A stretch of DNA of 64,000 bases from Asaia bogorensis NBRC 16594 (GTDB taxonomy: Bacteria; Pseudomonadota; Alphaproteobacteria; Acetobacterales; Acetobacteraceae). Position 1 is the stretch's first letter; the number at the start of each line of letters is the position of its first letter. The notes beneath the pieces were generated by a model. The model saw only the letters and a program-made list of their open reading frames with translations. It searched no databases and had not been told where the DNA came from. A program made the translations under genes and the position numbers. Shown here piece by piece: positions 1 to 64,000 of this stretch. Where the stretch lies: positions 1,795,001-1,859,000 of the forward strand of contig NZ_AP014690.1 in NCBI RefSeq assembly GCF_001547995.1, written 5' to 3'.

Positions 1-137
1 CCTGAATCCGTGCTCTGTGCAGTTTTGGACGAGGCCGTCTTACGACCGGTCTGACTTTGCTCTGCCTGAGCGGCAGAGACACTCAACGCGAGGACCGATG
101 TCGCACATAAAAAATAGCGGGCGTTAAAGCGCATCAT
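1..137 (-). CDS. Exported protein, N-terminal fragment
   Basis: Only the first 45 codons lie in the window; the gene runs off the left edge. The protein starts MMRFNARYFLCATSVLAL, a basic n-region plus hydrophobic core, followed by SAAQA, which fits a Sec signal peptidase site. After it comes a polar Gln/Ser/Thr/Lys-rich stretch. That layout is common at the start of TonB-dependent receptors of acetic acid bacteria, but nothing specific is visible, so the family is only a guess. Two adjacent ATGs (137 and 134) are possible; the GGAAG just upstream is better spaced for the second. The upstream DNA holds a 15-bp palindrome that may be its operator. Confidence 0.6.
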   Translation of the reverse strand, partial: MMRFNARYFLCATSVLALSVSAAQAEQSQTGRKTASSKTAQSTDS

Positions 138-275
138 ACTTCCCGAAACACATGCTGGATTATTAACGGACTTAGATCGTTACGTTAATGTTCCTATCAC
201 AACGCATTGCGGTCGCGGGATGAAAATTTGATGACGATACGAAATATTAAAATCGTTTTATAATAGTTACATGGG

Positions 276-290
276 GTATCGTTACGATAC
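276..290. promoter_or_regulatory. 15-bp perfect palindrome, putative operator
   Basis: GTATCGT-T-ACGATAC is a perfect 7-1-7 inverted repeat. A half-site ACGATAC occurs at 234-240, and the nine-base core ATCGTTACG recurs at 176-184, so three related sites lie within 120 bp upstream of the exported-protein gene that starts at 137. This arrangement suits a dimeric repressor. The regulator is unknown, and the sequence does not match the Fur-type 7-1-7 box seen elsewhere in this window. Confidence 0.4.
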
Positions 291-506
291 AATACAAACC
301 GTCCGGAGCGACGCCATTACGTCGAGACAGTGGTTTTATAAGTATAGAAGTTAGTAATCTATATTTACGATCCTGTATTTGTTGGTTTGCTTAATTCTAC
401 TCATATATAGATTTCATTATGCGATCATTATTTCGATAACCACGCTCATGTGGGCATAGCCTTACACAAATAACGCCGAAGCCGCCCTCGTCGCGCGATA
501 TCAATA

Positions 507-517
507 CCCCCCCCCCC
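507..517. repeat. Poly-C tract, 11 C
   Basis: An uninterrupted run of 11 C. On the minus strand it lies at the 3' end of a short open frame of unclear reality, so phase variation cannot be assigned to a product. Confidence 0.9.
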
Positions 518-594
518 TTCCACGGAACCGTCCCAGGTCGTTTTGCGCGCCGCCCCTCGGGAAGCAATGGCGATTGGTCCTTCGACAGAGGTCC

Positions 595-741
595 CTACGC
601 CTGCTCAAGCAATTCATCGCTCCAGCGAGCGCCGTAGGTACATTGTTTGCCAAACGCTGTTTCAGCGCGAATACCAAGACAAACATAGAGTTCTTCCCGG
701 ACAAGAGGATAGATGCGGCAACCGGCGGTGTCTGACGCTGC
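595..741 (-). pseudogene. Short start-less open frame, possible gene remnant
   Basis: A 48-residue frame between two stops on the minus strand. It reads like real protein (for example REELYVCLGIRAETAFGKQC, ending WSDELLEQA) but has no start codon in a sensible place and no identifiable family. It could be the tail of a decayed gene. The alternative is chance, because several frames here stay open in GC-rich DNA. Confidence 0.25.
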
Positions 742-1087
742 TCATAGCTTCGCCCCGTGGAGCCAAATCTACGGGTGCCGCGATTGCTAATCAGCGCCTT
801 TCCTACATTCTGCATGATATGGGTCACCGCTACAGCAAAGAGCCTCAGCTATCGTCACCCCACCCGGTAGGGACAGTATTTCATCTTTGAGAAGCGCAGC
901 ACCATCGGTGATACCGGACTGGTCACTCGGCGCGGGACCATACGAATGACAAGAGTGAGCGCAAGGGGGGGCTAGCGCCGTGTCGCACCACCAAAATCCA
1001 AGCTTGAATGACATTTGACAGCACCCTGTCGAACGCGGTGCGGGATTTAGGCTAAACGGGAAAAGGCCCGCGCAACTGCATCGTATG

Positions 1088-1103
1088 CCCCCCCCCCCCC
1101 CCC
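1088..1103. repeat. Poly-C tract, 16 C
   Basis: An uninterrupted run of 16 C, the longest homopolymer in the window. On the plus strand it directly follows an ATG (1085-1087). The frame it opens gives only about 38 residues up to a TGA at 1199-1201. On the minus strand it begins two bases after the stop of the open frame 1106-1348. Length variation by slipped-strand mispairing is likely, but no downstream gene clearly depends on it. Confidence 0.9.
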
Positions 1104-1105
1104 TC

Positions 1106-1348
1106 TTACTCTTTCAGCGGGGGCCATTCCAGGATCGTATCGCCAATCGATACAAGCTTCGAAGCGTTTTCCACACCAAATACAGAGCTTTGCGGGCGTG
1201 AGCGTTTGGCTCCCCGATCAAACGCAGACGAGAGGGTCACGCCAATTCGCACAATCTGCGCCTTCCCCACCCGGAGCAGATCTAAGCTTACGCGATACGA
1301 CCAGCGCCTCAGGTTTCCTGAGCGGCCTAACTCGCGAGCGGAGACACC
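1106..1348 (-). pseudogene. 80-codon start-less open frame, possible gene remnant
   Basis: The minus strand is open for 80 codons between TAG (1351-1349) and TAA (1108-1106). The reading is protein-like, with stretches such as SLDLLRVGKAQIVRIGVTL and the ending SIGDTILEWPPLKE, but it has no plausible initiation codon near its beginning. I do not recognise a family. The best reading is the C-terminal piece of a disrupted gene next to tRNA-Gln; a chance frame is possible. The poly-C tract begins immediately beyond its stop codon. Confidence 0.3.
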
Positions 1349-1500
1349 CTATGGGGCATGCTCCTCTCGGCGCCAGATCGCAAAGGAAAGGCGCAACTCA
1401 TGAACGAAATGGCGTCAGCCGGACGCGCCTATGGCACGTATATCACGCAGGAAATGACCTGCGCAAATCATAATTTAAAGAGTTGGGACCGAAAGAGAAA

Positions 1501-1574
1501 TGGCTGGGGGACCTGGATTCGAACCAGGGCTGACCGGGTCAGAGCCGGTAGTTCTACCGCTAAACTATCCCCCA
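1501..1574 (-). tRNA. tRNA-Gln (anticodon CUG)
   Basis: The reverse strand folds as a complete tRNA of 74 nt including an encoded 3' CCA. The acceptor stem is TGGGGGA/TCCCCCA. The anticodon stem ACCGG/CCGGT encloses loop CTCTGAC (anticodon CTG), and the T-stem is CCTGG/CCAGG with loop TTCGAAT. The U1-A72-type acceptor start and the GCCA end fit glutamine tRNAs. Its 3' end points into the gene-poor region 138-1500. Confidence 0.96.
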
Positions 1575-1611
1575 GCAGTTGAGCCGTAGCTCAGTGCCTT
1601 GCGGTGGCGGT

Positions 1612-1640
1612 CAGATAGCATCCACCCCACAGCGCCGCAA
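1612..1640 (-). promoter_or_regulatory. Putative promoter of tRNA-Gln
   Basis: On the minus strand TTGCGG (1640-1635) and TATCTG (1617-1612) are separated by 17 bp and lie about 38 bp upstream of the mature tRNA 5' end. Spacing and position fit a housekeeping sigma promoter; the -10 match is modest. Confidence 0.45.
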
Positions 1641-1776
1641 CCCCCCTTTTTGCATTTTTTTCTACAAATCAGTCTTTGTCCCGTCACAAAATCCTTGCTG
1701 TGCTGTGCCAGCGCTATCACATTGTTTTTTACACAAGATTTCCGGTGCATCGCACCATCACAAAAAGGGGACGATC

Positions 1777-2916
1777 ATGGGCTACCGCCAAAGCGATGCT
1801 GCTTCCCCCTCGATCGGGGGGCACACCCCCAGGCATTTTGCCGCCCTCGATCTCGGCACCAACAATTGCCGCCTCATGATCGCCCGGCGGAGCGGTCATG
1901 GTGTGCAGGTGCTTGACCGTCAGAATCGCATGGTCTGCCTCGGCGAAGGGCTTGTTGAAACCGGTGAATTGAGTTCCCGTGCCATGGACCGCGCCATTCG
2001 TACCCTCGACAGCTACGCCGCGCGCATGGATGGCCTCCCCTCGCTTCAGGTGCGTGCCGTTGCAACAGAAGCGTGCCGCCGCGCGCTCAATCGCGACAGC
2101 TTTCTCTCGCGCGTCCGCTCCGAAACCGGCCTATCTCTAGAAATCATCTCCCCCAGGGAGGAAGTGGAACTTGCTGTCGAGGGATGCCGGACCTTGCTGC
2201 ACCGCGATCCCGAAGGAGGGCGTCGGGCTATTCTTTTTGATATTGGCGGCGGCTCGACAGAAGTAGCATGGCTGAGATTGCATCCAGAGACGCACGAGCA
2301 CGAGGTTGTCGGCCTCGTCAGCCTGCCCTTTGGTGTCGTGACCCTCTCGGAGCAGTTCGGACACAGGCGCGGTGAGCAGCGCGGTGAAAACCCCGCCAGC
2401 CTTTATGAAGACATGGTTCGCCTCGTGCAGGAGCCGCTCACGGCATTCGAACGTGTTCATCAGATCGGCCAGGAAATGCGCCGAGGTGCCGTGCAGATGC
2501 TCGGTACAAGCGGCACGGTAACAACTTTGGCCAGTGTCGCGCAGAACCTGGCGCGCTACAGCCGCCATGCCGTTGATGGCTTCACGCTCACAGCAGAAGC
2601 CGCTCACGACGCCATCGGGCTCGTGCGTCAGGCCGCCTCCGGCCAGCAGGAATCGCCTCCCGGCCTCACCCCGGACCGACAGCATTTCATGCTGCCTGGC
2701 TGCGCGATTTTCGACGCTATCCATCGTGTCTGGCCATCACGCGAAATCATTGTCGCGGATCGGGGGCTTCGCGATGGGATGGTGGCCCGCATGGCGTCGC
2801 AGTCGCGCCGCTCGCGCGTTCATGCTCATGGTATGCGTCAACACGCGCCCTCCCATGACAGACACGCGAATTATCGTGGCCATCATGCACCGTCTTCCTT
2901 TATGGGACGCGCATGA
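1777..2916 (+). CDS. ppx: Exopolyphosphatase / guanosine pentaphosphate phosphatase
   Basis: This 379-residue Ppx/GppA-family phosphatase hydrolyses terminal phosphate from polyphosphate or pppGpp. The ASKHA nucleotide-binding fold shows as AALDLGTNNCRLMIAR near residue 25, ILFDIGGGSTEVAWL near 150 and the loop LGTSGTVTTLASVAQ near 245. The start is the ATG at 1777, preceded by AAAAAGGGG; the frame is open further upstream but lacks a ribosome site there. It is shorter than E. coli Ppx because it has no C-terminal HD-like half, as is common for alphaproteobacterial members. Its stop overlaps the rlmE start by 4 bp (ATGA), so the two are translationally coupled. Ppx versus GppA activity cannot be separated from sequence alone. 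Confidence 0.9.
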   Translation: MGYRQSDAASPSIGGHTPRHFAALDLGTNNCRLMIARRSGHGVQVLDRQNRMVCLGEGLVETGELSSRAMDRAIRTLDSYAARMDGLPSLQVRAVATEACRRALNRDSFLSRVRSETGLSLEIISPREEVELAVEGCRTLLHRDPEGGRRAILFDIGGGSTEVAWLRLHPETHEHEVVGLVSLPFGVVTLSEQFGHRRGEQRGENPASLYEDMVRLVQEPLTAFERVHQIGQEMRRGAVQMLGTSGTVTTLASVAQNLARYSRHAVDGFTLTAEAAHDAIGLVRQAASGQQESPPGLTPDRQHFMLPGCAIFDAIHRVWPSREIIVADRGLRDGMVARMASQSRRSRVHAHGMRQHAPSHDRHANYRGHHAPSSFMGRA

Positions 2917-3710
2917 GCAAAGATAATGACAAGCGCGGCCGTCAGGGCGGCAAGGTGCAGGAGCGCCGTATTCCGGGCAAGGCCCTCAAGAGTTCAGCCG
3001 CGCCCGGTGAGTCAGACAGCGCATTGGATGGCAGCTCTGTCCAGACGGCGCGTAACAAGACAATCATGCTTCGCACGGCACGTGGGCGCTCCACGGCGCA
3101 ACAACGTTGGCTGAACCGCCAGCTCAACGACCCGTATGTGGCTGCAGCGCGCAAGCAGGGTTGGCGTTCGCGTGCAGCGTTCAAGCTGATTGAAATCGAT
3201 GACCGGCTCAAGCTGATCAAGCCCGGGATGAGAATTATCGATCTTGGCGCTGCCCCGGGGGGCTGGACACAGGTTGCGGTCAAGCGCGGTGCCAGCGCTG
3301 TCGTGGGCGTGGATCTGCTGCCGGTCGACCCTGTCAGCGACGCTACAATTATAGAAGGCGACTTCACAGATCCCGACATGCCTGCGCGACTGATCGAATT
3401 GCTGGGCGGCCCCGCTGATCTGGTCTTGTCCGACATGGCACCCAACACAACAGGCCATGCGCCAACAGATCACCTGCGCATCATGGGACTGGCGGAAGGT
3501 GCGCTCGATTTTGCAATGCAGGTTCTGGCGGTTGGCGGCGGATTCGTCGCCAAGGTGTTTCAGGGCGGGTCCGAACGGCAAATGCTCGAGCCCATGAAAC
3601 TAGCCTTCTCAAGTGTGCGTCACCTCAAGCCCCCTGCGTCGCGCAAGGAATCGAGCGAGCTCTATGTTGTGGCGACCGGGTTCCGCCCCGATCGCCTCAA
3701 GCAAGACTGA
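2913..3710 (+). CDS. rlmE: 23S rRNA (uridine-2'-O-)-methyltransferase RlmE
   Basis: FtsJ/RrmJ-family enzyme that methylates the 2'-OH of U2552 in the 23S A-loop using SAM. The SAM site is IIDLGAAPGGWTQVAV, followed by VVGVDLLPVDPV, the catalytic Asp in LVLSDMAPNTTGH and the catalytic Lys in GGGFVAKVFQGG. WRSRAAFKLIEID carries the first Lys of the K-D-K-E tetrad. At 265 residues it is longer than E. coli RlmE (about 209) because of a basic, Ser/Arg-rich N-terminal tail of roughly 60 residues, typical of alphaproteobacterial copies. It overlaps ppx by 4 bp and ends 10 bp from the convergent ROK kinase. Confidence 0.95.
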   Translation: MSKDNDKRGRQGGKVQERRIPGKALKSSAAPGESDSALDGSSVQTARNKTIMLRTARGRSTAQQRWLNRQLNDPYVAAARKQGWRSRAAFKLIEIDDRLKLIKPGMRIIDLGAAPGGWTQVAVKRGASAVVGVDLLPVDPVSDATIIEGDFTDPDMPARLIELLGGPADLVLSDMAPNTTGHAPTDHLRIMGLAEGALDFAMQVLAVGGGFVAKVFQGGSERQMLEPMKLAFSSVRHLKPPASRKESSELYVVATGFRPDRLKQD

Positions 3711-3720
3711 GAGGCGCCCC

Positions 3721-4656
3721 TTACTCGGTCACGTCCCACAGCCAGGCGGCACCGCGCACGCCTGAGCTGTCGCCGTGCTTGTTGCGCACGATGGGGGTGG
3801 TGCAAGTCGGGGTGATTACATGACGTGCCAGCAAGGGCGGCACACGTTCATAGATGCTGTCGAGGTTGGACACGCCACCGCCGAGCACGATGATGTCAGG
3901 ATCAAGGAAGTTGATCGCAAGAGCGCAAGCACGCGAGAAGCGGTCCATGTAGCGATCGAGCGCCCCGATCGCAGCAATATCACCATTTGCGGCGGCTTCC
4001 TCGATCCCTGCCGTGTTATGGTGCCCGACGCCCTTCCAGTCCTTCGCGAGTTCCGGTCCGCAAAGATAGCGCTCAAGACAGCCCTCATTGCCGCAGAAGC
4101 ATTTCGGCAGGGGGAATTCTTCCATACGCACCCAGGGAAGTGGCGTGTGCCCCCATTCGCCCGCGATGCTGTGCCGACCGCCAATGACCTTGCCATCGAC
4201 AACAATACCAGCGCCCATACCGGTGCCGATGATGATGCCGAACACCGTACGGTTCCCTGCGCCAGCGCCGTCTGCGGCTTCCGACAAGGCGAAGCAGTTC
4301 GCATCGTTCTCAACACGTACCGAGCGATTGAGGGCACGATCGAGGTCGATACCGAAAGGCTGGTTGTTCAGCCAGGTCGCATTGGCGTTCTTGATGAGGC
4401 CAGTCTCGGGCGAGATGGAGCCAGGAATACCGATGCCGAGTGTCGAGGTGAGCTGGCCCGGCGCCGCAAGATGCGAGGCCACGCTGCCAAGGCGCTGATC
4501 GACGCTGGCTACGAGATCGCGCACAGCGATCACGGCATCTTCATAAATTCCCGGGTTCGGTACGCGTTCGCGCAGTTGCAGATCGCCAGCGCGATCGAGA
4601 ACTGCGATTTCGATTTTTGTGCCACCGAAATCGATGCCGAGGCGATAATCAGCCAT
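3721..4656 (-). CDS. ROK-family sugar kinase (fructokinase-like)
   Basis: A 311-residue ROK kinase, probably phosphorylating a free hexose such as fructose, glucose or N-acetylglucosamine with ATP. The N-terminal phosphate loop is LGIDFGGTKIEIAVLD. The central region has IIGTGMGAGIVVDG and the catalytic Asp in the preceding ENDANCFALSEA. The zinc motif CFCGNEGCLERYLCG supplies the Cys cluster characteristic of ROK proteins. The C-terminal ATP-site segment is IIVLGGGVSN. Bacterial proteins with this pattern are usually annotated as fructokinase (Mak). It stands alone, convergent with rlmE and divergent from the TusA-like gene. Substrate preference is not decidable from sequence. Confidence 0.9.
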   Translation of the reverse strand: MADYRLGIDFGGTKIEIAVLDRAGDLQLRERVPNPGIYEDAVIAVRDLVASVDQRLGSVASHLAAPGQLTSTLGIGIPGSISPETGLIKNANATWLNNQPFGIDLDRALNRSVRVENDANCFALSEAADGAGAGNRTVFGIIIGTGMGAGIVVDGKVIGGRHSIAGEWGHTPLPWVRMEEFPLPKCFCGNEGCLERYLCGPELAKDWKGVGHHNTAGIEEAAANGDIAAIGALDRYMDRFSRACALAINFLDPDIIVLGGGVSNLDSIYERVPPLLARHVITPTCTTPIVRNKHGDSSGVRGAAWLWDVTE

Positions 4657-4801
4657 CTCATGCCTTACTGATGTTGCTTCTGAAAACTGCGGCGCATGTT
4701 GCGGACGAATACGGTCCGAGTAAAGATCTATTGGTCAAACAGAGCGGTCAAACAGCGCCCGATCTTGAAACACACATGGCGCTGCGCGCATAGTCCTGAA
4801 A

Positions 4802-5071
4802 ATGACAGCCTCGCCCTCAGAAACCCTGCTCGACGTTCGTGGAATGGCCTGCCCCTTGCCGGTGCTCCGGGCCCATCGCAGCCTCAAGACCCTTTCGCCG
4901 GGTGCAAAGCTGCGCGTTTTGGCCACGGACAGGGCAAGTGTTGCTGATTTTCAGGCGTTCTGTCGCGAGACCGGCCACGCGCTGGTGGCGTTTTCGGAAG
5001 ATGGCGAGACACTCTCCTTTGTGATTCGTCGCAAATCGGACACAGCTGTGTCCTTGCCTGTCACGGAATAA
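4802..5071 (+). CDS. TusA-family sulfurtransferase / sulfur carrier
   Basis: An 89-residue TusA/SirA-like protein. Members carry a persulfide on the Cys of the N-terminal CPxP motif, seen here as GMACPLPVLRAH near residue 15, and relay sulfur to tRNA 2-thiolation, molybdenum cofactor or Fe-S assembly. The fold is completed by LRVLATDRASVADFQAFC and a C-terminal strand. Length is normal (about 80). The 145-bp spacer to the divergent ROK gene should hold its promoter. Partners such as TusBCD or TusE are not in the window, so the exact acceptor is unknown. Confidence 0.85.
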   Translation: MTASPSETLLDVRGMACPLPVLRAHRSLKTLSPGAKLRVLATDRASVADFQAFCRETGHALVAFSEDGETLSFVIRRKSDTAVSLPVTE

Positions 5072-5192
5072 TCATACTCTCTCCACCCTTGGGCTTGGAG
5101 AATGGAGTGCGACAGGTTATCCCTCCATCCCAATGGCCGTCATATGCTGACGGCATTTTTCCGAAACAGCGGAGCGGGACGGCAGTTACGGC

Positions 5193-5453
5193 ATGGACGC
5201 ACAGCTATCACAGCTCTCTTTCGAGGATGCCCTGTCAGAACTCGACAGGATTGTACGCGGCCTCGAAAGCGGTCAGATGAAACTTGAGGACGCGATAAGC
5301 GCCTATGAGCGAGGTGCTGCCCTGCGCCGCCATTGTGAAACAAAACTCTCGGAAGCCGAAATGCGCGTTCGGGCCATCACACAGCGTGATGGTACGACAG
5401 GCACAACGCCGCTTGCCGAGTTCGACGAGAATTCTGGCGGAAAAGCCCCATGA
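5193..5453 (+). CDS. xseB: Exodeoxyribonuclease VII small subunit
   Basis: This 86-residue XseB pairs with XseA (not in the window) to degrade single-stranded DNA. The family signature is a two-helix coiled domain: SFEDALSELDRIVRGLESGQ followed by LEDAISAYERGAALRRHCE near residues 10-50. The C-terminal tail is polar and variable. It overlaps ispA by 4 bp (ATGA). xseB-ispA-dxs is a widely conserved order, so it is the promoter-proximal gene of the isoprenoid operon. Confidence 0.93.
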   Translation: MDAQLSQLSFEDALSELDRIVRGLESGQMKLEDAISAYERGAALRRHCETKLSEAEMRVRAITQRDGTTGTTPLAEFDENSGGKAP

Positions 5454-6370
5454 CGACCACCTCATCACCCTCAACTGCATCGCCCGAGACCCTTGCGGCC
5501 TCACTTGGCACGGCAGCGCGCGCAATCGAAAGCACCATTGATCGCCTTCTTCCCATGGTTGACGGCGACGAATCGGTTCTGCTTGAGGCCATGCGCTACG
5601 CAGCCCTTGGCGGTGGCAAGCGACTGCGCGGCTATCTCGTGACGGAGATTGCCGGCATTTTCGGGGCAGAGCCCGAGGGCGCCCTTCGTGTCGCGGCCTC
5701 GGTCGAAATGCTTCACGCCTACAGTCTGGTTCATGATGACCTGCCTGCCATGGATGATGACGATCTACGCCGTGGGCAGCCCTCAACGCACAAGAAGTTT
5801 GACGAGGCGATTGCCATCCTGGCTGGCGACGCCCTCCAGACCTCTGCCTTCGAGATCCTGGCGGATGAAGCCACCCATTCCGACCCCTCCGTGCGTATCG
5901 CCCTGGTGACGGCACTGGCGCAGGCGTCGGGTGCGGCGGGCATGGTCGGCGGTCAGGTGGTCGATATCCGCGGCGAAGGCAAATCGCTGCCGCTCGATCA
6001 GGTGCGACGCCTACACGCCATGAAAACCGGCGCGCTGATCCGCTACGCCGCCGAGGCCGGTGCCATTCTTGGTGGCGCAACGCGCGTTCAGCGCGACGCC
6101 ATCATTGCCTATGGTCGTGATATCGGCACCGCCTTTCAGGTGGCCGATGACGTGCTGGACACCACAGCCAGCGCCGAGGAACTCGGCAAGACGGCCGGCA
6201 AGGATGAAGCTTCCGGCAAATCCACCTATGTCTCCCTTCTCGGCATTGACGGCGCACGTGCGGAAGCCGGGCGCCTTGTCGAGCAGGCCACACAGGCCCT
6301 GACCTCTTTCGGGACCGAAGCAGCCGCGCTCAGAGCCCTGGCACACTACATCGTCGAGCGCAGGAATTAA
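5450..6370 (+). CDS. ispA: Farnesyl diphosphate synthase (geranyltranstransferase)
   Basis: A 306-residue short-chain trans-prenyltransferase that condenses DMAPP or GPP with IPP to give FPP. It has the substrate-binding [11 protein letters not shown] segment, the first aspartate-rich motif [14 protein letters not shown] near residue 100 with the two-residue insertion typical of bacterial FPP synthases, and the second motif FQVADDVLD near 230. A long-chain paralogue is present at 45334-46398 and uses FPP as primer. It lies between xseB (4-bp overlap) and dxs (4-bp gap). Confidence 0.94.
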
Positions 6371-6374
6371 GAGA

Positions 6375-8369
6375 ATGAGCGATACCACCAAACCGAACCA
6401 AGCCTCGTCGATCCCGACCATGGGTCGTTTTCCTCATCTCGACCGGGTTGTCGTTCCCGCCGATCTGAGAAACTTCTCAACCGACCAGCTGAAGCATCTG
6501 GCTGAGGAGCTGCGCTCCGAGACGGTTGATGCGGTGTCCACCACGGGCGGGCATCTTGGCGCCTCCCTTGGCGTGGTCGAGCTGACCGTGGCCATGCACG
6601 CCGTGTTCAACACGCCTGATGACAGGATCATCTGGGATGTCGGCCATCAGGCCTACCCGCACAAGATCCTGACCGGGCGCCGCGACCGTATCCGCACGCT
6701 GCGCCAGCCAGAGGGTCTCTCGGGCTTCACGCGTCGTTCGGAAAGCGAGTACGACCCGTTTGGTGCAGCCCATTCCTCCACGTCCATCTCTGCCGGTCTC
6801 GGCATGGCCGTGGCGCATCATCTGCGCGCCAATGATGATCCGTCCTATGAAGAGCGCAATGTCATTGCGGTCATTGGTGACGGGTCGATTTCGGCTGGCA
6901 TGGCCTATGAAGCCATGAATAATGCCGCCGTGGCCGGTCCGGGTGCCAAGCGCCTGATCGTCATCCTCAACGACAACGAGATGTCCATCGCGCCGCCAGT
7001 CGGCTCGATGTCCAACTATCTCTCCCGTCTGATGACCTCACGTCAGTTCCTGAGCCTTCGCGATCTGGCTGGCAAGCTGGCCAAGCGCCTGCCTGCCGGG
7101 CTGGAACGCACCGCCAAACGTGCTGACGAACTGACGCGCGGCCTGATCACGGGCGGCACGCTGTTCGAGGAACTCGGCTTCTATTATGTCGGTCCGGTCG
7201 ACGGTCATGACCTCAACCAGCTGGTGCCGATCCTGCGCAATCTTCGCGACAGCGATGAGGGCCCGGTCCTGCTGCATGTCATCACAGAGAAGGGACGCGG
7301 CTACAAGCCGGCTGAATCCGCGGGCGACAAGTATCACGCTGTCAGCAAGTTCAACGTGATCACGGGTGAGCAGAAAAAGGCTCCCGCCGGTCCGCCGAGC
7401 TACACCTCCGTCATGGCACGCGAATTGCTGCGTCATGCAGAGATGGATGAGCGCATCACGGCCATTACTGCGGCAATGCCCTCAGGTACGGGTCTGGACA
7501 AGTTTGCCCAGAAGCATCCCGAGCGCTTCTTCGATGTCGGCATTGCCGAGCAGCATGCCGTAACCTTTGCTGCGGGCATGGCTTCGGAAGGGCTGCGTCC
7601 TTTCTGCGCCATCTATTCCACCTTCCTGCAGCGCGCCTATGACCAGGTAGTGCATGATGTGGACCTGCAGAACTTACCCGTTCGCTTTGCCATTGACCGT
7701 GCCGGTCTTGTCGGTGCCGATGGTGCGACCCATGCTGGCTCATTCGACCTGAACTATCTGTGCTGCCTGCCGAACATGGTGGTGATGGCCCCGAGTGACG
7801 AGGTCGAACTCACCCATATGACGGCAACGGCCTGCGTGTACGATGCGGGTCCGATTGCGTTCCGTTACCCCCGTGGTGGTGGCACGGGTCTGGACCTGCC
7901 GGAGAAGGGCGAGGTTCTCGAGATTGGTCGTGGCCGCATCGTCCGTGAGGCGGTTCGTCAGCCGGGCAACAAATCCGGCGTCGCCATTCTCTCGCTGGGC
8001 ACGCGCCTGACCGAATCGCTCAAGGCCGCCGATCACCTTGCTGCGCAGGGCGTTGCCGTGACCGTTGCCGATGCCCGCTTTGCCAAACCGATCGACACGG
8101 CACTGGTCGAGCGTCTGGCGCGTGAGCACGATGTCCTGATCACGATCGAGGAAGGTGCAGCAGGCGGTTTCAGCAGCCTCGTGGTCCGTCATCTGGCTGA
8201 GACGGCCCTTCTCGATCAGGTCAGGTTCCGCCCCATGGCGCTGCCTGACACCTATATCGATCATAACCTGCCGGACGTGCAGTACGATGAAGCCGGGCTG
8301 AATGCGCCGCAAATCGTCGATACGGCACTTGCCGCGCTCGGTGCACAGAACGCCCAGCAGACGGCCTGA
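6375..8369 (+). CDS. dxs: 1-deoxy-D-xylulose-5-phosphate synthase
   Basis: First enzyme of the MEP isoprenoid pathway: pyruvate plus glyceraldehyde 3-phosphate gives DXP, with thiamine diphosphate. At 664 residues it is full length. The N-terminal ThDP domain has [31 protein letters not shown] and the GDG motif [16 protein letters not shown]. The pyrimidine-binding domain has [19 protein letters not shown], followed by a transketolase C-terminal domain. It follows ispA by 4 bp and shares one base with tlyA (TGATG), so the three are probably co-transcribed and coupled. Confidence 0.97.
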
Positions 8370-9106
8370 TGGCCAAGAAGCGGGCAGACGTCCTGCTGGT
8401 CGAGCGCGGCCTCGTCGAGAGCCGCGCCCGCGCACAGGCGTTGATCATGGCGGGACTTGTGTTCACCAAGGACCGCCGCATTGCCAAGGCGGGCGATATG
8501 CTCGCCGAGGATACCGCGCTTGACCTCAAGGGGCAGGATCACCCCTGGGTCTCGCGCGGCGGTCTCAAGCTGAACCATGCGCTCAGCCATTTCGGGCTCG
8601 ATCCTGCAGGGGCAACCGCGGTGGATGTCGGTGCTTCCACAGGGGGTTTTACCGATGTGCTGCTGACCAAGGGCGCCACAAAAGTCTATGCCGTCGATGT
8701 CGGCCATGGTCAGATTGCATGGAAGCTGCGGTCTGACCCGCGCGTTGTGGTCATGGAAAAGACCAATGCCCGGACGCTGGATGAGACGATCATTCCCGAC
8801 CCGATTTCCATTGTTGTTTGTGATGCGAGCTTCATCGGGCTACGCATCGTACTGCCCCCTGCCCTCGCTCTCTGTCAGCCAGGTGGATGGGCGGTGGCCC
8901 TGATCAAACCGCAATTCGAAGCCGGACGCTCCGAGATTGGCGCGAAGGGCGTCGTGCGTGACGCCGCAGTGCATGAGCGTGTTTGCGCTGAAATCCGTAC
9001 CTGGTGGGAAGAACTCAAAGGTTGGGAGGTTCTTGGCATTGAACCAAGCCCCATCACTGGCCCCGAGGGGAACCGCGAATTCCTGATCGCCGCCCGGCGC
9101 GTTTGA
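8369..9106 (+). CDS. tlyA: TlyA-family rRNA (cytidine-2'-O)-methyltransferase
   Basis: A 245-residue protein with an N-terminal S4 RNA-binding domain (ADVLLVERGLVESRARAQAL) and an FtsJ-like methyltransferase domain starting at VDVGASTGGFTDVLLTKGA, with the acceptor segment VVCDASFIGLRIVLP. TlyA methylates 2'-O positions of 16S/23S rRNA cytidines in mycobacteria; homologues next to dxs have also been called hemolysin A. The 1-bp overlap with dxs indicates translational coupling. A methyltransferase function is well supported by the motifs; the exact target nucleotide here is inferred. Confidence 0.88.
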   Translation: MAKKRADVLLVERGLVESRARAQALIMAGLVFTKDRRIAKAGDMLAEDTALDLKGQDHPWVSRGGLKLNHALSHFGLDPAGATAVDVGASTGGFTDVLLTKGATKVYAVDVGHGQIAWKLRSDPRVVVMEKTNARTLDETIIPDPISIVVCDASFIGLRIVLPPALALCQPGGWAVALIKPQFEAGRSEIGAKGVVRDAAVHERVCAEIRTWWEELKGWEVLGIEPSPITGPEGNREFLIAARRV

Positions 9107-9218
9107 AGGGCCACGGGCACCACACCTTTGGGCAGTCGAAGAGTTAGCGCACAAGCGCCCCGTGCCTTGCAGCGGTTTTGCTTGCGTTCCCGGTGCCTAT
9201 TCGTGATAGAGCACCCCC

Positions 9219-10412
9219 ATGTCCGACATCTCGACCACACTCGACCTGAATGAGCAGGAGCGCGCGCGCATCCTTGCCAAATCCGCGCTTTTTGCACCGC
9301 CCCCGGCTGTCCTGCCCGACGGGCGGCGTGACCTCGTGGGCCTGTCCCGCGAAGAGCTGATTGCCGAGATGGCGGAATTCGGTGAAAAACCGTTCCGGGC
9401 CAAGCAGCTCTGGCATTGGATCTATCATCAGGGTGCCACCGATTTCGCCCGTATGAGCAGCATCGCGAAGCCGCTTCAGGCGAAACTTGCAGAGCGTTAT
9501 GTCGTTGGCCGCCCTGCGACGAGCCTGGAACAGACCTCCAGCGACGACACACGCAAATTCCTGTTCCGTTTCCGCGATGGGCAGGAAGCCGAGACCGTCT
9601 ATATACCGGACCGTCGCGAGGACCGCGGCGCAGTCTGCATCTCGTCTCAGGTTGGCTGCACTCTTTCCTGCACATTCTGCCATACCGGCACCCAGAAGCT
9701 GGTACGCAATCTGGGTGCGGCGGAGATCGTGTCGCAGTTCATGGCAGCCCGCGATTCCTACGGTGAATGGCCTAGCCCCAAGGGCGAGACACCGCGCCTG
9801 CTCTCCACCATTGTCCTGATGGGTATGGGCGAACCGCTTTATAATTACGACAACGTGGCCAAGGCGATGCGTATCGTGATGGATGGCGAGGGGATCGCCC
9901 TGTCACGCCGCCGCATCACGCTCTCGACGTCGGGCGTGGTGCCGATGATGGATCGCTGCGGTGAGGAACTGGCCGTCAACCTCGCGATCTCGCTGCATGC
10001 CGTAACGAACGATCTGCGTGACAAGATCGTACCGCTCAATCGCAAGTATCCGATTGAGGAACTAATGGCGGCGTGCCGACGCTACCCTGCAGCCTCGAAC
10101 TCCCGACGCATCACTTTCGAATATATCATGCTGCGTGGCATCAATGACAGTGAGGCCGATGCCCGTGAGCTGGTGCGCCTGATCAAGGGCCTGCCCGCGA
10201 AGGTAAATCTGATCCCCTTCAATCCGTGGCCGGGGTCGGAATTCAAACCCTCGACGCGTGAGCAGCTGCAGAAATTTGCCGCCATCGTGATGGATGCCGG
10301 ATTTGCCGCGCCAATTCGTATGCCACGCGGGCGCGATATCCTGGCAGCCTGTGGTCAGCTCAAGACCGAGAGCGAGAGACTGCGCCGCAGCACGACCGCC
10401 GACGCAGAATAA
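9219..10412 (+). CDS. rlmN: Dual-specificity 23S rRNA / tRNA methyltransferase RlmN
   Basis: Radical-SAM enzyme that makes 2-methyladenosine at A2503 of 23S rRNA and A37 of some tRNAs. The 4Fe-4S cluster motif is CTLSCTFCHTG, in the expected CxxxCxxC form. The C-terminal methyl-carrier Cys lies in ILAACGQLKTE, and the conserved GMGEPLYNYDNV and PFNPWPGSEF segments are present. At 397 residues the length is normal. A 112-bp spacer separates it from tlyA, so it may have its own promoter. Confidence 0.96.
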   Translation: MSDISTTLDLNEQERARILAKSALFAPPPAVLPDGRRDLVGLSREELIAEMAEFGEKPFRAKQLWHWIYHQGATDFARMSSIAKPLQAKLAERYVVGRPATSLEQTSSDDTRKFLFRFRDGQEAETVYIPDRREDRGAVCISSQVGCTLSCTFCHTGTQKLVRNLGAAEIVSQFMAARDSYGEWPSPKGETPRLLSTIVLMGMGEPLYNYDNVAKAMRIVMDGEGIALSRRRITLSTSGVVPMMDRCGEELAVNLAISLHAVTNDLRDKIVPLNRKYPIEELMAACRRYPAASNSRRITFEYIMLRGINDSEADARELVRLIKGLPAKVNLIPFNPWPGSEFKPSTREQLQKFAAIVMDAGFAAPIRMPRGRDILAACGQLKTESERLRRSTTADAE

Positions 10413-10419
10413 CCCGGTG

Positions 10420-10444
10420 CTGGCCAGTCTGTCAGGCTGGCCAG
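10420..10444 (+). terminator. Hairpin after rlmN
   Basis: Arms CTGGCCAG (10420-10427) and CTGGCCAG (10437-10444) form a perfect 8-bp stem with a 9-nt loop, 7 bp past the rlmN stop. There is no T-run, so intrinsic termination is uncertain. Confidence 0.4.
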
Positions 10445-10462
10445 TGCGCGAGGCGAGTGATA

Positions 10463-10487
10463 AGAATGACTCTGTATTTGTCATTCT
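10463..10487 (+). promoter_or_regulatory. Leader hairpin upstream of argG
   Basis: AGAATGAC (10463-10470) pairs with GTCATTCT (10480-10487), and the stem can be extended by GAT/ATC around a bulged A. It ends just before the AGAGGG ribosome site of argG (start 10509). It may be the base of the 5' UTR or an operator-like inverted repeat. It does not match a standard ARG box that I can recognise. Confidence 0.35.
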
Positions 10488-10508
10488 ATCAGAGGGAAGC
10501 CTGGCCTC

Positions 10509-11738
10509 ATGACTGCCCGGGACGTCAAAAAAGTTGTTCTCGCCTACTCGGGCGGGCTGGATACTTCCGTCATTCTGCGCTGGCTGCAGAAGGAATATGG
10601 CTGCGAGGTCGTCACCTTCACCGCCGATCTCGGTCAGGGTGAAGAGCTGGAACCAGCACGCCGCAAGGCCGAGATGTTCGGCGTCAAGGACATCTTCGTC
10701 GAGGACCTGCGCGAAACCTTCGTGAAGGATTTCGTGTTCCCGATGTTCCGCGCCAACGCGCTGTATGAAGGGCAGTACCTGCTGGGTACATCGATTGCGC
10801 GTCCGCTTATCGCGCAGCGCCAGATCGAGATCGCCAAGATGGTCGGTGCCGATGCCGTGGCCCATGGCGCGACAGGCAAGGGCAATGATCAGGTTCGTTT
10901 CGAGCTCGGCTATTATGCGCTGCAGCCCGACATCAAGGTCATTGCGCCGTGGCGTGAGTGGAACCTGACCTCGCGCACCAAGCTGCTGGCCTTTGCCGAG
11001 GAAAACCAGATTCCTGTCACCAAGGACAAGCGCGGCGAGGCACCTTTCTCGGTCGATGCCAACCTTCTCCACTCGTCTTCCGAGGGCAAGATCCTCGAAG
11101 ATCCCGCAGTTGCTCCCGATGAAATCGTTTTCCAGCGCACCATCTCGCCCGAAAACGCGCCCGATGTCGCAACTGAAATCGCCATCGATTTCTTCGAAGG
11201 TGATCCGGTTGCGCTCAATGGCGTCACGCTTTCCCCCGCCGAACTGCTGACGCGCCTCAACAAGCTTGGCCATGACAACGGCATTGGCCGTCTGGACCTT
11301 GTCGAGAACCGCTTCGTCGGTATGAAGTCGCGTGGCATCTACGAAACACCGGGCGGTACGATCCTGCTCACGGCGCATCGCAGCATTGAATCCATCACGC
11401 TCGACCGCGAGGCCATGCACCTCAAGGACAGCCTGATGCCGCGCTATGCCGAGATCATCTACAATGGCTTCTGGTTCTCGCCCGAGCGCCACATGCTGCA
11501 GGCGCTGATCGACACCAGCCAGAAATCGGTCACGGGCCGCGTGCGGCTGAAGCTTTACAAGGGCAACGTGATCTGCGTCGGCCGCGAAAGCCCGAACAGC
11601 CTGTACGACACCCGCGTTGTCACCTTCGAGGACGATGAAGGGGCCTATAACCAGATCGACGCTCAGGGCTTCATCAAGCTCAATGCGCTGCGCCTGCGTC
11701 TGGGTGGCCAGATTGGCCGCACCGGCGGCCAGCCCTGA
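10509..11738 (+). CDS. argG: Argininosuccinate synthase
   Basis: Condenses citrulline and aspartate with ATP cleavage in arginine biosynthesis. This 409-residue enzyme has the N-type ATP pyrophosphatase loop [12 protein letters not shown] near residue 12, [13 protein letters not shown] near 115 and [14 protein letters not shown] in the synthetase domain. The length fits the single-chain bacterial form. No other arg gene is adjacent. A leader hairpin precedes it, and an FKBP gene follows after 23 bp. Confidence 0.97.
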
Positions 11739-11761
11739 TCGCCAGCGTTCAGAGGTACACC

Positions 11762-12250
11762 ATGCGTATATCCCGCTCCATCAAGACCCTCGTTGCCGGG
11801 GCGTCTTTCCTCGCTCTCGCAGCCTGCGGCGGCCCGAAAGAAGAGCCGGAGCTAACGCCCGAGCAGTTCATGGCCAAGGTCCGCGCGGAGCCGGGGGTCA
11901 AGACCCTGCCCGACGGTCTGGCCTACAAGGTGCTGAAATCCGGCCCCAAGGACGGTGAGCAGCCGTCCAAGGGTCGCCAGATGATGCTGATCTATGAAGG
12001 CCGCCTGCCCGATGGCGGGATCTTCGATAGTTCGGAGCAGCATGGCAACGGCGCCTATATGCAGATGCCTCTCGACGGCCTCGTGAAGGGTTGGATGGAA
12101 GCCCTTCCGATGATGCATGTGGGCGATACCTGGATGCTCTATGTCCCGCCCGAGCTGGGCTACGGCAAGCGTTCCATGGGCATCATCCCGCCGAATAGCC
12201 CGCTCGTGTTCAAGATCCAGCTTCTGGGTCTGGGTGGTCAGGAACAGTAA
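11762..12250 (+). CDS. FKBP-type peptidyl-prolyl isomerase, lipoprotein
   Basis: A 162-residue exported isomerase. The signal peptide ends in lipobox LALAAC (Cys near residue 22), so it should be lipidated and sit in the periplasm-facing membrane. The C-terminal half is an FKBP domain with LIYEGRLPDGGIFDSS, GLVKGWMEALPMMHVGDTW, YVPPELGYGKR and the closing PPNSPLVFKIQLL. It probably assists folding of envelope proteins. It is followed 10 bp later by the small cytochrome c gene. Confidence 0.9.
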   Translation: MRISRSIKTLVAGASFLALAACGGPKEEPELTPEQFMAKVRAEPGVKTLPDGLAYKVLKSGPKDGEQPSKGRQMMLIYEGRLPDGGIFDSSEQHGNGAYMQMPLDGLVKGWMEALPMMHVGDTWMLYVPPELGYGKRSMGIIPPNSPLVFKIQLLGLGGQEQ

Positions 12251-12260
12251 GAGTCTGACC

Positions 12261-12716
12261 ATGCGTGCGCCCCTCGCTCTTGCGCTTCTTGCCGCTCTCG
12301 CTCTCACGGCCTGCGGCAAGAAAAGTGCGGGGCAGAAGATCTACGGTCCCAATTGCGGCATCTGTCACCATGGCGGCAACGGCCTGCCCGGTGAAGTACC
12401 CCCATTGGTCGGGCGTCTTGACCTGATTGCCAGGACGCCGGAAGGGCGCGACTATCTGGCGCGTGTCATGCTGAACGGCCTCGATGGCCCCATCGAAGCC
12501 AATGGCGGTCACTATAATTTCTCCATGCCGAGCTTCCGCAGGTTGAGCGACGAGCAGCTTTCGCTCATCCTCAACTGGTTGATCTCGCGTGGTGCGACAC
12601 ATCCCGCACCTCAGATCACGCCCGATGTCATCGCGGCGGCCAGAAAAGAAGAAATCGGCTCCAACCGCGTGCATGCCATGCGGCAGGCCCTCTCGGCCAA
12701 GGGGCAGATTCCCTGA
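12261..12716 (+). CDS. Small c-type cytochrome, exported
   Basis: A 151-residue protein with signal peptide MRAPLALALLAALALTACGK, whose end also forms a lipobox (LTAC), followed by one haem-c site CGICH near residue 32. The axial Met is probably in FSMPSFRRLSDEQLSLIL, typical of class I mono-haem cytochromes. It resembles the small cytochrome c subunits that feed terminal oxidases or periplasmic dehydrogenases in acetic acid bacteria. No oxidase or dehydrogenase gene is adjacent, so the electron partner is unknown. The start was chosen at 12261 because the signal peptide begins there; the longer open frame runs back into the FKBP gene. Confidence 0.85.
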   Translation: MRAPLALALLAALALTACGKKSAGQKIYGPNCGICHHGGNGLPGEVPPLVGRLDLIARTPEGRDYLARVMLNGLDGPIEANGGHYNFSMPSFRRLSDEQLSLILNWLISRGATHPAPQITPDVIAAARKEEIGSNRVHAMRQALSAKGQIP

Positions 12717-12800
12717 TCCAGGAGCGGGCGAACCGGAGCTCTCTGTCTTAACGAGCCTCCTGCCCAGCCCTCACTGTCGCGTCGTGTGGGCGACAAACGT

Positions 12801-13331
12801 TCAGGGTGGCGCCCAGTGGCTTTCGCAACGGGCTTCGTAAAGATCGTCATCGCCCGTCTCGAGTACATACGCGGTCTGGCGCTTCTTGGCCGTCCAGTAC
12901 GCCGGCGCCCCGCAAACATGGCAACGCGCCTGCAGCAGGATATATCGATCGGCCATGGCACGCAGCCGGGCCATGACATCGAACGCCTGACGCATGAAAT
13001 CAGTGTCGAGGCCTGACACACTGACATGAATTCCCTGGTCCAAAGTCCGGTTGATATCGGCCACAACGTCACCCGCATAATGCGGCGCGATCATGAAATG
13101 CCCCTCATCAAGCAGGATATGGTCGTATTCTGCGGCATCGTCAGGCCATGCCCTTACCGATCGTGCAGGGCGGCTCAACCCCACACGACTATGGATTGCG
13201 GCACCTGAGCGCGTATCGAAGGCAGGGGCGAGGCACAGTGTGGATCGAACATCCGGGTGCTCCTGCAACAGATGGGCAGATTTTCCCGCAAACATCGGGC
13301 CTGCATAGACTGTCAGAATTCCCCGTACCAA
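12801..13331 (-). CDS. tdk: Thymidine kinase (type II)
   Basis: Phosphorylates thymidine with ATP in pyrimidine salvage. The 176-residue protein has the Walker A loop [15 protein letters not shown] near residue 8, the Walker B-like segment [10 protein letters not shown], the active-site strand [13 protein letters not shown], and a zinc site made of CHVC plus a later CESH pair (the final ligand normally being His). The start is TTG at 13331 behind GGGAG with 7-nt spacing. It is monocistronic and convergent with the cytochrome gene. tdk is not universal in alphaproteobacteria. Confidence 0.88.
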
Positions 13332-13455
13332 AAATCTTCTCCCGCAGCTCGATGCGCAGGGTCAAACGCGCATTGGCGAGGCATTACAGGCATTTGCATG
13401 GGCTCGGCAATCTTTCCACTTGACCGCTTTGGCAGCACATTCGACAACACTGCCC

Positions 13456-14451
13456 ATGCAACGTGTATTTTCCGGCATTCAGCCGACCGGCGTCCCCCAG
13501 CTTGGCAATTACCTTGGCGCAATCCGCAACTGGGTCCGGTTGCAGGACGATCATGACTGCGTTTTCTGCCTTGTCGATATGCACGCCCTGACCGTGTTCC
13601 GCGAGCCCGCGCAACTTCGTCAGGACAGTCTGGCGCAGGCCGCCTGCCTGATTGCCTCGGGCATCGATCCGCAGAAACACGTGCTCTACAACCAGTCTGC
13701 CGTCAGCGCGCATGCGCGTCTCGGCTGGATTTTCAACTGCGTGGTTCGCCTTGGCTGGCTGAACCGCATGACGCAGTTCAAGGAAAAAGCGGGCAAGGAC
13801 CGTGAGCAGCATTCTGCCGGCCTGTTCGTTTACCCTGCCCTCATGGCGGCGGACATACACGCCTTTCACGCCACACGCGTACCCGTTGGCGAAGACCAGA
13901 AGCAGCATCTCGAAATCGCAAACGACATCGCTGCCAAATTCAACCATGATTACGGGGTCGATTTCTTCCCCACGATCGAGCCGCTCATACCCCCTTCCGC
14001 CGCACGCGTCATGAGCCTGCGCGACGGCACAAAGAAAATGTCCAAATCGGATCCCTCCGCGCAATCACGGATCGAACTGACGGATACGGCTGATGAGATC
14101 GCGCTGAAGATCCGCAAGGCGAAGTCGGACACGGAACCCCTGCCCTCGGAAAATGCCGGTCTCGCCGCGCGCCCCGAGGCACGCAATCTCGTCACCATTT
14201 TTGCCGCCATGTCCGATTTGAGTAATGACGACGTTCTGGCGCGCTTTGGCGGACAGGGCTTTGGTCCTTTCAAATCAGCGCTGGCTGAATTGCTGGTGGA
14301 AAAGCTCGCACCCGTCGCCAGCGAAACCCGTCGTTTGCTGGAAGATAGCGCGCATCTCGAACAGATCCTGCGTGAAGGCGCTGCCCGAGCCAACGCGATT
14401 GCGGAGCCAATCGTGACTGAGGCGGAACGCCTCGTGGGTTATCTGCGCTAG
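13456..14451 (+). CDS. trpS: Tryptophan--tRNA ligase
   Basis: Class Ic aminoacyl-tRNA synthetase of 331 residues from the chosen start. The HIGH-type motif is in [18 protein letters not shown], and the KMSKS loop is [11 protein letters not shown] near residue 195. ATG 13456 gives the usual N-terminus [12 protein letters not shown]; an in-frame TTG at 13420 would add 12 residues that do not resemble the family. Neither start has a strong Shine-Dalgarno. A second synthetase domain is absent, as expected. Confidence 0.95.
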
Positions 14452-14512
14452 AACTGCCAGCAACATGCAGGGAGCCGGTGCAGACCACCGCGCTCCGGAG
14501 GAGGTCCATTTC

Positions 14513-14929
14513 ATGAAGCAGGCATTTCACCGTCTGTCGGTACGCACCCGCGGCAAGGGCCTCACCATGATCACCGCCCCGATACTCGATTGGGTATCGG
14601 AGAGCGGAATAACGGACGGGCTCCTCACCCTGTGGTGCCGTCATACCTCGGCATCGCTCATCGTGCAGGAAAACGCTGATCCGACGGTGCAACAGGACAT
14701 CAACAGCTATTTTGAGGATCTGGTACCCGAAAGCCGGGCCTATCGTCACGACTATGAAGGCGCTGACGATATGCCAGCCCATATCCGCTCCGTACTGACC
14801 AATGTTCAACTGACGATCCCGGTCATGGGCGGTCGGCCGGTCCTGGGCACGTGGCAGGGTATCTATCTTTTCGAGCACCGCCGTGCGTCCCATGGACGCG
14901 AGATCGTGCTGCATCTCCTCGGTGACTGA
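14513..14929 (+). CDS. YjbQ/UPF0047 family protein
   Basis: A 138-residue protein of the YjbQ family (secondary thiamine-phosphate synthase-like). The family signature is seen as LLTLWCRHTSASLIVQENAD near residue 45, DINSYFEDLVPE, and the C-terminal LGTWQGIYLFEHR. The conserved His residues line a putative active site. Start 14513 is fixed by the GGAGGAGG ribosome site 8 nt upstream. Weak thiamine-phosphate synthase activity is reported for E. coli YjbQ, but the physiological role remains unclear. It lies 61 bp after trpS. Confidence 0.88.
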   Translation: MKQAFHRLSVRTRGKGLTMITAPILDWVSESGITDGLLTLWCRHTSASLIVQENADPTVQQDINSYFEDLVPESRAYRHDYEGADDMPAHIRSVLTNVQLTIPVMGGRPVLGTWQGIYLFEHRRASHGREIVLHLLGD

Positions 14930-14972
14930 AACCTGACCGGCATGCGCCGGACATGCCGGTCAGACAAGTCTT

Positions 14973-15767
14973 CTACCAGCGTTTAACCCAGAATTCCGCC
15001 GGGCAGTTATCCTGGTTTTGCGGCGATGTCAGATAGCTTTCTGCCGCAGGGAAGAGATGCATCTTGCCGGGTGCCAGCGTGAACCAGAGCTGCGTCAGAA
15101 CAATGCGTCCCTCATGATCGGTCTCGCATCGCAGCTGCAGGGCACGCGGCAGAGTGGTCTGGCTCGCTGTTCTGAAAAACGCCATAAGGTCATCATGACG
15201 CACCCGCAACCCGGCGCGTTCGGCAAGATAGGTACCCATCGGTGACTGCGCGAAACGCTCACGCAGGGCGCTCGCCTTGGCGAAGAACGGACCCGCAGAA
15301 TAGCCAAAACACGCCCCGTGCTTGACCCACTCATGTGTGACCAGCGAAGGCTGGGTGTGCGGCATGATCTGGCTGAGCGTCGCGCTCATGGCGTTATCGA
15401 GCAAGGGTGCCTGAGCATCGGGCTCCAGCAGGCTGCACCCGTCCCGCCACCAATGCTCGACCGGAATATCCTGCGCCTCCAGCGAATGGGGTTCTGACGC
15501 CCACAGACCGTGAAGCCCGATCAGGGGCTGGCGTGGCTGATCGGCGCTGCATCCTTTGCCGACAGTGCAAAAGCCGGGCTGCCACGTCAAAGCCAGCGTA
15601 TTGTGATCGAAGTCAGCGTGACGTGTCGGGGTCAAGGCGGTCGGCCAGGGTGCGGGTCCGGTGCTGCATCCACCGAGCGCCGTCACACCCAGCGCCATGA
15701 CACCCAGTGCGAGGCATGAGAGAGATCGCCATAACGCGCCAGGGCTCGCGGAAATTGACTTGATCAT
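14973..15767 (-). CDS. Ribonuclease T2 family lipoprotein
   Basis: A 264-residue exported endoribonuclease. The N-terminus has a hydrophobic signal and lipobox LGGC near residue 34. Both catalytic motifs of RNase T2 are present: CAS I as LIGLHGLWAS and CAS II as THEWVKHGACFG. Cys residues suited to disulfides surround them. It probably cleaves RNA in the periplasm or outside the cell. Its ATG overlaps the fghA stop by 4 bp, so it is the last gene of an adhC-fghA-RNase T2 operon, an odd combination. Confidence 0.87.
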   Translation of the reverse strand: MIKSISASPGALWRSLSCLALGVMALGVTALGGCSTGPAPWPTALTPTRHADFDHNTLALTWQPGFCTVGKGCSADQPRQPLIGLHGLWASEPHSLEAQDIPVEHWWRDGCSLLEPDAQAPLLDNAMSATLSQIMPHTQPSLVTHEWVKHGACFGYSAGPFFAKASALRERFAQSPMGTYLAERAGLRVRHDDLMAFFRTASQTTLPRALQLRCETDHEGRIVLTQLWFTLAPGKMHLFPAAESYLTSPQNQDNCPAEFWVKRW

Positions 15768-16621
15768 CGGGAGGAAGCTCCAAGCAGGCGCGCATGATGG
15801 GCCACATGGTCACGAATAACAGTCTGGATGAACCAGTATGAGTGATCGTATCCCTCATGATAGCGCAACGTGAGCGGCTGCCCTGCTGCTGCCGCCGCAT
15901 TTTCGATCAGATCAGGCCGCAGCTCCTGTGCGAGAAAAGGGTCCGCGACCCCCTGATCGATCAGGATGCTGGCAGGATGGATGCGACCCGCCTCTATCAG
16001 CGAAACCGCATCCCATTGCGCCCAGGCTTTACGATCACTGCCAAGATAAGCCGTGAATGCTTTCTCACCCCAGGGAACGACCGAGGGATGCACAATCGGA
16101 GCGAGCGCGCTGATCGAGCGCCACTGATCAGGATTGCGCAGCCCATGCACCAGAGCACCATGCCCACCCATCGAATGACCCATGATGCCGAAAGACGTGC
16201 CATCGAGTGTGAACAGTCGCTTCAGCAGCGCAGGAAGCTCTGAGTCGATATAGCTGCCCATGCGGTAATGCCGGTTCCAGGGCGCAATCAGCGCGTCCAG
16301 ATAGAAGCCTGCCCCGGTGCCGAGATCATAGCTTTCCTCCTCGCCCGAGATGCCAGCGCCGCGCGGCGAGGTATCGGGGGCCACCAACATCAAACCGTGC
16401 TCTGCTGCATGGGCAATGATCGTCGATTTCTGCAGGAACGTCTCATGCGTGCAGGTGAGCCCTGCAAGCAGGAAAAGCACCGGAACGACCTCACCAAGTA
16501 GCGCCTGCGCGGGCTGGAAAACGCTGAATTGCGCATCCAGACCCAAGACTTCGGATCGATGGCGCCAGCAGGTCACGCTGCCGCCATGACACAGCTGATC
16601 GGCTATCTTTTCAGGGGTCAT
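15764..16621 (-). CDS. fghA: S-formylglutathione hydrolase
   Basis: Esterase-D family serine hydrolase of 285 residues that releases formate and glutathione from S-formylglutathione, the second step of glutathione-dependent formaldehyde oxidation. The nucleophile is in FGIMGHSMGGHGALV, the Asp in ILIDQGVADPFL and the His in YHEGYDHSYWF. It follows adhC with a 4-bp overlap and is followed with a 4-bp overlap by the RNase T2 gene. Context and motifs agree fully. Confidence 0.95.
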   Translation of the reverse strand: MTPEKIADQLCHGGSVTCWRHRSEVLGLDAQFSVFQPAQALLGEVVPVLFLLAGLTCTHETFLQKSTIIAHAAEHGLMLVAPDTSPRGAGISGEEESYDLGTGAGFYLDALIAPWNRHYRMGSYIDSELPALLKRLFTLDGTSFGIMGHSMGGHGALVHGLRNPDQWRSISALAPIVHPSVVPWGEKAFTAYLGSDRKAWAQWDAVSLIEAGRIHPASILIDQGVADPFLAQELRPDLIENAAAAAGQPLTLRYHEGYDHSYWFIQTVIRDHVAHHARLLGASSR

Positions 16622-17739
16622 GCGTCGAATTCAACGACGGAGCGGATCGACTTGCCCTGGCTCATCAGCTCGAAGCCATAATTGATCTCCGACAGCTTGA
16701 GATGCTGGGTGATCAACGAGTCAATGTTGATGCGCCCTTCCATATACATATCGACAATTCTGGGCACATCGGTGCGCCCCCTTGCCCCACCGAAAGCCGA
16801 GCCGATCCAGCGCCGTCCTGTCACCAGCTGGAACGGGCGCGTGCTGATTTCCTGACCAGACCCGGCCACGCCGATCACGCAGGAAACACCCCACCCGCGA
16901 TGGGCACATTCGAGCGCCTGGCGCATCAGCTTCACATTACCCACACACTCGAAGGTGTAATCCGCGCCTCCGCCAGTCAGTTCGACCAGATGGCCTACCA
17001 GATCGCCATTGGGGCCAAGATCGGCAGGGTTGACGAAATGCGTCATGCCGAACTCACGCGCGATGATGGCACGCTCGGGGTTGAGATCGACACCGATGAT
17101 CTGCCGGGCGCCAACCATGCGGGCCCCCTGCACGACATTGAGCCCGATCCCCCCCAGACCAAACACCACAACAGTCGACTCCGCCTCGACCTTCGCCGTG
17201 AACAGCACGGCGCCAATCCCTGTCGTCACGCCACATCCGATATAGCAGATCTTGTCCAGCGGCGCGTCGCTACGCACCTTGGCCAGAGCGATCTCGGGCA
17301 GCACGGTGAAATTGGCAAAAGTCGAGCAGCCCATATAGTGATGGACCGGCTGCCCCTTGTAGGAAAAGCGCGTTGTGCCGTCAGGCATCAGACCCTTGCC
17401 CTGTGTGCCGCGTATCGAGGTGCAAAGATTGGTCTTGCGCGACAGGCAGGACGGGCAGTTCCGGCACTCGGGCGTGTAGAGCGGAATGACATGATCGCCC
17501 GGCTTGAGCGAGGTCACGCCAGCGCCGACCTCACGCACGATGCCCGCTCCTTCATGACCGAGGATGGCAGGAAACAAGCCTTCCGGGTCATCACCGGACA
17601 GGGTGAACTTGTCCGTATGGCACAGGCCTGTTGCCTTGATCTCGACCAGAACCTCGCCCGCGCGCGGTCCCTCAAGCTGCACCGTATCAATTTCCAGCTT
17701 CCGACCGGCCTCGAGTGCAAGTGCGGCAATCACATCCAT
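16618..17739 (-). CDS. S-(hydroxymethyl)glutathione dehydrogenase / class III alcohol dehydrogenase
   Basis: A 373-residue zinc enzyme that oxidises S-hydroxymethylglutathione with NAD. Catalytic zinc ligands are Cys in ATGLCHTDKFTLSG and His in GHEGAGIVREVG, with the third Cys in ICYIGCGVTTGIGA. The structural zinc comes from CRNCPSCLSRKTNLC. The Rossmann motif is FGLGGIGLNVVQGA. Class III length and sequence fit AdhC/FrmA. It heads the formaldehyde-detoxification operon; 132 bp separate it from the divergent bestrophin gene, and no FrmR-like regulator is present. Confidence 0.96.
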   Translation of the reverse strand: MDVIAALALEAGRKLEIDTVQLEGPRAGEVLVEIKATGLCHTDKFTLSGDDPEGLFPAILGHEGAGIVREVGAGVTSLKPGDHVIPLYTPECRNCPSCLSRKTNLCTSIRGTQGKGLMPDGTTRFSYKGQPVHHYMGCSTFANFTVLPEIALAKVRSDAPLDKICYIGCGVTTGIGAVLFTAKVEAESTVVVFGLGGIGLNVVQGARMVGARQIIGVDLNPERAIIAREFGMTHFVNPADLGPNGDLVGHLVELTGGGADYTFECVGNVKLMRQALECAHRGWGVSCVIGVAGSGQEISTRPFQLVTGRRWIGSAFGGARGRTDVPRIVDMYMEGRINIDSLITQHLKLSEINYGFELMSQGKSIRSVVEFDA

Positions 17740-17871
17740 CTTATCAAATCTCCGATCACAGGCTGTTCACGATACGTCACAGAACAGATTACGTTTTAAC
17801 GAGTTTTATCGGGGGCGTCCTGTCTAAGATATCGCCCTAGCCCAACAGCAGCTTTTGAGGACCAAGACACC

Positions 17872-18747
17872 TTGATCGTCGACAAGAATTACGGCCTTTG
17901 GATCCTGTTACGTGAGACAGCGGTCCCCCTTGGTATTCTCGCCTTGTGGGATTTCGTCGTCGTTATACTCTATCAGGTCTATCATCAGGAATGGATGGAG
18001 CAACCTGCCCTTCCCATTTCGCTGATGGGCTCCGCGCTGGCCCTTTTTCTGGGTGTTCGGAACAATGCCGCCTATGCCCGCTGGTGGGAAGGCCGGTCAC
18101 TTTGGGGCCTGATCACGAATAACTGCCGCTCCTTTGCCCGAGAGGCCGCGACGCTGCTGGGTGGCCGCCCTGACCTTGCTCGCGCCATGGCCGCCTATCC
18201 CTATCTGCTGCGTACAGCGCTTTCCAATCTGGAGCAGGGTCCGGAAGCCCGACGTCTGCTTACGCCAGAGATGTATGAGCGCATCATGGCGCGAAACAAC
18301 AAGCCCAACGCGCTGCTCTATGAAATCGGCCTCGGTGTGGCTGAGGAAGTCGCGCTCAAGAACATCGACGGCGCCGTGCATGGCACGGTTGATCGTATCC
18401 TATCCGATCTCGCCAATGCCCAGGGTGGGTTGGAGCGCATCAAGAACACGCCACTCCCCATACAATATTCCGTCCTGCCGCTGCTGGTGGTGCATGTTTT
18501 CTGCATCGTATTGCCGCTTTCGGCCGTACAGTCGCTCGGCTGGATCACGCCGCTGGGTTCGAGCCTTGTGGGCTTTCTGTTCCAAGCGCTGGACAAGAGC
18601 GGTCGCGACCTTCAGGAACCATTCGTTCCCAGCAAGCACGCCCTGCCCATGCTGACCATGTCGCGCAATATCGAGATCGACCTGTTGCAACCCATCGGCG
18701 ACGATGTCGGCAAGCCCATTCCACCCAGCCGTGGTGTGCAGCCCTGA
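17872..18747 (+). CDS. Bestrophin-like membrane channel (UPF0187)
   Basis: A 291-residue integral membrane protein of the bacterial bestrophin family, which form pentameric ion channels (KpBest conducts cations). Hydrophobic segments lie near residues 12-35, 48-65, 205-225 and 230-245. Family features include FLGVRNNAAYARWWEGRSLWG after the second segment and the late EPFVPSKHALPMLTMSRNIE region. The start is TTG at 17872 behind GAGGA. Some bacterial members are linked to bicarbonate or photosynthetic functions; the neighbours give no hint here. Confidence 0.85.
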   Translation: MIVDKNYGLWILLRETAVPLGILALWDFVVVILYQVYHQEWMEQPALPISLMGSALALFLGVRNNAAYARWWEGRSLWGLITNNCRSFAREAATLLGGRPDLARAMAAYPYLLRTALSNLEQGPEARRLLTPEMYERIMARNNKPNALLYEIGLGVAEEVALKNIDGAVHGTVDRILSDLANAQGGLERIKNTPLPIQYSVLPLLVVHVFCIVLPLSAVQSLGWITPLGSSLVGFLFQALDKSGRDLQEPFVPSKHALPMLTMSRNIEIDLLQPIGDDVGKPIPPSRGVQP

Positions 18748-18845
18748 TCGCTCTCGATACCTTGCCCGCCTGGCGGATGCACGCCGGGCAACAGCCTATC
18801 AGAGGCACAAGACAAACTGTGGAATTTCTGATATAGGCCTGTGCC

Positions 18846-19436
18846 ATGAGCACGTTCAAAACCCCTCCCAAGGGAGGCATGACAGACGCGATGGCGCGTA
18901 GCGCCGCCGCGCTGACCGCAACACAGGCCGACTCTCATGCCGGAGACGACGATCCCTTCCAGGAAGGGGATTCCATCGTCTACGCCGCACATGGTGTCGG
19001 TCGCGTCGATCGCATCGGTGTCGATGAAATTGCCGGAACGAAGCTGGAAATCATCCAGATCTCGTTTCCCGGCAACCAGATGACACTGCGCATCCCTCTC
19101 TCGAAGGCCCGTAAATCGGGGCTGCGCAAGATCGTCACGCGCGATATTGTCGAGAAGGCGATGTCGATCATCAAGGGCAAGCCGCATGTAAGCAAAGGCA
19201 TGTGGGCACGTCGTGCCGTTGCCTATCAGGAAAAGATCAACTCGGGCGATCTGATCCAGATTGCCGAAGTGCTTCGCGACCTGCGCCGCAATGTCGACAG
19301 CCTCGATGGCAGCTTCAGTGAGCGCAAGCTGTTCGAAGCGGCACAGGAACGCTTTGTGAGCGAAGTGGCCGTCCTTGAGAACAAGGACCCTACAGCCGTC
19401 CTTCAGGCTCTCACAGAGACCATGAAAGCGGCCTGA
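18846..19436 (+). CDS. carD: CarD-family transcription factor
   Basis: A 196-residue regulator that binds the RNA polymerase beta subunit and stabilises open complexes. After a Thr/Ala-rich N-terminus of about 35 residues comes the CarD Tudor-like domain (EGDSIVYAAHGVGRVDRIG, then TLRIPLSKARKSGLRKI near residue 80). A helical C-terminal DNA-binding domain follows (ARRAVAYQEKINSGDLIQIA). It is close in length to other alphaproteobacterial CarD proteins. It is monocistronic and ends at a clear terminator at 19489-19513. Confidence 0.93.
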   Translation: MSTFKTPPKGGMTDAMARSAAALTATQADSHAGDDDPFQEGDSIVYAAHGVGRVDRIGVDEIAGTKLEIIQISFPGNQMTLRIPLSKARKSGLRKIVTRDIVEKAMSIIKGKPHVSKGMWARRAVAYQEKINSGDLIQIAEVLRDLRRNVDSLDGSFSERKLFEAAQERFVSEVAVLENKDPTAVLQALTETMKAA

Positions 19437-19488
19437 GGTTTCAGGCATCCTTTCGCCCCCGGTTGCGTTTCACTCTCCAGTCTGACCT

Positions 19489-19513
19489 GCCAGCCCTCCG
19501 GGGCTGGCTTTTC
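19489..19513 (+). terminator. Rho-independent terminator of carD
   Basis: GCCAGCCC (19489-19496), loop TCCG, GGGCTGGC (19501-19508), then TTTTC. Eight perfect pairs plus a short T-run, 52 bp past the carD stop. Confidence 0.85.
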
Positions 19514-19535
19514 TCATGGAAGAGGAGCGCACCGC

Positions 19536-20336
19536 GTGGCCGAAGAGACGAGCAAACGTTTTGCCCACAAGAAGATCCTGATCACAGGAGCCTCACAGGG
19601 TATCGGCGAAGATGCAGCCATGCATTTCGCTCGTGAAGGCGCACAGGTCGCCATCAATGGCCGCAAGGCGGAAAAGCTGCAGCCTCTGCTGGAAAAACTC
19701 CCGAAACCGGTTGATGGTAATCATCTCATCGTCGCCGGCGACATGTCGGTCGAGGAAGATGTCGATCGCGTGATGAAGGAAACACTCGAAGGCTTCGGCG
19801 GTCTCGACGTGCTGATCTGCAACGCCGGTATGCAGATCGAATGTCCGTCAGAGGAGATCGCCCTCAAGGACTTCAACATGGTGATGGCCGTCAACGTCAC
19901 AGGTGTTGTCCTTTGTGCCCGTGCCGCGCTGAAATACTGGCGTGAGAACGATGTCCCCGGCAATATCATCGTCAACAGCTCGGTGCACCAGCAGATCCCC
20001 AAGCCGCACTACCTCGGGTACTCGGCCAGCAAAGGCGCGGTTGGCAACATCGTGCGCACGCTGGCGCTCGAATATGGCCGCTACAATATTCGCGTCAACG
20101 CTGTTGCCCCCGGTGCGATCGTCACCCCCATCAATGATGCCTGGGTGAAGGACCCGGAGAAATACGAGGCGACGGCCAAACATATTCCGATGAAGCGCCC
20201 GGGTGAGTGTCGCGAGATCTCCGACGCGATGGCCTTCCTTGCCTCCAAGGAATCAAGCTATATTACGGGGCAGACCCTGTTCGTTGACGGTGGGCTGACG
20301 CTCTACGCCGATTTCGAACAGAACTGGTCGTCCTGA
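19536..20336 (+). CDS. Short-chain dehydrogenase (glucose 1-dehydrogenase-like)
   Basis: A 266-residue classical SDR. The cofactor motif is ILITGASQGIGEDAAMHFA with the NAG segment LICNAGMQ. The catalytic set is Ser in IIVNSSVHQQIP and Tyr/Lys in YLGYSASKGAVG. The ending TGQTLFVDGGLTLYADF is typical of glucose 1-dehydrogenase-like members common in acetic acid bacteria. The Arg in NGRKAEK after the second strand suggests NADP preference. The start is GTG 19536 behind GGAAGAGGAG. The substrate (glucose or another polyol/ketose) is inferred only. Confidence 0.85.
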   Translation: MAEETSKRFAHKKILITGASQGIGEDAAMHFAREGAQVAINGRKAEKLQPLLEKLPKPVDGNHLIVAGDMSVEEDVDRVMKETLEGFGGLDVLICNAGMQIECPSEEIALKDFNMVMAVNVTGVVLCARAALKYWRENDVPGNIIVNSSVHQQIPKPHYLGYSASKGAVGNIVRTLALEYGRYNIRVNAVAPGAIVTPINDAWVKDPEKYEATAKHIPMKRPGECREISDAMAFLASKESSYITGQTLFVDGGLTLYADFEQNWSS

Positions 20337-20356
20337 ATCGTTCGAGATCCCCGCCT

Positions 20357-20719
20357 ATGTCACTTCCTCCTACCATCCTTGTCGTCGAAGATGATTTCCT
20401 GATCAGGTCGTGCCTGATCGAATTCCTTGAGGACAGCGATGTACATGTTCTGGAAGCCGATACCTGCGAATCGGCGCGACGGTTGATCGATAGTGATCAA
20501 CCGCTCGACGTGATGATCATGGATATCTCCCTGCCGGATGGCAGCGGGGCTGATCTCGGGCAGGAAAGCCGCGTCAAGCGGCCAGACCTGCCCATCATCT
20601 ACACAACAGGCCACGGTGTGCAGGTCGACCGGAACTCCCGCCTCGACCGGGTCATGACCAAACCCTACCAACTGGATGCCATACTAAGCGTGGTTCAGGA
20701 ACTCGTTCCGGAGTCCTGA
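20357..20719 (+). CDS. Single-domain response regulator
   Basis: A 120-residue CheY-like receiver with no output domain. The acidic pocket is VVEDDF near residue 10, the phospho-acceptor Asp is in VMIMDISLPDGSG near 54, the switch Thr is in IIYTTGHG, and the conserved Lys is in VMTKPYQLD. Such stand-alone receivers often act in phosphorelays. Its stop lies 2 bp before the GTG of the TPR-glycosyltransferase gene, suggesting co-expression. No histidine kinase is in the window. Confidence 0.88.
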   Translation: MSLPPTILVVEDDFLIRSCLIEFLEDSDVHVLEADTCESARRLIDSDQPLDVMIMDISLPDGSGADLGQESRVKRPDLPIIYTTGHGVQVDRNSRLDRVMTKPYQLDAILSVVQELVPES

Positions 20720-20721
20720 CC

Positions 20722-22227
20722 GTGCTCTCCCGGACAGCCCACGCACCAGCCCAAGGCGTGAAGACGCAGCAGGCTCTCCTGTCGGAGGCCTTTCGGCGGC
20801 AGGATATGGCGCAATGTCTCGCACTTGTGAAAAGAATAGTGCCGGGACAAGGAGCCCACCCTCTCGAGGGCCTTCTAAGGCTGGCCGAGGCACTGGACCG
20901 ACGCGGTGATCTCCTGATGCTCGTTGAAACAGCAAGCAGGACCGCGCCTGACGATTGCCGTCTGCTCGAACTCAGCGGCACATTGCTCATGCAAAGAGGC
21001 GATCTGGCTGAGGCTGTCGCCCGCCTCGAGATAGCCGTTTCGCGTCGCCCCTGTCATCTACCTGCCTTGAGCCTGCTGGCCACGGCGCTCAATCAGGCCG
21101 GGCGGTTCAATGAGGCCCGGGCCGTACTCGACAGGATCTACGCCCTGGACCCTGCCGATCCAAGTTCGCTCTCGAACATCGCCTATCTCTTGTCTGCTGC
21201 TGGAGACATGAACGCGGCGCTCAACCTGTACCGGCAAGCCATCCAGATCCAGCCCAATCACCCCCAGATGCGGCTGAATTACTCCATCGCCCTGCTCAAG
21301 GCCGGATACTTCCAGCAGGGATGGACCGAGCATGAATGGCGGTTCCAGCTTCCCGGCCATACCTCCCTGCCCATGGCGCGCCTCTTGCCTAACATCACCC
21401 CTTCGCTGGACCTCCGAGGCAAAAAGGTGCTGGTGACCCATGAAGAGGGATATGGCGATACGTTCATGTATCTGCGCTACATCCCGCTTCTTGCCGAGCG
21501 CGGGGCGATCATACGCGTCTGGGGGGCCGACATCATGGCGGATCTATGCCGCCGTGTCGCCGGGGTCGATAGCGTCCAGGTGGGCGGAGATATCCCGCCA
21601 TATGACTACCATTGCCCGTTCATCAGCCTGCCCCGCGCTTTCGCAGCCAGCAAAATGCCATTCGGTATCACACCGCCCTACATCACGGCCGATCCAGCGA
21701 AATCGGCCTGCTTTGCCGCGCGTCTTGCGCAGGACAGGAAATTGCGAGTGGGCATTGTCTGGGCCGGCGCGCCCCGCCGGGATCAGACCGAAGCCTATAT
21801 GCTCGACCAGCGCCGTTCGATGCCGCTCTCGGCACTGGCTCCGCTTTTCTCGCTCGCTGGGGTCAGCGTCTACAGTCTCCAGAAAGGTGACGCAGCGGCA
21901 CAGCTCGCCTCAATGCCCAACCCCGTTATTGACCTGATGCCTGCAATCGAGAGCATGGATGACACGGCAGCCCTGATCGACAACCTCGACATCGTGGCTT
22001 CGGTCGACACCTCGATGGTCCATCTCGCGGGTGCCATGAACAAACCCGTCCTGCTGATGGACCGGATGAATCCGTGCTGGCGCTGGATGACCGACCGTGA
22101 GGACAGCCCGTGGTACCCTTCCCTGCGCATCGTTCGTCAGACAGCAGCGTGGGAATGGCAGGACGTCGTCTCCCGGGTGAGGAACATGATTTCACAATAC
22201 GCCGAACGGAAAATCCATGACGCATGA
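20722..22227 (+). CDS. TPR protein with glycosyltransferase-like C-terminal domain
   Basis: A 501-residue protein. Residues about 15-215 form TPR repeats: PALSLLATALNQAGRFNEAR, then SSLSNIAYLLSAAGDMNAAL and MRLNYSIALLKAGYFQQGW. Residues about 235-490 look like a GT9/GT41-type GT-B domain: LVTHEEGYGDTFMYLRYIP, LRVGIVWAGAPRR and VASVDTSMVHLAGAMNKPVL. Related TPR-GT proteins modify proteins or surface glycans. The start is GTG 20722, immediately after the receiver gene. It overlaps the downstream kinase gene by 11 bp, giving a three-gene operon. Substrate unknown; flagellin or envelope glycosylation is only a possibility. Confidence 0.78.
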   Translation: MLSRTAHAPAQGVKTQQALLSEAFRRQDMAQCLALVKRIVPGQGAHPLEGLLRLAEALDRRGDLLMLVETASRTAPDDCRLLELSGTLLMQRGDLAEAVARLEIAVSRRPCHLPALSLLATALNQAGRFNEARAVLDRIYALDPADPSSLSNIAYLLSAAGDMNAALNLYRQAIQIQPNHPQMRLNYSIALLKAGYFQQGWTEHEWRFQLPGHTSLPMARLLPNITPSLDLRGKKVLVTHEEGYGDTFMYLRYIPLLAERGAIIRVWGADIMADLCRRVAGVDSVQVGGDIPPYDYHCPFISLPRAFAASKMPFGITPPYITADPAKSACFAARLAQDRKLRVGIVWAGAPRRDQTEAYMLDQRRSMPLSALAPLFSLAGVSVYSLQKGDAAAQLASMPNPVIDLMPAIESMDDTAALIDNLDIVASVDTSMVHLAGAMNKPVLLMDRMNPCWRWMTDREDSPWYPSLRIVRQTAAWEWQDVVSRVRNMISQYAERKIHDA

Positions 22228-22843
22228 TTATCAGGCCGCCAAAGCGCGCGTATACCGGCTCCTGACCCGTCCGGGCCGTGTGATTCTGGGACTGGCTGGC
22301 GCACCGGGGGGCGGAAAATCCACCCTCGCGGCCCAGCTTGCTACCGATTTCGCTGATCAGGCCATGGTCGTACCGATGGATGGCTTCCATCTGGCCAATT
22401 GCGAATTGGCGCGCCTCGGTCGAGCTGGTCGAAAAGGTGCCCCCGATACTTTCGATGCGACCGGCTTTGTGAGCCTGCTGTCGCGCATACGTCATCAGGA
22501 AGATCAGATCGTCTACGCGCCTTTTTTCGACCGTGCGATCGAGGAGCCGATCGCGGGCGCTATTCCGGTTCCGCCCAATGTGAAACTGGTTATCGTTGAG
22601 GGAAACTATCTCCTCTGCGATGGCCTCTGGAGCCCGGTCCGCGCCTGTCTGGACGAGAGCTGGTTTGTGGCGACCGACGAGGCGCAACGCAATCTGTGGC
22701 TTGAAGCGCGGCACGTTCAGTTCGGGCGCACACCGGAAGAAGCCAGGGCGTGGATTGCAAGCACCGATGCCCCCAATGCGCAGATCATCCTCGCGACGCG
22801 CGACAAGGCGGATTGGATCTACGTGCCAGCACTCACAAGTTAG
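22217..22843 (+). CDS. P-loop nucleoside/sugar kinase (uridine kinase / FrcK-like)
   Basis: A 208-residue P-loop kinase of the phosphoribulokinase/uridine kinase class. Walker A is LGLAGAPGGGKSTLAAQLA near residue 25. The substrate-binding VVPMDGFHLAN follows, and LVIVEGNYLLCDG corresponds to the Walker B/lid area. Proteins with this pattern are annotated as fructose-transport kinase FrcK or YggC. It is translated from an ATG 11 bp inside the end of the TPR-glycosyltransferase gene. The natural substrate cannot be told from sequence. Confidence 0.83.
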   Translation: MTHDYQAAKARVYRLLTRPGRVILGLAGAPGGGKSTLAAQLATDFADQAMVVPMDGFHLANCELARLGRAGRKGAPDTFDATGFVSLLSRIRHQEDQIVYAPFFDRAIEEPIAGAIPVPPNVKLVIVEGNYLLCDGLWSPVRACLDESWFVATDEAQRNLWLEARHVQFGRTPEEARAWIASTDAPNAQIILATRDKADWIYVPALTS

Positions 22844-22903
22844 CGCCATTAGTGGCTGCCCGGTTGTCGCCTCCTCTAGCGCCAACCGGGACGTAACATC
22901 GGC

Positions 22904-25900
22904 TCAGTAGTCAAAACCATAGCTGAGCCCGACACTCGAACCGGGATCATTCTCCGGCGTGGTGAAGCCGGTGATCTGTCCTCCTGTGCCAACCGTCGTG
23001 TTGAGCTTGAGCCTCTTGGTCAGATCCACCTGAACCTGCGCCTGCGTTCCCGAACCGCTCGTCGCCTGCTTGGCCCCGACATAAACGCCTTTCATGACGT
23101 ATTTCCCGGCCTCAAGGCTCGCACCGCCATTATTCACCCCGCTGCCGCCGCCCACTGCCAGACGGTCAAGCCCCAGAAACCCGCGAACCTTGTCGAGCGG
23201 ATCGAAGCTCGATCCACCGCTGATCTGGGCGACCGCAGCCGCCAGGCTGGCCAGCTGGGTAGGTGAGAGCGAGGCCGTCGAACTGCCGAAAAGCAGCATG
23301 GCCAATACCTGATCCCGCGGGAGCGATGGCTGCGATGTAAAGTCGATCTTGGGCGCACTTGCATAGCCCCCCACCACAAGGCTTGCCACGGTCCCCTGCA
23401 CATTGCGATCGGCCCGGAAATCGAGCGATGGATCCAGCTTGTGATCCACGCCCGAGCCATCGAAAGCCACACGCCCCTTGGTGAAGTTCAGATTGACGCC
23501 GGCAAGGTTGAAGAAGCCACGCTTGAGATCAAATCCGCCAGAAATATCCGGCGCAGTACTTACGCCCCCGACATGGAGCTTGCCCGACATCTCCGCATCG
23601 AGACCATGCCCCCGCACGAAGAAGCTGCCGGGTGAGATCACGTTCAGATCCAGCCCAATGATCATGGCCCGTGTCGTGGCTTCGCGCTTTTCGCCGGGGC
23701 GTATCACCGTAAGCTGCGGCACCGAGGCGGGCATTGAATTGGGAATATTCACAATCACGGAGGGCAAACGAATGGTGCCATCGACATCGAGGCGCGTAGA
23801 GAGCTGACCGTGGGCCCTGACATCCGTATCGATTACGGCGGTCAGCAAATCACTTGTGATGGGCTGAGCCTTGTGGGCAATGACCTTGATATCAAGCGGC
23901 AATCCAGGACGGAGCACGCCGACACTCCCTGACAGGGCGATGGTGCCCTTGCCTGCATGCGCCAGAACATCCTGCAACGTAAGCGTATCATTGGCGGCAA
24001 TAATTGCGCCGTTGATGTCGGTCAGGCGTACGCCCTGCCCGTAATGGGCAAAGTTGATCGCCTCAAGGGTGACCCGGCCTGTCGCGGAGGGAGACGACAC
24101 CGCACCCCCAAGGGCCAGATCAATCCTTGACGTGCCACTCAGGGCCATACCCTGTGCACCCAGCACGGCATTGCCAACCGCCAGATCCACCGCGCCATTG
24201 ACCTTCAGATCGAGATTTCCTGCTCCACCTGTCGGCACGCTCCCCGCCACACGCAGACTGATGCGACGCCCGGCGTCGGCCTTCGCATTGATCTGCGCCC
24301 GCTGTCCAGAGAGGGTCGCATTGGCCTGCATGTTCAGCGCGGGCAACGATTCAGCCGGCCCGCTGAGCATATGAAGGCCGGACAAGGTCACGCCGACCGT
24401 TCCGGCAGGACGCGACAGGTCACCACTGAGATCCGCCTGCGCGGCAAGAGTACCGGATGCATCCAGTGTCGGCATGAATGGCTTGGCGAGCGCCGGCGTG
24501 ACACGGGCCACACGCAGATGCACGTCCAGACGCGGTTTGATCGTACCGGACAGATCGAGTGTCGCGGGCGCGACGCCGGACGGTGCTACAGCGACTTGCA
24601 GACGATCCACGCCGGTCTTCTCGCCAAAGCTGATGGTACTCACACCGGCGCTTCGAAGGGTCTCCCCCTTGAGGAGCGCAGACAGACGATCGAGCCGGAC
24701 GATCTTGCCAGGGAGATCGAGCAGGAGGGCTGTATCCAGCGTCGCAGGTGCCCCAAGCACATGGTCGAAGCTGCCTTTCGCGGCTAGCGCCAACGCATCG
24801 AGCGTACCCCGTGCCGACAAGGTCGCCCCACCCCTCATCTCCTGAAAGGCAACGCTGCTCACAGCAAGCCTGAGGTCCATATCCGGCTTGTCGACGGGAT
24901 TACGCACCGTGCCAGCCAGATCGAGCGTCCCGATGCGGGCCGGATCCGCCTGCACGCCCCCCTTGAGCGACACGGTCAGAACAGGAGGCGTTTCGGGCGT
25001 CGGATCGCTCGTCTTGAGGTCGAGCACGAGCCGTCCCCCGAGTTTTCTTCCGGCCAGCGCGGAGAAATCGTTGAGATTACCCGCGATGACAGCCAGATTG
25101 CCGAGCGGCAGTTTAGCCCCGGCGGGCAATGTCAGATGCCCCTTGCCGGAGAGACTGGCCCAGTCGAGCGCCGTCAGATCGAGTTCCACCTCTCCGTCCT
25201 TGTGGCGGCCAAAACCTGCATCGATCGCAAGCTTTCGGCCATCGAGCTTGCCATCGGCATGCAATGTCCCTTCCGGAGCGGAAGGGAGATGAAGCAAGGC
25301 AAGGTCAAGGGTCAGCGGGCCGGAAGGGACAGCGCTGGCACCGATCTCTCCCTTGAGCTGCAGCTTGGCCGCAAGATCATTTAGCGGGCCATCACTATGC
25401 GCCGTCAAGGCCACATGGCCATGCATCTGAGGTGCCGCCGCCTTGAGATCAGGCAGGGCCAGCAAAAGCTCATTGACGATAGAAGGCTGCGCTCCCAACG
25501 TCATCGAGCCTTCGTCATGGAGATGAAGGGCGCGACCATCGAGAGTGAGCGCTTCTATCCTGACCTGGCGTGCGGCGTTCGGCCCGGAGACCATCGTGGC
25601 ATCGAGCCCAAGCGATGTGTCGGCACCCAGCAGCGCCACAAGCTGCTTCATCCCTCCTGTGATCGCGAGCTTGTCACGCAGCGCGATATGGGAATTGCCA
25701 TCAGGTCTATAGGTGTAGTCGAGATGCGCAACATTGTGCCCGGCCAGGTCGAGCTTGCCGATGGCGGCCAGCGGTTTGAGATCGGGCAGCACGAGATCGA
25801 GCGCCCCGGCAATATCGGGTTTCAGCGTGCCTGTTGTGCTGATCTGGAACAGCGGATGCGTGACCGTGAGCGAGAATGGCTGCGTCGCCTTCTCCGGTGC

Positions 25901-27139
25901 CGCGTCGAGAACCGCGTCGATCGGGGCTTGCGCCAGCAACCCGGCAGGCACACCCGGCGCCCGGACACCGTCCGCATGCGCATTGAGCCTTATCCTCGCC
26001 GCCTTCGGCCCCTGCCCTTCATCGCCAGCAAAACGCAGGGCCAGATGATTGACGCCTGCCCCGGCAGCGGTCAATGCGTCGATGTCGAGTGTACCATCCC
26101 CAGATGGCGCGAGCAGATCTCCGCGCAGATGAGCCTTGAGGGCTATGCTGGACCACGCAACACCTGCCACAGGCTTCATGACGGGCGTGGAGGCTGAAAG
26201 CCCAAGAGTACCGACATGATGAGCGAGGTCGAGATTGCCCTGCGCATCGGCCCGCACGGCACCGGCTTGCAGAGCTAGTCTGAGATCATTCGCCCGGACA
26301 GGTCCGTCGAGGTCGAGCGTGAGTGTCAGGGGGTCAAGTTCATCGAGCTTCGCAGCCTGCGCAACAAGACCATGCGCGCCGTCCTGGACCCGAAGATGAA
26401 GGTTGATCGCATCGCGTGGTGTCGCCAGCGATACCACTATGCTCGCCGGACGATCCAGACGCCTGATATCGAGCCCCAGATCGGCCTTCGGCAATTTGCC
26501 GATCTGTAGCCCGTCGAGCACGGGTGCAAGATCTGCCAGTGTCAGATGGCCCTGTGCCGAGGCGCTCAGCGGGAAACCTGCCAGAGACTTGCCCAGATCA
26601 ATACGGCCGATATCGAGCCGGGCAAGCGCAATACCGAGGTGAAGACTGGACGGCTCGTTCGATGCGGGCGCTGGAGCAGGTGCGGACGGGTCCGATACGG
26701 GCAGACGCTCGAAGCGCAGGGAAGCAGCCCGCAGGAGCGATGCGCGCACCGTCATATGGATAAGCGCAAGTGGCGACCAGTTGAGCCGCGCTTCATCGAC
26801 AGTCAGATAGGGGCCAAGATGATCATGAAGTGTGATCCGCCTGATATGCAGGCGCGATGGAATGAAGCCACCCACCCCCTGCAACTGGACCATCCCACCA
26901 GTCAGGCTCGCGGTCTGACGCTCGATGACGCGCTGGCCATAAGGGATGTTGACGAAAACCAGTATGGCGACGAGGGCAATCGTGACCAGCGCCACGGGCA
27001 CACCAACCACCAGCCCGGCCACCCACAGCAGGATACGACGCGTGCGCGACATGCGGGGTCTGGTGTTTTGTGCCCTATCCGCATCAGGCGAGGCCGTAGC
27101 GGTCGCGTGCGAGGTCCTGCGTCGGGGAAAGCGGATCAT
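22904..27139 (-). CDS. tamB: Translocation and assembly module subunit TamB
   Basis: A 1411-residue AsmA-like bridge protein anchored in the inner membrane and spanning the periplasm to work with TamA in outer-membrane protein or lipid transport. It has one N-terminal membrane segment (ILLWVAGLVVGVPVALVTIA), then a very long beta-rich repeat region, then the conserved C-terminal DUF490 domain. The last part includes FDGSGVDHKLDPSLDFRADR, QPSLPRDQVLAMLLFG and the terminal VGLSYGFDY strand. ATG 27139 shares one base with the tamA stop (TGATG), so they are coupled; a longer in-frame start within tamA (27175) is less likely. Confidence 0.93.
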   Translation of the reverse strand: MIRFPRRRTSHATATASPDADRAQNTRPRMSRTRRILLWVAGLVVGVPVALVTIALVAILVFVNIPYGQRVIERQTASLTGGMVQLQGVGGFIPSRLHIRRITLHDHLGPYLTVDEARLNWSPLALIHMTVRASLLRAASLRFERLPVSDPSAPAPAPASNEPSSLHLGIALARLDIGRIDLGKSLAGFPLSASAQGHLTLADLAPVLDGLQIGKLPKADLGLDIRRLDRPASIVVSLATPRDAINLHLRVQDGAHGLVAQAAKLDELDPLTLTLDLDGPVRANDLRLALQAGAVRADAQGNLDLAHHVGTLGLSASTPVMKPVAGVAWSSIALKAHLRGDLLAPSGDGTLDIDALTAAGAGVNHLALRFAGDEGQGPKAARIRLNAHADGVRAPGVPAGLLAQAPIDAVLDAAPEKATQPFSLTVTHPLFQISTTGTLKPDIAGALDLVLPDLKPLAAIGKLDLAGHNVAHLDYTYRPDGNSHIALRDKLAITGGMKQLVALLGADTSLGLDATMVSGPNAARQVRIEALTLDGRALHLHDEGSMTLGAQPSIVNELLLALPDLKAAAPQMHGHVALTAHSDGPLNDLAAKLQLKGEIGASAVPSGPLTLDLALLHLPSAPEGTLHADGKLDGRKLAIDAGFGRHKDGEVELDLTALDWASLSGKGHLTLPAGAKLPLGNLAVIAGNLNDFSALAGRKLGGRLVLDLKTSDPTPETPPVLTVSLKGGVQADPARIGTLDLAGTVRNPVDKPDMDLRLAVSSVAFQEMRGGATLSARGTLDALALAAKGSFDHVLGAPATLDTALLLDLPGKIVRLDRLSALLKGETLRSAGVSTISFGEKTGVDRLQVAVAPSGVAPATLDLSGTIKPRLDVHLRVARVTPALAKPFMPTLDASGTLAAQADLSGDLSRPAGTVGVTLSGLHMLSGPAESLPALNMQANATLSGQRAQINAKADAGRRISLRVAGSVPTGGAGNLDLKVNGAVDLAVGNAVLGAQGMALSGTSRIDLALGGAVSSPSATGRVTLEAINFAHYGQGVRLTDINGAIIAANDTLTLQDVLAHAGKGTIALSGSVGVLRPGLPLDIKVIAHKAQPITSDLLTAVIDTDVRAHGQLSTRLDVDGTIRLPSVIVNIPNSMPASVPQLTVIRPGEKREATTRAMIIGLDLNVISPGSFFVRGHGLDAEMSGKLHVGGVSTAPDISGGFDLKRGFFNLAGVNLNFTKGRVAFDGSGVDHKLDPSLDFRADRNVQGTVASLVVGGYASAPKIDFTSQPSLPRDQVLAMLLFGSSTASLSPTQLASLAAAVAQISGGSSFDPLDKVRGFLGLDRLAVGGGSGVNNGGASLEAGKYVMKGVYVGAKQATSGSGTQAQVQVDLTKRLKLNTTVGTGGQITGFTTPENDPGSSVGLSYGFDY

Positions 27140-29358
27140 CAGAACGTCTCCCCGAGACCAATATAGAGTTCCCACTTGTCACCGTGGGGCGGTCGATTGG
27201 CTGGCAGGGCGATATCGAGACGCACAGGGCCGATCGGCGTGTAGTAGCGGACACCCGCGCCGTAACCGACCCTGAGCTTCCCCTGGAACGGACGACTTCC
27301 GACGCCAACCTGACCGGCATCGACAAACGCAGCGGCTCCGAAGCTCTTGAGGATACGCTGCCGATATTCCACCGTCCCGGCATCGAGCGAGGTTCCACCA
27401 ATGCCGTATTTACCGTTCTGCGGCCCGACACCCTGATAACGAAAGCCACGCACGGTTGCAGGTCCACCAGCATAGAGGCGTTGATCAGGCGGAATCTGAT
27501 AGGTCGATGCGCCCTGCACTGAACCGACAATTCCACGCACAGCGATAACCGAACGCCCAGGGGCCGTCAGCCCGATCCGGTTCAGGTCGAAATAGGTCGA
27601 TGCGCCGGCACTCATGATTGTGAAAAATGTGCTGCCGCTTTCGAGTGATTCGGAGGGCGTGATATTGACGTTCGCCCTGATCCCATGCGTGGCAGGATCA
27701 ATCGGGTTGGCAAGCTCGGTCGAATCATAATTGGCGCCGAGCGGCAGCTGCACGATCAGATAATCGGTCGAGACGCCAAACTGCTTGATGTTTTCCTGCT
27801 CGGCCAGAACGCTCCCAGACACGTTCCAGTAGCGGCTGAGCTTTCTGATCAGCCCTCCACGCACCAGCAACGCGGTCTGGTGATAGGAATAAAGGAGCTG
27901 ACGGATGCCTTCGACGCGCAGGCTGAGATTCTGGTCCCGCCGCATGAAATCCGGCTTGAGGAAGTCAGCATAGACATCGTAGCCGAGCCCTTGCTGTGCA
28001 CTCCCACCCAGTCCCGTGACGAGTGCCGTCAGACGCAAACGCTCTGCCGCACCCAGAAGATTATGATGCGTCCAGCTTGCACCGACCCGCCCGCCAAGAT
28101 CGGTTGAGTAGCCTACCTGCGCCGAAACCGTATGCCGCCGTGACTCATCCAATGTGAAGCGAAGCGGCATGGCCTGCGATACGCCCGGTGTCGCCTTTCC
28201 GCGCGCCAGTGCCACCAGTGGTGGTGCATCGTGAACACCGACGGAAGAAAAGATCCCGACACTGGCCAGATCCTGTCGGGCCTCCTCAATCTTGCTGGGC
28301 TGATAAAGCTGACCCTCGCGAATGAGCAGACGACGACGCAGAAATGCCTCTCTCGTGCGTTTCTGCCCTTCAAAGCTGATCGGGCCGATATCCACGACCG
28401 GGCCCGTGCCAACTGCAAATTCGAGGTCCAGCGTATGCGTAGCAGGTCTTAGATAGGCCAGTGGTGTCGCAACGCTCGCCTGAGCATGACCTTCCTCAAG
28501 CAGAACATGTTGCAGCGAGGACTGGGCCGCAAGGATATCACCGGCAATGGCCTTCTGTCCGGCCTCCAGGCCGAAAACCTTCTGCTCCTCGGCACTCAGC
28601 GTAACCGGAGCAGGTGTCATGGCACGCGCTGCCGTCGCCGCGCCAGGTGCGACAGGTTTTCTGACCGACGCAGTCCCTTGCCGCGCGCCATGTGACGACG
28701 CAGCATCCTGTTGTACCGCCCCTTTATCCCCGGGATTACCGGTGCCGGACGGTGGTGCGTGTTGCCCCTGCGCATCGGCCGCTCCCGCATCATGCGGTAA
28801 TCCGTCATTGAGAGGACCGCTGACAAGCGTGATCTTGCCAATATGAAATTGCGGCCCCGTCTCGGGCTTGATCGTGATATGCAATCTGCCCTGGCTGTGC
28901 AGCGCCGCAAGGCGGTCCGGCAATGCCGGATTGCGACCATCGATGGTCTGTCCGTCAGGCAGCTTGACGCTGATCACGACCTTGCCCGCGTAAAAGCCGC
29001 GGCTCTCCAGTGCTGTCTGCACACGATCATAATCGCCACGGATGCGCCCTGCGAGCGCGTAGGGATCGACAGCCTTCGTTTTTTGCAGGGAAATCAGTGT
29101 CGAGGCCGCCTGAACCATTGGGTCCAGTTCCGGGTCGCTCGATGGTGTAATCTCCACCTGATAGGCCGTGTCAGGCTCGCCATTCTTGCCTGCGCTTTTA
29201 TCCTTGTGGGCTGCAAGAGCGCTGTCTGGCTGCCCGAAGGCCGCTAGAGTGGCCGCAGAAACGATAAAACACAGGGCAGGCGTTCGCTCAGGCCGTAACC
29301 GCCTGACCCCGGTTTCAGAGTGACGAGAAAGGCGGGAAGCGCGGTAAAACGACAGCAA
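27139..29358 (-). CDS. tamA: Outer-membrane assembly factor TamA (Omp85 family)
   Basis: A 739-residue Omp85 protein: signal peptide ending near SALAA (residue 50), POTRA domains to about 400, then a 16-strand barrel. POTRA features include YDRVQTALESRGFYAGKV and IEEARQDLASVGIFSSV. The barrel carries the lid-lock motif VRGFRYQGVGPQ and closes with LYIGLGETF. An Ala/Pro/Gly-rich insert of about 70 residues (183-252) interrupts a POTRA domain and makes it longer than E. coli TamA (577). The start is TTG 29358 with AGGAG 5 nt upstream. It is upstream of and coupled to tamB. Confidence 0.93.
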   Translation of the reverse strand: MLSFYRASRLSRHSETGVRRLRPERTPALCFIVSAATLAAFGQPDSALAAHKDKSAGKNGEPDTAYQVEITPSSDPELDPMVQAASTLISLQKTKAVDPYALAGRIRGDYDRVQTALESRGFYAGKVVISVKLPDGQTIDGRNPALPDRLAALHSQGRLHITIKPETGPQFHIGKITLVSGPLNDGLPHDAGAADAQGQHAPPSGTGNPGDKGAVQQDAASSHGARQGTASVRKPVAPGAATAARAMTPAPVTLSAEEQKVFGLEAGQKAIAGDILAAQSSLQHVLLEEGHAQASVATPLAYLRPATHTLDLEFAVGTGPVVDIGPISFEGQKRTREAFLRRRLLIREGQLYQPSKIEEARQDLASVGIFSSVGVHDAPPLVALARGKATPGVSQAMPLRFTLDESRRHTVSAQVGYSTDLGGRVGASWTHHNLLGAAERLRLTALVTGLGGSAQQGLGYDVYADFLKPDFMRRDQNLSLRVEGIRQLLYSYHQTALLVRGGLIRKLSRYWNVSGSVLAEQENIKQFGVSTDYLIVQLPLGANYDSTELANPIDPATHGIRANVNITPSESLESGSTFFTIMSAGASTYFDLNRIGLTAPGRSVIAVRGIVGSVQGASTYQIPPDQRLYAGGPATVRGFRYQGVGPQNGKYGIGGTSLDAGTVEYRQRILKSFGAAAFVDAGQVGVGSRPFQGKLRVGYGAGVRYYTPIGPVRLDIALPANRPPHGDKWELYIGLGETF

Positions 29359-29576
29359 TAGAACTCCTGCTGCAGGCTGAAATCCTGAATTCAGTGGCAG
29401 AAAACCGTGTCAGGATCATGTCACGGGAGAGCCGGCAAGAAAAGGCACTGTGCAGCGCAAAACCAATGCGGGACCATTCTCCTTGAGCGTTCGCCCCCGC
29501 GTTTCGTTCAATCTTAATAAAATCGATCCCGGATGGCTGTTGTCCGGCTTGACCGTTTCACGCTAGGTATCAGGCA

Positions 29577-30539
29577 ATGACAGACGCGATTACGCGCCGC
29601 CGTCCTGCTAGTGACGCTTCCGGCCCCGACTCCTGGACCGCTCCGCTTGAACCTGCCCTCCCTAAGGAGCGTGCATCGGGGAAAGGTATGATTTGCCGGC
29701 TCCGCGCGATACGTCGCATGGGTCTGTCTTGCTTATGGACGCTCGTTGCCAGTGTCCCGCAGCGCATCCTGCTCAAGCGCCAAGGTGCGGCAAAGATCGT
29801 TTTTGCACGGTTCTACTGGGCAACCATCTGCCGCATTCTTGGCATGCATGTTCGGGTTGTTGGTGAACCTGTCGGAACGATACGCGACAGTATTGCCGTC
29901 AAAAACGGCGAGCGTCCGGTTATTTTCGTCGCGAACCATTCCTCGTGGCTTGATATTGCTGTCGCCGGCGGCATCCTGCCCACCGTTTTTGTCGCCAAAC
30001 AACAGATTGCCGACTGGCCCGTGATCGGTACCCTTGCGCGTCTCGGCCGCACGATCTTCGTCAGCCGTCAGCGCAACAACACGGGTCGCGAATTGCAGGC
30101 GATGACCGACCGCCTCAACAATGGTGACAATCTGATCCTGTTTCCAGAGGGCACCTCGACTGACGGCACGCATGTGCTGCCCTTCATGTCGTCCTTTTTC
30201 GCCATCGCGAAGCCGAGCCGGGTCGATACGACCCTGCCAACGCCGCCTTCCGTCCTGATCCAGCCTGTCTCGATTGTCTATGACCAACTCAATGGGTTGC
30301 CGATAGGTCGCGCACGGCGCACAGCGCTGGCCTGGTACGGCGATATGGACCTTGCACCCCATATCTGGTCCGTCACGCAGTGGCGCTCTCTGGGAGCCAC
30401 CGTGATCCTGCACCCCCCTGTCGATCCGGCGGATTACCCGAGCCGCAAGGAGCTCTCGACTGCGGTTCAGGAGATCGTGGCGCGAGGCGTGGCACAATTG
30501 CACCATAATCCCGAGCACCCGGAGCCGGTGCAGCACTGA
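29577..30539 (+). CDS. 1-acyl-sn-glycerol-3-phosphate acyltransferase (PlsC-like)
   Basis: A 320-residue LPLAT enzyme making phosphatidic acid or acyl-ornithine-type lipids. The catalytic HX4D motif is FVANHSSWLDIAV near residue 120, and the glycerol-phosphate binding block is LILFPEGTSTDG near 190. A hydrophobic region near residues 45-95 probably anchors it to the inner membrane. It is divergent from tamA across 218 bp. PlsC versus OlsA-type function cannot be separated; no partner gene is adjacent. Confidence 0.87.
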   Translation: MTDAITRRRPASDASGPDSWTAPLEPALPKERASGKGMICRLRAIRRMGLSCLWTLVASVPQRILLKRQGAAKIVFARFYWATICRILGMHVRVVGEPVGTIRDSIAVKNGERPVIFVANHSSWLDIAVAGGILPTVFVAKQQIADWPVIGTLARLGRTIFVSRQRNNTGRELQAMTDRLNNGDNLILFPEGTSTDGTHVLPFMSSFFAIAKPSRVDTTLPTPPSVLIQPVSIVYDQLNGLPIGRARRTALAWYGDMDLAPHIWSVTQWRSLGATVILHPPVDPADYPSRKELSTAVQEIVARGVAQLHHNPEHPEPVQH

Positions 30540-30789
30540 AACAGGTGGGCCGCGCCCTCACACCCCGTCGTAACAGGACGCATGGCACGGCTGGCATACG
30601 CGCCCTGCATCGCTGCGCAACACAGCGCGTGAATATTAGCCATGCATTTACCGCTACCTTGCGCTACAAAGCGCGAAGGACATATCGAAATGATCGGCTT
30701 CGCCTGATGGACAGCCCCCGCATTAAAATGGTGCGTGCTCTCCTATCGTTGCCGATACAAGCGGACCACAGGGCCAAAGGTTAGGATAC

Positions 30790-32208
30790 GTGAACGTCGA
30801 GACTTTAACCGACAGCACTCTCCCCGCGCAGAACGACAGCCAGACCAACGCGCGTGGGCTGCATGTCATCACCTGGGGCTGTCAGATGAATGTCTATGAC
30901 AGCGCGCGCATGACCGACGTGCTTGCGCCGCTCGGCTTCAAGCCGGTGACCACGCCTGAACAGGCAGAGATGGTCATTCTGAACACGTGCCATATCCGCG
31001 AGCGCGCTGCCGAGAAAGTGTTCTCGGAGCTGGGCCGCCTGCGCAAGATCAGCGAAGAACGCGAGACCGCCGGGCTCAGCCGCTCAATCATCGCCGTTGC
31101 CGGTTGCGTGGCTCAGGCGGAAGGCGAGGAAATTCTCGCCCGCGCACCCTACGTGGATATCGTTCTCGGCCCGCAGACCTATCACCGCCTGCCCGAGATG
31201 GTCGCGCGTGCCGCCCGCGCTGGCGGTGCCGTGATCGATACGGATTTTCCGGTCGAAATGAAGTTCGACTTCCTGCCGCAGGATTCTGCCCCTCAGGTGG
31301 AAGGAAACCTGACGGCCTTCCTGACCATTCAGGAAGGCTGCGACAAGTTCTGCTCTTTTTGTGTCGTGCCCTATACACGCGGCGCCGAAACAAGCCGTTC
31401 CCTCCCTTCCGTGCTGGCCGAGGCGCGCCGTATGGTGGAGAGCGGCGTCCGGGAGATCACGCTGCTCGGGCAGAACGTGAATGCCTATCACGGCGATGAT
31501 GGCGAAGGTGGCACGGCCGATCTGCCACGCCTTGCGAAAGCCCTAGCGGCACTGCCCGGCCTTGAACGCATCCGGTACATGACGTCGCATCCGCGCGACA
31601 TGGACCAGTCCCTGATTGACGCGCATCGTGACAATCCTGCGCTCATGCCTTTCCTTCACCTGCCTGTGCAGTCCGGGTCGGATCGTATCCTCAAGGCCAT
31701 GAACCGCGGTCATACGGGCGACGAGTACCGCGCGCTGATTGCGCGGCTGCGTGAAGCCTGTCCCGATCTTGCTCTTTCTTCCGATTTTATCGTCGGCCAT
31801 CCGGGGGAAACGGAAGAGGATTTCGAGGCGACGATGCAGCTTGTGCGCGATATCGGTTTCGCCCAGGCATTTTCGTTCAAGTATTCGCCGCGCCCCGGCA
31901 CGCCTGCCGCCGGCCAGCCCTTCCAGATTGAAGAGGCCGTCAAGGACGAGCGTCTGCAACGTCTGCAGGCCCTGCTGCGTGAGCAACAGGACGCCTTCAA
32001 CGCCGATATGGTTGGCCGGACACTGCCGGTGCTCTTTACCGGGCGCGGCCGCAAACCCGGACAGATCACCGGACGTTCACCCTATCTGCAACCGGTTCAT
32101 GTCGAAGGGACCGATGACCTGATCGGTCAGACCGTGCCGGTTGTGATAACCCAGCGTCTCACAAATTCGCTGGCTGGTATACTCTTACGGGAGAGAGTCT
32201 GCGCTTGA
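30790..32208 (+). CDS. miaB: tRNA-2-methylthio-N6-dimethylallyladenosine synthase
   Basis: Radical-SAM methylthiotransferase that adds ms2 to i6A37 of tRNAs reading UNN codons. The 472-residue protein has the UPF0004 domain Cys residues ([28 protein letters not shown]), the radical-SAM motif [15 protein letters not shown] and a C-terminal TRAM domain. The start is GTG 30790 behind TTAGGA. The last bases overlap the TTG start of phoH. The order miaB-phoH-ybeY-corC is highly conserved in proteobacteria. Confidence 0.97.
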
Positions 32209-33386
32209 GCCACCCCACGGCACCCCAGTCGCATCCCGGATACGGGACCAATGACCGTAACTCCAGGCGGCACCTCCCGCCTGAAACCCCTCCTCACGAA
32301 CAGGGACACCGCACCTCGGCGCTGCGTTTCGGAGATAACATTCTCCTCCAGCAGCTTCTGGGCGATCACGACCGCCATCTCATCAGGCTCGAACAGGGTT
32401 TCGATGTCCGCCTGACGTGCCGCGGCAACAAGATTGCGATCACGGGTGAAGCGGCTTCTGTCGCTCGCGCTCAGGCCGCTATTACCGCGCTCTATAATCA
32501 GCTTGAGCATGGCGGCAAGATCGACGGCCCCGTGGTCGACAGCGTCATTCGCCTGTCTGCCCTGCCGCGGCCCACCCGCGCGGCGGAGCCCCGAAACGCG
32601 CCCCGCCAGAACGAGGCATCAGCAGCCGAACTGCCACGCAACGAGACCGAGGGACCAGCGCCCTTCCTCGACCTGCCGGCCATCAAGACCAAGCGCGGGG
32701 CCATTGCGCCGCGTTCGCGCGGGCAAGCCGCCTATATGCAGATGCTGGCCAAGACCGAACTGACATTCGGGATCGGGCCGGCCGGTACCGGCAAGACCTA
32801 TCTGGCCGTGGCGCAGGGTGTTGCCATGCTTCAGGCAGGCCAGGTGGACCGGATCATCCTCTCCCGCCCTGCCGTCGAGGCTGGTGAGCGCCTCGGCTTC
32901 CTGCCTGGCGACCTGCGGGAGAAGATCGACCCCTATCTGCGCCCACTCTACGATGCGCTCAATGACATGCTGCCGGGTGATCAGGTCGCCCGCCGGATGG
33001 CCAATGGCGAAATCGAGGTGGCGCCGCTTGCGTTCATGCGTGGCCGGACCCTCGCCCATGCCTTTGTCATTCTCGACGAGGCCCAGAACACCACCCCGGC
33101 CCAGATGAAGATGTTCCTGACCCGCATGGGTCAGGGCGCTCGCATGGTCATTACCGGCGATCTCAGCCAGATCGATCTGCCGTCGGGCGTCGCTTCGGGG
33201 CTGCGTGAAGCGGTCGAGACCCTTGAAGGCTTGCCGGGAATTGGTATTACCCGTTTCGAGTCCGCCGATGTCGTGCGTCACCCGCTGGTGGCACGTATTG
33301 TGGACGCTTATGATCAACGAGTGGCTGCGGCACGGGACTATTCCCGAGGCAGGTCGCGCCGGGAATACAATGGAACCTCGAAGTAG
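32205..33386 (+). CDS. PhoH-like ATPase (PhoL)
   Basis: A 393-residue PhoH-family P-loop ATPase, likely with RNA-related activity alongside YbeY. An N-terminal RNA-binding-like region of about 120 residues precedes the ATPase with Walker [17 protein letters not shown] near residue 195, [18 protein letters not shown], and Walker [20 protein letters not shown]. The start is TTG 32205, sharing TTGA with the end of miaB. It overlaps ybeY by 17 bp. The exact substrate of PhoH proteins is unsettled. Confidence 0.92.
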
Positions 33387-33897
33387 TCTGACCCCATCCG
33401 CCGAAGAGCCGTCCTCTATCACGAGGGCGGCCCTTCGTTCACGTCTTGATCTGATCGTGGCCGATCGCCGCTGGCGTGCCAGCGTGCCCAATCTGGAAGC
33501 GCTCGTCGCCCGTTGCCTTGAGGCAAGCTGGCCGTGGCTTGACCGCGACCGTGTTCCAGCCTTCCTTCTTGCGGGGGACCACGCCATCAAGGCACTCAAC
33601 GCGACGTTCCGTGACAAGAACAAGCCGACCAATGTCCTGACCTTCGAGGAGAACGGTGCGTTTGGCGATGGCGACATAGCCCTTGCCTACGAGACCGTCC
33701 GTCGTGAGGCCAAGGCAAGCGGCAAGAAATTTCCGCATCACTTTGCGCATCTCGTCGTTCATGGCTTGTTGCACCTCGCGGGTCACGACCATCACCGCCC
33801 CGATGAGGCGCGGCTAATGGAAATGACGGAATCCCGCATTCTGGCCCGTCTCGGTGTTCCCAATCCCTGGCGCATGGGCGGAGGGCGCGGCGCATGA
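33370..33897 (+). CDS. ybeY: Endoribonuclease YbeY
   Basis: A 175-residue metal-dependent RNase for 16S rRNA 3' maturation and ribosome quality control. The zinc-binding motif is LVVHGLLHLAGHDH near residue 132, with the conserved LNATFRDKNKPTNVLTF near residue 75. ATG 33370 was chosen because it begins the family-length protein; the open frame extends back into phoH without a ribosome site. It overlaps both phoH (17 bp) and corC (4 bp), so all three are coupled. Confidence 0.95.
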   Translation: MEPRSSLTPSAEEPSSITRAALRSRLDLIVADRRWRASVPNLEALVARCLEASWPWLDRDRVPAFLLAGDHAIKALNATFRDKNKPTNVLTFEENGAFGDGDIALAYETVRREAKASGKKFPHHFAHLVVHGLLHLAGHDHHRPDEARLMEMTESRILARLGVPNPWRMGGGRGA

Positions 33898-34814
33898 GCG
33901 AGAGCGACGACCATCGCCAGAGACCGGCCAAGGGATTGTTCGGCATCTTCAATCGCAAGGGGCGCGAACAAGGGCTGCGACTTTCGATTGCGGCTCTTGT
34001 GGAAGAGGCAGCTGCCCCCCACCCCGAAGCGGGCACCCGTCCGGAGCTGGATCGGCAGGAACGTGCACTCATCACCAATGTGCTGCATCTGCGCGAAAAA
34101 ACCGCCGATGACGTCATGGTACCCCGCGCCGATATCGTCTCGATGTCAGCGGATATCACGCTGGATGAAGCGCTGGACTTCATGCGCCGTGAAAACCATT
34201 CACGCGTGCCGGTCTATCGCGAGCATCTCGACAACGTCATCGGGATGATTCACGTCAAGGACCTTATTGCCTATATCGGCACTTCGGAGGCGTTTGATAT
34301 CGAGCCCCTTCTGCGCCAGCCCCTGCTGGTAGCGCCGCAGATCCCTGTGCTGGATCTGCTGTTGCAGATGCGTCAGCGCCGCACCCATCTGGCGCTCGTC
34401 ATCGACGAATATGGCGGCGTGGATGGGCTGGTCACCATCGAGGACCTTGTGGAGACCATCGTGGGCGACATCTCGGACGAACATGACGAGCCAGTCTCGG
34501 CCATGATTTCAGAGCGTGCCGATGGGTCCTTCGACCTTGATGCCAGATTGCCTGTGGATGAACTCGAGGGCTTCATGGGGCCGGTGCTGACCGAAGCGGA
34601 ACGTGAGGCGGAAATCGAAACCGTGGGCGGTCTCGTCTTTCGTCTCGCCGGGCATGTGCCGATACGCGGTGAGGTCTTTACCCATGAAAGCGGCCTTGTC
34701 TTTCGTGTGACCGATGCCGATGCACGCCATATCCGGGCGCTCCGGATGCGCGTGCCGCCCGATTGGGTCCGTAGCGACAATCCAACGCCCCACCACAGCG
34801 ACGAGAAACGCTGA
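33894..34814 (+). CDS. CorC/HlyC-type CBS-domain protein
   Basis: A 306-residue soluble protein with two CBS domains (about 70-195, including MVPRADIVSMSADITLDEAL and LALVIDEYGGVDGLVTIEDL) and a C-terminal CorC_HlyC transporter-associated domain (about 215-295). It lacks the DUF21 membrane domain, like E. coli CorC (YbeX), which is tied to Mg/Co efflux and, with YbeY, to ribosome metabolism. The ATGA overlap with ybeY supports the second link. Annotation as hemolysin is historical. Confidence 0.9.
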   Translation: MSESDDHRQRPAKGLFGIFNRKGREQGLRLSIAALVEEAAAPHPEAGTRPELDRQERALITNVLHLREKTADDVMVPRADIVSMSADITLDEALDFMRRENHSRVPVYREHLDNVIGMIHVKDLIAYIGTSEAFDIEPLLRQPLLVAPQIPVLDLLLQMRQRRTHLALVIDEYGGVDGLVTIEDLVETIVGDISDEHDEPVSAMISERADGSFDLDARLPVDELEGFMGPVLTEAEREAEIETVGGLVFRLAGHVPIRGEVFTHESGLVFRVTDADARHIRALRMRVPPDWVRSDNPTPHHSDEKR

Positions 34815-34928
34815 ACCCCGCACCCTATTTCGTGTCATGATGTCCGGCGCGCCGTCGCGCGGGACACTTGACGCGGAGAGGGCTTCCGGTCTTCAAAACT
34901 TCGGTATCATTCACGGGGAGAGTTCTTC

Positions 34929-35531
34929 ATGTCTTTGTACCGGCGCAGTTTCCTGGCAGCCATGCCCGCCCTCGCCCTCATGCCGAAGGCCCGCGCAGAG
35001 GATGCCCGACTGACCCCGCGCACCCTTGGCAACCCCAAGGCGCCCGTCACGGTCAATGAGTGGTTCTCCCTCACCTGCACCCATTGTGCCCATTTCGAGA
35101 TGACGGTTTTTCAGGATGTTAAGAAAAACCTGATCGATACCGGCAAGGTGTTTTACATCTATCACGATTTCCCGCTCGATCAGATCGCCCTGCTTGGGGC
35201 GATGGTGGCGCGTTCGCTGCCTGTCGATCGCTATGTGCCGTTCGTCAATTCGATGCTCTCAAGCCAAGATCGCTGGGCTTTTGCACGGGATGTGAACCCC
35301 AAGCAGCAGATCCAGCAGATGGCTGCGCTCGCAGGCATTTCGGCTGAGCAATTTGCGAAGATTGACGCCGATGATACATTCCGCCAGGCGCTGGTCGCCC
35401 AGCAGGATGCCGATCAGGCAAAATACAATATCGGCGGCACGCCCTTCTTCATGTTCAACAAACAGCCCTATAATCAGGAGCTTCTGACCTATGAGGCCTT
35501 CGAGGCCGAGGTCAAGAAAGCCGGCGGCTAA
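34929..35531 (+). CDS. DsbA-family thiol:disulfide oxidoreductase
   Basis: A 200-residue exported thioredoxin-fold protein. The signal SLYRRSFLAAMPALAL has a twin-arginine-like start, with cleavage probable after KARA. The active site is CTHC (FSLTCTHCAHFEM near residue 50), and the cis-Pro loop is IGGTPFFMFN. This type (DsbA-like/DUF-thioredoxin_4) is often located before smc in alphaproteobacteria, as here (23-bp gap). It may act as a disulfide oxidase or isomerase in the periplasm. GGGGAGAG, 6 nt upstream, fixes the start. Confidence 0.9.
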   Translation: MSLYRRSFLAAMPALALMPKARAEDARLTPRTLGNPKAPVTVNEWFSLTCTHCAHFEMTVFQDVKKNLIDTGKVFYIYHDFPLDQIALLGAMVARSLPVDRYVPFVNSMLSSQDRWAFARDVNPKQQIQQMAALAGISAEQFAKIDADDTFRQALVAQQDADQAKYNIGGTPFFMFNKQPYNQELLTYEAFEAEVKKAGG

Positions 35532-35554
35532 ACAGAGGACCCCGCTTTTCGCGT

Positions 35555-38500
35555 ATGTCAGCCAAGATCACGCGCCTGCGGATAGCGGGTTTCAAGAGTT
35601 TTGCCGATCCAGCCACAATCGACATCCTGCCTGGCCTCACCGGTATCGTGGGGCCGAATGGTTGTGGCAAATCCAACGTCGTTGAGGCCCTGCGCTGGGC
35701 GATGGGCGAGAGTTCCGCCCGTGCCCTGCGCGGCGGCGAACTCGACGACCTGATTTTTGCAGGGACGAGCGCACGTTCGGCCCGCAGCCTCGCCGAGGTT
35801 ACGCTGTGGCTGGATGAGGCACAGGGTCTCGCCCCACCCCCGTTCAGCGAAACAGACGGTCTCGAAATCACCCGGCGAGCCGAACGCGGATCGGGCAGTG
35901 AGTTTCGCCTCAACGGGCGCGCCCTGCGCGCACGTGACATCACCACGATGTTTGCCGACCTCTCTTCGGGGGCTCGCAGCTCCTCCATTGTCAGCCAGAA
36001 CCGTGTCAGCGCGCTCATCAGCGCCAAGCCCGAAGAAAGACGATCGCTCCTTGAAGAGGCTGCGGGCATAACGGGTCTTCATGCAAGGCGCCATGATGCT
36101 GAAATCAAGCTCCGGCAGGCTGAAGGCAATATGGAGCGCTCGGAGGACCTGCGTCAGCAGATCGAGACGCGGCTGGCCACACTCGATGCGCAATCGGTTC
36201 AGGCAAGAGCCTATCGCAGCCTTTCCGAAGCGATACGTACAGATGAACTGACCCTCTCCTGGCTCATACACCGTCGGGCCGCCTTGCTTGTCGAGCGCAC
36301 GCGGGAGCAGCTTGAGGCGGCGGAAAAATCCCGTGACGCTTCGGCGCGCGCTGCCGATGAGGCAGGGCAGCAGGGCGCAGCAGGGCGCGAACGCCTGCTC
36401 GCCCTGCGCGACCATACCGACGCCCTGCGTACCACCCGCGACAGGCTGCGCGTTATCAGCGAATCGACCCGCGAGGCCATGGCGCAGGCCCAGGCGCGCC
36501 ACGAGCAGACGACCCAGCGCCACGAGCAGATGGAAGCCGATCACCAGCTGGCCCTGAAACGACTGGAGGAACTCACGCAGCGTGAGGCGCTGCTGAATGA
36601 GGAAGAGCAACGGCTTGCCGTCACCTTGGGCGAGCTGCCCGATACGCTCGCCACCCTGCGCGAGGCCGCTCAGGAAAGCGCCGAACTCCTGTCCCGCCTT
36701 GAGCAGACAAGGCTGGCCCTGACTGACAAGCTGACCACACGGCGCATGACCGCTCAGGCCCTCACACTGGAGCATGAAGCTGCCGCAAAGGCCGTTGAAG
36801 CCCTGACGGGTGAATCGGTAACGCTCGCGAAGGCGATAGCCGAACTCCGGGATGAGCTTCCCGATGAGACGGCGCTAGAGCAACTTGCCCGGCGACTGGA
36901 CGAGCAGCGTCAGGAGAGAACCGCTCTCGACCAGCAAATCCAGCAGCAGGCGCAGCTCAGGCAGGAACAACTCGTCAACACCTCCAAAGCCGAACAGGAT
37001 CTGGCCCGAATCGAGAGGGAAGCTCGCGAAAATCGCGAGATGCTTGCGCGATTGACCTCAAGGGCAAACAACCTCGCCCAGCAGATCGCAACGCACCAGA
37101 ATGAACTGGAAGCCCTCGAAGCCGCCCGGCTTGATGACGCTGCGTTGAACGCGCTCGATACCAAGGCCGCCACCCTACTGACCGCGCGGGATGTCGCCAG
37201 AGCGAAAGCAGAAGAGAGCCGCTCCGCTCTTGCGCAGATCGAGCAACAGCTCAGCGCCCAGCAAGCCGAGGCGCGCAGCATCGCCCGGCAGCGGGAGCTT
37301 CTCGAGAAAGACCGCGATCAGGCCCGCCAGAGTCTTGAGCGCCTTAATCAGTCTCTCGAGACCCTTATCGCCCGGCGGGAGGCTCTCGGCCGCGATATGC
37401 CCGACGATGCTGTTATCAGTCACGCCGTTGAAGCCCGGGAGGCCGCGCAACACGCGCTGTCGTCCCTGACTTCCGAAATTGAGACGATAAGCCAGGTGCG
37501 GCGCGATACGCAGCAGGCGCGGGACGAGGCCGAGAATGCCCTCCGCCTTGCCAGCGCCGATCATCTCGGCCTCGTGGCGAGGCGTGATGCCTTGCAGGCC
37601 AATACGCCCGACGATGCCCTTCCAGACCCTGCATTGGCGCAAATGGAAATTCCCGCGGGGCTTGAGCGCGCCGTTGCTGCGGCCCTCGGGCAAACGCTCG
37701 AGGCTTCGCTGGACACACTTCAGAGCCGCGCATGGCAGGCGCTTCCACCGCTGACCCCGGCTCAGTTCGGGGCTAGTTGCACATCGCTCTCAGCCCTGAT
37801 CAAGGCGCCTGAAGCGCTCCGGCGCTGCCTCGATCATGTCGGCCTGATCGATAGCACGCATGATCCTGAATCACTTCAGACGCGTCTCCTCCCCGGTCAG
37901 TGTCTCGTCACAAGCGAGGGTGCCCTATGGCGCTGGGATGGCTATCGGGAAGCGGCCAACCTGCCCTCGAACGCCCTCAGCCGGGTCGAGCACCTGGCCG
38001 CGCTCCGGGATCTGGATACCCGGATTGCTGCCGCGGAGGCTGCCATTCCTGCCCTACGGGCAACGCTTGGCTCCTTCAATGATCAGGAGGCCGATCAAGC
38101 GGCAAAGCTGACAACCCTTCGCGAGACGGTACAACGCGAGGAAAAAACCCTGAGCGCTCTGAAACAGGCCGAGACCGACCTGCTCGATCGTCGGGACCGG
38201 CTCGCCGGGCAGATTGCCCAGATCGATCAGAACAGCACCGAGACCACAATCCAGCGGGACGAGACCCGTGACCGCCTGAGCAACGCCGTGATAGGCCTTG
38301 AGGCGCTGGGCGATGAAGCTAAACTGCACGAGGCCCTGCACATCCTGAATGGCGATGTTTCCAGGCAGCGCAGCGTGACCGAAGCCGCTATTGCCGCTGC
38401 GAGCCAGATTGAGACCGACTACACGAACGCACAGCAGGATGCGACAAGGCAACACCTGCAGAACGATTCCTGCGTCGCCAAGCTCGCCACAATCGGCGCC

Positions 38501-40069
38501 GTGCTGAAGCAGGCGCGTGCTGATCATGATGACGTGGCCGGTCAGCGTCAGGCGCTCTCGCAAAACGATCACGACGCAGCACTGGCCTCTGCCCGCACGG
38601 TGCTTGAACAGTGCAAGAGTGCTCTTGTTACCGGTGACCGGGAACGCGCCATACTGAAGACAAGGCTCGAAACCCTCAGCCGTGATATCGGCCATTCCAG
38701 CCGCGAACTTCAGACGCGCCGTGACCTCAAACTCAGCCTGAACAGCCGCCTTGCGGCCCTGACCCCACGCCAGAACACTGTCAGGGATCAACTCGCGCGG
38801 GCAACGCAAGCACAGGAAGCTCTGGCACCGATCCCGGATCTCGCGCCCTCTGAAGCTGAGCTCAGCGCGGCGCTGGCCGCCGAGGCCGATCAGCGCGAAT
38901 GCGACCTCGCCGCCAGAACGCAGGTGCAGGAGGCCCAGTCACGGCTGGATCAGGCGACGCAGGAGAAGCACGCCATCGCGCTCAGGCTAGGTGAAACGCG
39001 CGCACAGGGTGAGACCCTGCGCGACGATTGTTCCCGTCTTGAGGAGCGTCTGACACTCAGCCACGAGGAGATCTCCCGTAGTGCTGCTGAGAGAGCCGCG
39101 CAGGATGAAGCGCTGCAAACCCATCAGACCGCCTTGCAAAACGCCGAGCAGGAGCACGAACAGGCTATTATTGCGCTGACAGAGCTCGATACGGCCCTGC
39201 AGGATCTGGCGCACAGCCAGCGCGAGGAGGAGCAACGCGGAGCGCACGCCCGCGAGAACGCCATCCGGTTGCAGGAGCGCCTCGCCCAGGCACTGTCGCA
39301 GCATGAGAAACTGGCCGAAACACCGCTCGTCGAGCCGGAGTCACCCCCGGATATCCCCCTCACCGAGGCAAGCGAAACGACGCTCAAACGGCGGCTCGCC
39401 CGCGCCCATAAAGACCGTGAGGCCCTCGGGCCGGTCAATCTTCTGGCCGAGCAGGAATACACGCAGGCCAAGGAGCAATCCGACCATCTGACACGCGAGC
39501 ATGAGGAGCTGACCTCCGCCATCCAGCGCCTGCGTGGGTCAATCAATGCCCTCAAGAAGGAAGGGCGCGAGCGCCTGCAGGCGGTATTCGTTGAGGTGGA
39601 CCGCCATTTCCAGTCGCTTTTCAGCCGTATGTTCAATGGCGGCAAGGCGCATCTGGGTCTCGTCGGCAGTGATGATCCTCTCGAGGCGGGGCTCGAAATC
39701 TTTGCGCAGCCACCGGGCAAGAAGCTGTCGACCCTCTCATTGCTTTCTGGCGGTGAGCAAGCGTTGACAGCGCTATCACTGATATTCGCCACCTTCCGGT
39801 GTCAGCCCTCACCGCTCTGTATCCTCGATGAGGTGGATGCGCCGCTGGATGATGCCAATGTCGAGCGCCTCTGCGGTCTGCTCAAGGACATGGCCGAGGA
39901 AGCCCAGACACGCTTTCTGATCGTGACCCATCACCAGTTGACCATGGCCCATATGGACAGGCTGTTCGGTGTGACCATGCAGGAGCGTGGCGTCAGTCAG
40001 GTGCTTTCGGTGGATCTGTCGCTGGCTGCCGCTTTTGCAGAAAGCGGCACCGTGGCTGTGGCGTCCTGA
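35555..40069 (+). CDS. smc: Chromosome segregation protein SMC
   Basis: SMC ATPase that, with ScpA/ScpB (not here), organises and segregates the chromosome. Walker A is GPNGCGKSN (residues 33-41), the ABC signature is LLSGGEQALTALSL near 1395, and Walker B is LCILDEVDAPLDDANVE. Long coiled-coil arms flank a hinge at roughly 670-810. At 1504 residues it is far longer than the usual 1150-1200, with the extra length in Gln/Glu/Ala/Arg-rich coils. The reading frame is intact throughout, so this is a genuine extension and not a fusion artefact. Confidence 0.96.
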   Translation: MSAKITRLRIAGFKSFADPATIDILPGLTGIVGPNGCGKSNVVEALRWAMGESSARALRGGELDDLIFAGTSARSARSLAEVTLWLDEAQGLAPPPFSETDGLEITRRAERGSGSEFRLNGRALRARDITTMFADLSSGARSSSIVSQNRVSALISAKPEERRSLLEEAAGITGLHARRHDAEIKLRQAEGNMERSEDLRQQIETRLATLDAQSVQARAYRSLSEAIRTDELTLSWLIHRRAALLVERTREQLEAAEKSRDASARAADEAGQQGAAGRERLLALRDHTDALRTTRDRLRVISESTREAMAQAQARHEQTTQRHEQMEADHQLALKRLEELTQREALLNEEEQRLAVTLGELPDTLATLREAAQESAELLSRLEQTRLALTDKLTTRRMTAQALTLEHEAAAKAVEALTGESVTLAKAIAELRDELPDETALEQLARRLDEQRQERTALDQQIQQQAQLRQEQLVNTSKAEQDLARIEREARENREMLARLTSRANNLAQQIATHQNELEALEAARLDDAALNALDTKAATLLTARDVARAKAEESRSALAQIEQQLSAQQAEARSIARQRELLEKDRDQARQSLERLNQSLETLIARREALGRDMPDDAVISHAVEAREAAQHALSSLTSEIETISQVRRDTQQARDEAENALRLASADHLGLVARRDALQANTPDDALPDPALAQMEIPAGLERAVAAALGQTLEASLDTLQSRAWQALPPLTPAQFGASCTSLSALIKAPEALRRCLDHVGLIDSTHDPESLQTRLLPGQCLVTSEGALWRWDGYREAANLPSNALSRVEHLAALRDLDTRIAAAEAAIPALRATLGSFNDQEADQAAKLTTLRETVQREEKTLSALKQAETDLLDRRDRLAGQIAQIDQNSTETTIQRDETRDRLSNAVIGLEALGDEAKLHEALHILNGDVSRQRSVTEAAIAAASQIETDYTNAQQDATRQHLQNDSCVAKLATIGAVLKQARADHDDVAGQRQALSQNDHDAALASARTVLEQCKSALVTGDRERAILKTRLETLSRDIGHSSRELQTRRDLKLSLNSRLAALTPRQNTVRDQLARATQAQEALAPIPDLAPSEAELSAALAAEADQRECDLAARTQVQEAQSRLDQATQEKHAIALRLGETRAQGETLRDDCSRLEERLTLSHEEISRSAAERAAQDEALQTHQTALQNAEQEHEQAIIALTELDTALQDLAHSQREEEQRGAHARENAIRLQERLAQALSQHEKLAETPLVEPESPPDIPLTEASETTLKRRLARAHKDREALGPVNLLAEQEYTQAKEQSDHLTREHEELTSAIQRLRGSINALKKEGRERLQAVFVEVDRHFQSLFSRMFNGGKAHLGLVGSDDPLEAGLEIFAQPPGKKLSTLSLLSGGEQALTALSLIFATFRCQPSPLCILDEVDAPLDDANVERLCGLLKDMAEEAQTRFLIVTHHQLTMAHMDRLFGVTMQERGVSQVLSVDLSLAAAFAESGTVAVAS

Positions 40070-40165
40070 CAGCGATCGGTTATAACCATGTCTTCATTGT
40101 GTTTTTCGCCAGATGCAGCTCATACTGGCAGTTTCGACATGTGAGAGCACTGAAAGGCCCCGACG

Positions 40166-40882
40166 ATTACCTTTTCTCCCCCCCCTCCTCCCGACCTGTC
40201 CAGGCTAAGTGCCGGTCGCGGCATACGCGTGGTGGGAGACGTGCATGGAGACCTGACTGCGTTTGAACATGCGGTCGCCACCGACCGGTTCATCATCCAG
40301 CTGGGCGATCTGGTCGATCATGGTCCTGACAGCGCAGGCACGCTAAGGCTCATGCTTGACCTGATTGATGATGGTCGCGGCCTGTTCATCCTTGGCAATC
40401 ATGACCGTAAGCTCGGTCGAGCCCTCGAGGGGCGTAGGCTGCGCCGTGATCCCCCTCTGGAGGAGACACTGCATCAGCTTTCCGGGCCCGTTCAGGCGGG
40501 GCTGCGTGAGCGCGCCTATGAGGCGATCGCTACCGCACCCGCCTGGATCATTCACGACAAGCTAATTTTCGTCCATGGCGGCTTCCACACCGACATGCTT
40601 GTGGAAGCGCCCCCACCCGCACTCGGAAGCATGAGCTCGCTGCTGTCGCGCGCGCTCTTTGGCGAGACCACGGGAAGAATGCAGCCGGATGGCTATCCCG
40701 AGCGACGTCTGCGCTGGATCGACCATATTCCCGCAGGCCATGTCGTCTATTGCGGCCATGACCGACGCTCGACCGACGGACGCCCCTGGATACGCGATGG
40801 GCGTAACGGTGGGCGTGCGATATTCACCGACCTTGGCGCCGGCAAAGGCGGCCATCTTGCCTGGATTGATCTCGATGTCTGA
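40166..40882 (+). CDS. Metallophosphoesterase (PPP-like), apparent ATT start
   Basis: A calcineurin-like phosphatase of 238 residues. Metal-binding motifs are VVGDVHGDL, LGDLVDHGPDS, LGNHDRK, FVHGGFH and YCGHDRR, matching bis(5'-nucleosyl)-tetraphosphatase or serine/threonine PPP phosphatases. The first canonical start in frame is GTG 40229, but that would cut off the first strand. The frame upstream reads ITFSPPPPPDLSRLSAGRG, which looks like a normal N-terminus, and begins with ATT 40166 placed 8 nt after AAAGG. An in-frame stop (40151) blocks anything further upstream. It overlaps the chorismate mutase gene by 8 bp. Confidence 0.8.
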   Translation: MTFSPPPPPDLSRLSAGRGIRVVGDVHGDLTAFEHAVATDRFIIQLGDLVDHGPDSAGTLRLMLDLIDDGRGLFILGNHDRKLGRALEGRRLRRDPPLEETLHQLSGPVQAGLRERAYEAIATAPAWIIHDKLIFVHGGFHTDMLVEAPPPALGSMSSLLSRALFGETTGRMQPDGYPERRLRWIDHIPAGHVVYCGHDRRSTDGRPWIRDGRNGGRAIFTDLGAGKGGHLAWIDLDV

Positions 40883-41177
40883 AACCGAAACCCGTACTCT
40901 CCTCGAACAGCATCGGCAGAGTATCGATAATATCGATGCCGCCCTGATCCACATGCTGGCAGAGCGATTCCGGCAGACCCAGGCCGTGGGTGAACTCAAG
41001 GCCCGCGCCGGCCTGCCCGCTGCCGACCCATCACGCGAATCCAGGCAGATCGAACGTTTGCGTCAGCTTGCCTCGTCAGCACGTCTGGACCCCGACTTCG
41101 CAGAAAAGTTTCTTGCCTTCATCATCAAGGAAGTGATCCGTCATCATGACTCAATCGCCGGGCGCAGCCCGCGCTGA
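40875..41177 (+). CDS. Chorismate mutase (AroQ type)
   Basis: A 100-residue all-helical AroQ domain converting chorismate to prephenate for Phe/Tyr synthesis. Active-site residues are expected in EQHRQSIDNIDAALIHMLAE (Arg near residue 11), AVGELKARAGLP (Lys), and the C-terminal FAEKFLAFIIKEVIRHH. It is a free-standing enzyme without prephenate dehydratase or dehydrogenase. The start ATG 40875 lies inside the phosphoesterase gene end. Chorismate synthase is encoded separately at 52322-53422. Confidence 0.9.
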   Translation: MSETETRTLLEQHRQSIDNIDAALIHMLAERFRQTQAVGELKARAGLPAADPSRESRQIERLRQLASSARLDPDFAEKFLAFIIKEVIRHHDSIAGRSPR

Positions 41178-41191
41178 ATGACGGAGCCTGC

Positions 41192-41728
41192 ATGACCGTG
41201 CATCACCTCATCCTCGCCAGACACGCTGAGGCTGCACCTGAAATGCGCGGCGGCAGCGACCGCGAACGTGTCCTGACGCCGGCAGGCGAGCATGATGCTC
41301 TCTGCCTGGGGCACAAAATCGCAGCGCTCGATATCCCGCTCGAGCAGACGCATCTATGGCATAGTACTGCCACCCGAACGACCCAGACAGCGTCGTCCAT
41401 CATGCAATCCCTGCCAGGCTCAAGCGTCATGCTTGGTCTCGATGCGCTGTATGATCTCGACCTGTACGGAATCCTCGAATTGCTCCGGGAGACACCTCGC
41501 GCCATCACGACCCTGATCATCGTGGGGCACAACCCGGGTATCGCCGAGACATGCCGCCACCTGGCCAGCAATGCTGTTGATGGCCCAATCGCGCGTGACC
41601 TGATGAAATCCTACGAGCCTGGTACAGCCACCCGTTTCACCGTGGCGTCTGACTGGGCTGGTCTTTCTCCCAACACGGCTGGCCTTGGTGCGGTGCTCCA
41701 TCCGCAAGGCTCATCACCCATATGTTGA
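41192..41728 (+). CDS. SixA-like histidine phosphatase
   Basis: A 178-residue histidine phosphatase superfamily protein. The catalytic RHG-type motif is HLILARHAEAAPE near residue 8 (RHA as in SixA), with the second conserved His in IIVGHNPGIAE near residue 115. SixA removes phosphate from His of phosphorelay or PTS proteins such as NPr. Whether it acts on a phosphorelay or small molecules here is unknown. It sits 14 bp after the chorismate mutase gene and 36 bp before gltA. Confidence 0.85.
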   Translation: MTVHHLILARHAEAAPEMRGGSDRERVLTPAGEHDALCLGHKIAALDIPLEQTHLWHSTATRTTQTASSIMQSLPGSSVMLGLDALYDLDLYGILELLRETPRAITTLIIVGHNPGIAETCRHLASNAVDGPIARDLMKSYEPGTATRFTVASDWAGLSPNTAGLGAVLHPQGSSPIC

Positions 41729-41764
41729 TTGCCCCCGTCCGGCACAATTCGTAAGGCATTTCCT

Positions 41765-43081
41765 ATGGCTGAACACGACACTAACGGACCTATCTCCGCA
41801 ACGGCGGCCCTCAGCATAGGCGAGCGCTCTGCCGAATTCCCCATCATGAAGGGTACGATGGGCCCCGATGTGGTGGATATCCGCAAACTCACAGCCGAGA
41901 CCGGGATGTTCTCCTTCGATCCCGGCTATGGTGAGACGGCTTCCTGCCGTAGTGCTGTCACCTTCATTGATGGTGATGAGGGCGTGTTGCTGCACCGGGG
42001 TTACCCCATCGAGCAGCTCGCCACCGAGGCCAGTTTCACTGAAACAGCCTATCTTCTGGTCTATGGCGAGCTTCCGAACCGCGCGGATTACGATCGGTTC
42101 CAGCACGACCTCAAGGAGCAGGCGCTCCTGCATGAGCAGATCCGCAACTTCTTCAATGGCTTCCGCCGCGACGCTCATCCAATGGCCATCCTGTGCGGTA
42201 CCGTGGCTGCGCTGTCGGCCTTTTACCCCGATGCCGTGGATATCTCCCACGAAGCCTCGCGTGACCTCTCCACACGCCGTCTGATCGCCAAGGTACCAAC
42301 CATCGCTGCCTGGGCCTATAAATACACGGTGGGCGAGCCATTCGTTTACCCTGACAACAGCCTGACCTTCTCGGAAAACTTCCTGAAGATGCTGTTTGCC
42401 AAGCCAAACGCCGACTACAAGGTCAACCCGGTTCTGGCCCGCGCCATCGATCGTATCCTGATCCTGCATGCCGATCACGAGCAGAATGCCTCGACCTCGA
42501 CGGTACGCCTCGTTGGTTCGACCGGCTCGAACCCGTTTGCCTGTATCGCAGCCGGTATCGCAGCGCTCTGGGGGCCTGCGCATGGCGGGGCCAATGAAGC
42601 CGTTCTGGGCATGCTTTCCCAGATCGGATCGAAGGAAAACATCCCGGCCTTCATCACTCAGGTGAAGAACCGTGAGAGCGGCGTAAGGCTGATGGGCTTC
42701 GGCCATCGCGTATACAAGAACTTCGATCCACGTGCGAAGATCATGGAGCAGACCTATCACGAGGTCGTGGCAGAGCTTGGGCTCAAGCACGATCCGATGT
42801 TCGATCTTGCTGCCGAGCTCGAACGTATTGCCGTCAACGATCCCTATTTCGTGCAGCGCCGCCTCTACCCCAATGTCGATTTCTATTCAGGGCTGATTCT
42901 GAAGGCGATGGGTATCCCGACTTCGATGTTCACCGTGCTTTTCGCCGTGGCCCGTACGGTAGGTTGGGTCAGTCAGTGGCGCGAAATGATCGAAGAGCCC
43001 GGCCAGCGTATTGGACGCCCGCGCCAGCTTTATGTGGGCCAGGCGCGTCGTGACTACGTGCCGCTCTGCCGGCGAAGCTGA
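41765..43081 (+). CDS. gltA: Citrate synthase
   Basis: Type II (NADH-regulated, hexameric class) citrate synthase of 438 residues, forming citrate from oxaloacetate and acetyl-CoA at the entry to the TCA cycle. Catalytic residues are His in [13 protein letters not shown], His in [15 protein letters not shown] and Asp in [10 protein letters not shown]. The start is ATG 41765 with AAGG 9 nt upstream; an in-frame TTG at 41729 would add 12 atypical residues. It ends in a strong terminator at 43101-43124. Confidence 0.97.
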
Positions 43082-43100
43082 AGACATCCGGCCAACAAAA

Positions 43101-43124
43101 AACCGGAGCGTTGCTCCGGTTTTA
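43101..43124 (+). terminator. Rho-independent terminator of gltA
   Basis: AACCGGAGC (43101-43109), loop GTT, GCTCCGGTT (43113-43121), then TTT. Nine perfect pairs, 20 bp past gltA, with an upstream A-run that could let it work in both directions. Confidence 0.9.
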
Positions 43125-43136
43125 GCCTGGCATGAC

Positions 43137-43161
43137 AAAAAGGCCTTTGACTCCGTCAAAG
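43137..43161 (-). terminator. Terminator of the Fur-boxed small gene
   Basis: On the minus strand CTTTGAC (43161-43155), loop GGA, GTCAAAG (43151-43145), GCC, then TTTTT (43141-43137). It lies about 88 nt past the stop of the 78-residue gene, closing a monocistronic unit. Confidence 0.7.
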
Positions 43162-43249
43162 ATCATAGCGTCGCAAGGGCTGGTTGCCCATTTAGGCTGC
43201 TGGACACGAAAAACTGTCAGCAAGTATCCCGCGCGGATGCCGCTGGAGT

Positions 43250-43486
43250 TCAGCAATCGCAGCCGGGCGTCGCTCCTTTATCCTGACGCACGATATGATG
43301 ATCGATCCATTCCGAGACCAGACGGCGCGCCTCATTGATGGACGCTTCAGGATGATGGATGCGATAAAGGGTCGTGCATGCGGTGAAAGCCTGGATGTCA
43401 GGCTGACCCACTTCCCGCAATTCTTCATACGCCGTGATCACGGCGCGTTCGCACTTTCGGGAAATGCGGTTGAGATCAACAGTCAC
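43250..43486 (-). CDS. Small Cys-containing protein behind a Fur-type operator
   Basis: A 78-residue protein of unrecognised family. It starts MTVDLNRISRKCERAVITAY, continues through an amphipathic helical middle (TTLYRIHHPEASINEARRLV) and ends with GCDC; Cys occur at 12, 37, 76 and 78. It has no signal peptide or membrane segment, so it is probably cytoplasmic. The start is GTG 43486 with AGGA 9 nt upstream; the longer open frame behind it crosses the promoter. Promoter, 7-1-7 Fur-like box and terminator all surround it, so it appears to be an iron-repressed single gene. Function unknown; metal handling is inference from regulation. Confidence 0.72.
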   Translation of the reverse strand: MTVDLNRISRKCERAVITAYEELREVGQPDIQAFTACTTLYRIHHPEASINEARRLVSEWIDHHIVRQDKGATPGCDC

Positions 43487-43502
43487 GCAAACAGATCCTA
43501 GT

Positions 43503-43517
43503 TGAGAATTATTATCA
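43503..43517 (-). promoter_or_regulatory. Fur-type 7-1-7 operator
   Basis: TGAGAAT-T-ATTATCA on the plus strand (TGATAAT-A-ATTCTCA on the minus strand) has one mismatch from the consensus TGATAAT-N-ATTATCA. It starts 8 bp downstream of the -10 hexamer and ends 16 bp before the GTG start, an expected place for a repressor. Confidence 0.75.
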
Positions 43518-43525
43518 ATTGCTGC

Positions 43526-43555
43526 ATTGTAAATCTTTTCCGATGGTAAATGCAA
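43526..43555 (-). promoter_or_regulatory. Putative promoter of the Fur-boxed gene
   Basis: On the minus strand TTGCAT (43555-43550) and TACAAT (43531-43526) are 18 bp apart. The -10 has one mismatch to TATAAT; the -35 is weaker. The Fur-like box lies at the expected transcription start. Confidence 0.6.
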
Positions 43556-43661
43556 GCGTAGCCTATCGCACTCACGGGAGCGTTTTCTCTGCTTATTTGT
43601 CTTACTTTTCTCACGAAGGCCGGATAATCCTGCACGGCTAAAGATCATGGAGTGACAAGAG

Positions 43662-44414
43662 ATGGCTCTCAGCAACGAGATCAACGGTGGTACGGTTCGT
43701 CAGACCCAGTGGGACAGGGACGCAGCCCTGACCACAGCGCGCATCCTTCTGGAAATCAAGGCGATCAATTTCCGCCCTGACGAGCCCTACACCCTGACCT
43801 CGGGCTGGAAATCGCCGGTCTATATCGATTGCCGCAAGATCATCTTCTTCCCGCGGGCACGCGCCAAGATTGTCGAACTCGCCGTCGAGAAGATCGGTCG
43901 TCATATCGGCTATGAGAGCATCGAGTGCGTTGTTGGGGGTGAAACTGCAGGTATTCCCTTCGCTGCCTGGATTGCCGACCGGATGATGGCGCCAATGGCC
44001 TATGTCCGCAAAAAGCCCAAGGGCTTTGGCCGTAACGCGCAGATCGAGGGTGACGTTCCGGAATCGATGCGCACCCTTCTAGTGGAAGACCTCACCACGG
44101 ACGGCGCGTCCAAGGTCCGCTTTGCCAATGCCCTGCGTTCGGCGGGTGCCATTGTCGATCACACCTTTGTCGTCTTCTTCTATGGCGTGTTCCCCGGCGC
44201 ACAGAAGACCCTTGCCGACATGAATGTCTCGCTTCATTCGCTCTGCACCTGGTGGGATGTGCTTGAGGCCTGCTCCGGCGCCAATTATTTCTCCGAGAGC
44301 GACATCCATGAGGTGCGTCGCTTCCTTGAGGATCCCTGTGGCTGGTCCAAGGCACATGGTGGTGTCGGCAGCGCCGAGGAGGCCGCAGCCCTCAAGGCCA
44401 AGGCGGAAGGCTGA
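43662..44414 (+). CDS. pyrE: Orotate phosphoribosyltransferase
   Basis: Makes OMP from orotate and PRPP in pyrimidine synthesis. The 250-residue enzyme has TSGWKSPVYIDCRK near residue 45, GGETAGIPFAAWIAD, the Lys-rich loop YVRKKPKGFGRNAQIEG and the PRPP motif LLVEDLTTDGASK near 145. It is longer than the E. coli enzyme (213) because of a C-terminal extension (EDPCGWSKAHGG region) usual in alphaproteobacteria. murI begins one base after its stop. Confidence 0.95.
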   Translation: MALSNEINGGTVRQTQWDRDAALTTARILLEIKAINFRPDEPYTLTSGWKSPVYIDCRKIIFFPRARAKIVELAVEKIGRHIGYESIECVVGGETAGIPFAAWIADRMMAPMAYVRKKPKGFGRNAQIEGDVPESMRTLLVEDLTTDGASKVRFANALRSAGAIVDHTFVVFFYGVFPGAQKTLADMNVSLHSLCTWWDVLEACSGANYFSESDIHEVRRFLEDPCGWSKAHGGVGSAEEAAALKAKAEG

Positions 44415-44415
44415 C

Positions 44416-45243
44416 TTGCCTACCGATCCGGGTCGTGTTCTGGCTTTTGACTCGGGCATAGGCGGTCTGGCGGTGGTGCAGGCTCTGCGCACCACCCTGC
44501 CGCCCGGCACCCTGATCGACTATCTGGCCGATAACGCGCTTTTTCCCTACGGCGAGCAGGACGATGCCGTGCTCGTCACGCGCATCCTTGCGCTCATGGA
44601 AGAACGCATTGCCCGGCTTCGCCCCGATGTCGTGCTGATTGCATGCAATACGGCCAGCACCATCGCCCTGGAGGCCCTGCGCGCTCGTTTCGACGTACCC
44701 TTCGTGGGCTGCGTACCCCCTGTCCGCTGGGCGGCGCGCGTCAGTCAGACGCGGGTTTTCGGCCTATTGGCCACGAGAGGCACGGCACGTCGCCCCTATC
44801 TGCGCAGCTTACGCGACACTTTCGCTGCCGATTGCGAGATGATCGTACACGGGGCCCGTACCCTCGCCGATCTGGCGGAGCAGGCCTTTCTGGGCCGTCC
44901 GATCGATGACGATCTGGTGGCACAGGAACTGCGCCATCTGTTCGAGGCGCCCAATGGCGATCGGATCGATACAATCGGACTGGGCTGCACTCATTATACG
45001 TTTCTCAGTAACGCTTTCCTGCGCCTGTGCCCGCCGGACATCAACTGGCTCGATCCGGCTCTTGCGGTCGCCCGGCAGGTCAATCACGTGCTTGAAATGC
45101 GGGTGGCAGATCGTTCGACCAGCGCCTCGCCAGAATCGCTCTGCCTGACCGGCCCAGCTGCGGATGAGCAGGCCCTGAAACACGCCATTGCTCGCTTGGG
45201 GTATCAGGATATCACGGTTCTGGACCCAACCCCCATCTCTTGA
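44416..45243 (+). CDS. murI: Glutamate racemase
   Basis: Cofactor-independent racemase supplying D-glutamate for peptidoglycan. The 275-residue protein begins with LAFDSGIGGLAVVQAL. The two catalytic Cys are in LIACNTAST near residue 77 and GLGCTHYTFL near 190; YGEQDDAVL matches the conserved PYG segment. The start is TTG 44416, right after the pyrE stop, with GGAAGG 5 nt upstream inside pyrE; the longer frame inside pyrE is a shadow. It is convergent with the polyprenyl synthase gene. Confidence 0.93.
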   Translation: MPTDPGRVLAFDSGIGGLAVVQALRTTLPPGTLIDYLADNALFPYGEQDDAVLVTRILALMEERIARLRPDVVLIACNTASTIALEALRARFDVPFVGCVPPVRWAARVSQTRVFGLLATRGTARRPYLRSLRDTFAADCEMIVHGARTLADLAEQAFLGRPIDDDLVAQELRHLFEAPNGDRIDTIGLGCTHYTFLSNAFLRLCPPDINWLDPALAVARQVNHVLEMRVADRSTSASPESLCLTGPAADEQALKHAIARLGYQDITVLDPTPIS

Positions 45244-45333
45244 ACAGGGGTGTGCTGGGCCTGCCTCGCTGCCAAGCGTATGAGGCGCGAACAGATACCG
45301 ACGAGAGAGCTATCTGCTCCCTCGTCTCTTCAG

Positions 45334-46398
45334 TCAATTGGCGCGGCTGACCGTATAGGAGGCTGCGTCGATCATGAGCTGCCGGATTGGGCTGTCTGGG
45401 AAAGACGACAGGGCTTCGATAGCCGCATCCGCGTAAAGCTGCGCCCGATCCAGGGTCGTCTGGATGGCCCCGGTTTTCTCGATAAGGGCGAGCGCGTGCG
45501 GCAGGTCCTCGTCGGTCTGCTCGCCGGTTTCGATGACACGTAGCCAGAATGCACGGTCGGCCTCATCGCCAGCCTGGAAAGCCGCCAGGACAGGCAGTGT
45601 AATCTTGCCCTCACGCATGTCGTCGCCCACGGTCTTGCCTAGCACCTGCTGGTCAGCCGCATAATCGAGTGCGTCATCGACAAGCTGGAACGCCATACCC
45701 AGATTGGTGCCATAGGCCTCGAGCGCATTCTCGTCGCTCTCCGGGCGCGCCGCCACCACTGCGCCAACCCGGCATGCAGCAGCAAACAGCGCAGCCGTCT
45801 TGCCGTGAATGACCTCCAGATATTTCTCGATCGGTGTGGACAGGTCGTTCTGTGTCGCCATCTGCAACACCTCGCCTTCGGCAATCGTAGCCGAGGCGGC
45901 CGAAAGAATGGCCATGACCTTGAGGGAGCCATCGGCGGTCATCAGCTGGAACGAACGGGCAAACAGGAAATCGCCCACAAGCACTGAGGCCTTATTGCCA
46001 AACACGGCATTGGCGGAGGCAAGGCCACGGCGCAAGGTGCTCTCATCCACCACGTCGTCATGCAGCAATGTGGCCGTATGGATGAACTCGACGCAGGCGG
46101 CGAGCCCGACATGGCGCTGGTTTTCGGGCGAAGGCTCATAGCCACACAAACGCGCCGATGCGAGGGTGAGCAACGGGCGCAGCCTCTTGCCACCAGCGGC
46201 GACCAGATGGGCGCCCAGTTGGGGGATGAGCGGGACCGGGCTTTGCATACGCGCGACGATCTCGCGGTTGCAGGCCTCCATGTCGTCCTTGAGAAAGTCG
46301 GAAAGGGCGTTAAGGGCTGAGCGCTCGCCATTGACGGGCACGGCTGCACTGTTGTTTTGCTCGGCCTTCATATCGGCCAGGCTGTCGGCACCACCCAA
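45334..46398 (-). CDS. Long-chain polyprenyl diphosphate synthase (ubiquinone side chain)
   Basis: An about 354-residue trans-prenyltransferase of the octaprenyl/decaprenyl type (IspB/DdsA) that builds the quinone tail from FPP and IPP. The motifs are GGKRLRPLLTLASA, the first Asp-rich motif LLHDDVVDESTLRRG near residue 115 (no insertion, as for long-chain enzymes), and FQLVDDALDY near 240. The start is most likely TTG 46398, with GGAGA 6 nt upstream; ATG 46371 would give 345 residues and lacks a ribosome site. Chain length cannot be read reliably from sequence; acetic acid bacteria make Q9 or Q10. Confidence 0.9.
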   Translation of the reverse strand: MGGADSLADMKAEQNNSAAVPVNGERSALNALSDFLKDDMEACNREIVARMQSPVPLIPQLGAHLVAAGGKRLRPLLTLASARLCGYEPSPENQRHVGLAACVEFIHTATLLHDDVVDESTLRRGLASANAVFGNKASVLVGDFLFARSFQLMTADGSLKVMAILSAASATIAEGEVLQMATQNDLSTPIEKYLEVIHGKTAALFAAACRVGAVVAARPESDENALEAYGTNLGMAFQLVDDALDYAADQQVLGKTVGDDMREGKITLPVLAAFQAGDEADRAFWLRVIETGEQTDEDLPHALALIEKTGAIQTTLDRAQLYADAAIEALSSFPDSPIRQLMIDAASYTVSRAN

Positions 46399-46505
46399 GG
46401 CAACTCTCCACTTCCTACTTGGCCACTGACGACCCTGATGCAGTATAAGGCACGAGCCGACACCCCGCACGGCGTAACAGAACACCGAGACAGAAACCGG
46501 ATTTC

Positions 46506-47372
46506 ATGCATGAGCCATTCAGACCGGAGAACCGGCCCTCTGACAGTCAAATCCATATGAGCGGCAGGACGGCCCCGGTCAACCCGGCAACCCTCAAAGC
46601 TGACGCTGCCGCAATCAATACAACCGATACGATGCCCGGTTATCTGCTCGACCGATGTGTGCGGTATCACCAGTTCACAAAGGGTTATCGCACTGGCATA
46701 GAACCAGTGTTGATGGCTGCCTTCGTGCCCGCTCGACGTGGAGAGAGCATTCTCGAGGCTGGATGCGGCGCAGGTGCGGGCCTGCTTTGCCTCATGACGC
46801 GATGCCCTGAGACCAGCGGCGCAGGTATCGAAGCCGATGGTGCGACGGCGGAACTGGCGAGACTAAACATGGAGGCCAATGGTCTGGGCGCCCGCGTCTC
46901 GATCATTCAGGGCAGCCTGCCCGACATCCCCCCTACCCTGCGACAGATAACGCCGGGGGCCAATGGCCGCTTCCATCATGCCATGGCCAACCCTCCCTGG
47001 CATCCTGCCGATCATACCGGAGCCGATGATGCCCGACGTCGCCTGGCGATGACCATGCCAGAAGGAGGCTGGACCGCATGGATCGACGCGCTGTCAAAAT
47101 GGGTGCTTCCCGGCGGCAGCTTGACGCTCGCCCTGCCTGCCTTCGTCATTGACACAGCCTGCGAGGCCTTGCGCCAGGCCGGGTTCGGGAGCCTCACCCT
47201 CTGCCCGCTCTGGCCCAAACAGGGGCGGGCAGCGAAGATCGTTCTGCTACGCGGGATATGGGGGGGTAAGGGCGCGTTCCGCCTTCTTCCCGGCCTCGTG
47301 CTCCATCGTCAGGAGGGCGGCTACACGGATGAGTGTGAGGCGGTTCTACGTCAGGCGAGCGCGCTGGAGTAA
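46506..47372 (+). CDS. TrmN6-like tRNA1(Val) adenine-N6 methyltransferase
   Basis: A 288-residue Rossmann-fold methyltransferase. The SAM motif is ILEAGCGAGAGLLCLM near residue 80, the acidic loop GIEADGATAELARLN follows, and the N6-adenine catalytic motif is ANPPWH near 160. The segment YHQFTKGYRTGIEPVLMAAF before motif I is the hallmark of YfiC/TrmN6 proteins that modify A37 of tRNA1-Val. The N-terminal 35 residues are poorly conserved, so the true start may be later (for example ATG 46557). It is divergent from the polyprenyl synthase. Confidence 0.83.
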   Translation: MHEPFRPENRPSDSQIHMSGRTAPVNPATLKADAAAINTTDTMPGYLLDRCVRYHQFTKGYRTGIEPVLMAAFVPARRGESILEAGCGAGAGLLCLMTRCPETSGAGIEADGATAELARLNMEANGLGARVSIIQGSLPDIPPTLRQITPGANGRFHHAMANPPWHPADHTGADDARRRLAMTMPEGGWTAWIDALSKWVLPGGSLTLALPAFVIDTACEALRQAGFGSLTLCPLWPKQGRAAKIVLLRGIWGGKGAFRLLPGLVLHRQEGGYTDECEAVLRQASALE

Positions 47373-47433
47373 CCGCGGAAACTTCGCGCGGCTTCGCCAG
47401 TCTGACAGCGACGCTTCGACACCGGAGAATAGG

Positions 47434-47460
47434 TGCCCTGAAAATGATCCAGGGTATTTT
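47434..47460 (+). terminator. Probable terminator after the methyltransferase gene
   Basis: TGCCCTG (47434-47440), 9-nt loop, CAGGGTA (47450-47456), then TTTT. Seven pairs including one G-U, 61 bp past the stop. Confidence 0.45.
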
Positions 47461-47558
47461 CACCCTCGTCCGGGAGCCATCCGCTCGAGGGTAGATTCGA
47501 CTTGCGAAAGTCACGCGGTGCTGAGATTTCAGGGCGGAGTATGACCCCGCCCCGCATT

Positions 47559-48584
47559 TCAGGAAGCGAAAACGTCCGCCTCGAAAGCTTCTTCCCAGGA
47601 TCCCGACGTCGAAGCACGGGAGTATTCCGTCGAACGGTTTTCGAAGAAATTGGCGTGTTCCACCGCATTCAGCATGTCGTCGAGCCAGGGCAGCGGGTTC
47701 TCCTCGATGCCATAGAAGGGATCGAGACCAAGCTGCGTCATGCGACGATCGGCAATGAAGCGAATATAACGCTTCACCTGATCAGCGCTCAGGCCTTCGA
47801 CATCGCCCATCTCGAAAGCGAGATCGATGAAGGCATCCTCATGCTCGACCGTTGTCGCACAGATCTCTGCGAGTTCAGCGCGGAAATCCTCGGTCCAGAT
47901 CTCACGGTTTTCGCGCACGAAGGTACGGAACAGGCGGATCATGGACAGGCAGTGCAGCGTTTCATCGCGCACCGACCAGGAAACAATCTGCCCCATTCCC
48001 TTGAGCTTGTTGAAGCGGGGGAAGTTCAGCAGGATCGCGAAGGAGGCAAAAAGCTGCAGCCCTTCCATGAAAGCGCCGAACGCTGCCATGGTCTTCGCAA
48101 TTTCTCGCTTGTTGTTGATGTTGAAGGACTGCATGAAATCATACTTGTCCTTCATCTCCTTGTACTTCAGGAATGCCGAATACTCTGTTTCCGGCATGCC
48201 GATCGTATCAAGAAGATGCGAATAGGCAGCGATGTGAATCGTTTCGATATTCGAGAACGATGACAGCATCATCAGCACTTCGGTCGGTTTGAAGACCTGG
48301 CTGTAATACTTCATATACGCCGAGTTCACCTCGACGTCGGCCTGCGTGAAAAACCGGAAGATCTGCGTGACAAGATGGCGCTCGCCCTCGCTCAGCGTGC
48401 GATGCCAATCCTTCACGTCATCGGCCAGAGGCACTTCCTCGGGCAACCAGTGGACACGCTGCTGGATCAGCCATGCGTCATAGGCCCAGGGGTAACGGAA
48501 GGGCTTATAGACCGGGTTGGCGGTCATCAGATCGAAATGCTGTTCTTCGGCGAGCGGCGCGCCGGCGTTCTGTGTCTCGCTCAT
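47559..48584 (-). CDS. nrdB: Ribonucleotide reductase class Ia, beta subunit NrdB
   Basis: The 341-residue radical-bearing subunit. Diiron ligands and radical Tyr fall in FFTQADVEV (Asp), SNIETIHIAAYSHLL (Glu, His and the Tyr four residues after the His), and the later GLQLFASFAILLNF and SVRDETLHC (Glu and Glu/His). The C-terminal tail WEEAFEADVF is the peptide that docks on NrdA. There is no N-terminal ATP-cone. Its ATG overlaps the upstream YbaY/META gene by 4 bp, so it is the third gene of an operon with nrdA. Confidence 0.96.
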   Translation of the reverse strand: MSETQNAGAPLAEEQHFDLMTANPVYKPFRYPWAYDAWLIQQRVHWLPEEVPLADDVKDWHRTLSEGERHLVTQIFRFFTQADVEVNSAYMKYYSQVFKPTEVLMMLSSFSNIETIHIAAYSHLLDTIGMPETEYSAFLKYKEMKDKYDFMQSFNINNKREIAKTMAAFGAFMEGLQLFASFAILLNFPRFNKLKGMGQIVSWSVRDETLHCLSMIRLFRTFVRENREIWTEDFRAELAEICATTVEHEDAFIDLAFEMGDVEGLSADQVKRYIRFIADRRMTQLGLDPFYGIEENPLPWLDDMLNAVEHANFFENRSTEYSRASTSGSWEEAFEADVFAS

Positions 48585-49423
48585 GGGCTCTTCCTGCTCC
48601 GTTCTGTCTGCGGGCCGGCATCGGTCCGGCCCTGATTTTCCTGCAATGTCAGCGCAGCCACGCCGTGATCGTCACTCAGGATCAGGCGATCGCCCTCCCT
48701 GCGCCATGCACGCACGGTCTGCATGGCCTTGAACACGGCGTCTTCCTGCGTCATGCGCACACCTGGGCAGGCCATGCGTGTTCCCGCCGTCGGGCCAAAG
48801 GTGAAATGGGTCGCGTCGGCAACCACATGCCCCATCATCCGGTTGCATCCGCCTGTTCCAGACAGCGCACCATCGGCACGTATGACCATGAAGGCAGGCG
48901 CTGCGGGGTCAACCTTCTGCATGCCGATTTCCGTGATCGCCCACGCACCGGCAACGGGCTGAGGCACAGGCTGGCTAACGGATTCGACTGTCACCGTCGT
49001 GTCTGACGGCACAGCGCCAGCTTCCATAGTGGCGGTCTTGCTTATGGCAATTAGCTTGCCACTCTGGCGGATCGCAGCATGCAGCGCATAGCGGTGCCCG
49101 GCCGTCAGGTGCTGCGCATCGTAATGCAGCGCGTAGCCATAGGGCGACTTGCCAACCGGCGTGAACTCGGTCCTGCCAAGCGTCACCGAGGGAGCGTCGG
49201 CGAGACTCACATCATCCAGCCGCACCGTGATCATCGCACCTTTCGGTATGATCATCCCGGCAGGTGTGACGACCACACCCTTCACGACGGTCTGTTTCAC
49301 CTCGGACCCGGGGGCCGGCGCTTCCGCCGCAACGGCACACCAGTTACCAGCGGAACCTGCCGTGAGTGCGCCTGTCAGCAACGCCACCGCACAGAGCGAA
49401 TGCTTCACTGACATGACAGACAT
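48581..49423 (-). CDS. Exported YbaY + META domain protein
   Basis: A 280-residue protein (277 if it starts at ATG 49414). The signal peptide spans about residues 1-33. A YbaY-like beta domain follows (VVVTPAGMIIPKGAMITVRL, SYGYALHYDA region), then an HslJ-like META domain from about 155 with the signature LSGTGGCNRMMGHVV and the usual ACPGVRMTQED. META/HslJ proteins are linked to heat-shock and drug-resistance phenotypes. It overlaps nrdA and nrdB at both ends, an odd place for an envelope protein. The ending is Arg/Ser-rich. Confidence 0.82.
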   Translation of the reverse strand: MSVMSVKHSLCAVALLTGALTAGSAGNWCAVAAEAPAPGSEVKQTVVKGVVVTPAGMIIPKGAMITVRLDDVSLADAPSVTLGRTEFTPVGKSPYGYALHYDAQHLTAGHRYALHAAIRQSGKLIAISKTATMEAGAVPSDTTVTVESVSQPVPQPVAGAWAITEIGMQKVDPAAPAFMVIRADGALSGTGGCNRMMGHVVADATHFTFGPTAGTRMACPGVRMTQEDAVFKAMQTVRAWRREGDRLILSDDHGVAALTLQENQGRTDAGPQTERSRKSP

Positions 49424-51363
49424 TCCTCATAGCTCGTCGTCGCGGCGGGCTTCTTGGCAGCCTCAGCCGCGTCGCTGCTGTAATCCTCGTCCTCAAGAAT
49501 GTTGTTCTTGAGCGCCATGTCACTGACCGCGTCAGCGCGCTGGATCGAGAGCGAACGGCAGTAATAGAGCGACTTCACGCCACGCTTCCATGCAAGGAAA
49601 TGGATCTGATGCAGGTCGCGCTTATGAATATCAGCAGGCAGGAACACGTTGATGGATTGCGCCTGACAGATGAAGCCGGCGCGATCAGCCGCATGTTCGA
49701 TCACCCAGCGCTGATCCAGCTCGAATGCCGTCTTGTAAACATCCTTCTCGTCCTGTGTCAGGAAGTCGAGATGCTGCACAGAACCCTTGTTCAGGGTGAT
49801 CGATGACCAGACTGCATCGTTGTTATACCCCTTCTGCTCCAGCAGCGCGAGCAAATGGCGGTTGCGCACGGTGAACGAACCCGAGAGGGTTTTCTGCAGG
49901 AACACATTGGCCGAGATCGGCTCGATACCGGGGCTGGCATTGCCGGCGATAATCGAGATCGAGGCCGTGGGGGCAATCGCCATCTTGTTCGAGAAACGCT
50001 CCATGATGCCGTATTCCTCGGCATCGGGGCACGGCCCGAGCAGCTCGGCAAGATGCTTGGAGGCCGCGTCGGCCTGCACCTTGATGTGCTGGAAGATGCG
50101 CTTGTTCCACACACGCGCCATCACGCTCTCGAACGGGATGCTGCGCGCCTGTAGGAAGGAATGGAAGCCCATGACCCCAAGCCCGACCGAGCGCTCGCGC
50201 ATGGCGGCGTAGCGGGCGCGCTCCATGTCATCAGGCGCGCGGTCAATGAAGTCCTGCAACACGCGATCGAGGAAGAGCATGACGTCTTCGATGAATTGCG
50301 GGTTGTCCTTCCACTCGTCCCATGTCTCGAGATTGAGCGAGGACAGGCAGCATACGGCGGTACGGTTCTTGCCGTGATGATCGAGCCCGGTGGGCAGCGT
50401 GATTTCCGCGCAGAGATTGGAGGTCTTGACCTCAAGCCCGGCAAGCTTGTGATGCTCGGGGCGCGCCTTGTTCACATGATCGGAATAGATGATGTAGGGC
50501 TCACCCTGCTCCATGCGGGCCGTCAGGATACGGATCCAGAGCTGACGTGCTGGAATGCTGCGGATGACAGACATGTCCTTGGGCGAGCGCAGGCCCCATT
50601 CCTCATCTTTCTCCACGGCGCGCATGAAGTCGTCGGTGAGCAGCACACCGTGATGCAGATTGAGGGCCTTGCGGTTAGGGTCACCACCGGTCGGGCGGCG
50701 CATCTCGACGAATTCCTCGATCTCGGGATGCCAGACGGGTAGGTAGACCGCCGCCGAACCGCGACGCAAGGAGCCCTGCGAAATGGCGAGTGTGAGGCTG
50801 TCCATGACGCGAATGAACGGAATGACACCCGAGGTCTTGCCATTCTTGCCGACATTCTCGCCGATCGAGCGCAGATTACCCCAGTAAGAGCCAATGCCAC
50901 CACCCTTGGAGGCCAGCCAGACATTCTCGTTCCAGAGGTCCACAATGCCGCGCAGGCTATCATCGGCTTCGTTCAGGAAGCACGAGATCGGCAGGCCACG
51001 CGACGTTCCCCCGTTGGACAGAACCGGGGTTGCGGGCATGAACCAGTGTTGTGAGATGTAGTCATAAAGGCGCTGTGCATGGGCGGCATCGGCACCGTAA
51101 TACGAGGCGACACGACCAAACAGGTCCTGATAGTGCTCACCCGGGAGCAGATAGCGGTTATCGAGCGTCGCACGGCCGAAATCGGTCAGCAGCGAATCAC
51201 GCGACCGGTTGACCCGGACAGGGTGATGGCCCTCAAGCTGAACGACATCATCGAACATATCCGGCTCGGCCTCGATCTCCTGGGGCGCGCGGTCGCAGGG
51301 CTCGGGCAGAACATCAGCTGTCGCTGAAACAGGCTCACGGATCGTGTCGTCTAGCAGGCTCAC
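49405..51363 (-). CDS. nrdA: Ribonucleotide reductase class Ia, alpha subunit NrdA (no ATP-cone)
   Basis: Catalytic subunit, 652 residues. Active-site groups are Cys in LPISCFLNE, Asn/Cys/Glu in TSNLCAEITLPTG and Cys in AVCCLSSLNLE. Radical-transfer Tyr pair: KSLYYCRSLS. The C-terminal shuttle Cys pair is EECLSCQ. The usual N-terminal ATP-cone (about 90 residues) is missing: about 55 variable residues lead straight into the R1 core, hence the short length against E. coli NrdA (761). The start is GTG 51363 with GGGGAG 7 nt upstream; ATT/ATG-type starts further up lack this. Tandem NrdR-like boxes precede it. Confidence 0.95.
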   Translation of the reverse strand: MSLLDDTIREPVSATADVLPEPCDRAPQEIEAEPDMFDDVVQLEGHHPVRVNRSRDSLLTDFGRATLDNRYLLPGEHYQDLFGRVASYYGADAAHAQRLYDYISQHWFMPATPVLSNGGTSRGLPISCFLNEADDSLRGIVDLWNENVWLASKGGGIGSYWGNLRSIGENVGKNGKTSGVIPFIRVMDSLTLAISQGSLRRGSAAVYLPVWHPEIEEFVEMRRPTGGDPNRKALNLHHGVLLTDDFMRAVEKDEEWGLRSPKDMSVIRSIPARQLWIRILTARMEQGEPYIIYSDHVNKARPEHHKLAGLEVKTSNLCAEITLPTGLDHHGKNRTAVCCLSSLNLETWDEWKDNPQFIEDVMLFLDRVLQDFIDRAPDDMERARYAAMRERSVGLGVMGFHSFLQARSIPFESVMARVWNKRIFQHIKVQADAASKHLAELLGPCPDAEEYGIMERFSNKMAIAPTASISIIAGNASPGIEPISANVFLQKTLSGSFTVRNRHLLALLEQKGYNNDAVWSSITLNKGSVQHLDFLTQDEKDVYKTAFELDQRWVIEHAADRAGFICQAQSINVFLPADIHKRDLHQIHFLAWKRGVKSLYYCRSLSIQRADAVSDMALKNNILEDEDYSSDAAEAAKKPAATTSYEECLSCQ

Positions 51364-51443
51364 GGGCCATCTCCCCAGGATCAAATCGAGTTTGGTATCG
51401 CAATTTCCGAGTGTCCTCTTGGCGCAAGTCGCGCCTGCCAGAC

Positions 51444-51459
51444 AAGCAATATATCGGGT
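51444..51459 (-). promoter_or_regulatory. NrdR-like box (promoter-distal or proximal copy 1)
   Basis: AAGCAATATATCGGGT matches 12 of 16 positions of the NrdR consensus ACACWATATATWGTGT. It starts 31 bp from the second box, three helical turns away, which is the spacing known for NrdR-controlled nrd promoters. Confidence 0.6.
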
Positions 51460-51474
51460 TAAATTTCGCCCTCG

Positions 51475-51490
51475 GCACTACATATGGTGT
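51475..51490 (-). promoter_or_regulatory. NrdR-like box (copy 2)
   Basis: GCACTACATATGGTGT keeps the CAC...ATAT...GTGT palindromic frame of the NrdR box. With the copy at 51444-51459 it forms a correctly phased pair upstream of nrdA. It may also affect the divergent osmC gene. Confidence 0.65.
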
Positions 51491-51664
51491 TGACAGGGGC
51501 AGAAGCCCTTGGAGAACATGGAGTTCCCCCAAGCCGCTTTTTTTACGGTACGCTCCCGGCGTTGCGATGATGTCACAGCGTTACAGGTGAACAATTTCCC
51601 GGCCCCTGCGTTGGCTGAACAACCGGAGGCTTCTGCGTCCGGAATCCAGCAGGAGGACTTGCAC

Positions 51665-52093
51665 ATGACGATCAAGAAAACTGCCAGCGCCCAGTGGAGC
51701 GGTGGCCTGAAGGACGGCAAGGGTACGATCTCGACGCAGAGCGGTGCGCTCTCCAGCCAGCCCTATGGCTTCAACACGCGATTCGAGGACAAGCCCGGCA
51801 CGAACCCGGAGGAACTGATCGGTGCGGCGCATGCCGGCTGCTTCACCATGGCACTCTCCATGATCCTCGGCGAAGCCGGCCTCACGGCAACGTCGCTCGA
51901 AACCAAGGCAACTGTCTCGCTCGACAAGACCGAGGGCGGTTTTGAAATTTCTGCCATCCACCTCGACCTCAAGGGCACTGTCCCCGGCGCCGATCAGGCA
52001 AAGTTTGAAGAGCTTGCCACGAAGGCCAAGAATGGCTGCCCCGTCTCGCAGCTTTTCAAGGCTGATATTACCCTTTCTGCCGCGCTGGTCTGA
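51665..52093 (+). CDS. OsmC-type peroxiredoxin
   Basis: A 142-residue OsmC/Ohr-family thiol peroxidase that reduces organic hydroperoxides. The two redox Cys are in AAHAGCFTMALSMIL near residue 60 and NGCPVSQLF near 125. The subtype matches OsmC (YhfA-independent, GTNPEELIGAAHAGC), not Ohr. Start 51665 is fixed by GGAGG 9 nt upstream. A perfect TTGACA (51490-51495) abuts an NrdR-like box upstream, but no good -10 is visible. A hairpin at 52101-52118 follows. Confidence 0.92.
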   Translation: MTIKKTASAQWSGGLKDGKGTISTQSGALSSQPYGFNTRFEDKPGTNPEELIGAAHAGCFTMALSMILGEAGLTATSLETKATVSLDKTEGGFEISAIHLDLKGTVPGADQAKFEELATKAKNGCPVSQLFKADITLSAALV

Positions 52094-52100
52094 ACCGTCG

Positions 52101-52118
52101 GGCTGGCGGCTGCCAGCC
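52101..52118 (+). terminator. Hairpin after osmC
   Basis: GGCTGGC (52101-52107), loop GGCT, GCCAGCC (52112-52118): seven perfect pairs, 7 bp past the osmC stop, without a T-run. Confidence 0.45.
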
Positions 52119-52132
52119 TGACACCCCCTCCC

Positions 52133-52301
52133 CTGAGCACCGATACGTGCGCGTGGTTCGCAATCATGCGTAGATAAGCCCGGAGGTGCCGGGGCAGTGA
52201 TGGCGGAACGTGGAACGCCTTACCATATTCGGCTGAGTGTTCGATCGTCCTGCCATCGGACTCGATCTACCTCACCTGCGGGAGTGAGCCCGGGTGCTCA
52301 G
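52133..52301. ncRNA. Candidate structured RNA between convergent osmC and aroC
   Basis: The gene-free segment can fold into one nested structure. A 9-bp closing stem joins CTGAGCACC (52133-52141) and GGTGCTCAG (52293-52301). Inside are GTAGAT/ATCTAC (52170-52175 with 52265-52270) and GATGGC/GCCATC (52199-52204 with 52252-52257). Local hairpins are CGCA/TGCG (52159-52170), CCCGG/CCGGG (52179-52193) and CTCAC/GTGAG (52271-52288). Size and closed shape recall 6S-type RNAs, but I see no family signature and the strand is undecided. Chance pairing in GC-rich DNA is possible. Confidence 0.3.
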
Positions 52302-52307
52302 CACCCG
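52291..52307. terminator. Palindromic hairpin near aroC 3' end
   Basis: CGGGTGC-TCA-GCACCCG, seven perfect pairs, 15 bp beyond the aroC stop on the minus strand. It may terminate aroC or be part of the structured segment. No T-run on either side. Confidence 0.4.
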
Positions 52308-52321
52308 CCGGAGAGTGATCT

Positions 52322-53422
52322 CTAATCGCGGACACGATGCCAGCTGTTCTGAGCATGGTCACGCAGGATGTGATCTGCCAGCAGGCAGGCCAGCATCGCC
52401 TCGGCTACAGGCACCGCGCGAATACCGATGCACGGGTCGTGGCGGCCCTTTGTCATGACATCGATATTCTCACCCTGACGGTTGACCGAGGGCACCGGCA
52501 CCAAGATCGAACTGGTCGGCTTGATCGCGAAACGCGCGGTGATAGGCTGGCCGGTCGAGATGCCACCCAGAATACCGCCCGCCCTGTTTCCCTCGAAATG
52601 AAGTGCCCCCTCACGCATGCGCATCGGGTCGGCGTTCTCCTCACCACGCAGCGCCGCAACGCCCATGCCCTCACCAATCTCGACTGCTTTCACGCCGTTG
52701 ATGCCCATAAGGGCAGACGCGATGTCGGCGTCGAGCTTGCCATAAAGCGGCGCACCAAGACCGGCCGGGAAATTCTCGGCAACGACTTCAACCAGCGCAC
52801 CGATGGACGATCCTTCCTTACGCACGCTCGAAAGCAGACCCTCCCATTCGACCGCCGTAACTGGGTCCGGACAGAACAGGGGATTGCGATTGACTTCATC
52901 CCAGTCCCACCGCGCCCTGTCGATCGCAAGGCCGCCAATCTGCACCAACGCGGCGCGTATGGTCGCCATTTCGCCCAGCAGGGTCTCGATCACACGCCGC
53001 GCAACACCGCCCGCTGCGACACGGCAGGCTGTCTCTCGGGCCGATGAGCGTCCGCCCCCGCGATAATCCCTGTGACCGTATTTCAGGTCATAGGTGACGT
53101 CGGCATGGCCGGGACGATAGCGCGATGCGATATCCGAGTAGTCTTTCGAGCGCTGATCCGTATTCTCGATCATGAGCGCAATCGGCGTGCCGGTCGTCCT
53201 GCCCTCAAACACGCCGGAAAGTATACGGACCTGATCTGCTTCCTGACGCTGGGTGGTGAATTTGGACTGCCCGGGCCTGCGTCGATCGAGCCAGGGCTGG
53301 ATGTCACCCTCGTTCAGGGTGATACCGGGCGGGCAGCCATCGACGACGCAGCCAATGGCCGGCCCGTGGCTCTCGCCCCAAGTCGTGACACGAAACAGCG
53401 TCCCGAAGCTGTTATCCGACAT
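52322..53422 (-). CDS. aroC: Chorismate synthase
   Basis: FMN-dependent lyase that converts EPSP to chorismate, the last shikimate step. The 366-residue protein has the three family signatures: [18 protein letters not shown] near residue 14, [20 protein letters not shown] near 115, and [17 protein letters not shown] near the C-terminus. It starts one base after the fabI stop, so the two form an operon. It supplies the substrate of the chorismate mutase at 40875-41177. Confidence 0.97.
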
Positions 53423-53423
53423 G

Positions 53424-54266
53424 TCAGCCTTCTGAGGATGCGACAGCGATATCGGGCGCGGTCGGGTTTTTCATACCCACCAGATGATAGCCGCAATCGA
53501 CGTGATGGACCTCACCTGTTGTGCCCGATGAAAGGTCAGACAGGAAGTATAGGCCCGAACCCCCTACATCCTTGAGCGATACATTGCGCTCCATCGGCGC
53601 ATTGAGCTGGTTCCAGCGCAGAATGTAGCGGAAATCGCCGATGCCATTGGCGGCCAGCGTCATGATCGGCCCGGCAGAGATCGCATTGACGCGGATATTG
53701 TCCTTGCCAAGATCCGCGGCCATGTAACGCACCGAAGCTTCGAGGGCCGCCTTGGCCACGCCCATCACATTATAATGAGGCATGACGCGTTCCGCGCCCA
53801 GATAGGACAGGGTCAGGAGTGAACCGCCATCGGTCATCAGGGCCGCAGCTCGGCGCGCAACCGCCGTGAAGGAAAAACAGGAAATATCCATCGCCTTCAG
53901 AAAGGCATCGCGCGGCGTATCGACATAGCGCCCGCGCAGGAACTGCTTGTCTGCCCAGCCAATGGCATGAACCACGAAATCGATTTTGCCCCAGGCTTTT
54001 TCGATCTCGTCGAAAGCACGGTCGATATCGGCATCGTCACTGACATCGCAAGGGATAACCAGAGAAGCACCTACGCTCTCTGCGAGAGGCTTTACGCGCT
54101 TGCCCAGTGCTTCGCCCTGATAGGTGAAAGCGAGCTCAGCCCCCTGTGCGGCGCAGGCAGAGGCGATGGCCCAGGCGATGGAGCGGTCATTGGCGACGCC
54201 CATCACAAGGCCGCGCTTGCCCGCCATCAGCGTCCCGGTGGGGAGATCGAACGAAGCGGTGGACAT
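53424..54266 (-). CDS. fabI: Enoyl-[acyl-carrier-protein] reductase (NADH)
   Basis: Last reduction of the fatty-acid elongation cycle. The 280-residue SDR-like enzyme has the FabI nucleotide signature [13 protein letters not shown] near residue 25 and the active-site pair in [12 protein letters not shown] (Tyr-x6-Lys), with the conserved [13 protein letters not shown] ahead of it. ATG 54266 gives a normal N-terminus; the open frame upstream encodes 35 unrelated residues. It is the triclosan- and diazaborine-sensitive class of reductase. It is divergent from pdxH across 142 bp. Confidence 0.95.
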
Positions 54267-54408
54267 GAGGCAGATCCCGGTTAATGTCAGAGAAAGAAAC
54301 AATAATGCTCCGCTACGTCGCACATGCCTGCCGCGCAAACAAGTGTCGAGATGACACGTTAGCAGTGACAACGAAGACGGACCCTAATAACGCAGGAGAC
54401 ACCCTGTC

Positions 54409-55020
54409 ATGGCTGACGACACCACACGCCCCCTTATACCGCTCGACGCAGACCCCTTTGTTCTCTTCGCCGAGTGGATGAAGGACGCCGAGGCCAGCGA
54501 GCCAAACGACCCCAACGCAATGGCACTCGCCACCGCCTCACCCGAGGGTATTCCCTCCGTCCGCATGATCCTGCTCAAGGGCGCGGATGAGCGAGGTTTT
54601 GTGTTCTATACCAATCTCGAGAGCCGCAAGGGTGGTGAACTATCGAGCAACCCCCATGCAGCATTGCTCTTTCACTGGAAATCCCTGCGCCGCCAGATCC
54701 GTATCGAAGGTCCGGTTGAACCGGTCAGTGCAGAGGAAGCGGATCGCTATTTCGCCAGCCGCAGCCGCAATTCCCGGATCGGTGCCATCGCCTCCGACCA
54801 GTCACGGCCGCTTGCCGAGCGCGCTGATTTCGAAAAACGCATAGAGGCGGTGACAGCGCGTTTCGAGGGGAAGGAGCCCGAGCGTCCGGCCAACTGGTCA
54901 GGTTTCCGCCTTGTGCCCCGGCAGATCGAGTTCTGGCAGGACCGTCCTTACCGCATGCATGACCGCGCCACGTGGACACGTGAAGAGAATGACTGGGCCG
55001 TCACACGGCTCTACCCCTGA
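54409..55020 (+). CDS. pdxH: Pyridoxamine 5'-phosphate oxidase
   Basis: FMN enzyme oxidising PNP/PMP to PLP. The 203-residue protein carries FMN contacts in [20 protein letters not shown] and [11 protein letters not shown], followed by [16 protein letters not shown], and the C-terminal signature [20 protein letters not shown]. The length and start (ATG 54409, with AGGAGAC upstream) are typical. It is monocistronic. Confidence 0.95.
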
Positions 55021-55095
55021 CACTACCTGACACGGGCGCACTCGCGGGACCTCGCCCACCCGGCCAGACACATCTTTTATCTAGTGAGACCCCTC

Positions 55096-55983
55096 ATGGC
55101 CAACGACGTCAGAAACATCCTCGTCCCGCTGAATGGCGCAGGCAATATCGATGCCGTTCTGCGTGTCGGCCTTCTCCATGCACGCGCCTTCAACGCTCAC
55201 CTCTCAACCGTACTTGTGGGCGACGATCCCAATGAAATGGCAGCGCTCACAGGCGAGGGCCTTTCAAGTGCGATGATCAATGAGATGATGGAGGCGGCCG
55301 AGCATGAGGCGCATCGCCGCATGCTCCAGGTTCGGCTCAAATTCGATGCGTTCATTCGCGACAATGACATCGAGCCCAAGCAGGGTTTTCTTGAAAACGA
55401 CCCCCTCGCCCATTCACGACTGAGCGCCTCCCTCGAATTTCTGACCGGATCGGAACACGAAGCCGTGACTTGGCGAGCCCGCCTGTCGGACCTCACCCTC
55501 ATGCCGCATCTCGGGCCTAACGATAATGCCCGTGCCTCGGAAGTCCTGCATGCGGTGCTCTATGATAGTGGCTGCCCGCTGGTTATTGCCCCTCCGACGC
55601 CACCTGTCAGTTCGGGCAAGCGCCTGTGTATTGCCTGGAATGGCACCGCAGAGGCGGCATCGGCCCTGCGCGGGGCTCTCCCTTATGCCAAACAGGCCGA
55701 AGCCGTGCAGATCCTCACCAGTGTCGATTATCACCGGCGCGGGCCTGAAGCAGATACCGTGCAGGATTATCTCAAGCTTCATGGCGTGAATGCCGAGATC
55801 AGGAACTTCAAGGGAATCGAGCGTGATGTCGGCGCAGGCATCCTTACCGCGTGTGCAGATTTCGGCGCTGATATGCTCACTATGGGAGCCTACTCCCATT
55901 CACGGTTGCGCCAGATGATCATGGGGGGCGCCACCCGCCATGTGCTTGAACATGCTGGCATAACGGTTCTCATGAGCCGTTGA
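55096..55983 (+). CDS. Universal stress protein (UspA family)
   Basis: A 295-residue protein. The first Usp-like half starts NILVPLNGAGNIDAVLRVGL. The second half (about 175-295) has the better preserved ATP-type signature MGAYSHSRLRQMIMGGATRHVLEHAGITVLMSR split over its C-terminus (the G-2x-G-9x-G-S/T pattern is present as GGATRH with preceding Gly). Tandem-domain Usp proteins respond to stress or growth arrest. ATG 55096 was chosen over GTG 55084 because it starts the family-like sequence. A large hairpin (55998-56031) follows. Confidence 0.85.
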   Translation: MANDVRNILVPLNGAGNIDAVLRVGLLHARAFNAHLSTVLVGDDPNEMAALTGEGLSSAMINEMMEAAEHEAHRRMLQVRLKFDAFIRDNDIEPKQGFLENDPLAHSRLSASLEFLTGSEHEAVTWRARLSDLTLMPHLGPNDNARASEVLHAVLYDSGCPLVIAPPTPPVSSGKRLCIAWNGTAEAASALRGALPYAKQAEAVQILTSVDYHRRGPEADTVQDYLKLHGVNAEIRNFKGIERDVGAGILTACADFGADMLTMGAYSHSRLRQMIMGGATRHVLEHAGITVLMSR

Positions 55984-55997
55984 TGTCGAACTTTTGC

Positions 55998-56031
55998 CAT
56001 ACCGCACCGGACATGCTACCGGCGCGGTATG
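55998..56031 (+). terminator. Long hairpin between usp and waaA
   Basis: Arms 55998-56010 and 56019-56031 pair over 13 positions with a single A-C mismatch around an 8-nt loop (CATACCGC and GCGGTATG form the base). It lies 14 bp past the usp stop. There is no T-run, so it may be a stability element or a weak terminator. Confidence 0.5.
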
Positions 56032-56054
56032 GGTGACTTCCTTACAGGCGCCGA

Positions 56055-58049
56055 ATGAACCGTCTTGAGCCAGAGCTCCAGACCGAATGCCAGGTCAGGC
56101 ATCCGGGCCGCTCACGCGCCGAGCGCCTCCTTCTGACACTGGCACGCGCCTATCTGGGCTTCACCCAAGCCACCATACGCTGGTGTTTCACCGGTGCGCC
56201 GGAATCCCTCCCATCCCTGCTTCAAAGTCCTGATCGACCAGTCGATGGCTGCATAACGGCCTGCTGGCACCGCTCCCTGCTCTTTCTGCCAGCCATGTGT
56301 CGCTGGGGACACCGCCAGAACCCTGCCCTCAATTTTGGGGTCATGATCAGCCGCAACCGCGATGGACGTTTCATCAACGACCTTGTGGCTCCCTGGGGGA
56401 TTACCGGGGTCGAAGGGTCAAGTGATCGTCAGGGCAAGAACAAGGGGGGCAGTCGCGCCCTGCGCGAATCTGTCAGGGCGATCAAGAATGGTGTGGTCTT
56501 TGCCATAACGCCGGATGGCCCACGCGGCCCCGCTGAAAAGGTTCAGCCCGGCACCCCGGCTCTGATGCGGTTATCGGGCAGCCCCCTTATTCCCATCGGG
56601 GGAGCGTGCACTTCGCTTCGTCTGCCGAGCTGGGATGGATTACGCGTTCCCCTGCCCTTCGGCCGCGGTTACATGCTCTATGGTGCCCCTCGAAAGGGAG
56701 ACGCCACCCCCGAGGCCATCGAGAACGAACTGAAAGACCTCTCTGCCAAAGCGGAGCATTATCTATCTGCTGGCCGTTTTACCCTGCCGGATCATCTCTG
56801 GCACTTGCTGGGCATGGTTCTTACGCCGGGGTTGCGGGCCATGATGCTCGTTCGCCTCAGGCGCAGCAAGGAGCGGCGCGAACGTCTCCCGGAGCGTCGG
56901 GGCCGCGCGAGCCTTACGCGGCCGACCGGTCGGGTTCTGTGGCTGCACGCGGCAAGCGTTGGTGAGACCCATTCCATCCTCCCCCTGATCGAGACGTTGG
57001 CAAGGCGCAATCCGGGGTGGCACTTCCTCCTCACCAGCGCCACGATCGGCGGTGCCGATATTGTCGCGCATTATCTTGGCCAGAAAGCGCACGAGGATGC
57101 GCGCATCATCCATCAGTTCATCCCCTATGATACACCGCTCTGGACGCGACGCTTTCTGGATCACTGGCAACCCGAAGCCCTGCTTCTGACCGATAGCGAA
57201 CTCTGGCCGGGGCTGATCCTTGCCTGCACACGCCGCGCCATTCCTGTAGGTGTTCTCAATGGTCGCCTGTCGGAAAAATCGTGGCGGCGCTGGCACAAGG
57301 CCCGCCATATTGCCCCGCCCCTGTTCCGCCGTCTGGCCTTTGTGGCCGCGCGAGGCGAGGAGGATCGCCGGCATTTCCACGACCTCGGGGTGAAGGATGT
57401 TGTCTGTCTGGGCGACCTCAAACAGGATGCGCCGCCGCCGCCAGTTGACCCGGTCGAGCTGGACAGGCTCAGACGCCTGATCGCGGGGCGACCGGTTTTC
57501 CTCGCCGCATCGACCCACCCCGGTGAGGACGAGATCATCTTGCGCGCCGCCCACCTGGCGCGAGAGCACTTTCCCGCTCTCCTGACCATCATCGCCCCCA
57601 GACACCCGGTAAGGGGTGAGGATATCGCCACCCTCACCTCTCCGGCAGCGCCCCGGCGTAGCGCAGGCGCCGACCCTGCTGCGCATGATGCCTTCTGGAT
57701 TGCCGATACACTTGGCGAGCTGGGCTTGTTCTACCGTCTGGCCGATTGCGCGTTCATCGGCAATTCGCTGATACTACCCGGCGGGGGACACAACCCGTTC
57801 GAAGCGGCAAGGCTCGATGTCGCCCTTGCGACCGGGCCCTTTCATGACAATTTTCGTCCCGCCTTCACGCAACTGAAGGGGCTGGTTGAGACTATACATG
57901 ACGAGACGCAACTGGCTGACTGGATTGTAGAGGTGTTGACCAACCCTTCCCCCTGGAAAGACCGCGCCTGCCGCGCAAAAGAGACCATCGGGTCGGGACA
58001 TGATGTAGCACTCAGGCTCGCCGAGAAGATCGAGACGCTGTGCGCCTGA
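56055..58049 (+). CDS. waaA: DUF374 acyltransferase-like domain fused to Kdo transferase WaaA
   Basis: A 664-residue two-domain protein. Residues about 25-235 are a DUF374/LPLAT-like domain (FGVMISRNRDGRFINDLVA, FAITPDGPRGPAEKVQPGT). Residues about 290-660 are 3-deoxy-D-manno-octulosonic acid transferase: VLWLHAASVGETHSILPLIE (catalytic Glu), LLLTDSELWPGLI, FLAASTHPGEDEIILRA and ILPGGGHNPFEAARL. WaaA adds Kdo to lipid IVA. In most bacteria these domains are separate genes. It overlaps lpxK by 10 bp, so lipid A steps are encoded in sequence: waaA, lpxK, LpxL-like. Confidence 0.92.
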   Translation: MNRLEPELQTECQVRHPGRSRAERLLLTLARAYLGFTQATIRWCFTGAPESLPSLLQSPDRPVDGCITACWHRSLLFLPAMCRWGHRQNPALNFGVMISRNRDGRFINDLVAPWGITGVEGSSDRQGKNKGGSRALRESVRAIKNGVVFAITPDGPRGPAEKVQPGTPALMRLSGSPLIPIGGACTSLRLPSWDGLRVPLPFGRGYMLYGAPRKGDATPEAIENELKDLSAKAEHYLSAGRFTLPDHLWHLLGMVLTPGLRAMMLVRLRRSKERRERLPERRGRASLTRPTGRVLWLHAASVGETHSILPLIETLARRNPGWHFLLTSATIGGADIVAHYLGQKAHEDARIIHQFIPYDTPLWTRRFLDHWQPEALLLTDSELWPGLILACTRRAIPVGVLNGRLSEKSWRRWHKARHIAPPLFRRLAFVAARGEEDRRHFHDLGVKDVVCLGDLKQDAPPPPVDPVELDRLRRLIAGRPVFLAASTHPGEDEIILRAAHLAREHFPALLTIIAPRHPVRGEDIATLTSPAAPRRSAGADPAAHDAFWIADTLGELGLFYRLADCAFIGNSLILPGGGHNPFEAARLDVALATGPFHDNFRPAFTQLKGLVETIHDETQLADWIVEVLTNPSPWKDRACRAKETIGSGHDVALRLAEKIETLCA

Positions 58050-59032
58050 AACTCTCCCCACCGGCTTTCTGGCAAAAAGCAGCACCTGGCTGGCAGGCAC
58101 GCGCCCTCAGGCCGGTGTCATTCCTGTTCGATACGGTCGGCCTTGTCCGGGCGGTGCGCGCACGACCTGCGACAGCGAGCATCCCGGTCCTGTGCTGCGG
58201 CAATCTCAGCGTGGGCGGTACGGGCAAGACAATTCTCGTCCGGGATCTGGCGGCGCGGCTGGCTGCCCGGGGTGAGCGCCCGCATATACTGAGCCGCGGC
58301 TATGGTGGAAGGCTGAGCGGGCCACTGCGCGTGGACGTCCATCACCACACCGCGCAGGATGTGGGGGACGAACCTTTCATGCTGGCGCAAGACTTCCCGG
58401 TCTGGATTGGCGGAAACCGCGCGGAAACCGCTCACCTCGCCACCGAGGATGGCGCAACCTGCCTCATTATGGATGACGGTCTGCAGAACACCACCCTGCG
58501 CCAGACCATGCGGCTTGTCACTGTCGATGGCGCCGTCGGCCTCGGCAACGGTCAGACCCTCCCCGCCGGCCCTCTTCGCGAGCCGGTCAGCCGTGGACTC
58601 ATGCGCGCCGATGGGGTCATCATCATCGGTCGCGATGACGCCCATCTCGCCACTCATCTACCTTCCTCGATCACCGTTCTGGCAGCTCGGCTCATCCCAT
58701 CTGCCACGATAAGGCGGCTCCAGGGCAAGCAGATCATCGCCTTCGCCGGAATCGGTCGTCCCTCGAAGTTCTTCGACATGCTGCGCGAGGCGGGAGCGCC
58801 CCCCATGCGCAGCATCGCCTTTGACGACCATCACGCCTATACCGAGCGCGACTGCCGCCGTCTGTCAGTACTCGCCCGTCAGCCGCGAACCGCCCTGGTG
58901 ACGACACGAAAGGACTGGGTCAAGTTGCCCGTCTGGCTGCAGGAAGATGTCAGCGTGATCGATGTCGAGCTTCTCTGGGCCGACCCCGCAGCCCCTGAAC
59001 GCCTGCTGGACCAGCTATTCGCAACTGTGTAG
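58040..59032 (+). CDS. lpxK: Tetraacyldisaccharide 4'-kinase
   Basis: Phosphorylates the 4' position of the lipid A disaccharide at the inner membrane. The 330-residue protein has a membrane-associated N-terminal helix (LRPVSFLFDTVGLV), Walker A LSVGGTGKTILVRDLA near residue 55, ILSRGYGGRLSGPLRV, the DDG motif IMDDGLQNTTL and the C-terminal FDDHHAYTERDC. The start is GTG 58040 inside the end of waaA. A 9-bp gap leads to the acyltransferase gene. Confidence 0.95.
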   Translation: MRLKLSPPAFWQKAAPGWQARALRPVSFLFDTVGLVRAVRARPATASIPVLCCGNLSVGGTGKTILVRDLAARLAARGERPHILSRGYGGRLSGPLRVDVHHHTAQDVGDEPFMLAQDFPVWIGGNRAETAHLATEDGATCLIMDDGLQNTTLRQTMRLVTVDGAVGLGNGQTLPAGPLREPVSRGLMRADGVIIIGRDDAHLATHLPSSITVLAARLIPSATIRRLQGKQIIAFAGIGRPSKFFDMLREAGAPPMRSIAFDDHHAYTERDCRRLSVLARQPRTALVTTRKDWVKLPVWLQEDVSVIDVELLWADPAAPERLLDQLFATV

Positions 59033-59041
59033 AGCCGCCTT

Positions 59042-59968
59042 ATGAGCGACACTCCCGCGATCACACTCCTGCACCGCGCCGAATACATGGCGGCCCGCCT
59101 CGCCCTCGCAGCGCTGTCCTCGCTGCCTGCCGCAATGGCGTCCAATTTCGCGGGATGGGTGGCGCGAACCATCGGGCCGCGCCTGCCTGTCTCCCGCGTG
59201 GCCGACAATAACCTGTCACTGGCTCTTCCCCGCCTCACGGCTGAGGAACGCGCCACTGTCATCGTAGATGTATGGGACAATCTTGGCCGCACATTGGGGG
59301 AGTTTCCCCATTTGCACCGCTTGCAGCAGAACACGGAATCTGGCCCCGGATGGAGCATCAGCAATGCCGAGGCGCTGGAGATCGTGCGGGCCACAGGCAA
59401 GCCTGTCATCTTCTTCTCAGGCCATATCGGCAACTGGGAAATGTTGCCGCCAGTCGTCGCGCGGCACGGCCTCCCTTTCGCCTCGTTCTATCGCGCTGCA
59501 GGGAATCCGCTCATCAACCGGCTCATCATCGCCCTGCGTTCACGCGCGATGGGGGTCGAGACACCAATGTTTGCCAAAGGCGCAAAGGGCGCCCGTCTTG
59601 CGCTGCGTCATCTCGCCCAGGGGCATCATCTCGGTATTCTCGGTGATCAGAAAATGAATGACGGCATCGAATGCCGCTTTTTCAATCTGCCCGCCATGAC
59701 AGCCTCCGCAGCTGCGGCCTTTGCCGTAAAATATGACTGCCCAATCGTCACAGGTCGTATCGTCCGGCTTGGCCCCGCCAGATTACATCTGGAAGTCGGT
59801 CCTGTCCTCTACCCCAATCTCGGGGCGCGCCGTACCGATGAAATTGGCAGCTTGACGCAAAGGCTCAATGACCAGCTGGAACGCTGGATTACAGAGAAGC
59901 CCGGGAGCTGGCTCTGGCTTCATCGTCGCTGGCCGAAAGAATTGTATACAAGAAAATGGCGTAATTAA
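59042..59968 (+). CDS. Lipid A biosynthesis lauroyl/myristoyl acyltransferase (LpxL/LpxM-like)
   Basis: A 308-residue HtrB-family acyltransferase adding secondary acyl chains to Kdo2-lipid A. The catalytic HX4D/E motif is FFSGHIGNWEMLP near residue 130, with VFGDQK-like LGILGDQKMNDG near 205 and NWLW-type WLWLHRRWPKE at the end. An N-terminal hydrophobic helix (LALAALSSLPAAMA) anchors it. It is the third gene of the waaA-lpxK cluster. Acyl-chain specificity is not readable. Confidence 0.9.
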   Translation: MSDTPAITLLHRAEYMAARLALAALSSLPAAMASNFAGWVARTIGPRLPVSRVADNNLSLALPRLTAEERATVIVDVWDNLGRTLGEFPHLHRLQQNTESGPGWSISNAEALEIVRATGKPVIFFSGHIGNWEMLPPVVARHGLPFASFYRAAGNPLINRLIIALRSRAMGVETPMFAKGAKGARLALRHLAQGHHLGILGDQKMNDGIECRFFNLPAMTASAAAAFAVKYDCPIVTGRIVRLGPARLHLEVGPVLYPNLGARRTDEIGSLTQRLNDQLERWITEKPGSWLWLHRRWPKELYTRKWRN

Positions 59969-60150
59969 CGGTCTAGACAGTCCGAAAGTTTCTTTTTTCC
60001 TATCTGAACATAGGTGAAACGAAGCATTGCTTTTCTGCAACACCCCGCCGTCGCGATGACGGAAAACGTCATACAAACGCAATTTTACGTTGAGACCGCC
60101 CGCTTTTGCCGTCTAGCCTCAGTGTTGCACCAGAAATGAGGACGCAACGT

Positions 60151-60522
60151 ATGGCCCAGACGCTGCCGTTTCCCAAGAACGAAACTCCAGCACCTCTCAG
60201 CAATGTGATTCCGCTGCGCTTCAATGTGCTGCCTCGTCATCGCGAATATCTTTCGCAGTGGCTGCAGGCTGGCCTCGCGATGGGGCTCTGCGACGCGGAT
60301 ATCGAGACGGAATGTCTGGATGGACGCAGTGAAGCTGTCGCTCATATCCTGATCTGGGTTCGCGAAAACGCTGACCCCGCCTATATGATCAAGCCACGCG
60401 GACTGCGCTGGGTTCTGATTGACCATATCCGCGACCACGAACTCGGGGTTTACCCGAGCCTCGAGCTCGCCCTGAACACAGTTCGTCCAGTACTGCCGCT
60501 CAAATCCATCGCCGCCGCCTGA
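60151..60522 (+). CDS. Conserved-type hypothetical protein, 123 residues
   Basis: I do not recognise this family. From ATG 60151 (GAGG 9 nt upstream) the protein reads MAQTLPFPKNETPAP, then a compact region with RHREYLSQWLQAGLAMGLCD and AHILIWVRENADPAYMIKPR, ending RPVLPLKSIAAA. It has no signal peptide, membrane segment or metal motif. Composition and codon pattern match the neighbours, and the ribosome site is good, so it is probably real. ATG 60136 and TTG/ATG-type starts upstream are alternatives. The 182 bp before it should hold its promoter. Confidence 0.65.
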   Translation: MAQTLPFPKNETPAPLSNVIPLRFNVLPRHREYLSQWLQAGLAMGLCDADIETECLDGRSEAVAHILIWVRENADPAYMIKPRGLRWVLIDHIRDHELGVYPSLELALNTVRPVLPLKSIAAA

Positions 60523-60638
60523 GGCTTATCGACCCAGGCCGGCAGAACGGAGCCAGACCTATCACAGCGCTTAGGTCAAACCCAGGCGCTGAAAAACAGC
60601 CCGCCGGTATTTATGAGGGCGAACCAGACCCTCGCAAT

Positions 60639-60657
60639 CGCCTCCAACGTGGGGGCG
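60639..60657. terminator. Hairpin between the hypothetical gene and lpoA-like gene
   Basis: CGCCTCC (60639-60645), loop AACGT, GGGGGCG (60651-60657), seven pairs including one T-G. It lies between two convergent genes and could end either transcript; no T-run. Confidence 0.35.
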
Positions 60658-60670
60658 ACTTGGCATAGGC

Positions 60671-62068
60671 TCAGCGGGTCAGGCGCCTCGGTGCAGCCGA
60701 TGCCATTTTGACCCCACCGCCCGGCAGAATTTCAAACAAGGCAAGGCCGCGTGCCACAGTGCCATCGCCTCTCAGCACGAATGTCCCATCGGCGCCGGCG
60801 AATCCGTCCGGACGCAGCAGCGAGCTTTCCGAGAAACCGTCGGGGCGCTGGCTCAGCACTGCCGCCATCGTTGCGGTGTCATAGGCAACATTGGCCAGAA
60901 CTGACGGGGCGTAGCCGTAGCGTGCGCGATAACGCTGCACGAAGTCATTGCGGAAGGACGGATCGGGCGCGGCAAACCAGCCGCCACGCAGGGCACCGAG
61001 CTTTGCGGCAAACGCATTCCAGAGTGCCGGCCCCATGATACGGGTCTGTCCCGTATCAATCGCAGCCTGCTTCAGGCCATCAATCACATTGGCAAGCTGA
61101 AGCCCCGTATCCCCTAGCAGCAGAGCGTCGAACGGCGGCGGAGCGAGAACGGGTTTTGCAGGAGCCGATGTCGCCGTGCCAGAAGCGGGCGAACCCGTCG
61201 CACCAGGCACCGCCCCCTTGGAAGGATCGGCAGCATTGCCGCCAGAAGCGGGCGCGGGTGATGCCTCGCTACCGAGAGGATTGACGGCATCCGGCTCGGC
61301 CGGGGCAGCCGCAGCGGCCTGCTTTGATGCCTCGTCCTGTCGCGCTTGCCAGTCAGACAGGGTCTTGAGACCTGCCGATATCGACTCAGCAGTGCCGGTA
61401 TGGAAAGCGATATTCGGTTGCGCCAGTCCGCGCGCGGCACAGGCCTTGCCCAGTGCATCAGCAAGGGCGTGACCAAGCGCCGAGTCAGGAAGATAAGCGG
61501 CGAAATTCTTGCGCCCTTCAGCGCTGGCGGCCTCAACCAGACGGTTGACCTGCTGCTCGACCGTTATACCCATGACCCATACGCCCGGCTTGGCCTGGAC
61601 CTGATCGCTCGTATAGGCAAATTCGGGGATACCGGCTGGCTGAACGAGGGTTGCAACCGCACTTGTCTGCGGGGCCGTCAGCGGCCCAAGGATTACGCGA
61701 TCGCCCTGATCAATGGCAGCGCGTGCTGCTGTCTCGGCGGTCTGACCGGGCGCGTCGGTATCGCGTATATCGAGCGTAACCCCATGCCCTTCAGGCACGG
61801 CGATATGGGCCGCATTCGCCATCTGCTGACCGAGCTTGCCGAAACGACCGCTCAGCGGCAACAGCATACCAATCTTTTTGGGTCCAGAAGCGTCCTGAGC
61901 TGCCCCCCCCCCGATCTTGGCGACGGGCGGCGGTGTCTCGGGGCCACCACAGGCAACAAGGGCAAGGGCTGCGACACCGGCGAGAGCGGAAACCTTGCAT
62001 GCAGAGGCCGACCTGAGCGATGTGAAGGAAACCACGCGCTGACGGGGACCGAATGTCCGACCTACCAT
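60671..62068 (-). CDS. LpoA-like penicillin-binding protein activator lipoprotein
   Basis: A 465-residue lipoprotein (lipobox LVAC, Cys 40) with a periplasmic-binding-protein type I fold, as in LpoA/YraM C-terminal domains and branched-chain amino-acid binding proteins: IGMLLPLSGRFGKLGQQMAN, RVILGPLTAPQTSAVA, and FVQRYRARYGYAPSVLANVAYDT. An Ala/Pro/Gly-rich insert of about 70 residues (241-312) splits the fold. It lacks the N-terminal TPR part of E. coli LpoA. Its ATG overlaps the rsmI start by 16 bp on the other strand; GTG 62035 would give a 29-residue signal and is a real alternative. The lpoA-rsmI pairing also occurs in E. coli. Confidence 0.82.
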   Translation of the reverse strand: MVGRTFGPRQRVVSFTSLRSASACKVSALAGVAALALVACGGPETPPPVAKIGGGAAQDASGPKKIGMLLPLSGRFGKLGQQMANAAHIAVPEGHGVTLDIRDTDAPGQTAETAARAAIDQGDRVILGPLTAPQTSAVATLVQPAGIPEFAYTSDQVQAKPGVWVMGITVEQQVNRLVEAASAEGRKNFAAYLPDSALGHALADALGKACAARGLAQPNIAFHTGTAESISAGLKTLSDWQARQDEASKQAAAAAPAEPDAVNPLGSEASPAPASGGNAADPSKGAVPGATGSPASGTATSAPAKPVLAPPPFDALLLGDTGLQLANVIDGLKQAAIDTGQTRIMGPALWNAFAAKLGALRGGWFAAPDPSFRNDFVQRYRARYGYAPSVLANVAYDTATMAAVLSQRPDGFSESSLLRPDGFAGADGTFVLRGDGTVARGLALFEILPGGGVKMASAAPRRLTR

Positions 62069-62997
62069 CTTATACCCACACTCCTGATAATGACTCGCCC
62101 CCTGAGGGCTCGTCGCATCCTTATGACAATTCTGGCAATTCTGCGACTCTTCCCCCCGGCAGCCTCACTCTGGTTGCCACACCGATCGGCAATCTGGGCG
62201 ATATCAGCACCCGGGCGATCGAAACCTTGAAAGCCGCCGATGTGATCCTGTGCGAAGACACGAGGGTGACAACCAAACTGCTCAAGGCCTATAACGTTTC
62301 CACTCCGACACAAATTCTTCACGATCATAATGAGCAGGATCGTCTGCCAGCTCTGCTCAACCGCATGGCTCAGGGCGGGCGACTGGCCCTTGTTTCCGAT
62401 GCCGGAACCCCGCTTGTTTCGGACCCCGGTTATCGTCTGACACGTGCTGCCATCGGGGCAGGGTTGTCTGTCGGGGCTATACCCGGGGCCAATGCGGCGA
62501 CGCTCGCCCTCACGCTCTCGGGTCTGCCGCCCCATCCTTATCTGTTCAGCGGGTTTGCCAGCCCGCGTTCGTCGGCCCGCCGCAGCCAGTTCGCGGTATT
62601 GCGCGCCGCCGAGCAGGCGGGTTTCACCGCAACGCTCATCTGGTACGAAGCGCCCCACCGCTTGCTGGACATGCTGGATGACCTGATCGCTGTTTTCGGC
62701 CCCGAGCGTGAAGCCGCCGTGGCGCGTGAGCTGACCAAGAAATTCGAGGAGATTCGTCGCGGATCGCTCACAGAGATCCGTGAGCACTTCATCGGCACAG
62801 CGCCGCGTGGAGAGATAACCGTGCTGGTCGGCCCTCCCGGCGATGAGGCAGTTGATACCGAGCAGGATCTGGACGCCCGTCTTGTCGAGGCTCTCAAGAC
62901 TCATTCCGTGAAAGACGCGGCGGCTCTGGTCGCCGGGGCGGTCAATCTGCCCAAGCGCGTTGTCTATGCCCGCGCGCTGGAGATTGGCAAAAGCTGA
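62053..62997 (+). CDS. rsmI: 16S rRNA (cytidine1402-2'-O)-methyltransferase RsmI
   Basis: SAM enzyme acting on C1402 of the 16S decoding centre. The 314-residue tetrapyrrole-methylase-fold protein has LVATPIGNLGDISTRAIETL near residue 40, ILCEDTRVTTKLL, LVSDAGTPLVSDPGYRL and the EAPHRLLDML segment. The first 35 residues are an atypical polar leader (many Pro, Ser, Asp), and ATG 62053 is the only reasonable start before the core, with GGGGA 4 nt upstream. It is divergent from and overlaps the lpoA-like gene at the starts. Confidence 0.95.
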   Translation: MSDLPSYTHTPDNDSPPEGSSHPYDNSGNSATLPPGSLTLVATPIGNLGDISTRAIETLKAADVILCEDTRVTTKLLKAYNVSTPTQILHDHNEQDRLPALLNRMAQGGRLALVSDAGTPLVSDPGYRLTRAAIGAGLSVGAIPGANAATLALTLSGLPPHPYLFSGFASPRSSARRSQFAVLRAAEQAGFTATLIWYEAPHRLLDMLDDLIAVFGPEREAAVARELTKKFEEIRRGSLTEIREHFIGTAPRGEITVLVGPPGDEAVDTEQDLDARLVEALKTHSVKDAAALVAGAVNLPKRVVYARALEIGKS

Positions 62998-63124
62998 TCG
63001 GTAGACCAAACGCGAGGGGGCCGTAGGTCGCGGCCACCTTGCGTCGGCGCGGACATCATACCGGCTCAAGGTTGCCCATCGAAGCGCGGAGGACGATCTA
63101 GCCCCGCGCTTCAGGGTGATCAGG

Positions 63125-63787
63125 TCAGTCCTGTTCCTTCGGCAGTGCGAAAAGTGTCGCCGGGTTGCCGGGATTAGAAACGACGTTGAACAGGTCGATC
63201 TGTGTCTCGCGTCCTTGCGCATCCTTGACTACCCATGATTTCAGCGTCAGGGGGGAGTCATTGAAGATAAGTGTCAGGCTACCCTCTGACGGCGTCGCCG
63301 TGCGGACCAGGGTGACCTGCACCAGCCCATGATCGTGCTGGAAGGCGGTCACCGTCACATCGCCAGACAATCGCAGATCGGGCCGTAGTAACAGACCAAG
63401 CGGTGTCCGATCGAGCGGGAGCGTCGTGACCTGCCCGAGCTCTCGATCCTGATAGACAACCTTGCCATCATTGGCGATGAGCAGCAGCGGGCTCGGTTTA
63501 TCGTAATCGAAACGCATCTTCCCAGGCCGGTCCAGCCAGGCCTGTCCCGCGGAGCGACTGCCATCGGGCGCGATCTGCTGGAACCGCGCGTTGATCGCAT
63601 GGATGGCGTTCAGCGCATCCTGCACCCGGGCAATCCAGCCAGCATCGGTGGGCTTGAGAACCGCCGCCTGAGGGGTTGCAGCAGTGCCTTGGGCCAAAAC
63701 CGGGCCGGGGGTAATGGACGAGATGCCACCCAGGAGGCCGGTCAGAATCACGGTTCGGATAAAGGGTCGTGACTTGTTCGCGCTCAT
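63125..63787 (-). CDS. lolA: Outer-membrane lipoprotein carrier LolA
   Basis: A 220-residue periplasmic chaperone that takes lipoproteins from LolCDE to the outer membrane. The signal peptide runs to about residue 33 (TPGPVLAQG). The mature half-barrel fold shows as INARFQQIAPDGSRSAGQAW, the conserved LDRPGKMRFDYDKP, LLIANDGKVVYQDREL and DSPLTLKSWVVKDAQGRET. ATG 63787 was chosen because the signal peptide begins there; the longer frame behind it runs antiparallel in phase over gshA. It starts one base after the gshA stop. Confidence 0.9.
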   Translation of the reverse strand: MSANKSRPFIRTVILTGLLGGISSITPGPVLAQGTAATPQAAVLKPTDAGWIARVQDALNAIHAINARFQQIAPDGSRSAGQAWLDRPGKMRFDYDKPSPLLLIANDGKVVYQDRELGQVTTLPLDRTPLGLLLRPDLRLSGDVTVTAFQHDHGLVQVTLVRTATPSEGSLTLIFNDSPLTLKSWVVKDAQGRETQIDLFNVVSNPGNPATLFALPKEQD

Positions 63788-63788
63788 T

Positions 63789-64000
63789 TCAGATCGCTGC
63801 TTCTTCAAAAACGTGACGGACATCGCCCTGCCAGGCTCCATTGAAACGCTCCACCCAATGCTCGGCCTGCGTTGGCCCGCCATCAGCGATGGTATGGAGC
63901 GGGGCAAGACAGACTTCTTCACCCAGACCACGCGCACGCAGCCCCTGCTCAGCCAACGCAATGACGCGCTTGGCGAGCCCGCGTAGTCCGCCGGGGAAAT
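63789..64000 (-). CDS. gshA: Glutamate--cysteine ligase, C-terminal fragment
   Basis: The last 70 codons of a gene running off the right edge. The translation FPGGLRGLAKRVIALAEQGL, then GEEVCLAPLHTIADGG, ending WQGDVRHVFEEAAI, resembles the C-terminus of the plant-type glutamate-cysteine ligase of alphaproteobacteria (the pattern of a Trp-x-Gly stretch before a final FEE). It makes gamma-glutamylcysteine for glutathione, which the adhC-fghA pathway needs. The assignment rests on this tail only. The stop is TGA 63791-63789, just before lolA. Confidence 0.7.
   Translation of the reverse strand, partial: FPGGLRGLAKRVIALAEQGLRARGLGEEVCLAPLHTIADGGPTQAEHWVERFNGAWQGDVRHVFEEAAI

Follow-up and report, generated by a model that had tools for sequence, protein, structure and literature searches.

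A conserved small cysteine and histidine protein under a Fur-type box in Asaia bogorensis and its Fur-tied relatives in the Alphaproteobacteria

A small gene and its control region in Asaia bogorensis

The window analysed here is a stretch of 64,000 nucleotides from the genome of Asaia bogorensis NBRC 16594. It contains a small gene, here called X, beside the citrate synthase gene gltA. The positions of X and of the features around it are collected in Table 1. The -35 and -10 hexamers are separated by a spacer of 18 nt. The encoded protein carries four cysteines (Cys 12, 37, 76 and 78) and four histidines (His 44, 45, 63 and 64).

Table 1. Features of the X locus, numbered from the first nucleotide of the window.
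Feature	Position	Strand	Remarks
-35 hexamer TTGCAT	43550..43555	minus	Read from sequence; same in nine of ten aligned sequences, TTGCAA in the tenth (L081)
-10 hexamer TACAAT	43526..43531	minus	Read from sequence; TACAAT or TAGAAT in ten aligned sequences
Fur-type box TGATAATAATTCTCA	43503..43517	minus	Over the expected transcription start, just downstream of the -10 hexamer
AGGA ribosome site of X	43496..43499	minus	Read from sequence
Gene X (78-residue Cys protein)	43250..43486	minus	Read from sequence; GTG start at 43486, 78 codons plus stop, stop codon ending at 43250
First-noted hairpin	43144..43162	minus	Chance level; not visible in relatives
GC-rich hairpin	43098..43123		A and T runs on both sides; equivalent in eight other Asaia sequences

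X is a real gene under strong purifying selection, because its variable sites pile up on the third codon position and its dN/dS values are low. Nine of the ten aligned Asaia and Swaminathania sequences vary at 6, 2 and 63 sites of codon positions 1, 2 and 3, and dN/dS is 0.008-0.049 in 15 pairs drawn from six sister-species sequences. The 78-codon, GTG-started gene with a ribosome site that the preliminary description had read from the sequence is thus confirmed. The TTGCAT-18-TACAAT promoter proposed there was likewise borne out. Ten aligned upstream regions from Asaia and Swaminathania retain the promoter and box and differ there by one or two bases; the variants are a -10 hexamer TAGAAT in five and a box with TGAAAAT- for TGATAAT- in five. 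The X promoter is absent from the output of a general promoter scan.

The 3' end had been described as a T-tailed terminator of X, 88 nt past the stop codon. This hairpin (43144-43162) is at chance level, with two terminator-like sites found in a 2-kb stretch against a shuffle mean of 1.8, and none of the other nine Asaia and Swaminathania sequences in the alignment shows it. The claim is therefore dropped. The GC-rich hairpin further downstream is the probable terminator common to gltA and X.

Orthologues, fold and Fur-type box in the Acetobacteraceae

Orthologues of X, sought by profile as had been proposed, were found with the frame kept in 33 of 36 Acetobacteraceae genomes, the A. bogorensis genome included, and in 2 of 24 genomes from elsewhere in the class; the search gave no match in the other three Acetobacteraceae genomes. 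Scanning public genomes yielded 371 confirmed relatives, and the nearest named ones among the best 80 of these 371 are Asaia. C12, C37, H44, H45, H63, H64, C76 and C78 do not vary across the 63 proteins aligned, which are the window protein and 62 of 65 distinct proteins (L077, L081 and L135 were left out). Outside this set, two small genomes of the family (L049 and L050) have Tyr at H44 and at one of H63/H64, and the L047 frame stops short of the GCDC sequence.

An AlphaFold model built on the 63 sequences is a confidently predicted three-helix protein (mean pLDDT 87.1, pTM 0.77). The predicted helices span residues 3-25, 30-44 and 50-66, with C76 and C78 in a looser tail. Going by the helix order, C12 (in helix 1) and H45 (where helix 2 ends) may both point to one end of the bundle. 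The earlier statement that the protein belongs to no recognised family holds, as searches of Pfam, NCBIfam, PADLOC and the PDB gave none. In Pfam the window protein reached only RecO_C (E 0.19), below the cut-off of that family, and 32 members gave seven weak one-member matches (best E 0.0018, DUF7426), which were taken as chance. NCBIfam gave three weak matches to the 32 members (best 0.046), also taken as chance. No solved structure was matched by fold (best E 1.5); the best E was 0.43 for viral models by fold and 0.56 for the PDB by sequence. PADLOC and the phage records searched contained no match to X.

The Fur box reported at the start site was examined against the whole A. bogorensis genome. 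The sequence TGMRAATNATTNKCA with at most one mismatch gave 29 strand-matches at 17 places, and the same search with TGMRAATNATTNKCA read backward as a control gave 0, which bears out the box. The places include bfd, four TonB plug domain genes, a periplasmic binding protein, a catalase and an OprB porin. Several others lie inside genes with no evident role in iron (for example L166, L168, L169 and L175). The bfd box (L160, G000:C1:2795310-2795324) is a perfect 7-1-7 palindrome, TGAGAATAATTCTCA. This genome also has a second Fur-family gene (L158, G000:C1:100707-101078), which we take to be perhaps a Zur; it adjoins genes resembling those of a zinc-type binding protein and an ABC ATPase.

The preliminary description had proposed that conservation of the box be looked for before the orthologues, and it is recognisable in most of them. 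The best upstream box scores at least 11 of 14 in 65 of 79 named X loci, against 39 of 1580 shuffles, a comparison that is descriptive and no blind test, as the consensus was drawn after the sites were seen; the count leaves out L154, in which the start codon was not found. Fifty-eight of these 65 boxes begin 29-33 nt ahead of the start codon. Six of the 14 exceptions are Gluconobacter. In five Gluconobacter loci (L095, L098, L101, L103 and L105) the best score is only 7-9 of 14, and with no recognisable box there, the control of X may therefore have been lost or changed. In the deeper X lineages the box takes the form TGCGAnnnnnTCGCA. The position of the box over the promoter, the presence of the same box at accepted iron genes and its retention in orthologues make repression of X by Fur in the cell a well-supported prediction from sequence.

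The wider family beside fur and metal genes

The Acetobacteraceae profile matched homologues in other Alphaproteobacteria. A wider profile, run on 387 genomes of the class, matched 48 at an E of 1e-5 or better. A search of 397 genomes across the phylum matched 11; eight matches are clear and all from Alphaproteobacteria, and three are marginal (E 3.4e-4, 6.8e-4 and 7.5e-4), two of them from outside the class. Four positions are near-invariant in 64 chosen homologues, namely C12 (61/62), H45 (61/64), P46 (62/64) and W60 (61/62). H44 is replaced by Tyr, Arg or Gln in some homologues, and C37, C76 and C78 occur only in the Acetobacteraceae branch. In a tree of the 64, the Acetobacteraceae come out as a single clade (97/100). 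Fur-linked homologues cluster on this tree (0 of 500 shuffles as low), yet the label requires six changes, and the plasmid copies at metal loci group with the third copy of genome G335; the tree is built on few columns and its deep forks are open. Two doubtful weak places, G104 (which has no HHP motif) and G424, were kept out of the tree set and are counted among the 46 places described below.

The family is apparently undescribed. We found no paper on it in the open-access literature. An iron transcriptome of Gluconacetobacter diazotrophicus defines a Fur regulon in the Acetobacteraceae (PMC9368920), and the portion of that paper available to us does not mention an X orthologue. The corresponding portions of a Magnetospirillum Fur paper (PMC3251581) and of a Gluconobacter screen (PMC12041372) contain nothing on X. 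Some plasmid copies are annotated just as 'hypothetical protein' and others have no annotation; the profile gives a family to such small genes, so far unnamed or unannotated.

The wider-profile search yielded 51 gene places, of which 46 lie outside the Acetobacteraceae, and all 46 were examined. A fur gene stands directly upstream of X on the same strand at 24 of them, spread over ten family codes. Three of the fur neighbours were checked in Pfam, including one taken from a plasmid record, and PF01475 was confirmed in each. No fur was seen beside X in the Acetobacteraceae loci looked at. Genome G335 has three copies of X (L223, L225 and L249), and L223 and L249 each lie directly behind a fur gene. 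A Fur-type site upstream of fur was not found for most of the fur-X pairs.

Four of the 22 places without fur (L239, L243, L245 and L233, all of one family code, f36) have a perfect TTGAT-N4-ATCAA, and three more places (L240, L236 and L235) match it at nine of ten positions. We take this motif to be an FNR-type site; this and the other motif names used here, including Irr-like, are our own assignments. The perfect sites suggest an oxygen-type rather than a Fur-type control of X in these loci. L241 has a Fur-type site (12/14) and L238 a weaker Irr-like site (11/14, shuffle p 0.02). With three motifs sought in 46 regions, some weak matches are expected by chance, but the perfect FNR-type ones are not. 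A SufE gene lies near X in L238, and a ferritin gene is about 1 kb away in L241. In L224 the gene directly ahead of X encodes a solute-binding protein that reads like a ferric-iron binder; Pfam places it in general solute-binding families only.

X was found at 14 plasmid places, nine of which were opened. In three Azospirillum plasmid loci it lies between a metal-sensing repressor and the Co/Ni exporter gene dmeF (PF02583 and PF01545 confirmed). It stands behind the manganese exporter gene mntP on an Indioceanicola plasmid, a fragment of mntP was also seen, and one plasmid homologue has an RND metal efflux operon nearby on the opposite strand. Indioceanicola profundi has four copies of X (L178, L179, L192 and L193) on three plasmids, mostly in or near metal loci. 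At several X loci, such as L179 on a plasmid, L229 and L232, no metal gene is in view.

The finding is thus larger than first stated. X is the Acetobacteraceae branch of a wider Fur-tied family and not an isolated unit beside gltA. The conserved Cys protein, the Fur-type box and the iron role of the first interpretation stood, the last supported by the retention of the box and by the linkage of homologues outside the Acetobacteraceae to fur, while its tie to gltA and its small RNA did not; it had not noticed that several His residues are invariant, that homologues are linked to fur or that others are linked to further metal loci.

Proposed function and comparison with known systems

Most descriptions of Fur treat it as a sensor for which iron alone suffices. 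X probably helps cells to handle iron and similar metals, because its homologues often adjoin fur or metal pumps and because of its Fur-type box. In the mechanism we propose, X would be a small cytosolic three-helix protein produced under iron shortage. Iron-loaded Fur would block X by occupying the box that covers the transcription start; when iron drops, the block would lift and X would accumulate. The protein would bind a divalent metal, here Fe(II), through Cys 12 and His 45 plus the branch-specific Cys and His residues, and would deliver the metal to Fur-type sensors and other iron clients or withdraw it from them, and so tune the occupancy of the sensor. We tentatively favour this reading, in which X is induced by iron starvation, binds metal and serves Fur and other metal circuits as an accessory, at a little short of an even chance; the binding, the metal and the contact with Fur are what we infer. 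The accessory role is suggested because the common thread among the loci is a sensor or transporter neighbour, or an apparent iron- or oxygen-type control. We count for it the box class common to X, bfd and the TonB plug genes, the 65 of 79 boxes, the invariant Cys and His, fur at 24 of 46 places, the plasmid dmeF and mntP loci, the purifying selection and the compact helical fold. Against it stand the near-universality of just C12 and H45, which are fewer ligands than a full metal site requires, the restriction of C37, C76 and C78 to one branch, the replacements at H44, the three of 36 genomes with no match to X, the 14 of 79 loci without a good box, the loci without a metal gene and the lack of a Fur-type site ahead of fur in most fur-X pairs.

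Direct contact with Fur is a serious rival to the metal-accessory reading, even if we regard it as unlikely. X would here be a Fur anti-repressor or helper, or in the plasmid branch a partner of the metal-sensing repressor, and any metal would be secondary; in Asaia, low iron would give more X and a faster release of Fur, a positive feedback. The adjacency of fur and X at 24 of 46 places, with two pairs in one genome (L223 and L249), and the position of X behind a PF02583 repressor in three loci agree with such a contact. There is also a precedent in Fpa (YlaN), an iron(II)-binding protein that lifts repression by Fur in Staphylococcus aureus (PMC11559061). However, X is near-universal in the Acetobacteraceae yet has no adjoining fur in the loci inspected there, and the copies with mntP or FNR-type sites have no adjoining sensor. 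The broader proposal that X is the founding member of a hitherto undescribed family of partners for metal sensors is doubtful to a similar degree. These would be small Cys/His three-helix proteins that set the metal occupancy of a metalloregulator, chiefly Fur, by direct contact, with a plasmid branch put to new use at Co/Ni and Mn loci. A part in Fe-S or redox chemistry under iron shortage, either like that of Bfd or in sparing or repairing Fe-S enzymes, is distinctly less probable. It would suit the four conserved Cys of the Acetobacteraceae branch, the SufE, ferritin and small apparent [2Fe-2S] ferredoxin-like genes near some homologues and the apparent FNR-type sites of some branches, but no match was found to Bfd or another Fe-S family, C37, C76 and C78 are not retained outside the Acetobacteraceae, and few Fe-S genes lie nearby, at distances of up to about 1 kb.

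Two further readings start from the locus itself. The preliminary description had pointed to gltA as an iron-linked neighbour, and X might then control central metabolism through the adjoining citrate synthase. The gene gltA is indeed present in 69 of 98 X loci examined. We nevertheless reject a functional link and consider it very improbable, since X has no adjoining gltA in Neokomagataea (L119, L120 and L126), L131, L033 and L036, in a survey that read the neighbours for part of the loci because ORF picking lost the small gene in many, and its distant homologues adjoin fur instead; the proximity is local synteny. It had also been suggested that the 3' UTR yields a small RNA, and the functional product of X could be a Fur-controlled RNA from the 3' part of its transcript. 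X resembles the RyhB-like RNAs as a short transcript under a Fur-type box, here with the 88 nt between the stop codon and the first hairpin, but this origin is exceedingly improbable. Rfam found one tRNA only over the window and nothing at the X 3' UTR, the stretch past the stop codon has no conservation between Asaia species in the aligned sequences and folds like its own shuffles (z -0.22), and selection acts on the codons. The small RNA was rejected on these grounds. Unlike the RyhB-like RNAs, X has a protein as its conserved product, and a conserved structured RNA was not found.

Three known groups of small proteins invite comparison with X. Fpa (YlaN, DUF1507, PF07408) of the Firmicutes is likewise small and tied to Fur and iron shortage, as far as these traits can be deduced for X. 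X differs from it in its near-invariant Cys and His and in its place next to fur or behind a Fur box. Membership of X in this family was rejected, as PF07408 matched neither X (E up to 1) nor 32 members (E up to 0.1) nor anything in the A. bogorensis genome, with Bacillus subtilis as the positive control, and there was no fold match to a solved structure. Our best reading is that X may be comparable to Fpa in role, not in ancestry. Bfd, the bacterioferritin-associated ferredoxin (PF04324), is also a small Cys protein and has the same class of box in this genome; X differs by its three-helix model and was rejected as a Bfd, having no PF04324 match at E up to 1 and no CxxC pair among Cys 12, 37, 76 and 78. 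The RcnR/CsoR-type repressors (PF02583) are small helical proteins of metal loci, and one stands directly before X in the three Azospirillum plasmid loci. X was rejected as such a sensor, with no PF02583 match in the window protein or in 32 members; FrmR appeared in the fold search only at E 7.3.

A conserved small protein that lies behind fur in many Alphaproteobacteria, and elsewhere under a Fur-type, FNR-type or Irr-like site, would be an unnoticed part of the circuit. If X is a direct partner of Fur, the Alphaproteobacteria would own a counterpart of the Firmicute Fur antagonist. This opens the question of dedicated metal-sensor helpers outside the Firmicutes, which can be put to the test in Gluconobacter oxydans and Azospirillum brasilense. 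The fur-X pair is present in A. brasilense Sp7. In one A. brasilense record (L177) the fur frame before X looks shifted and in the Sp 7 record (L195) it is whole, which is probably a sequencing difference.
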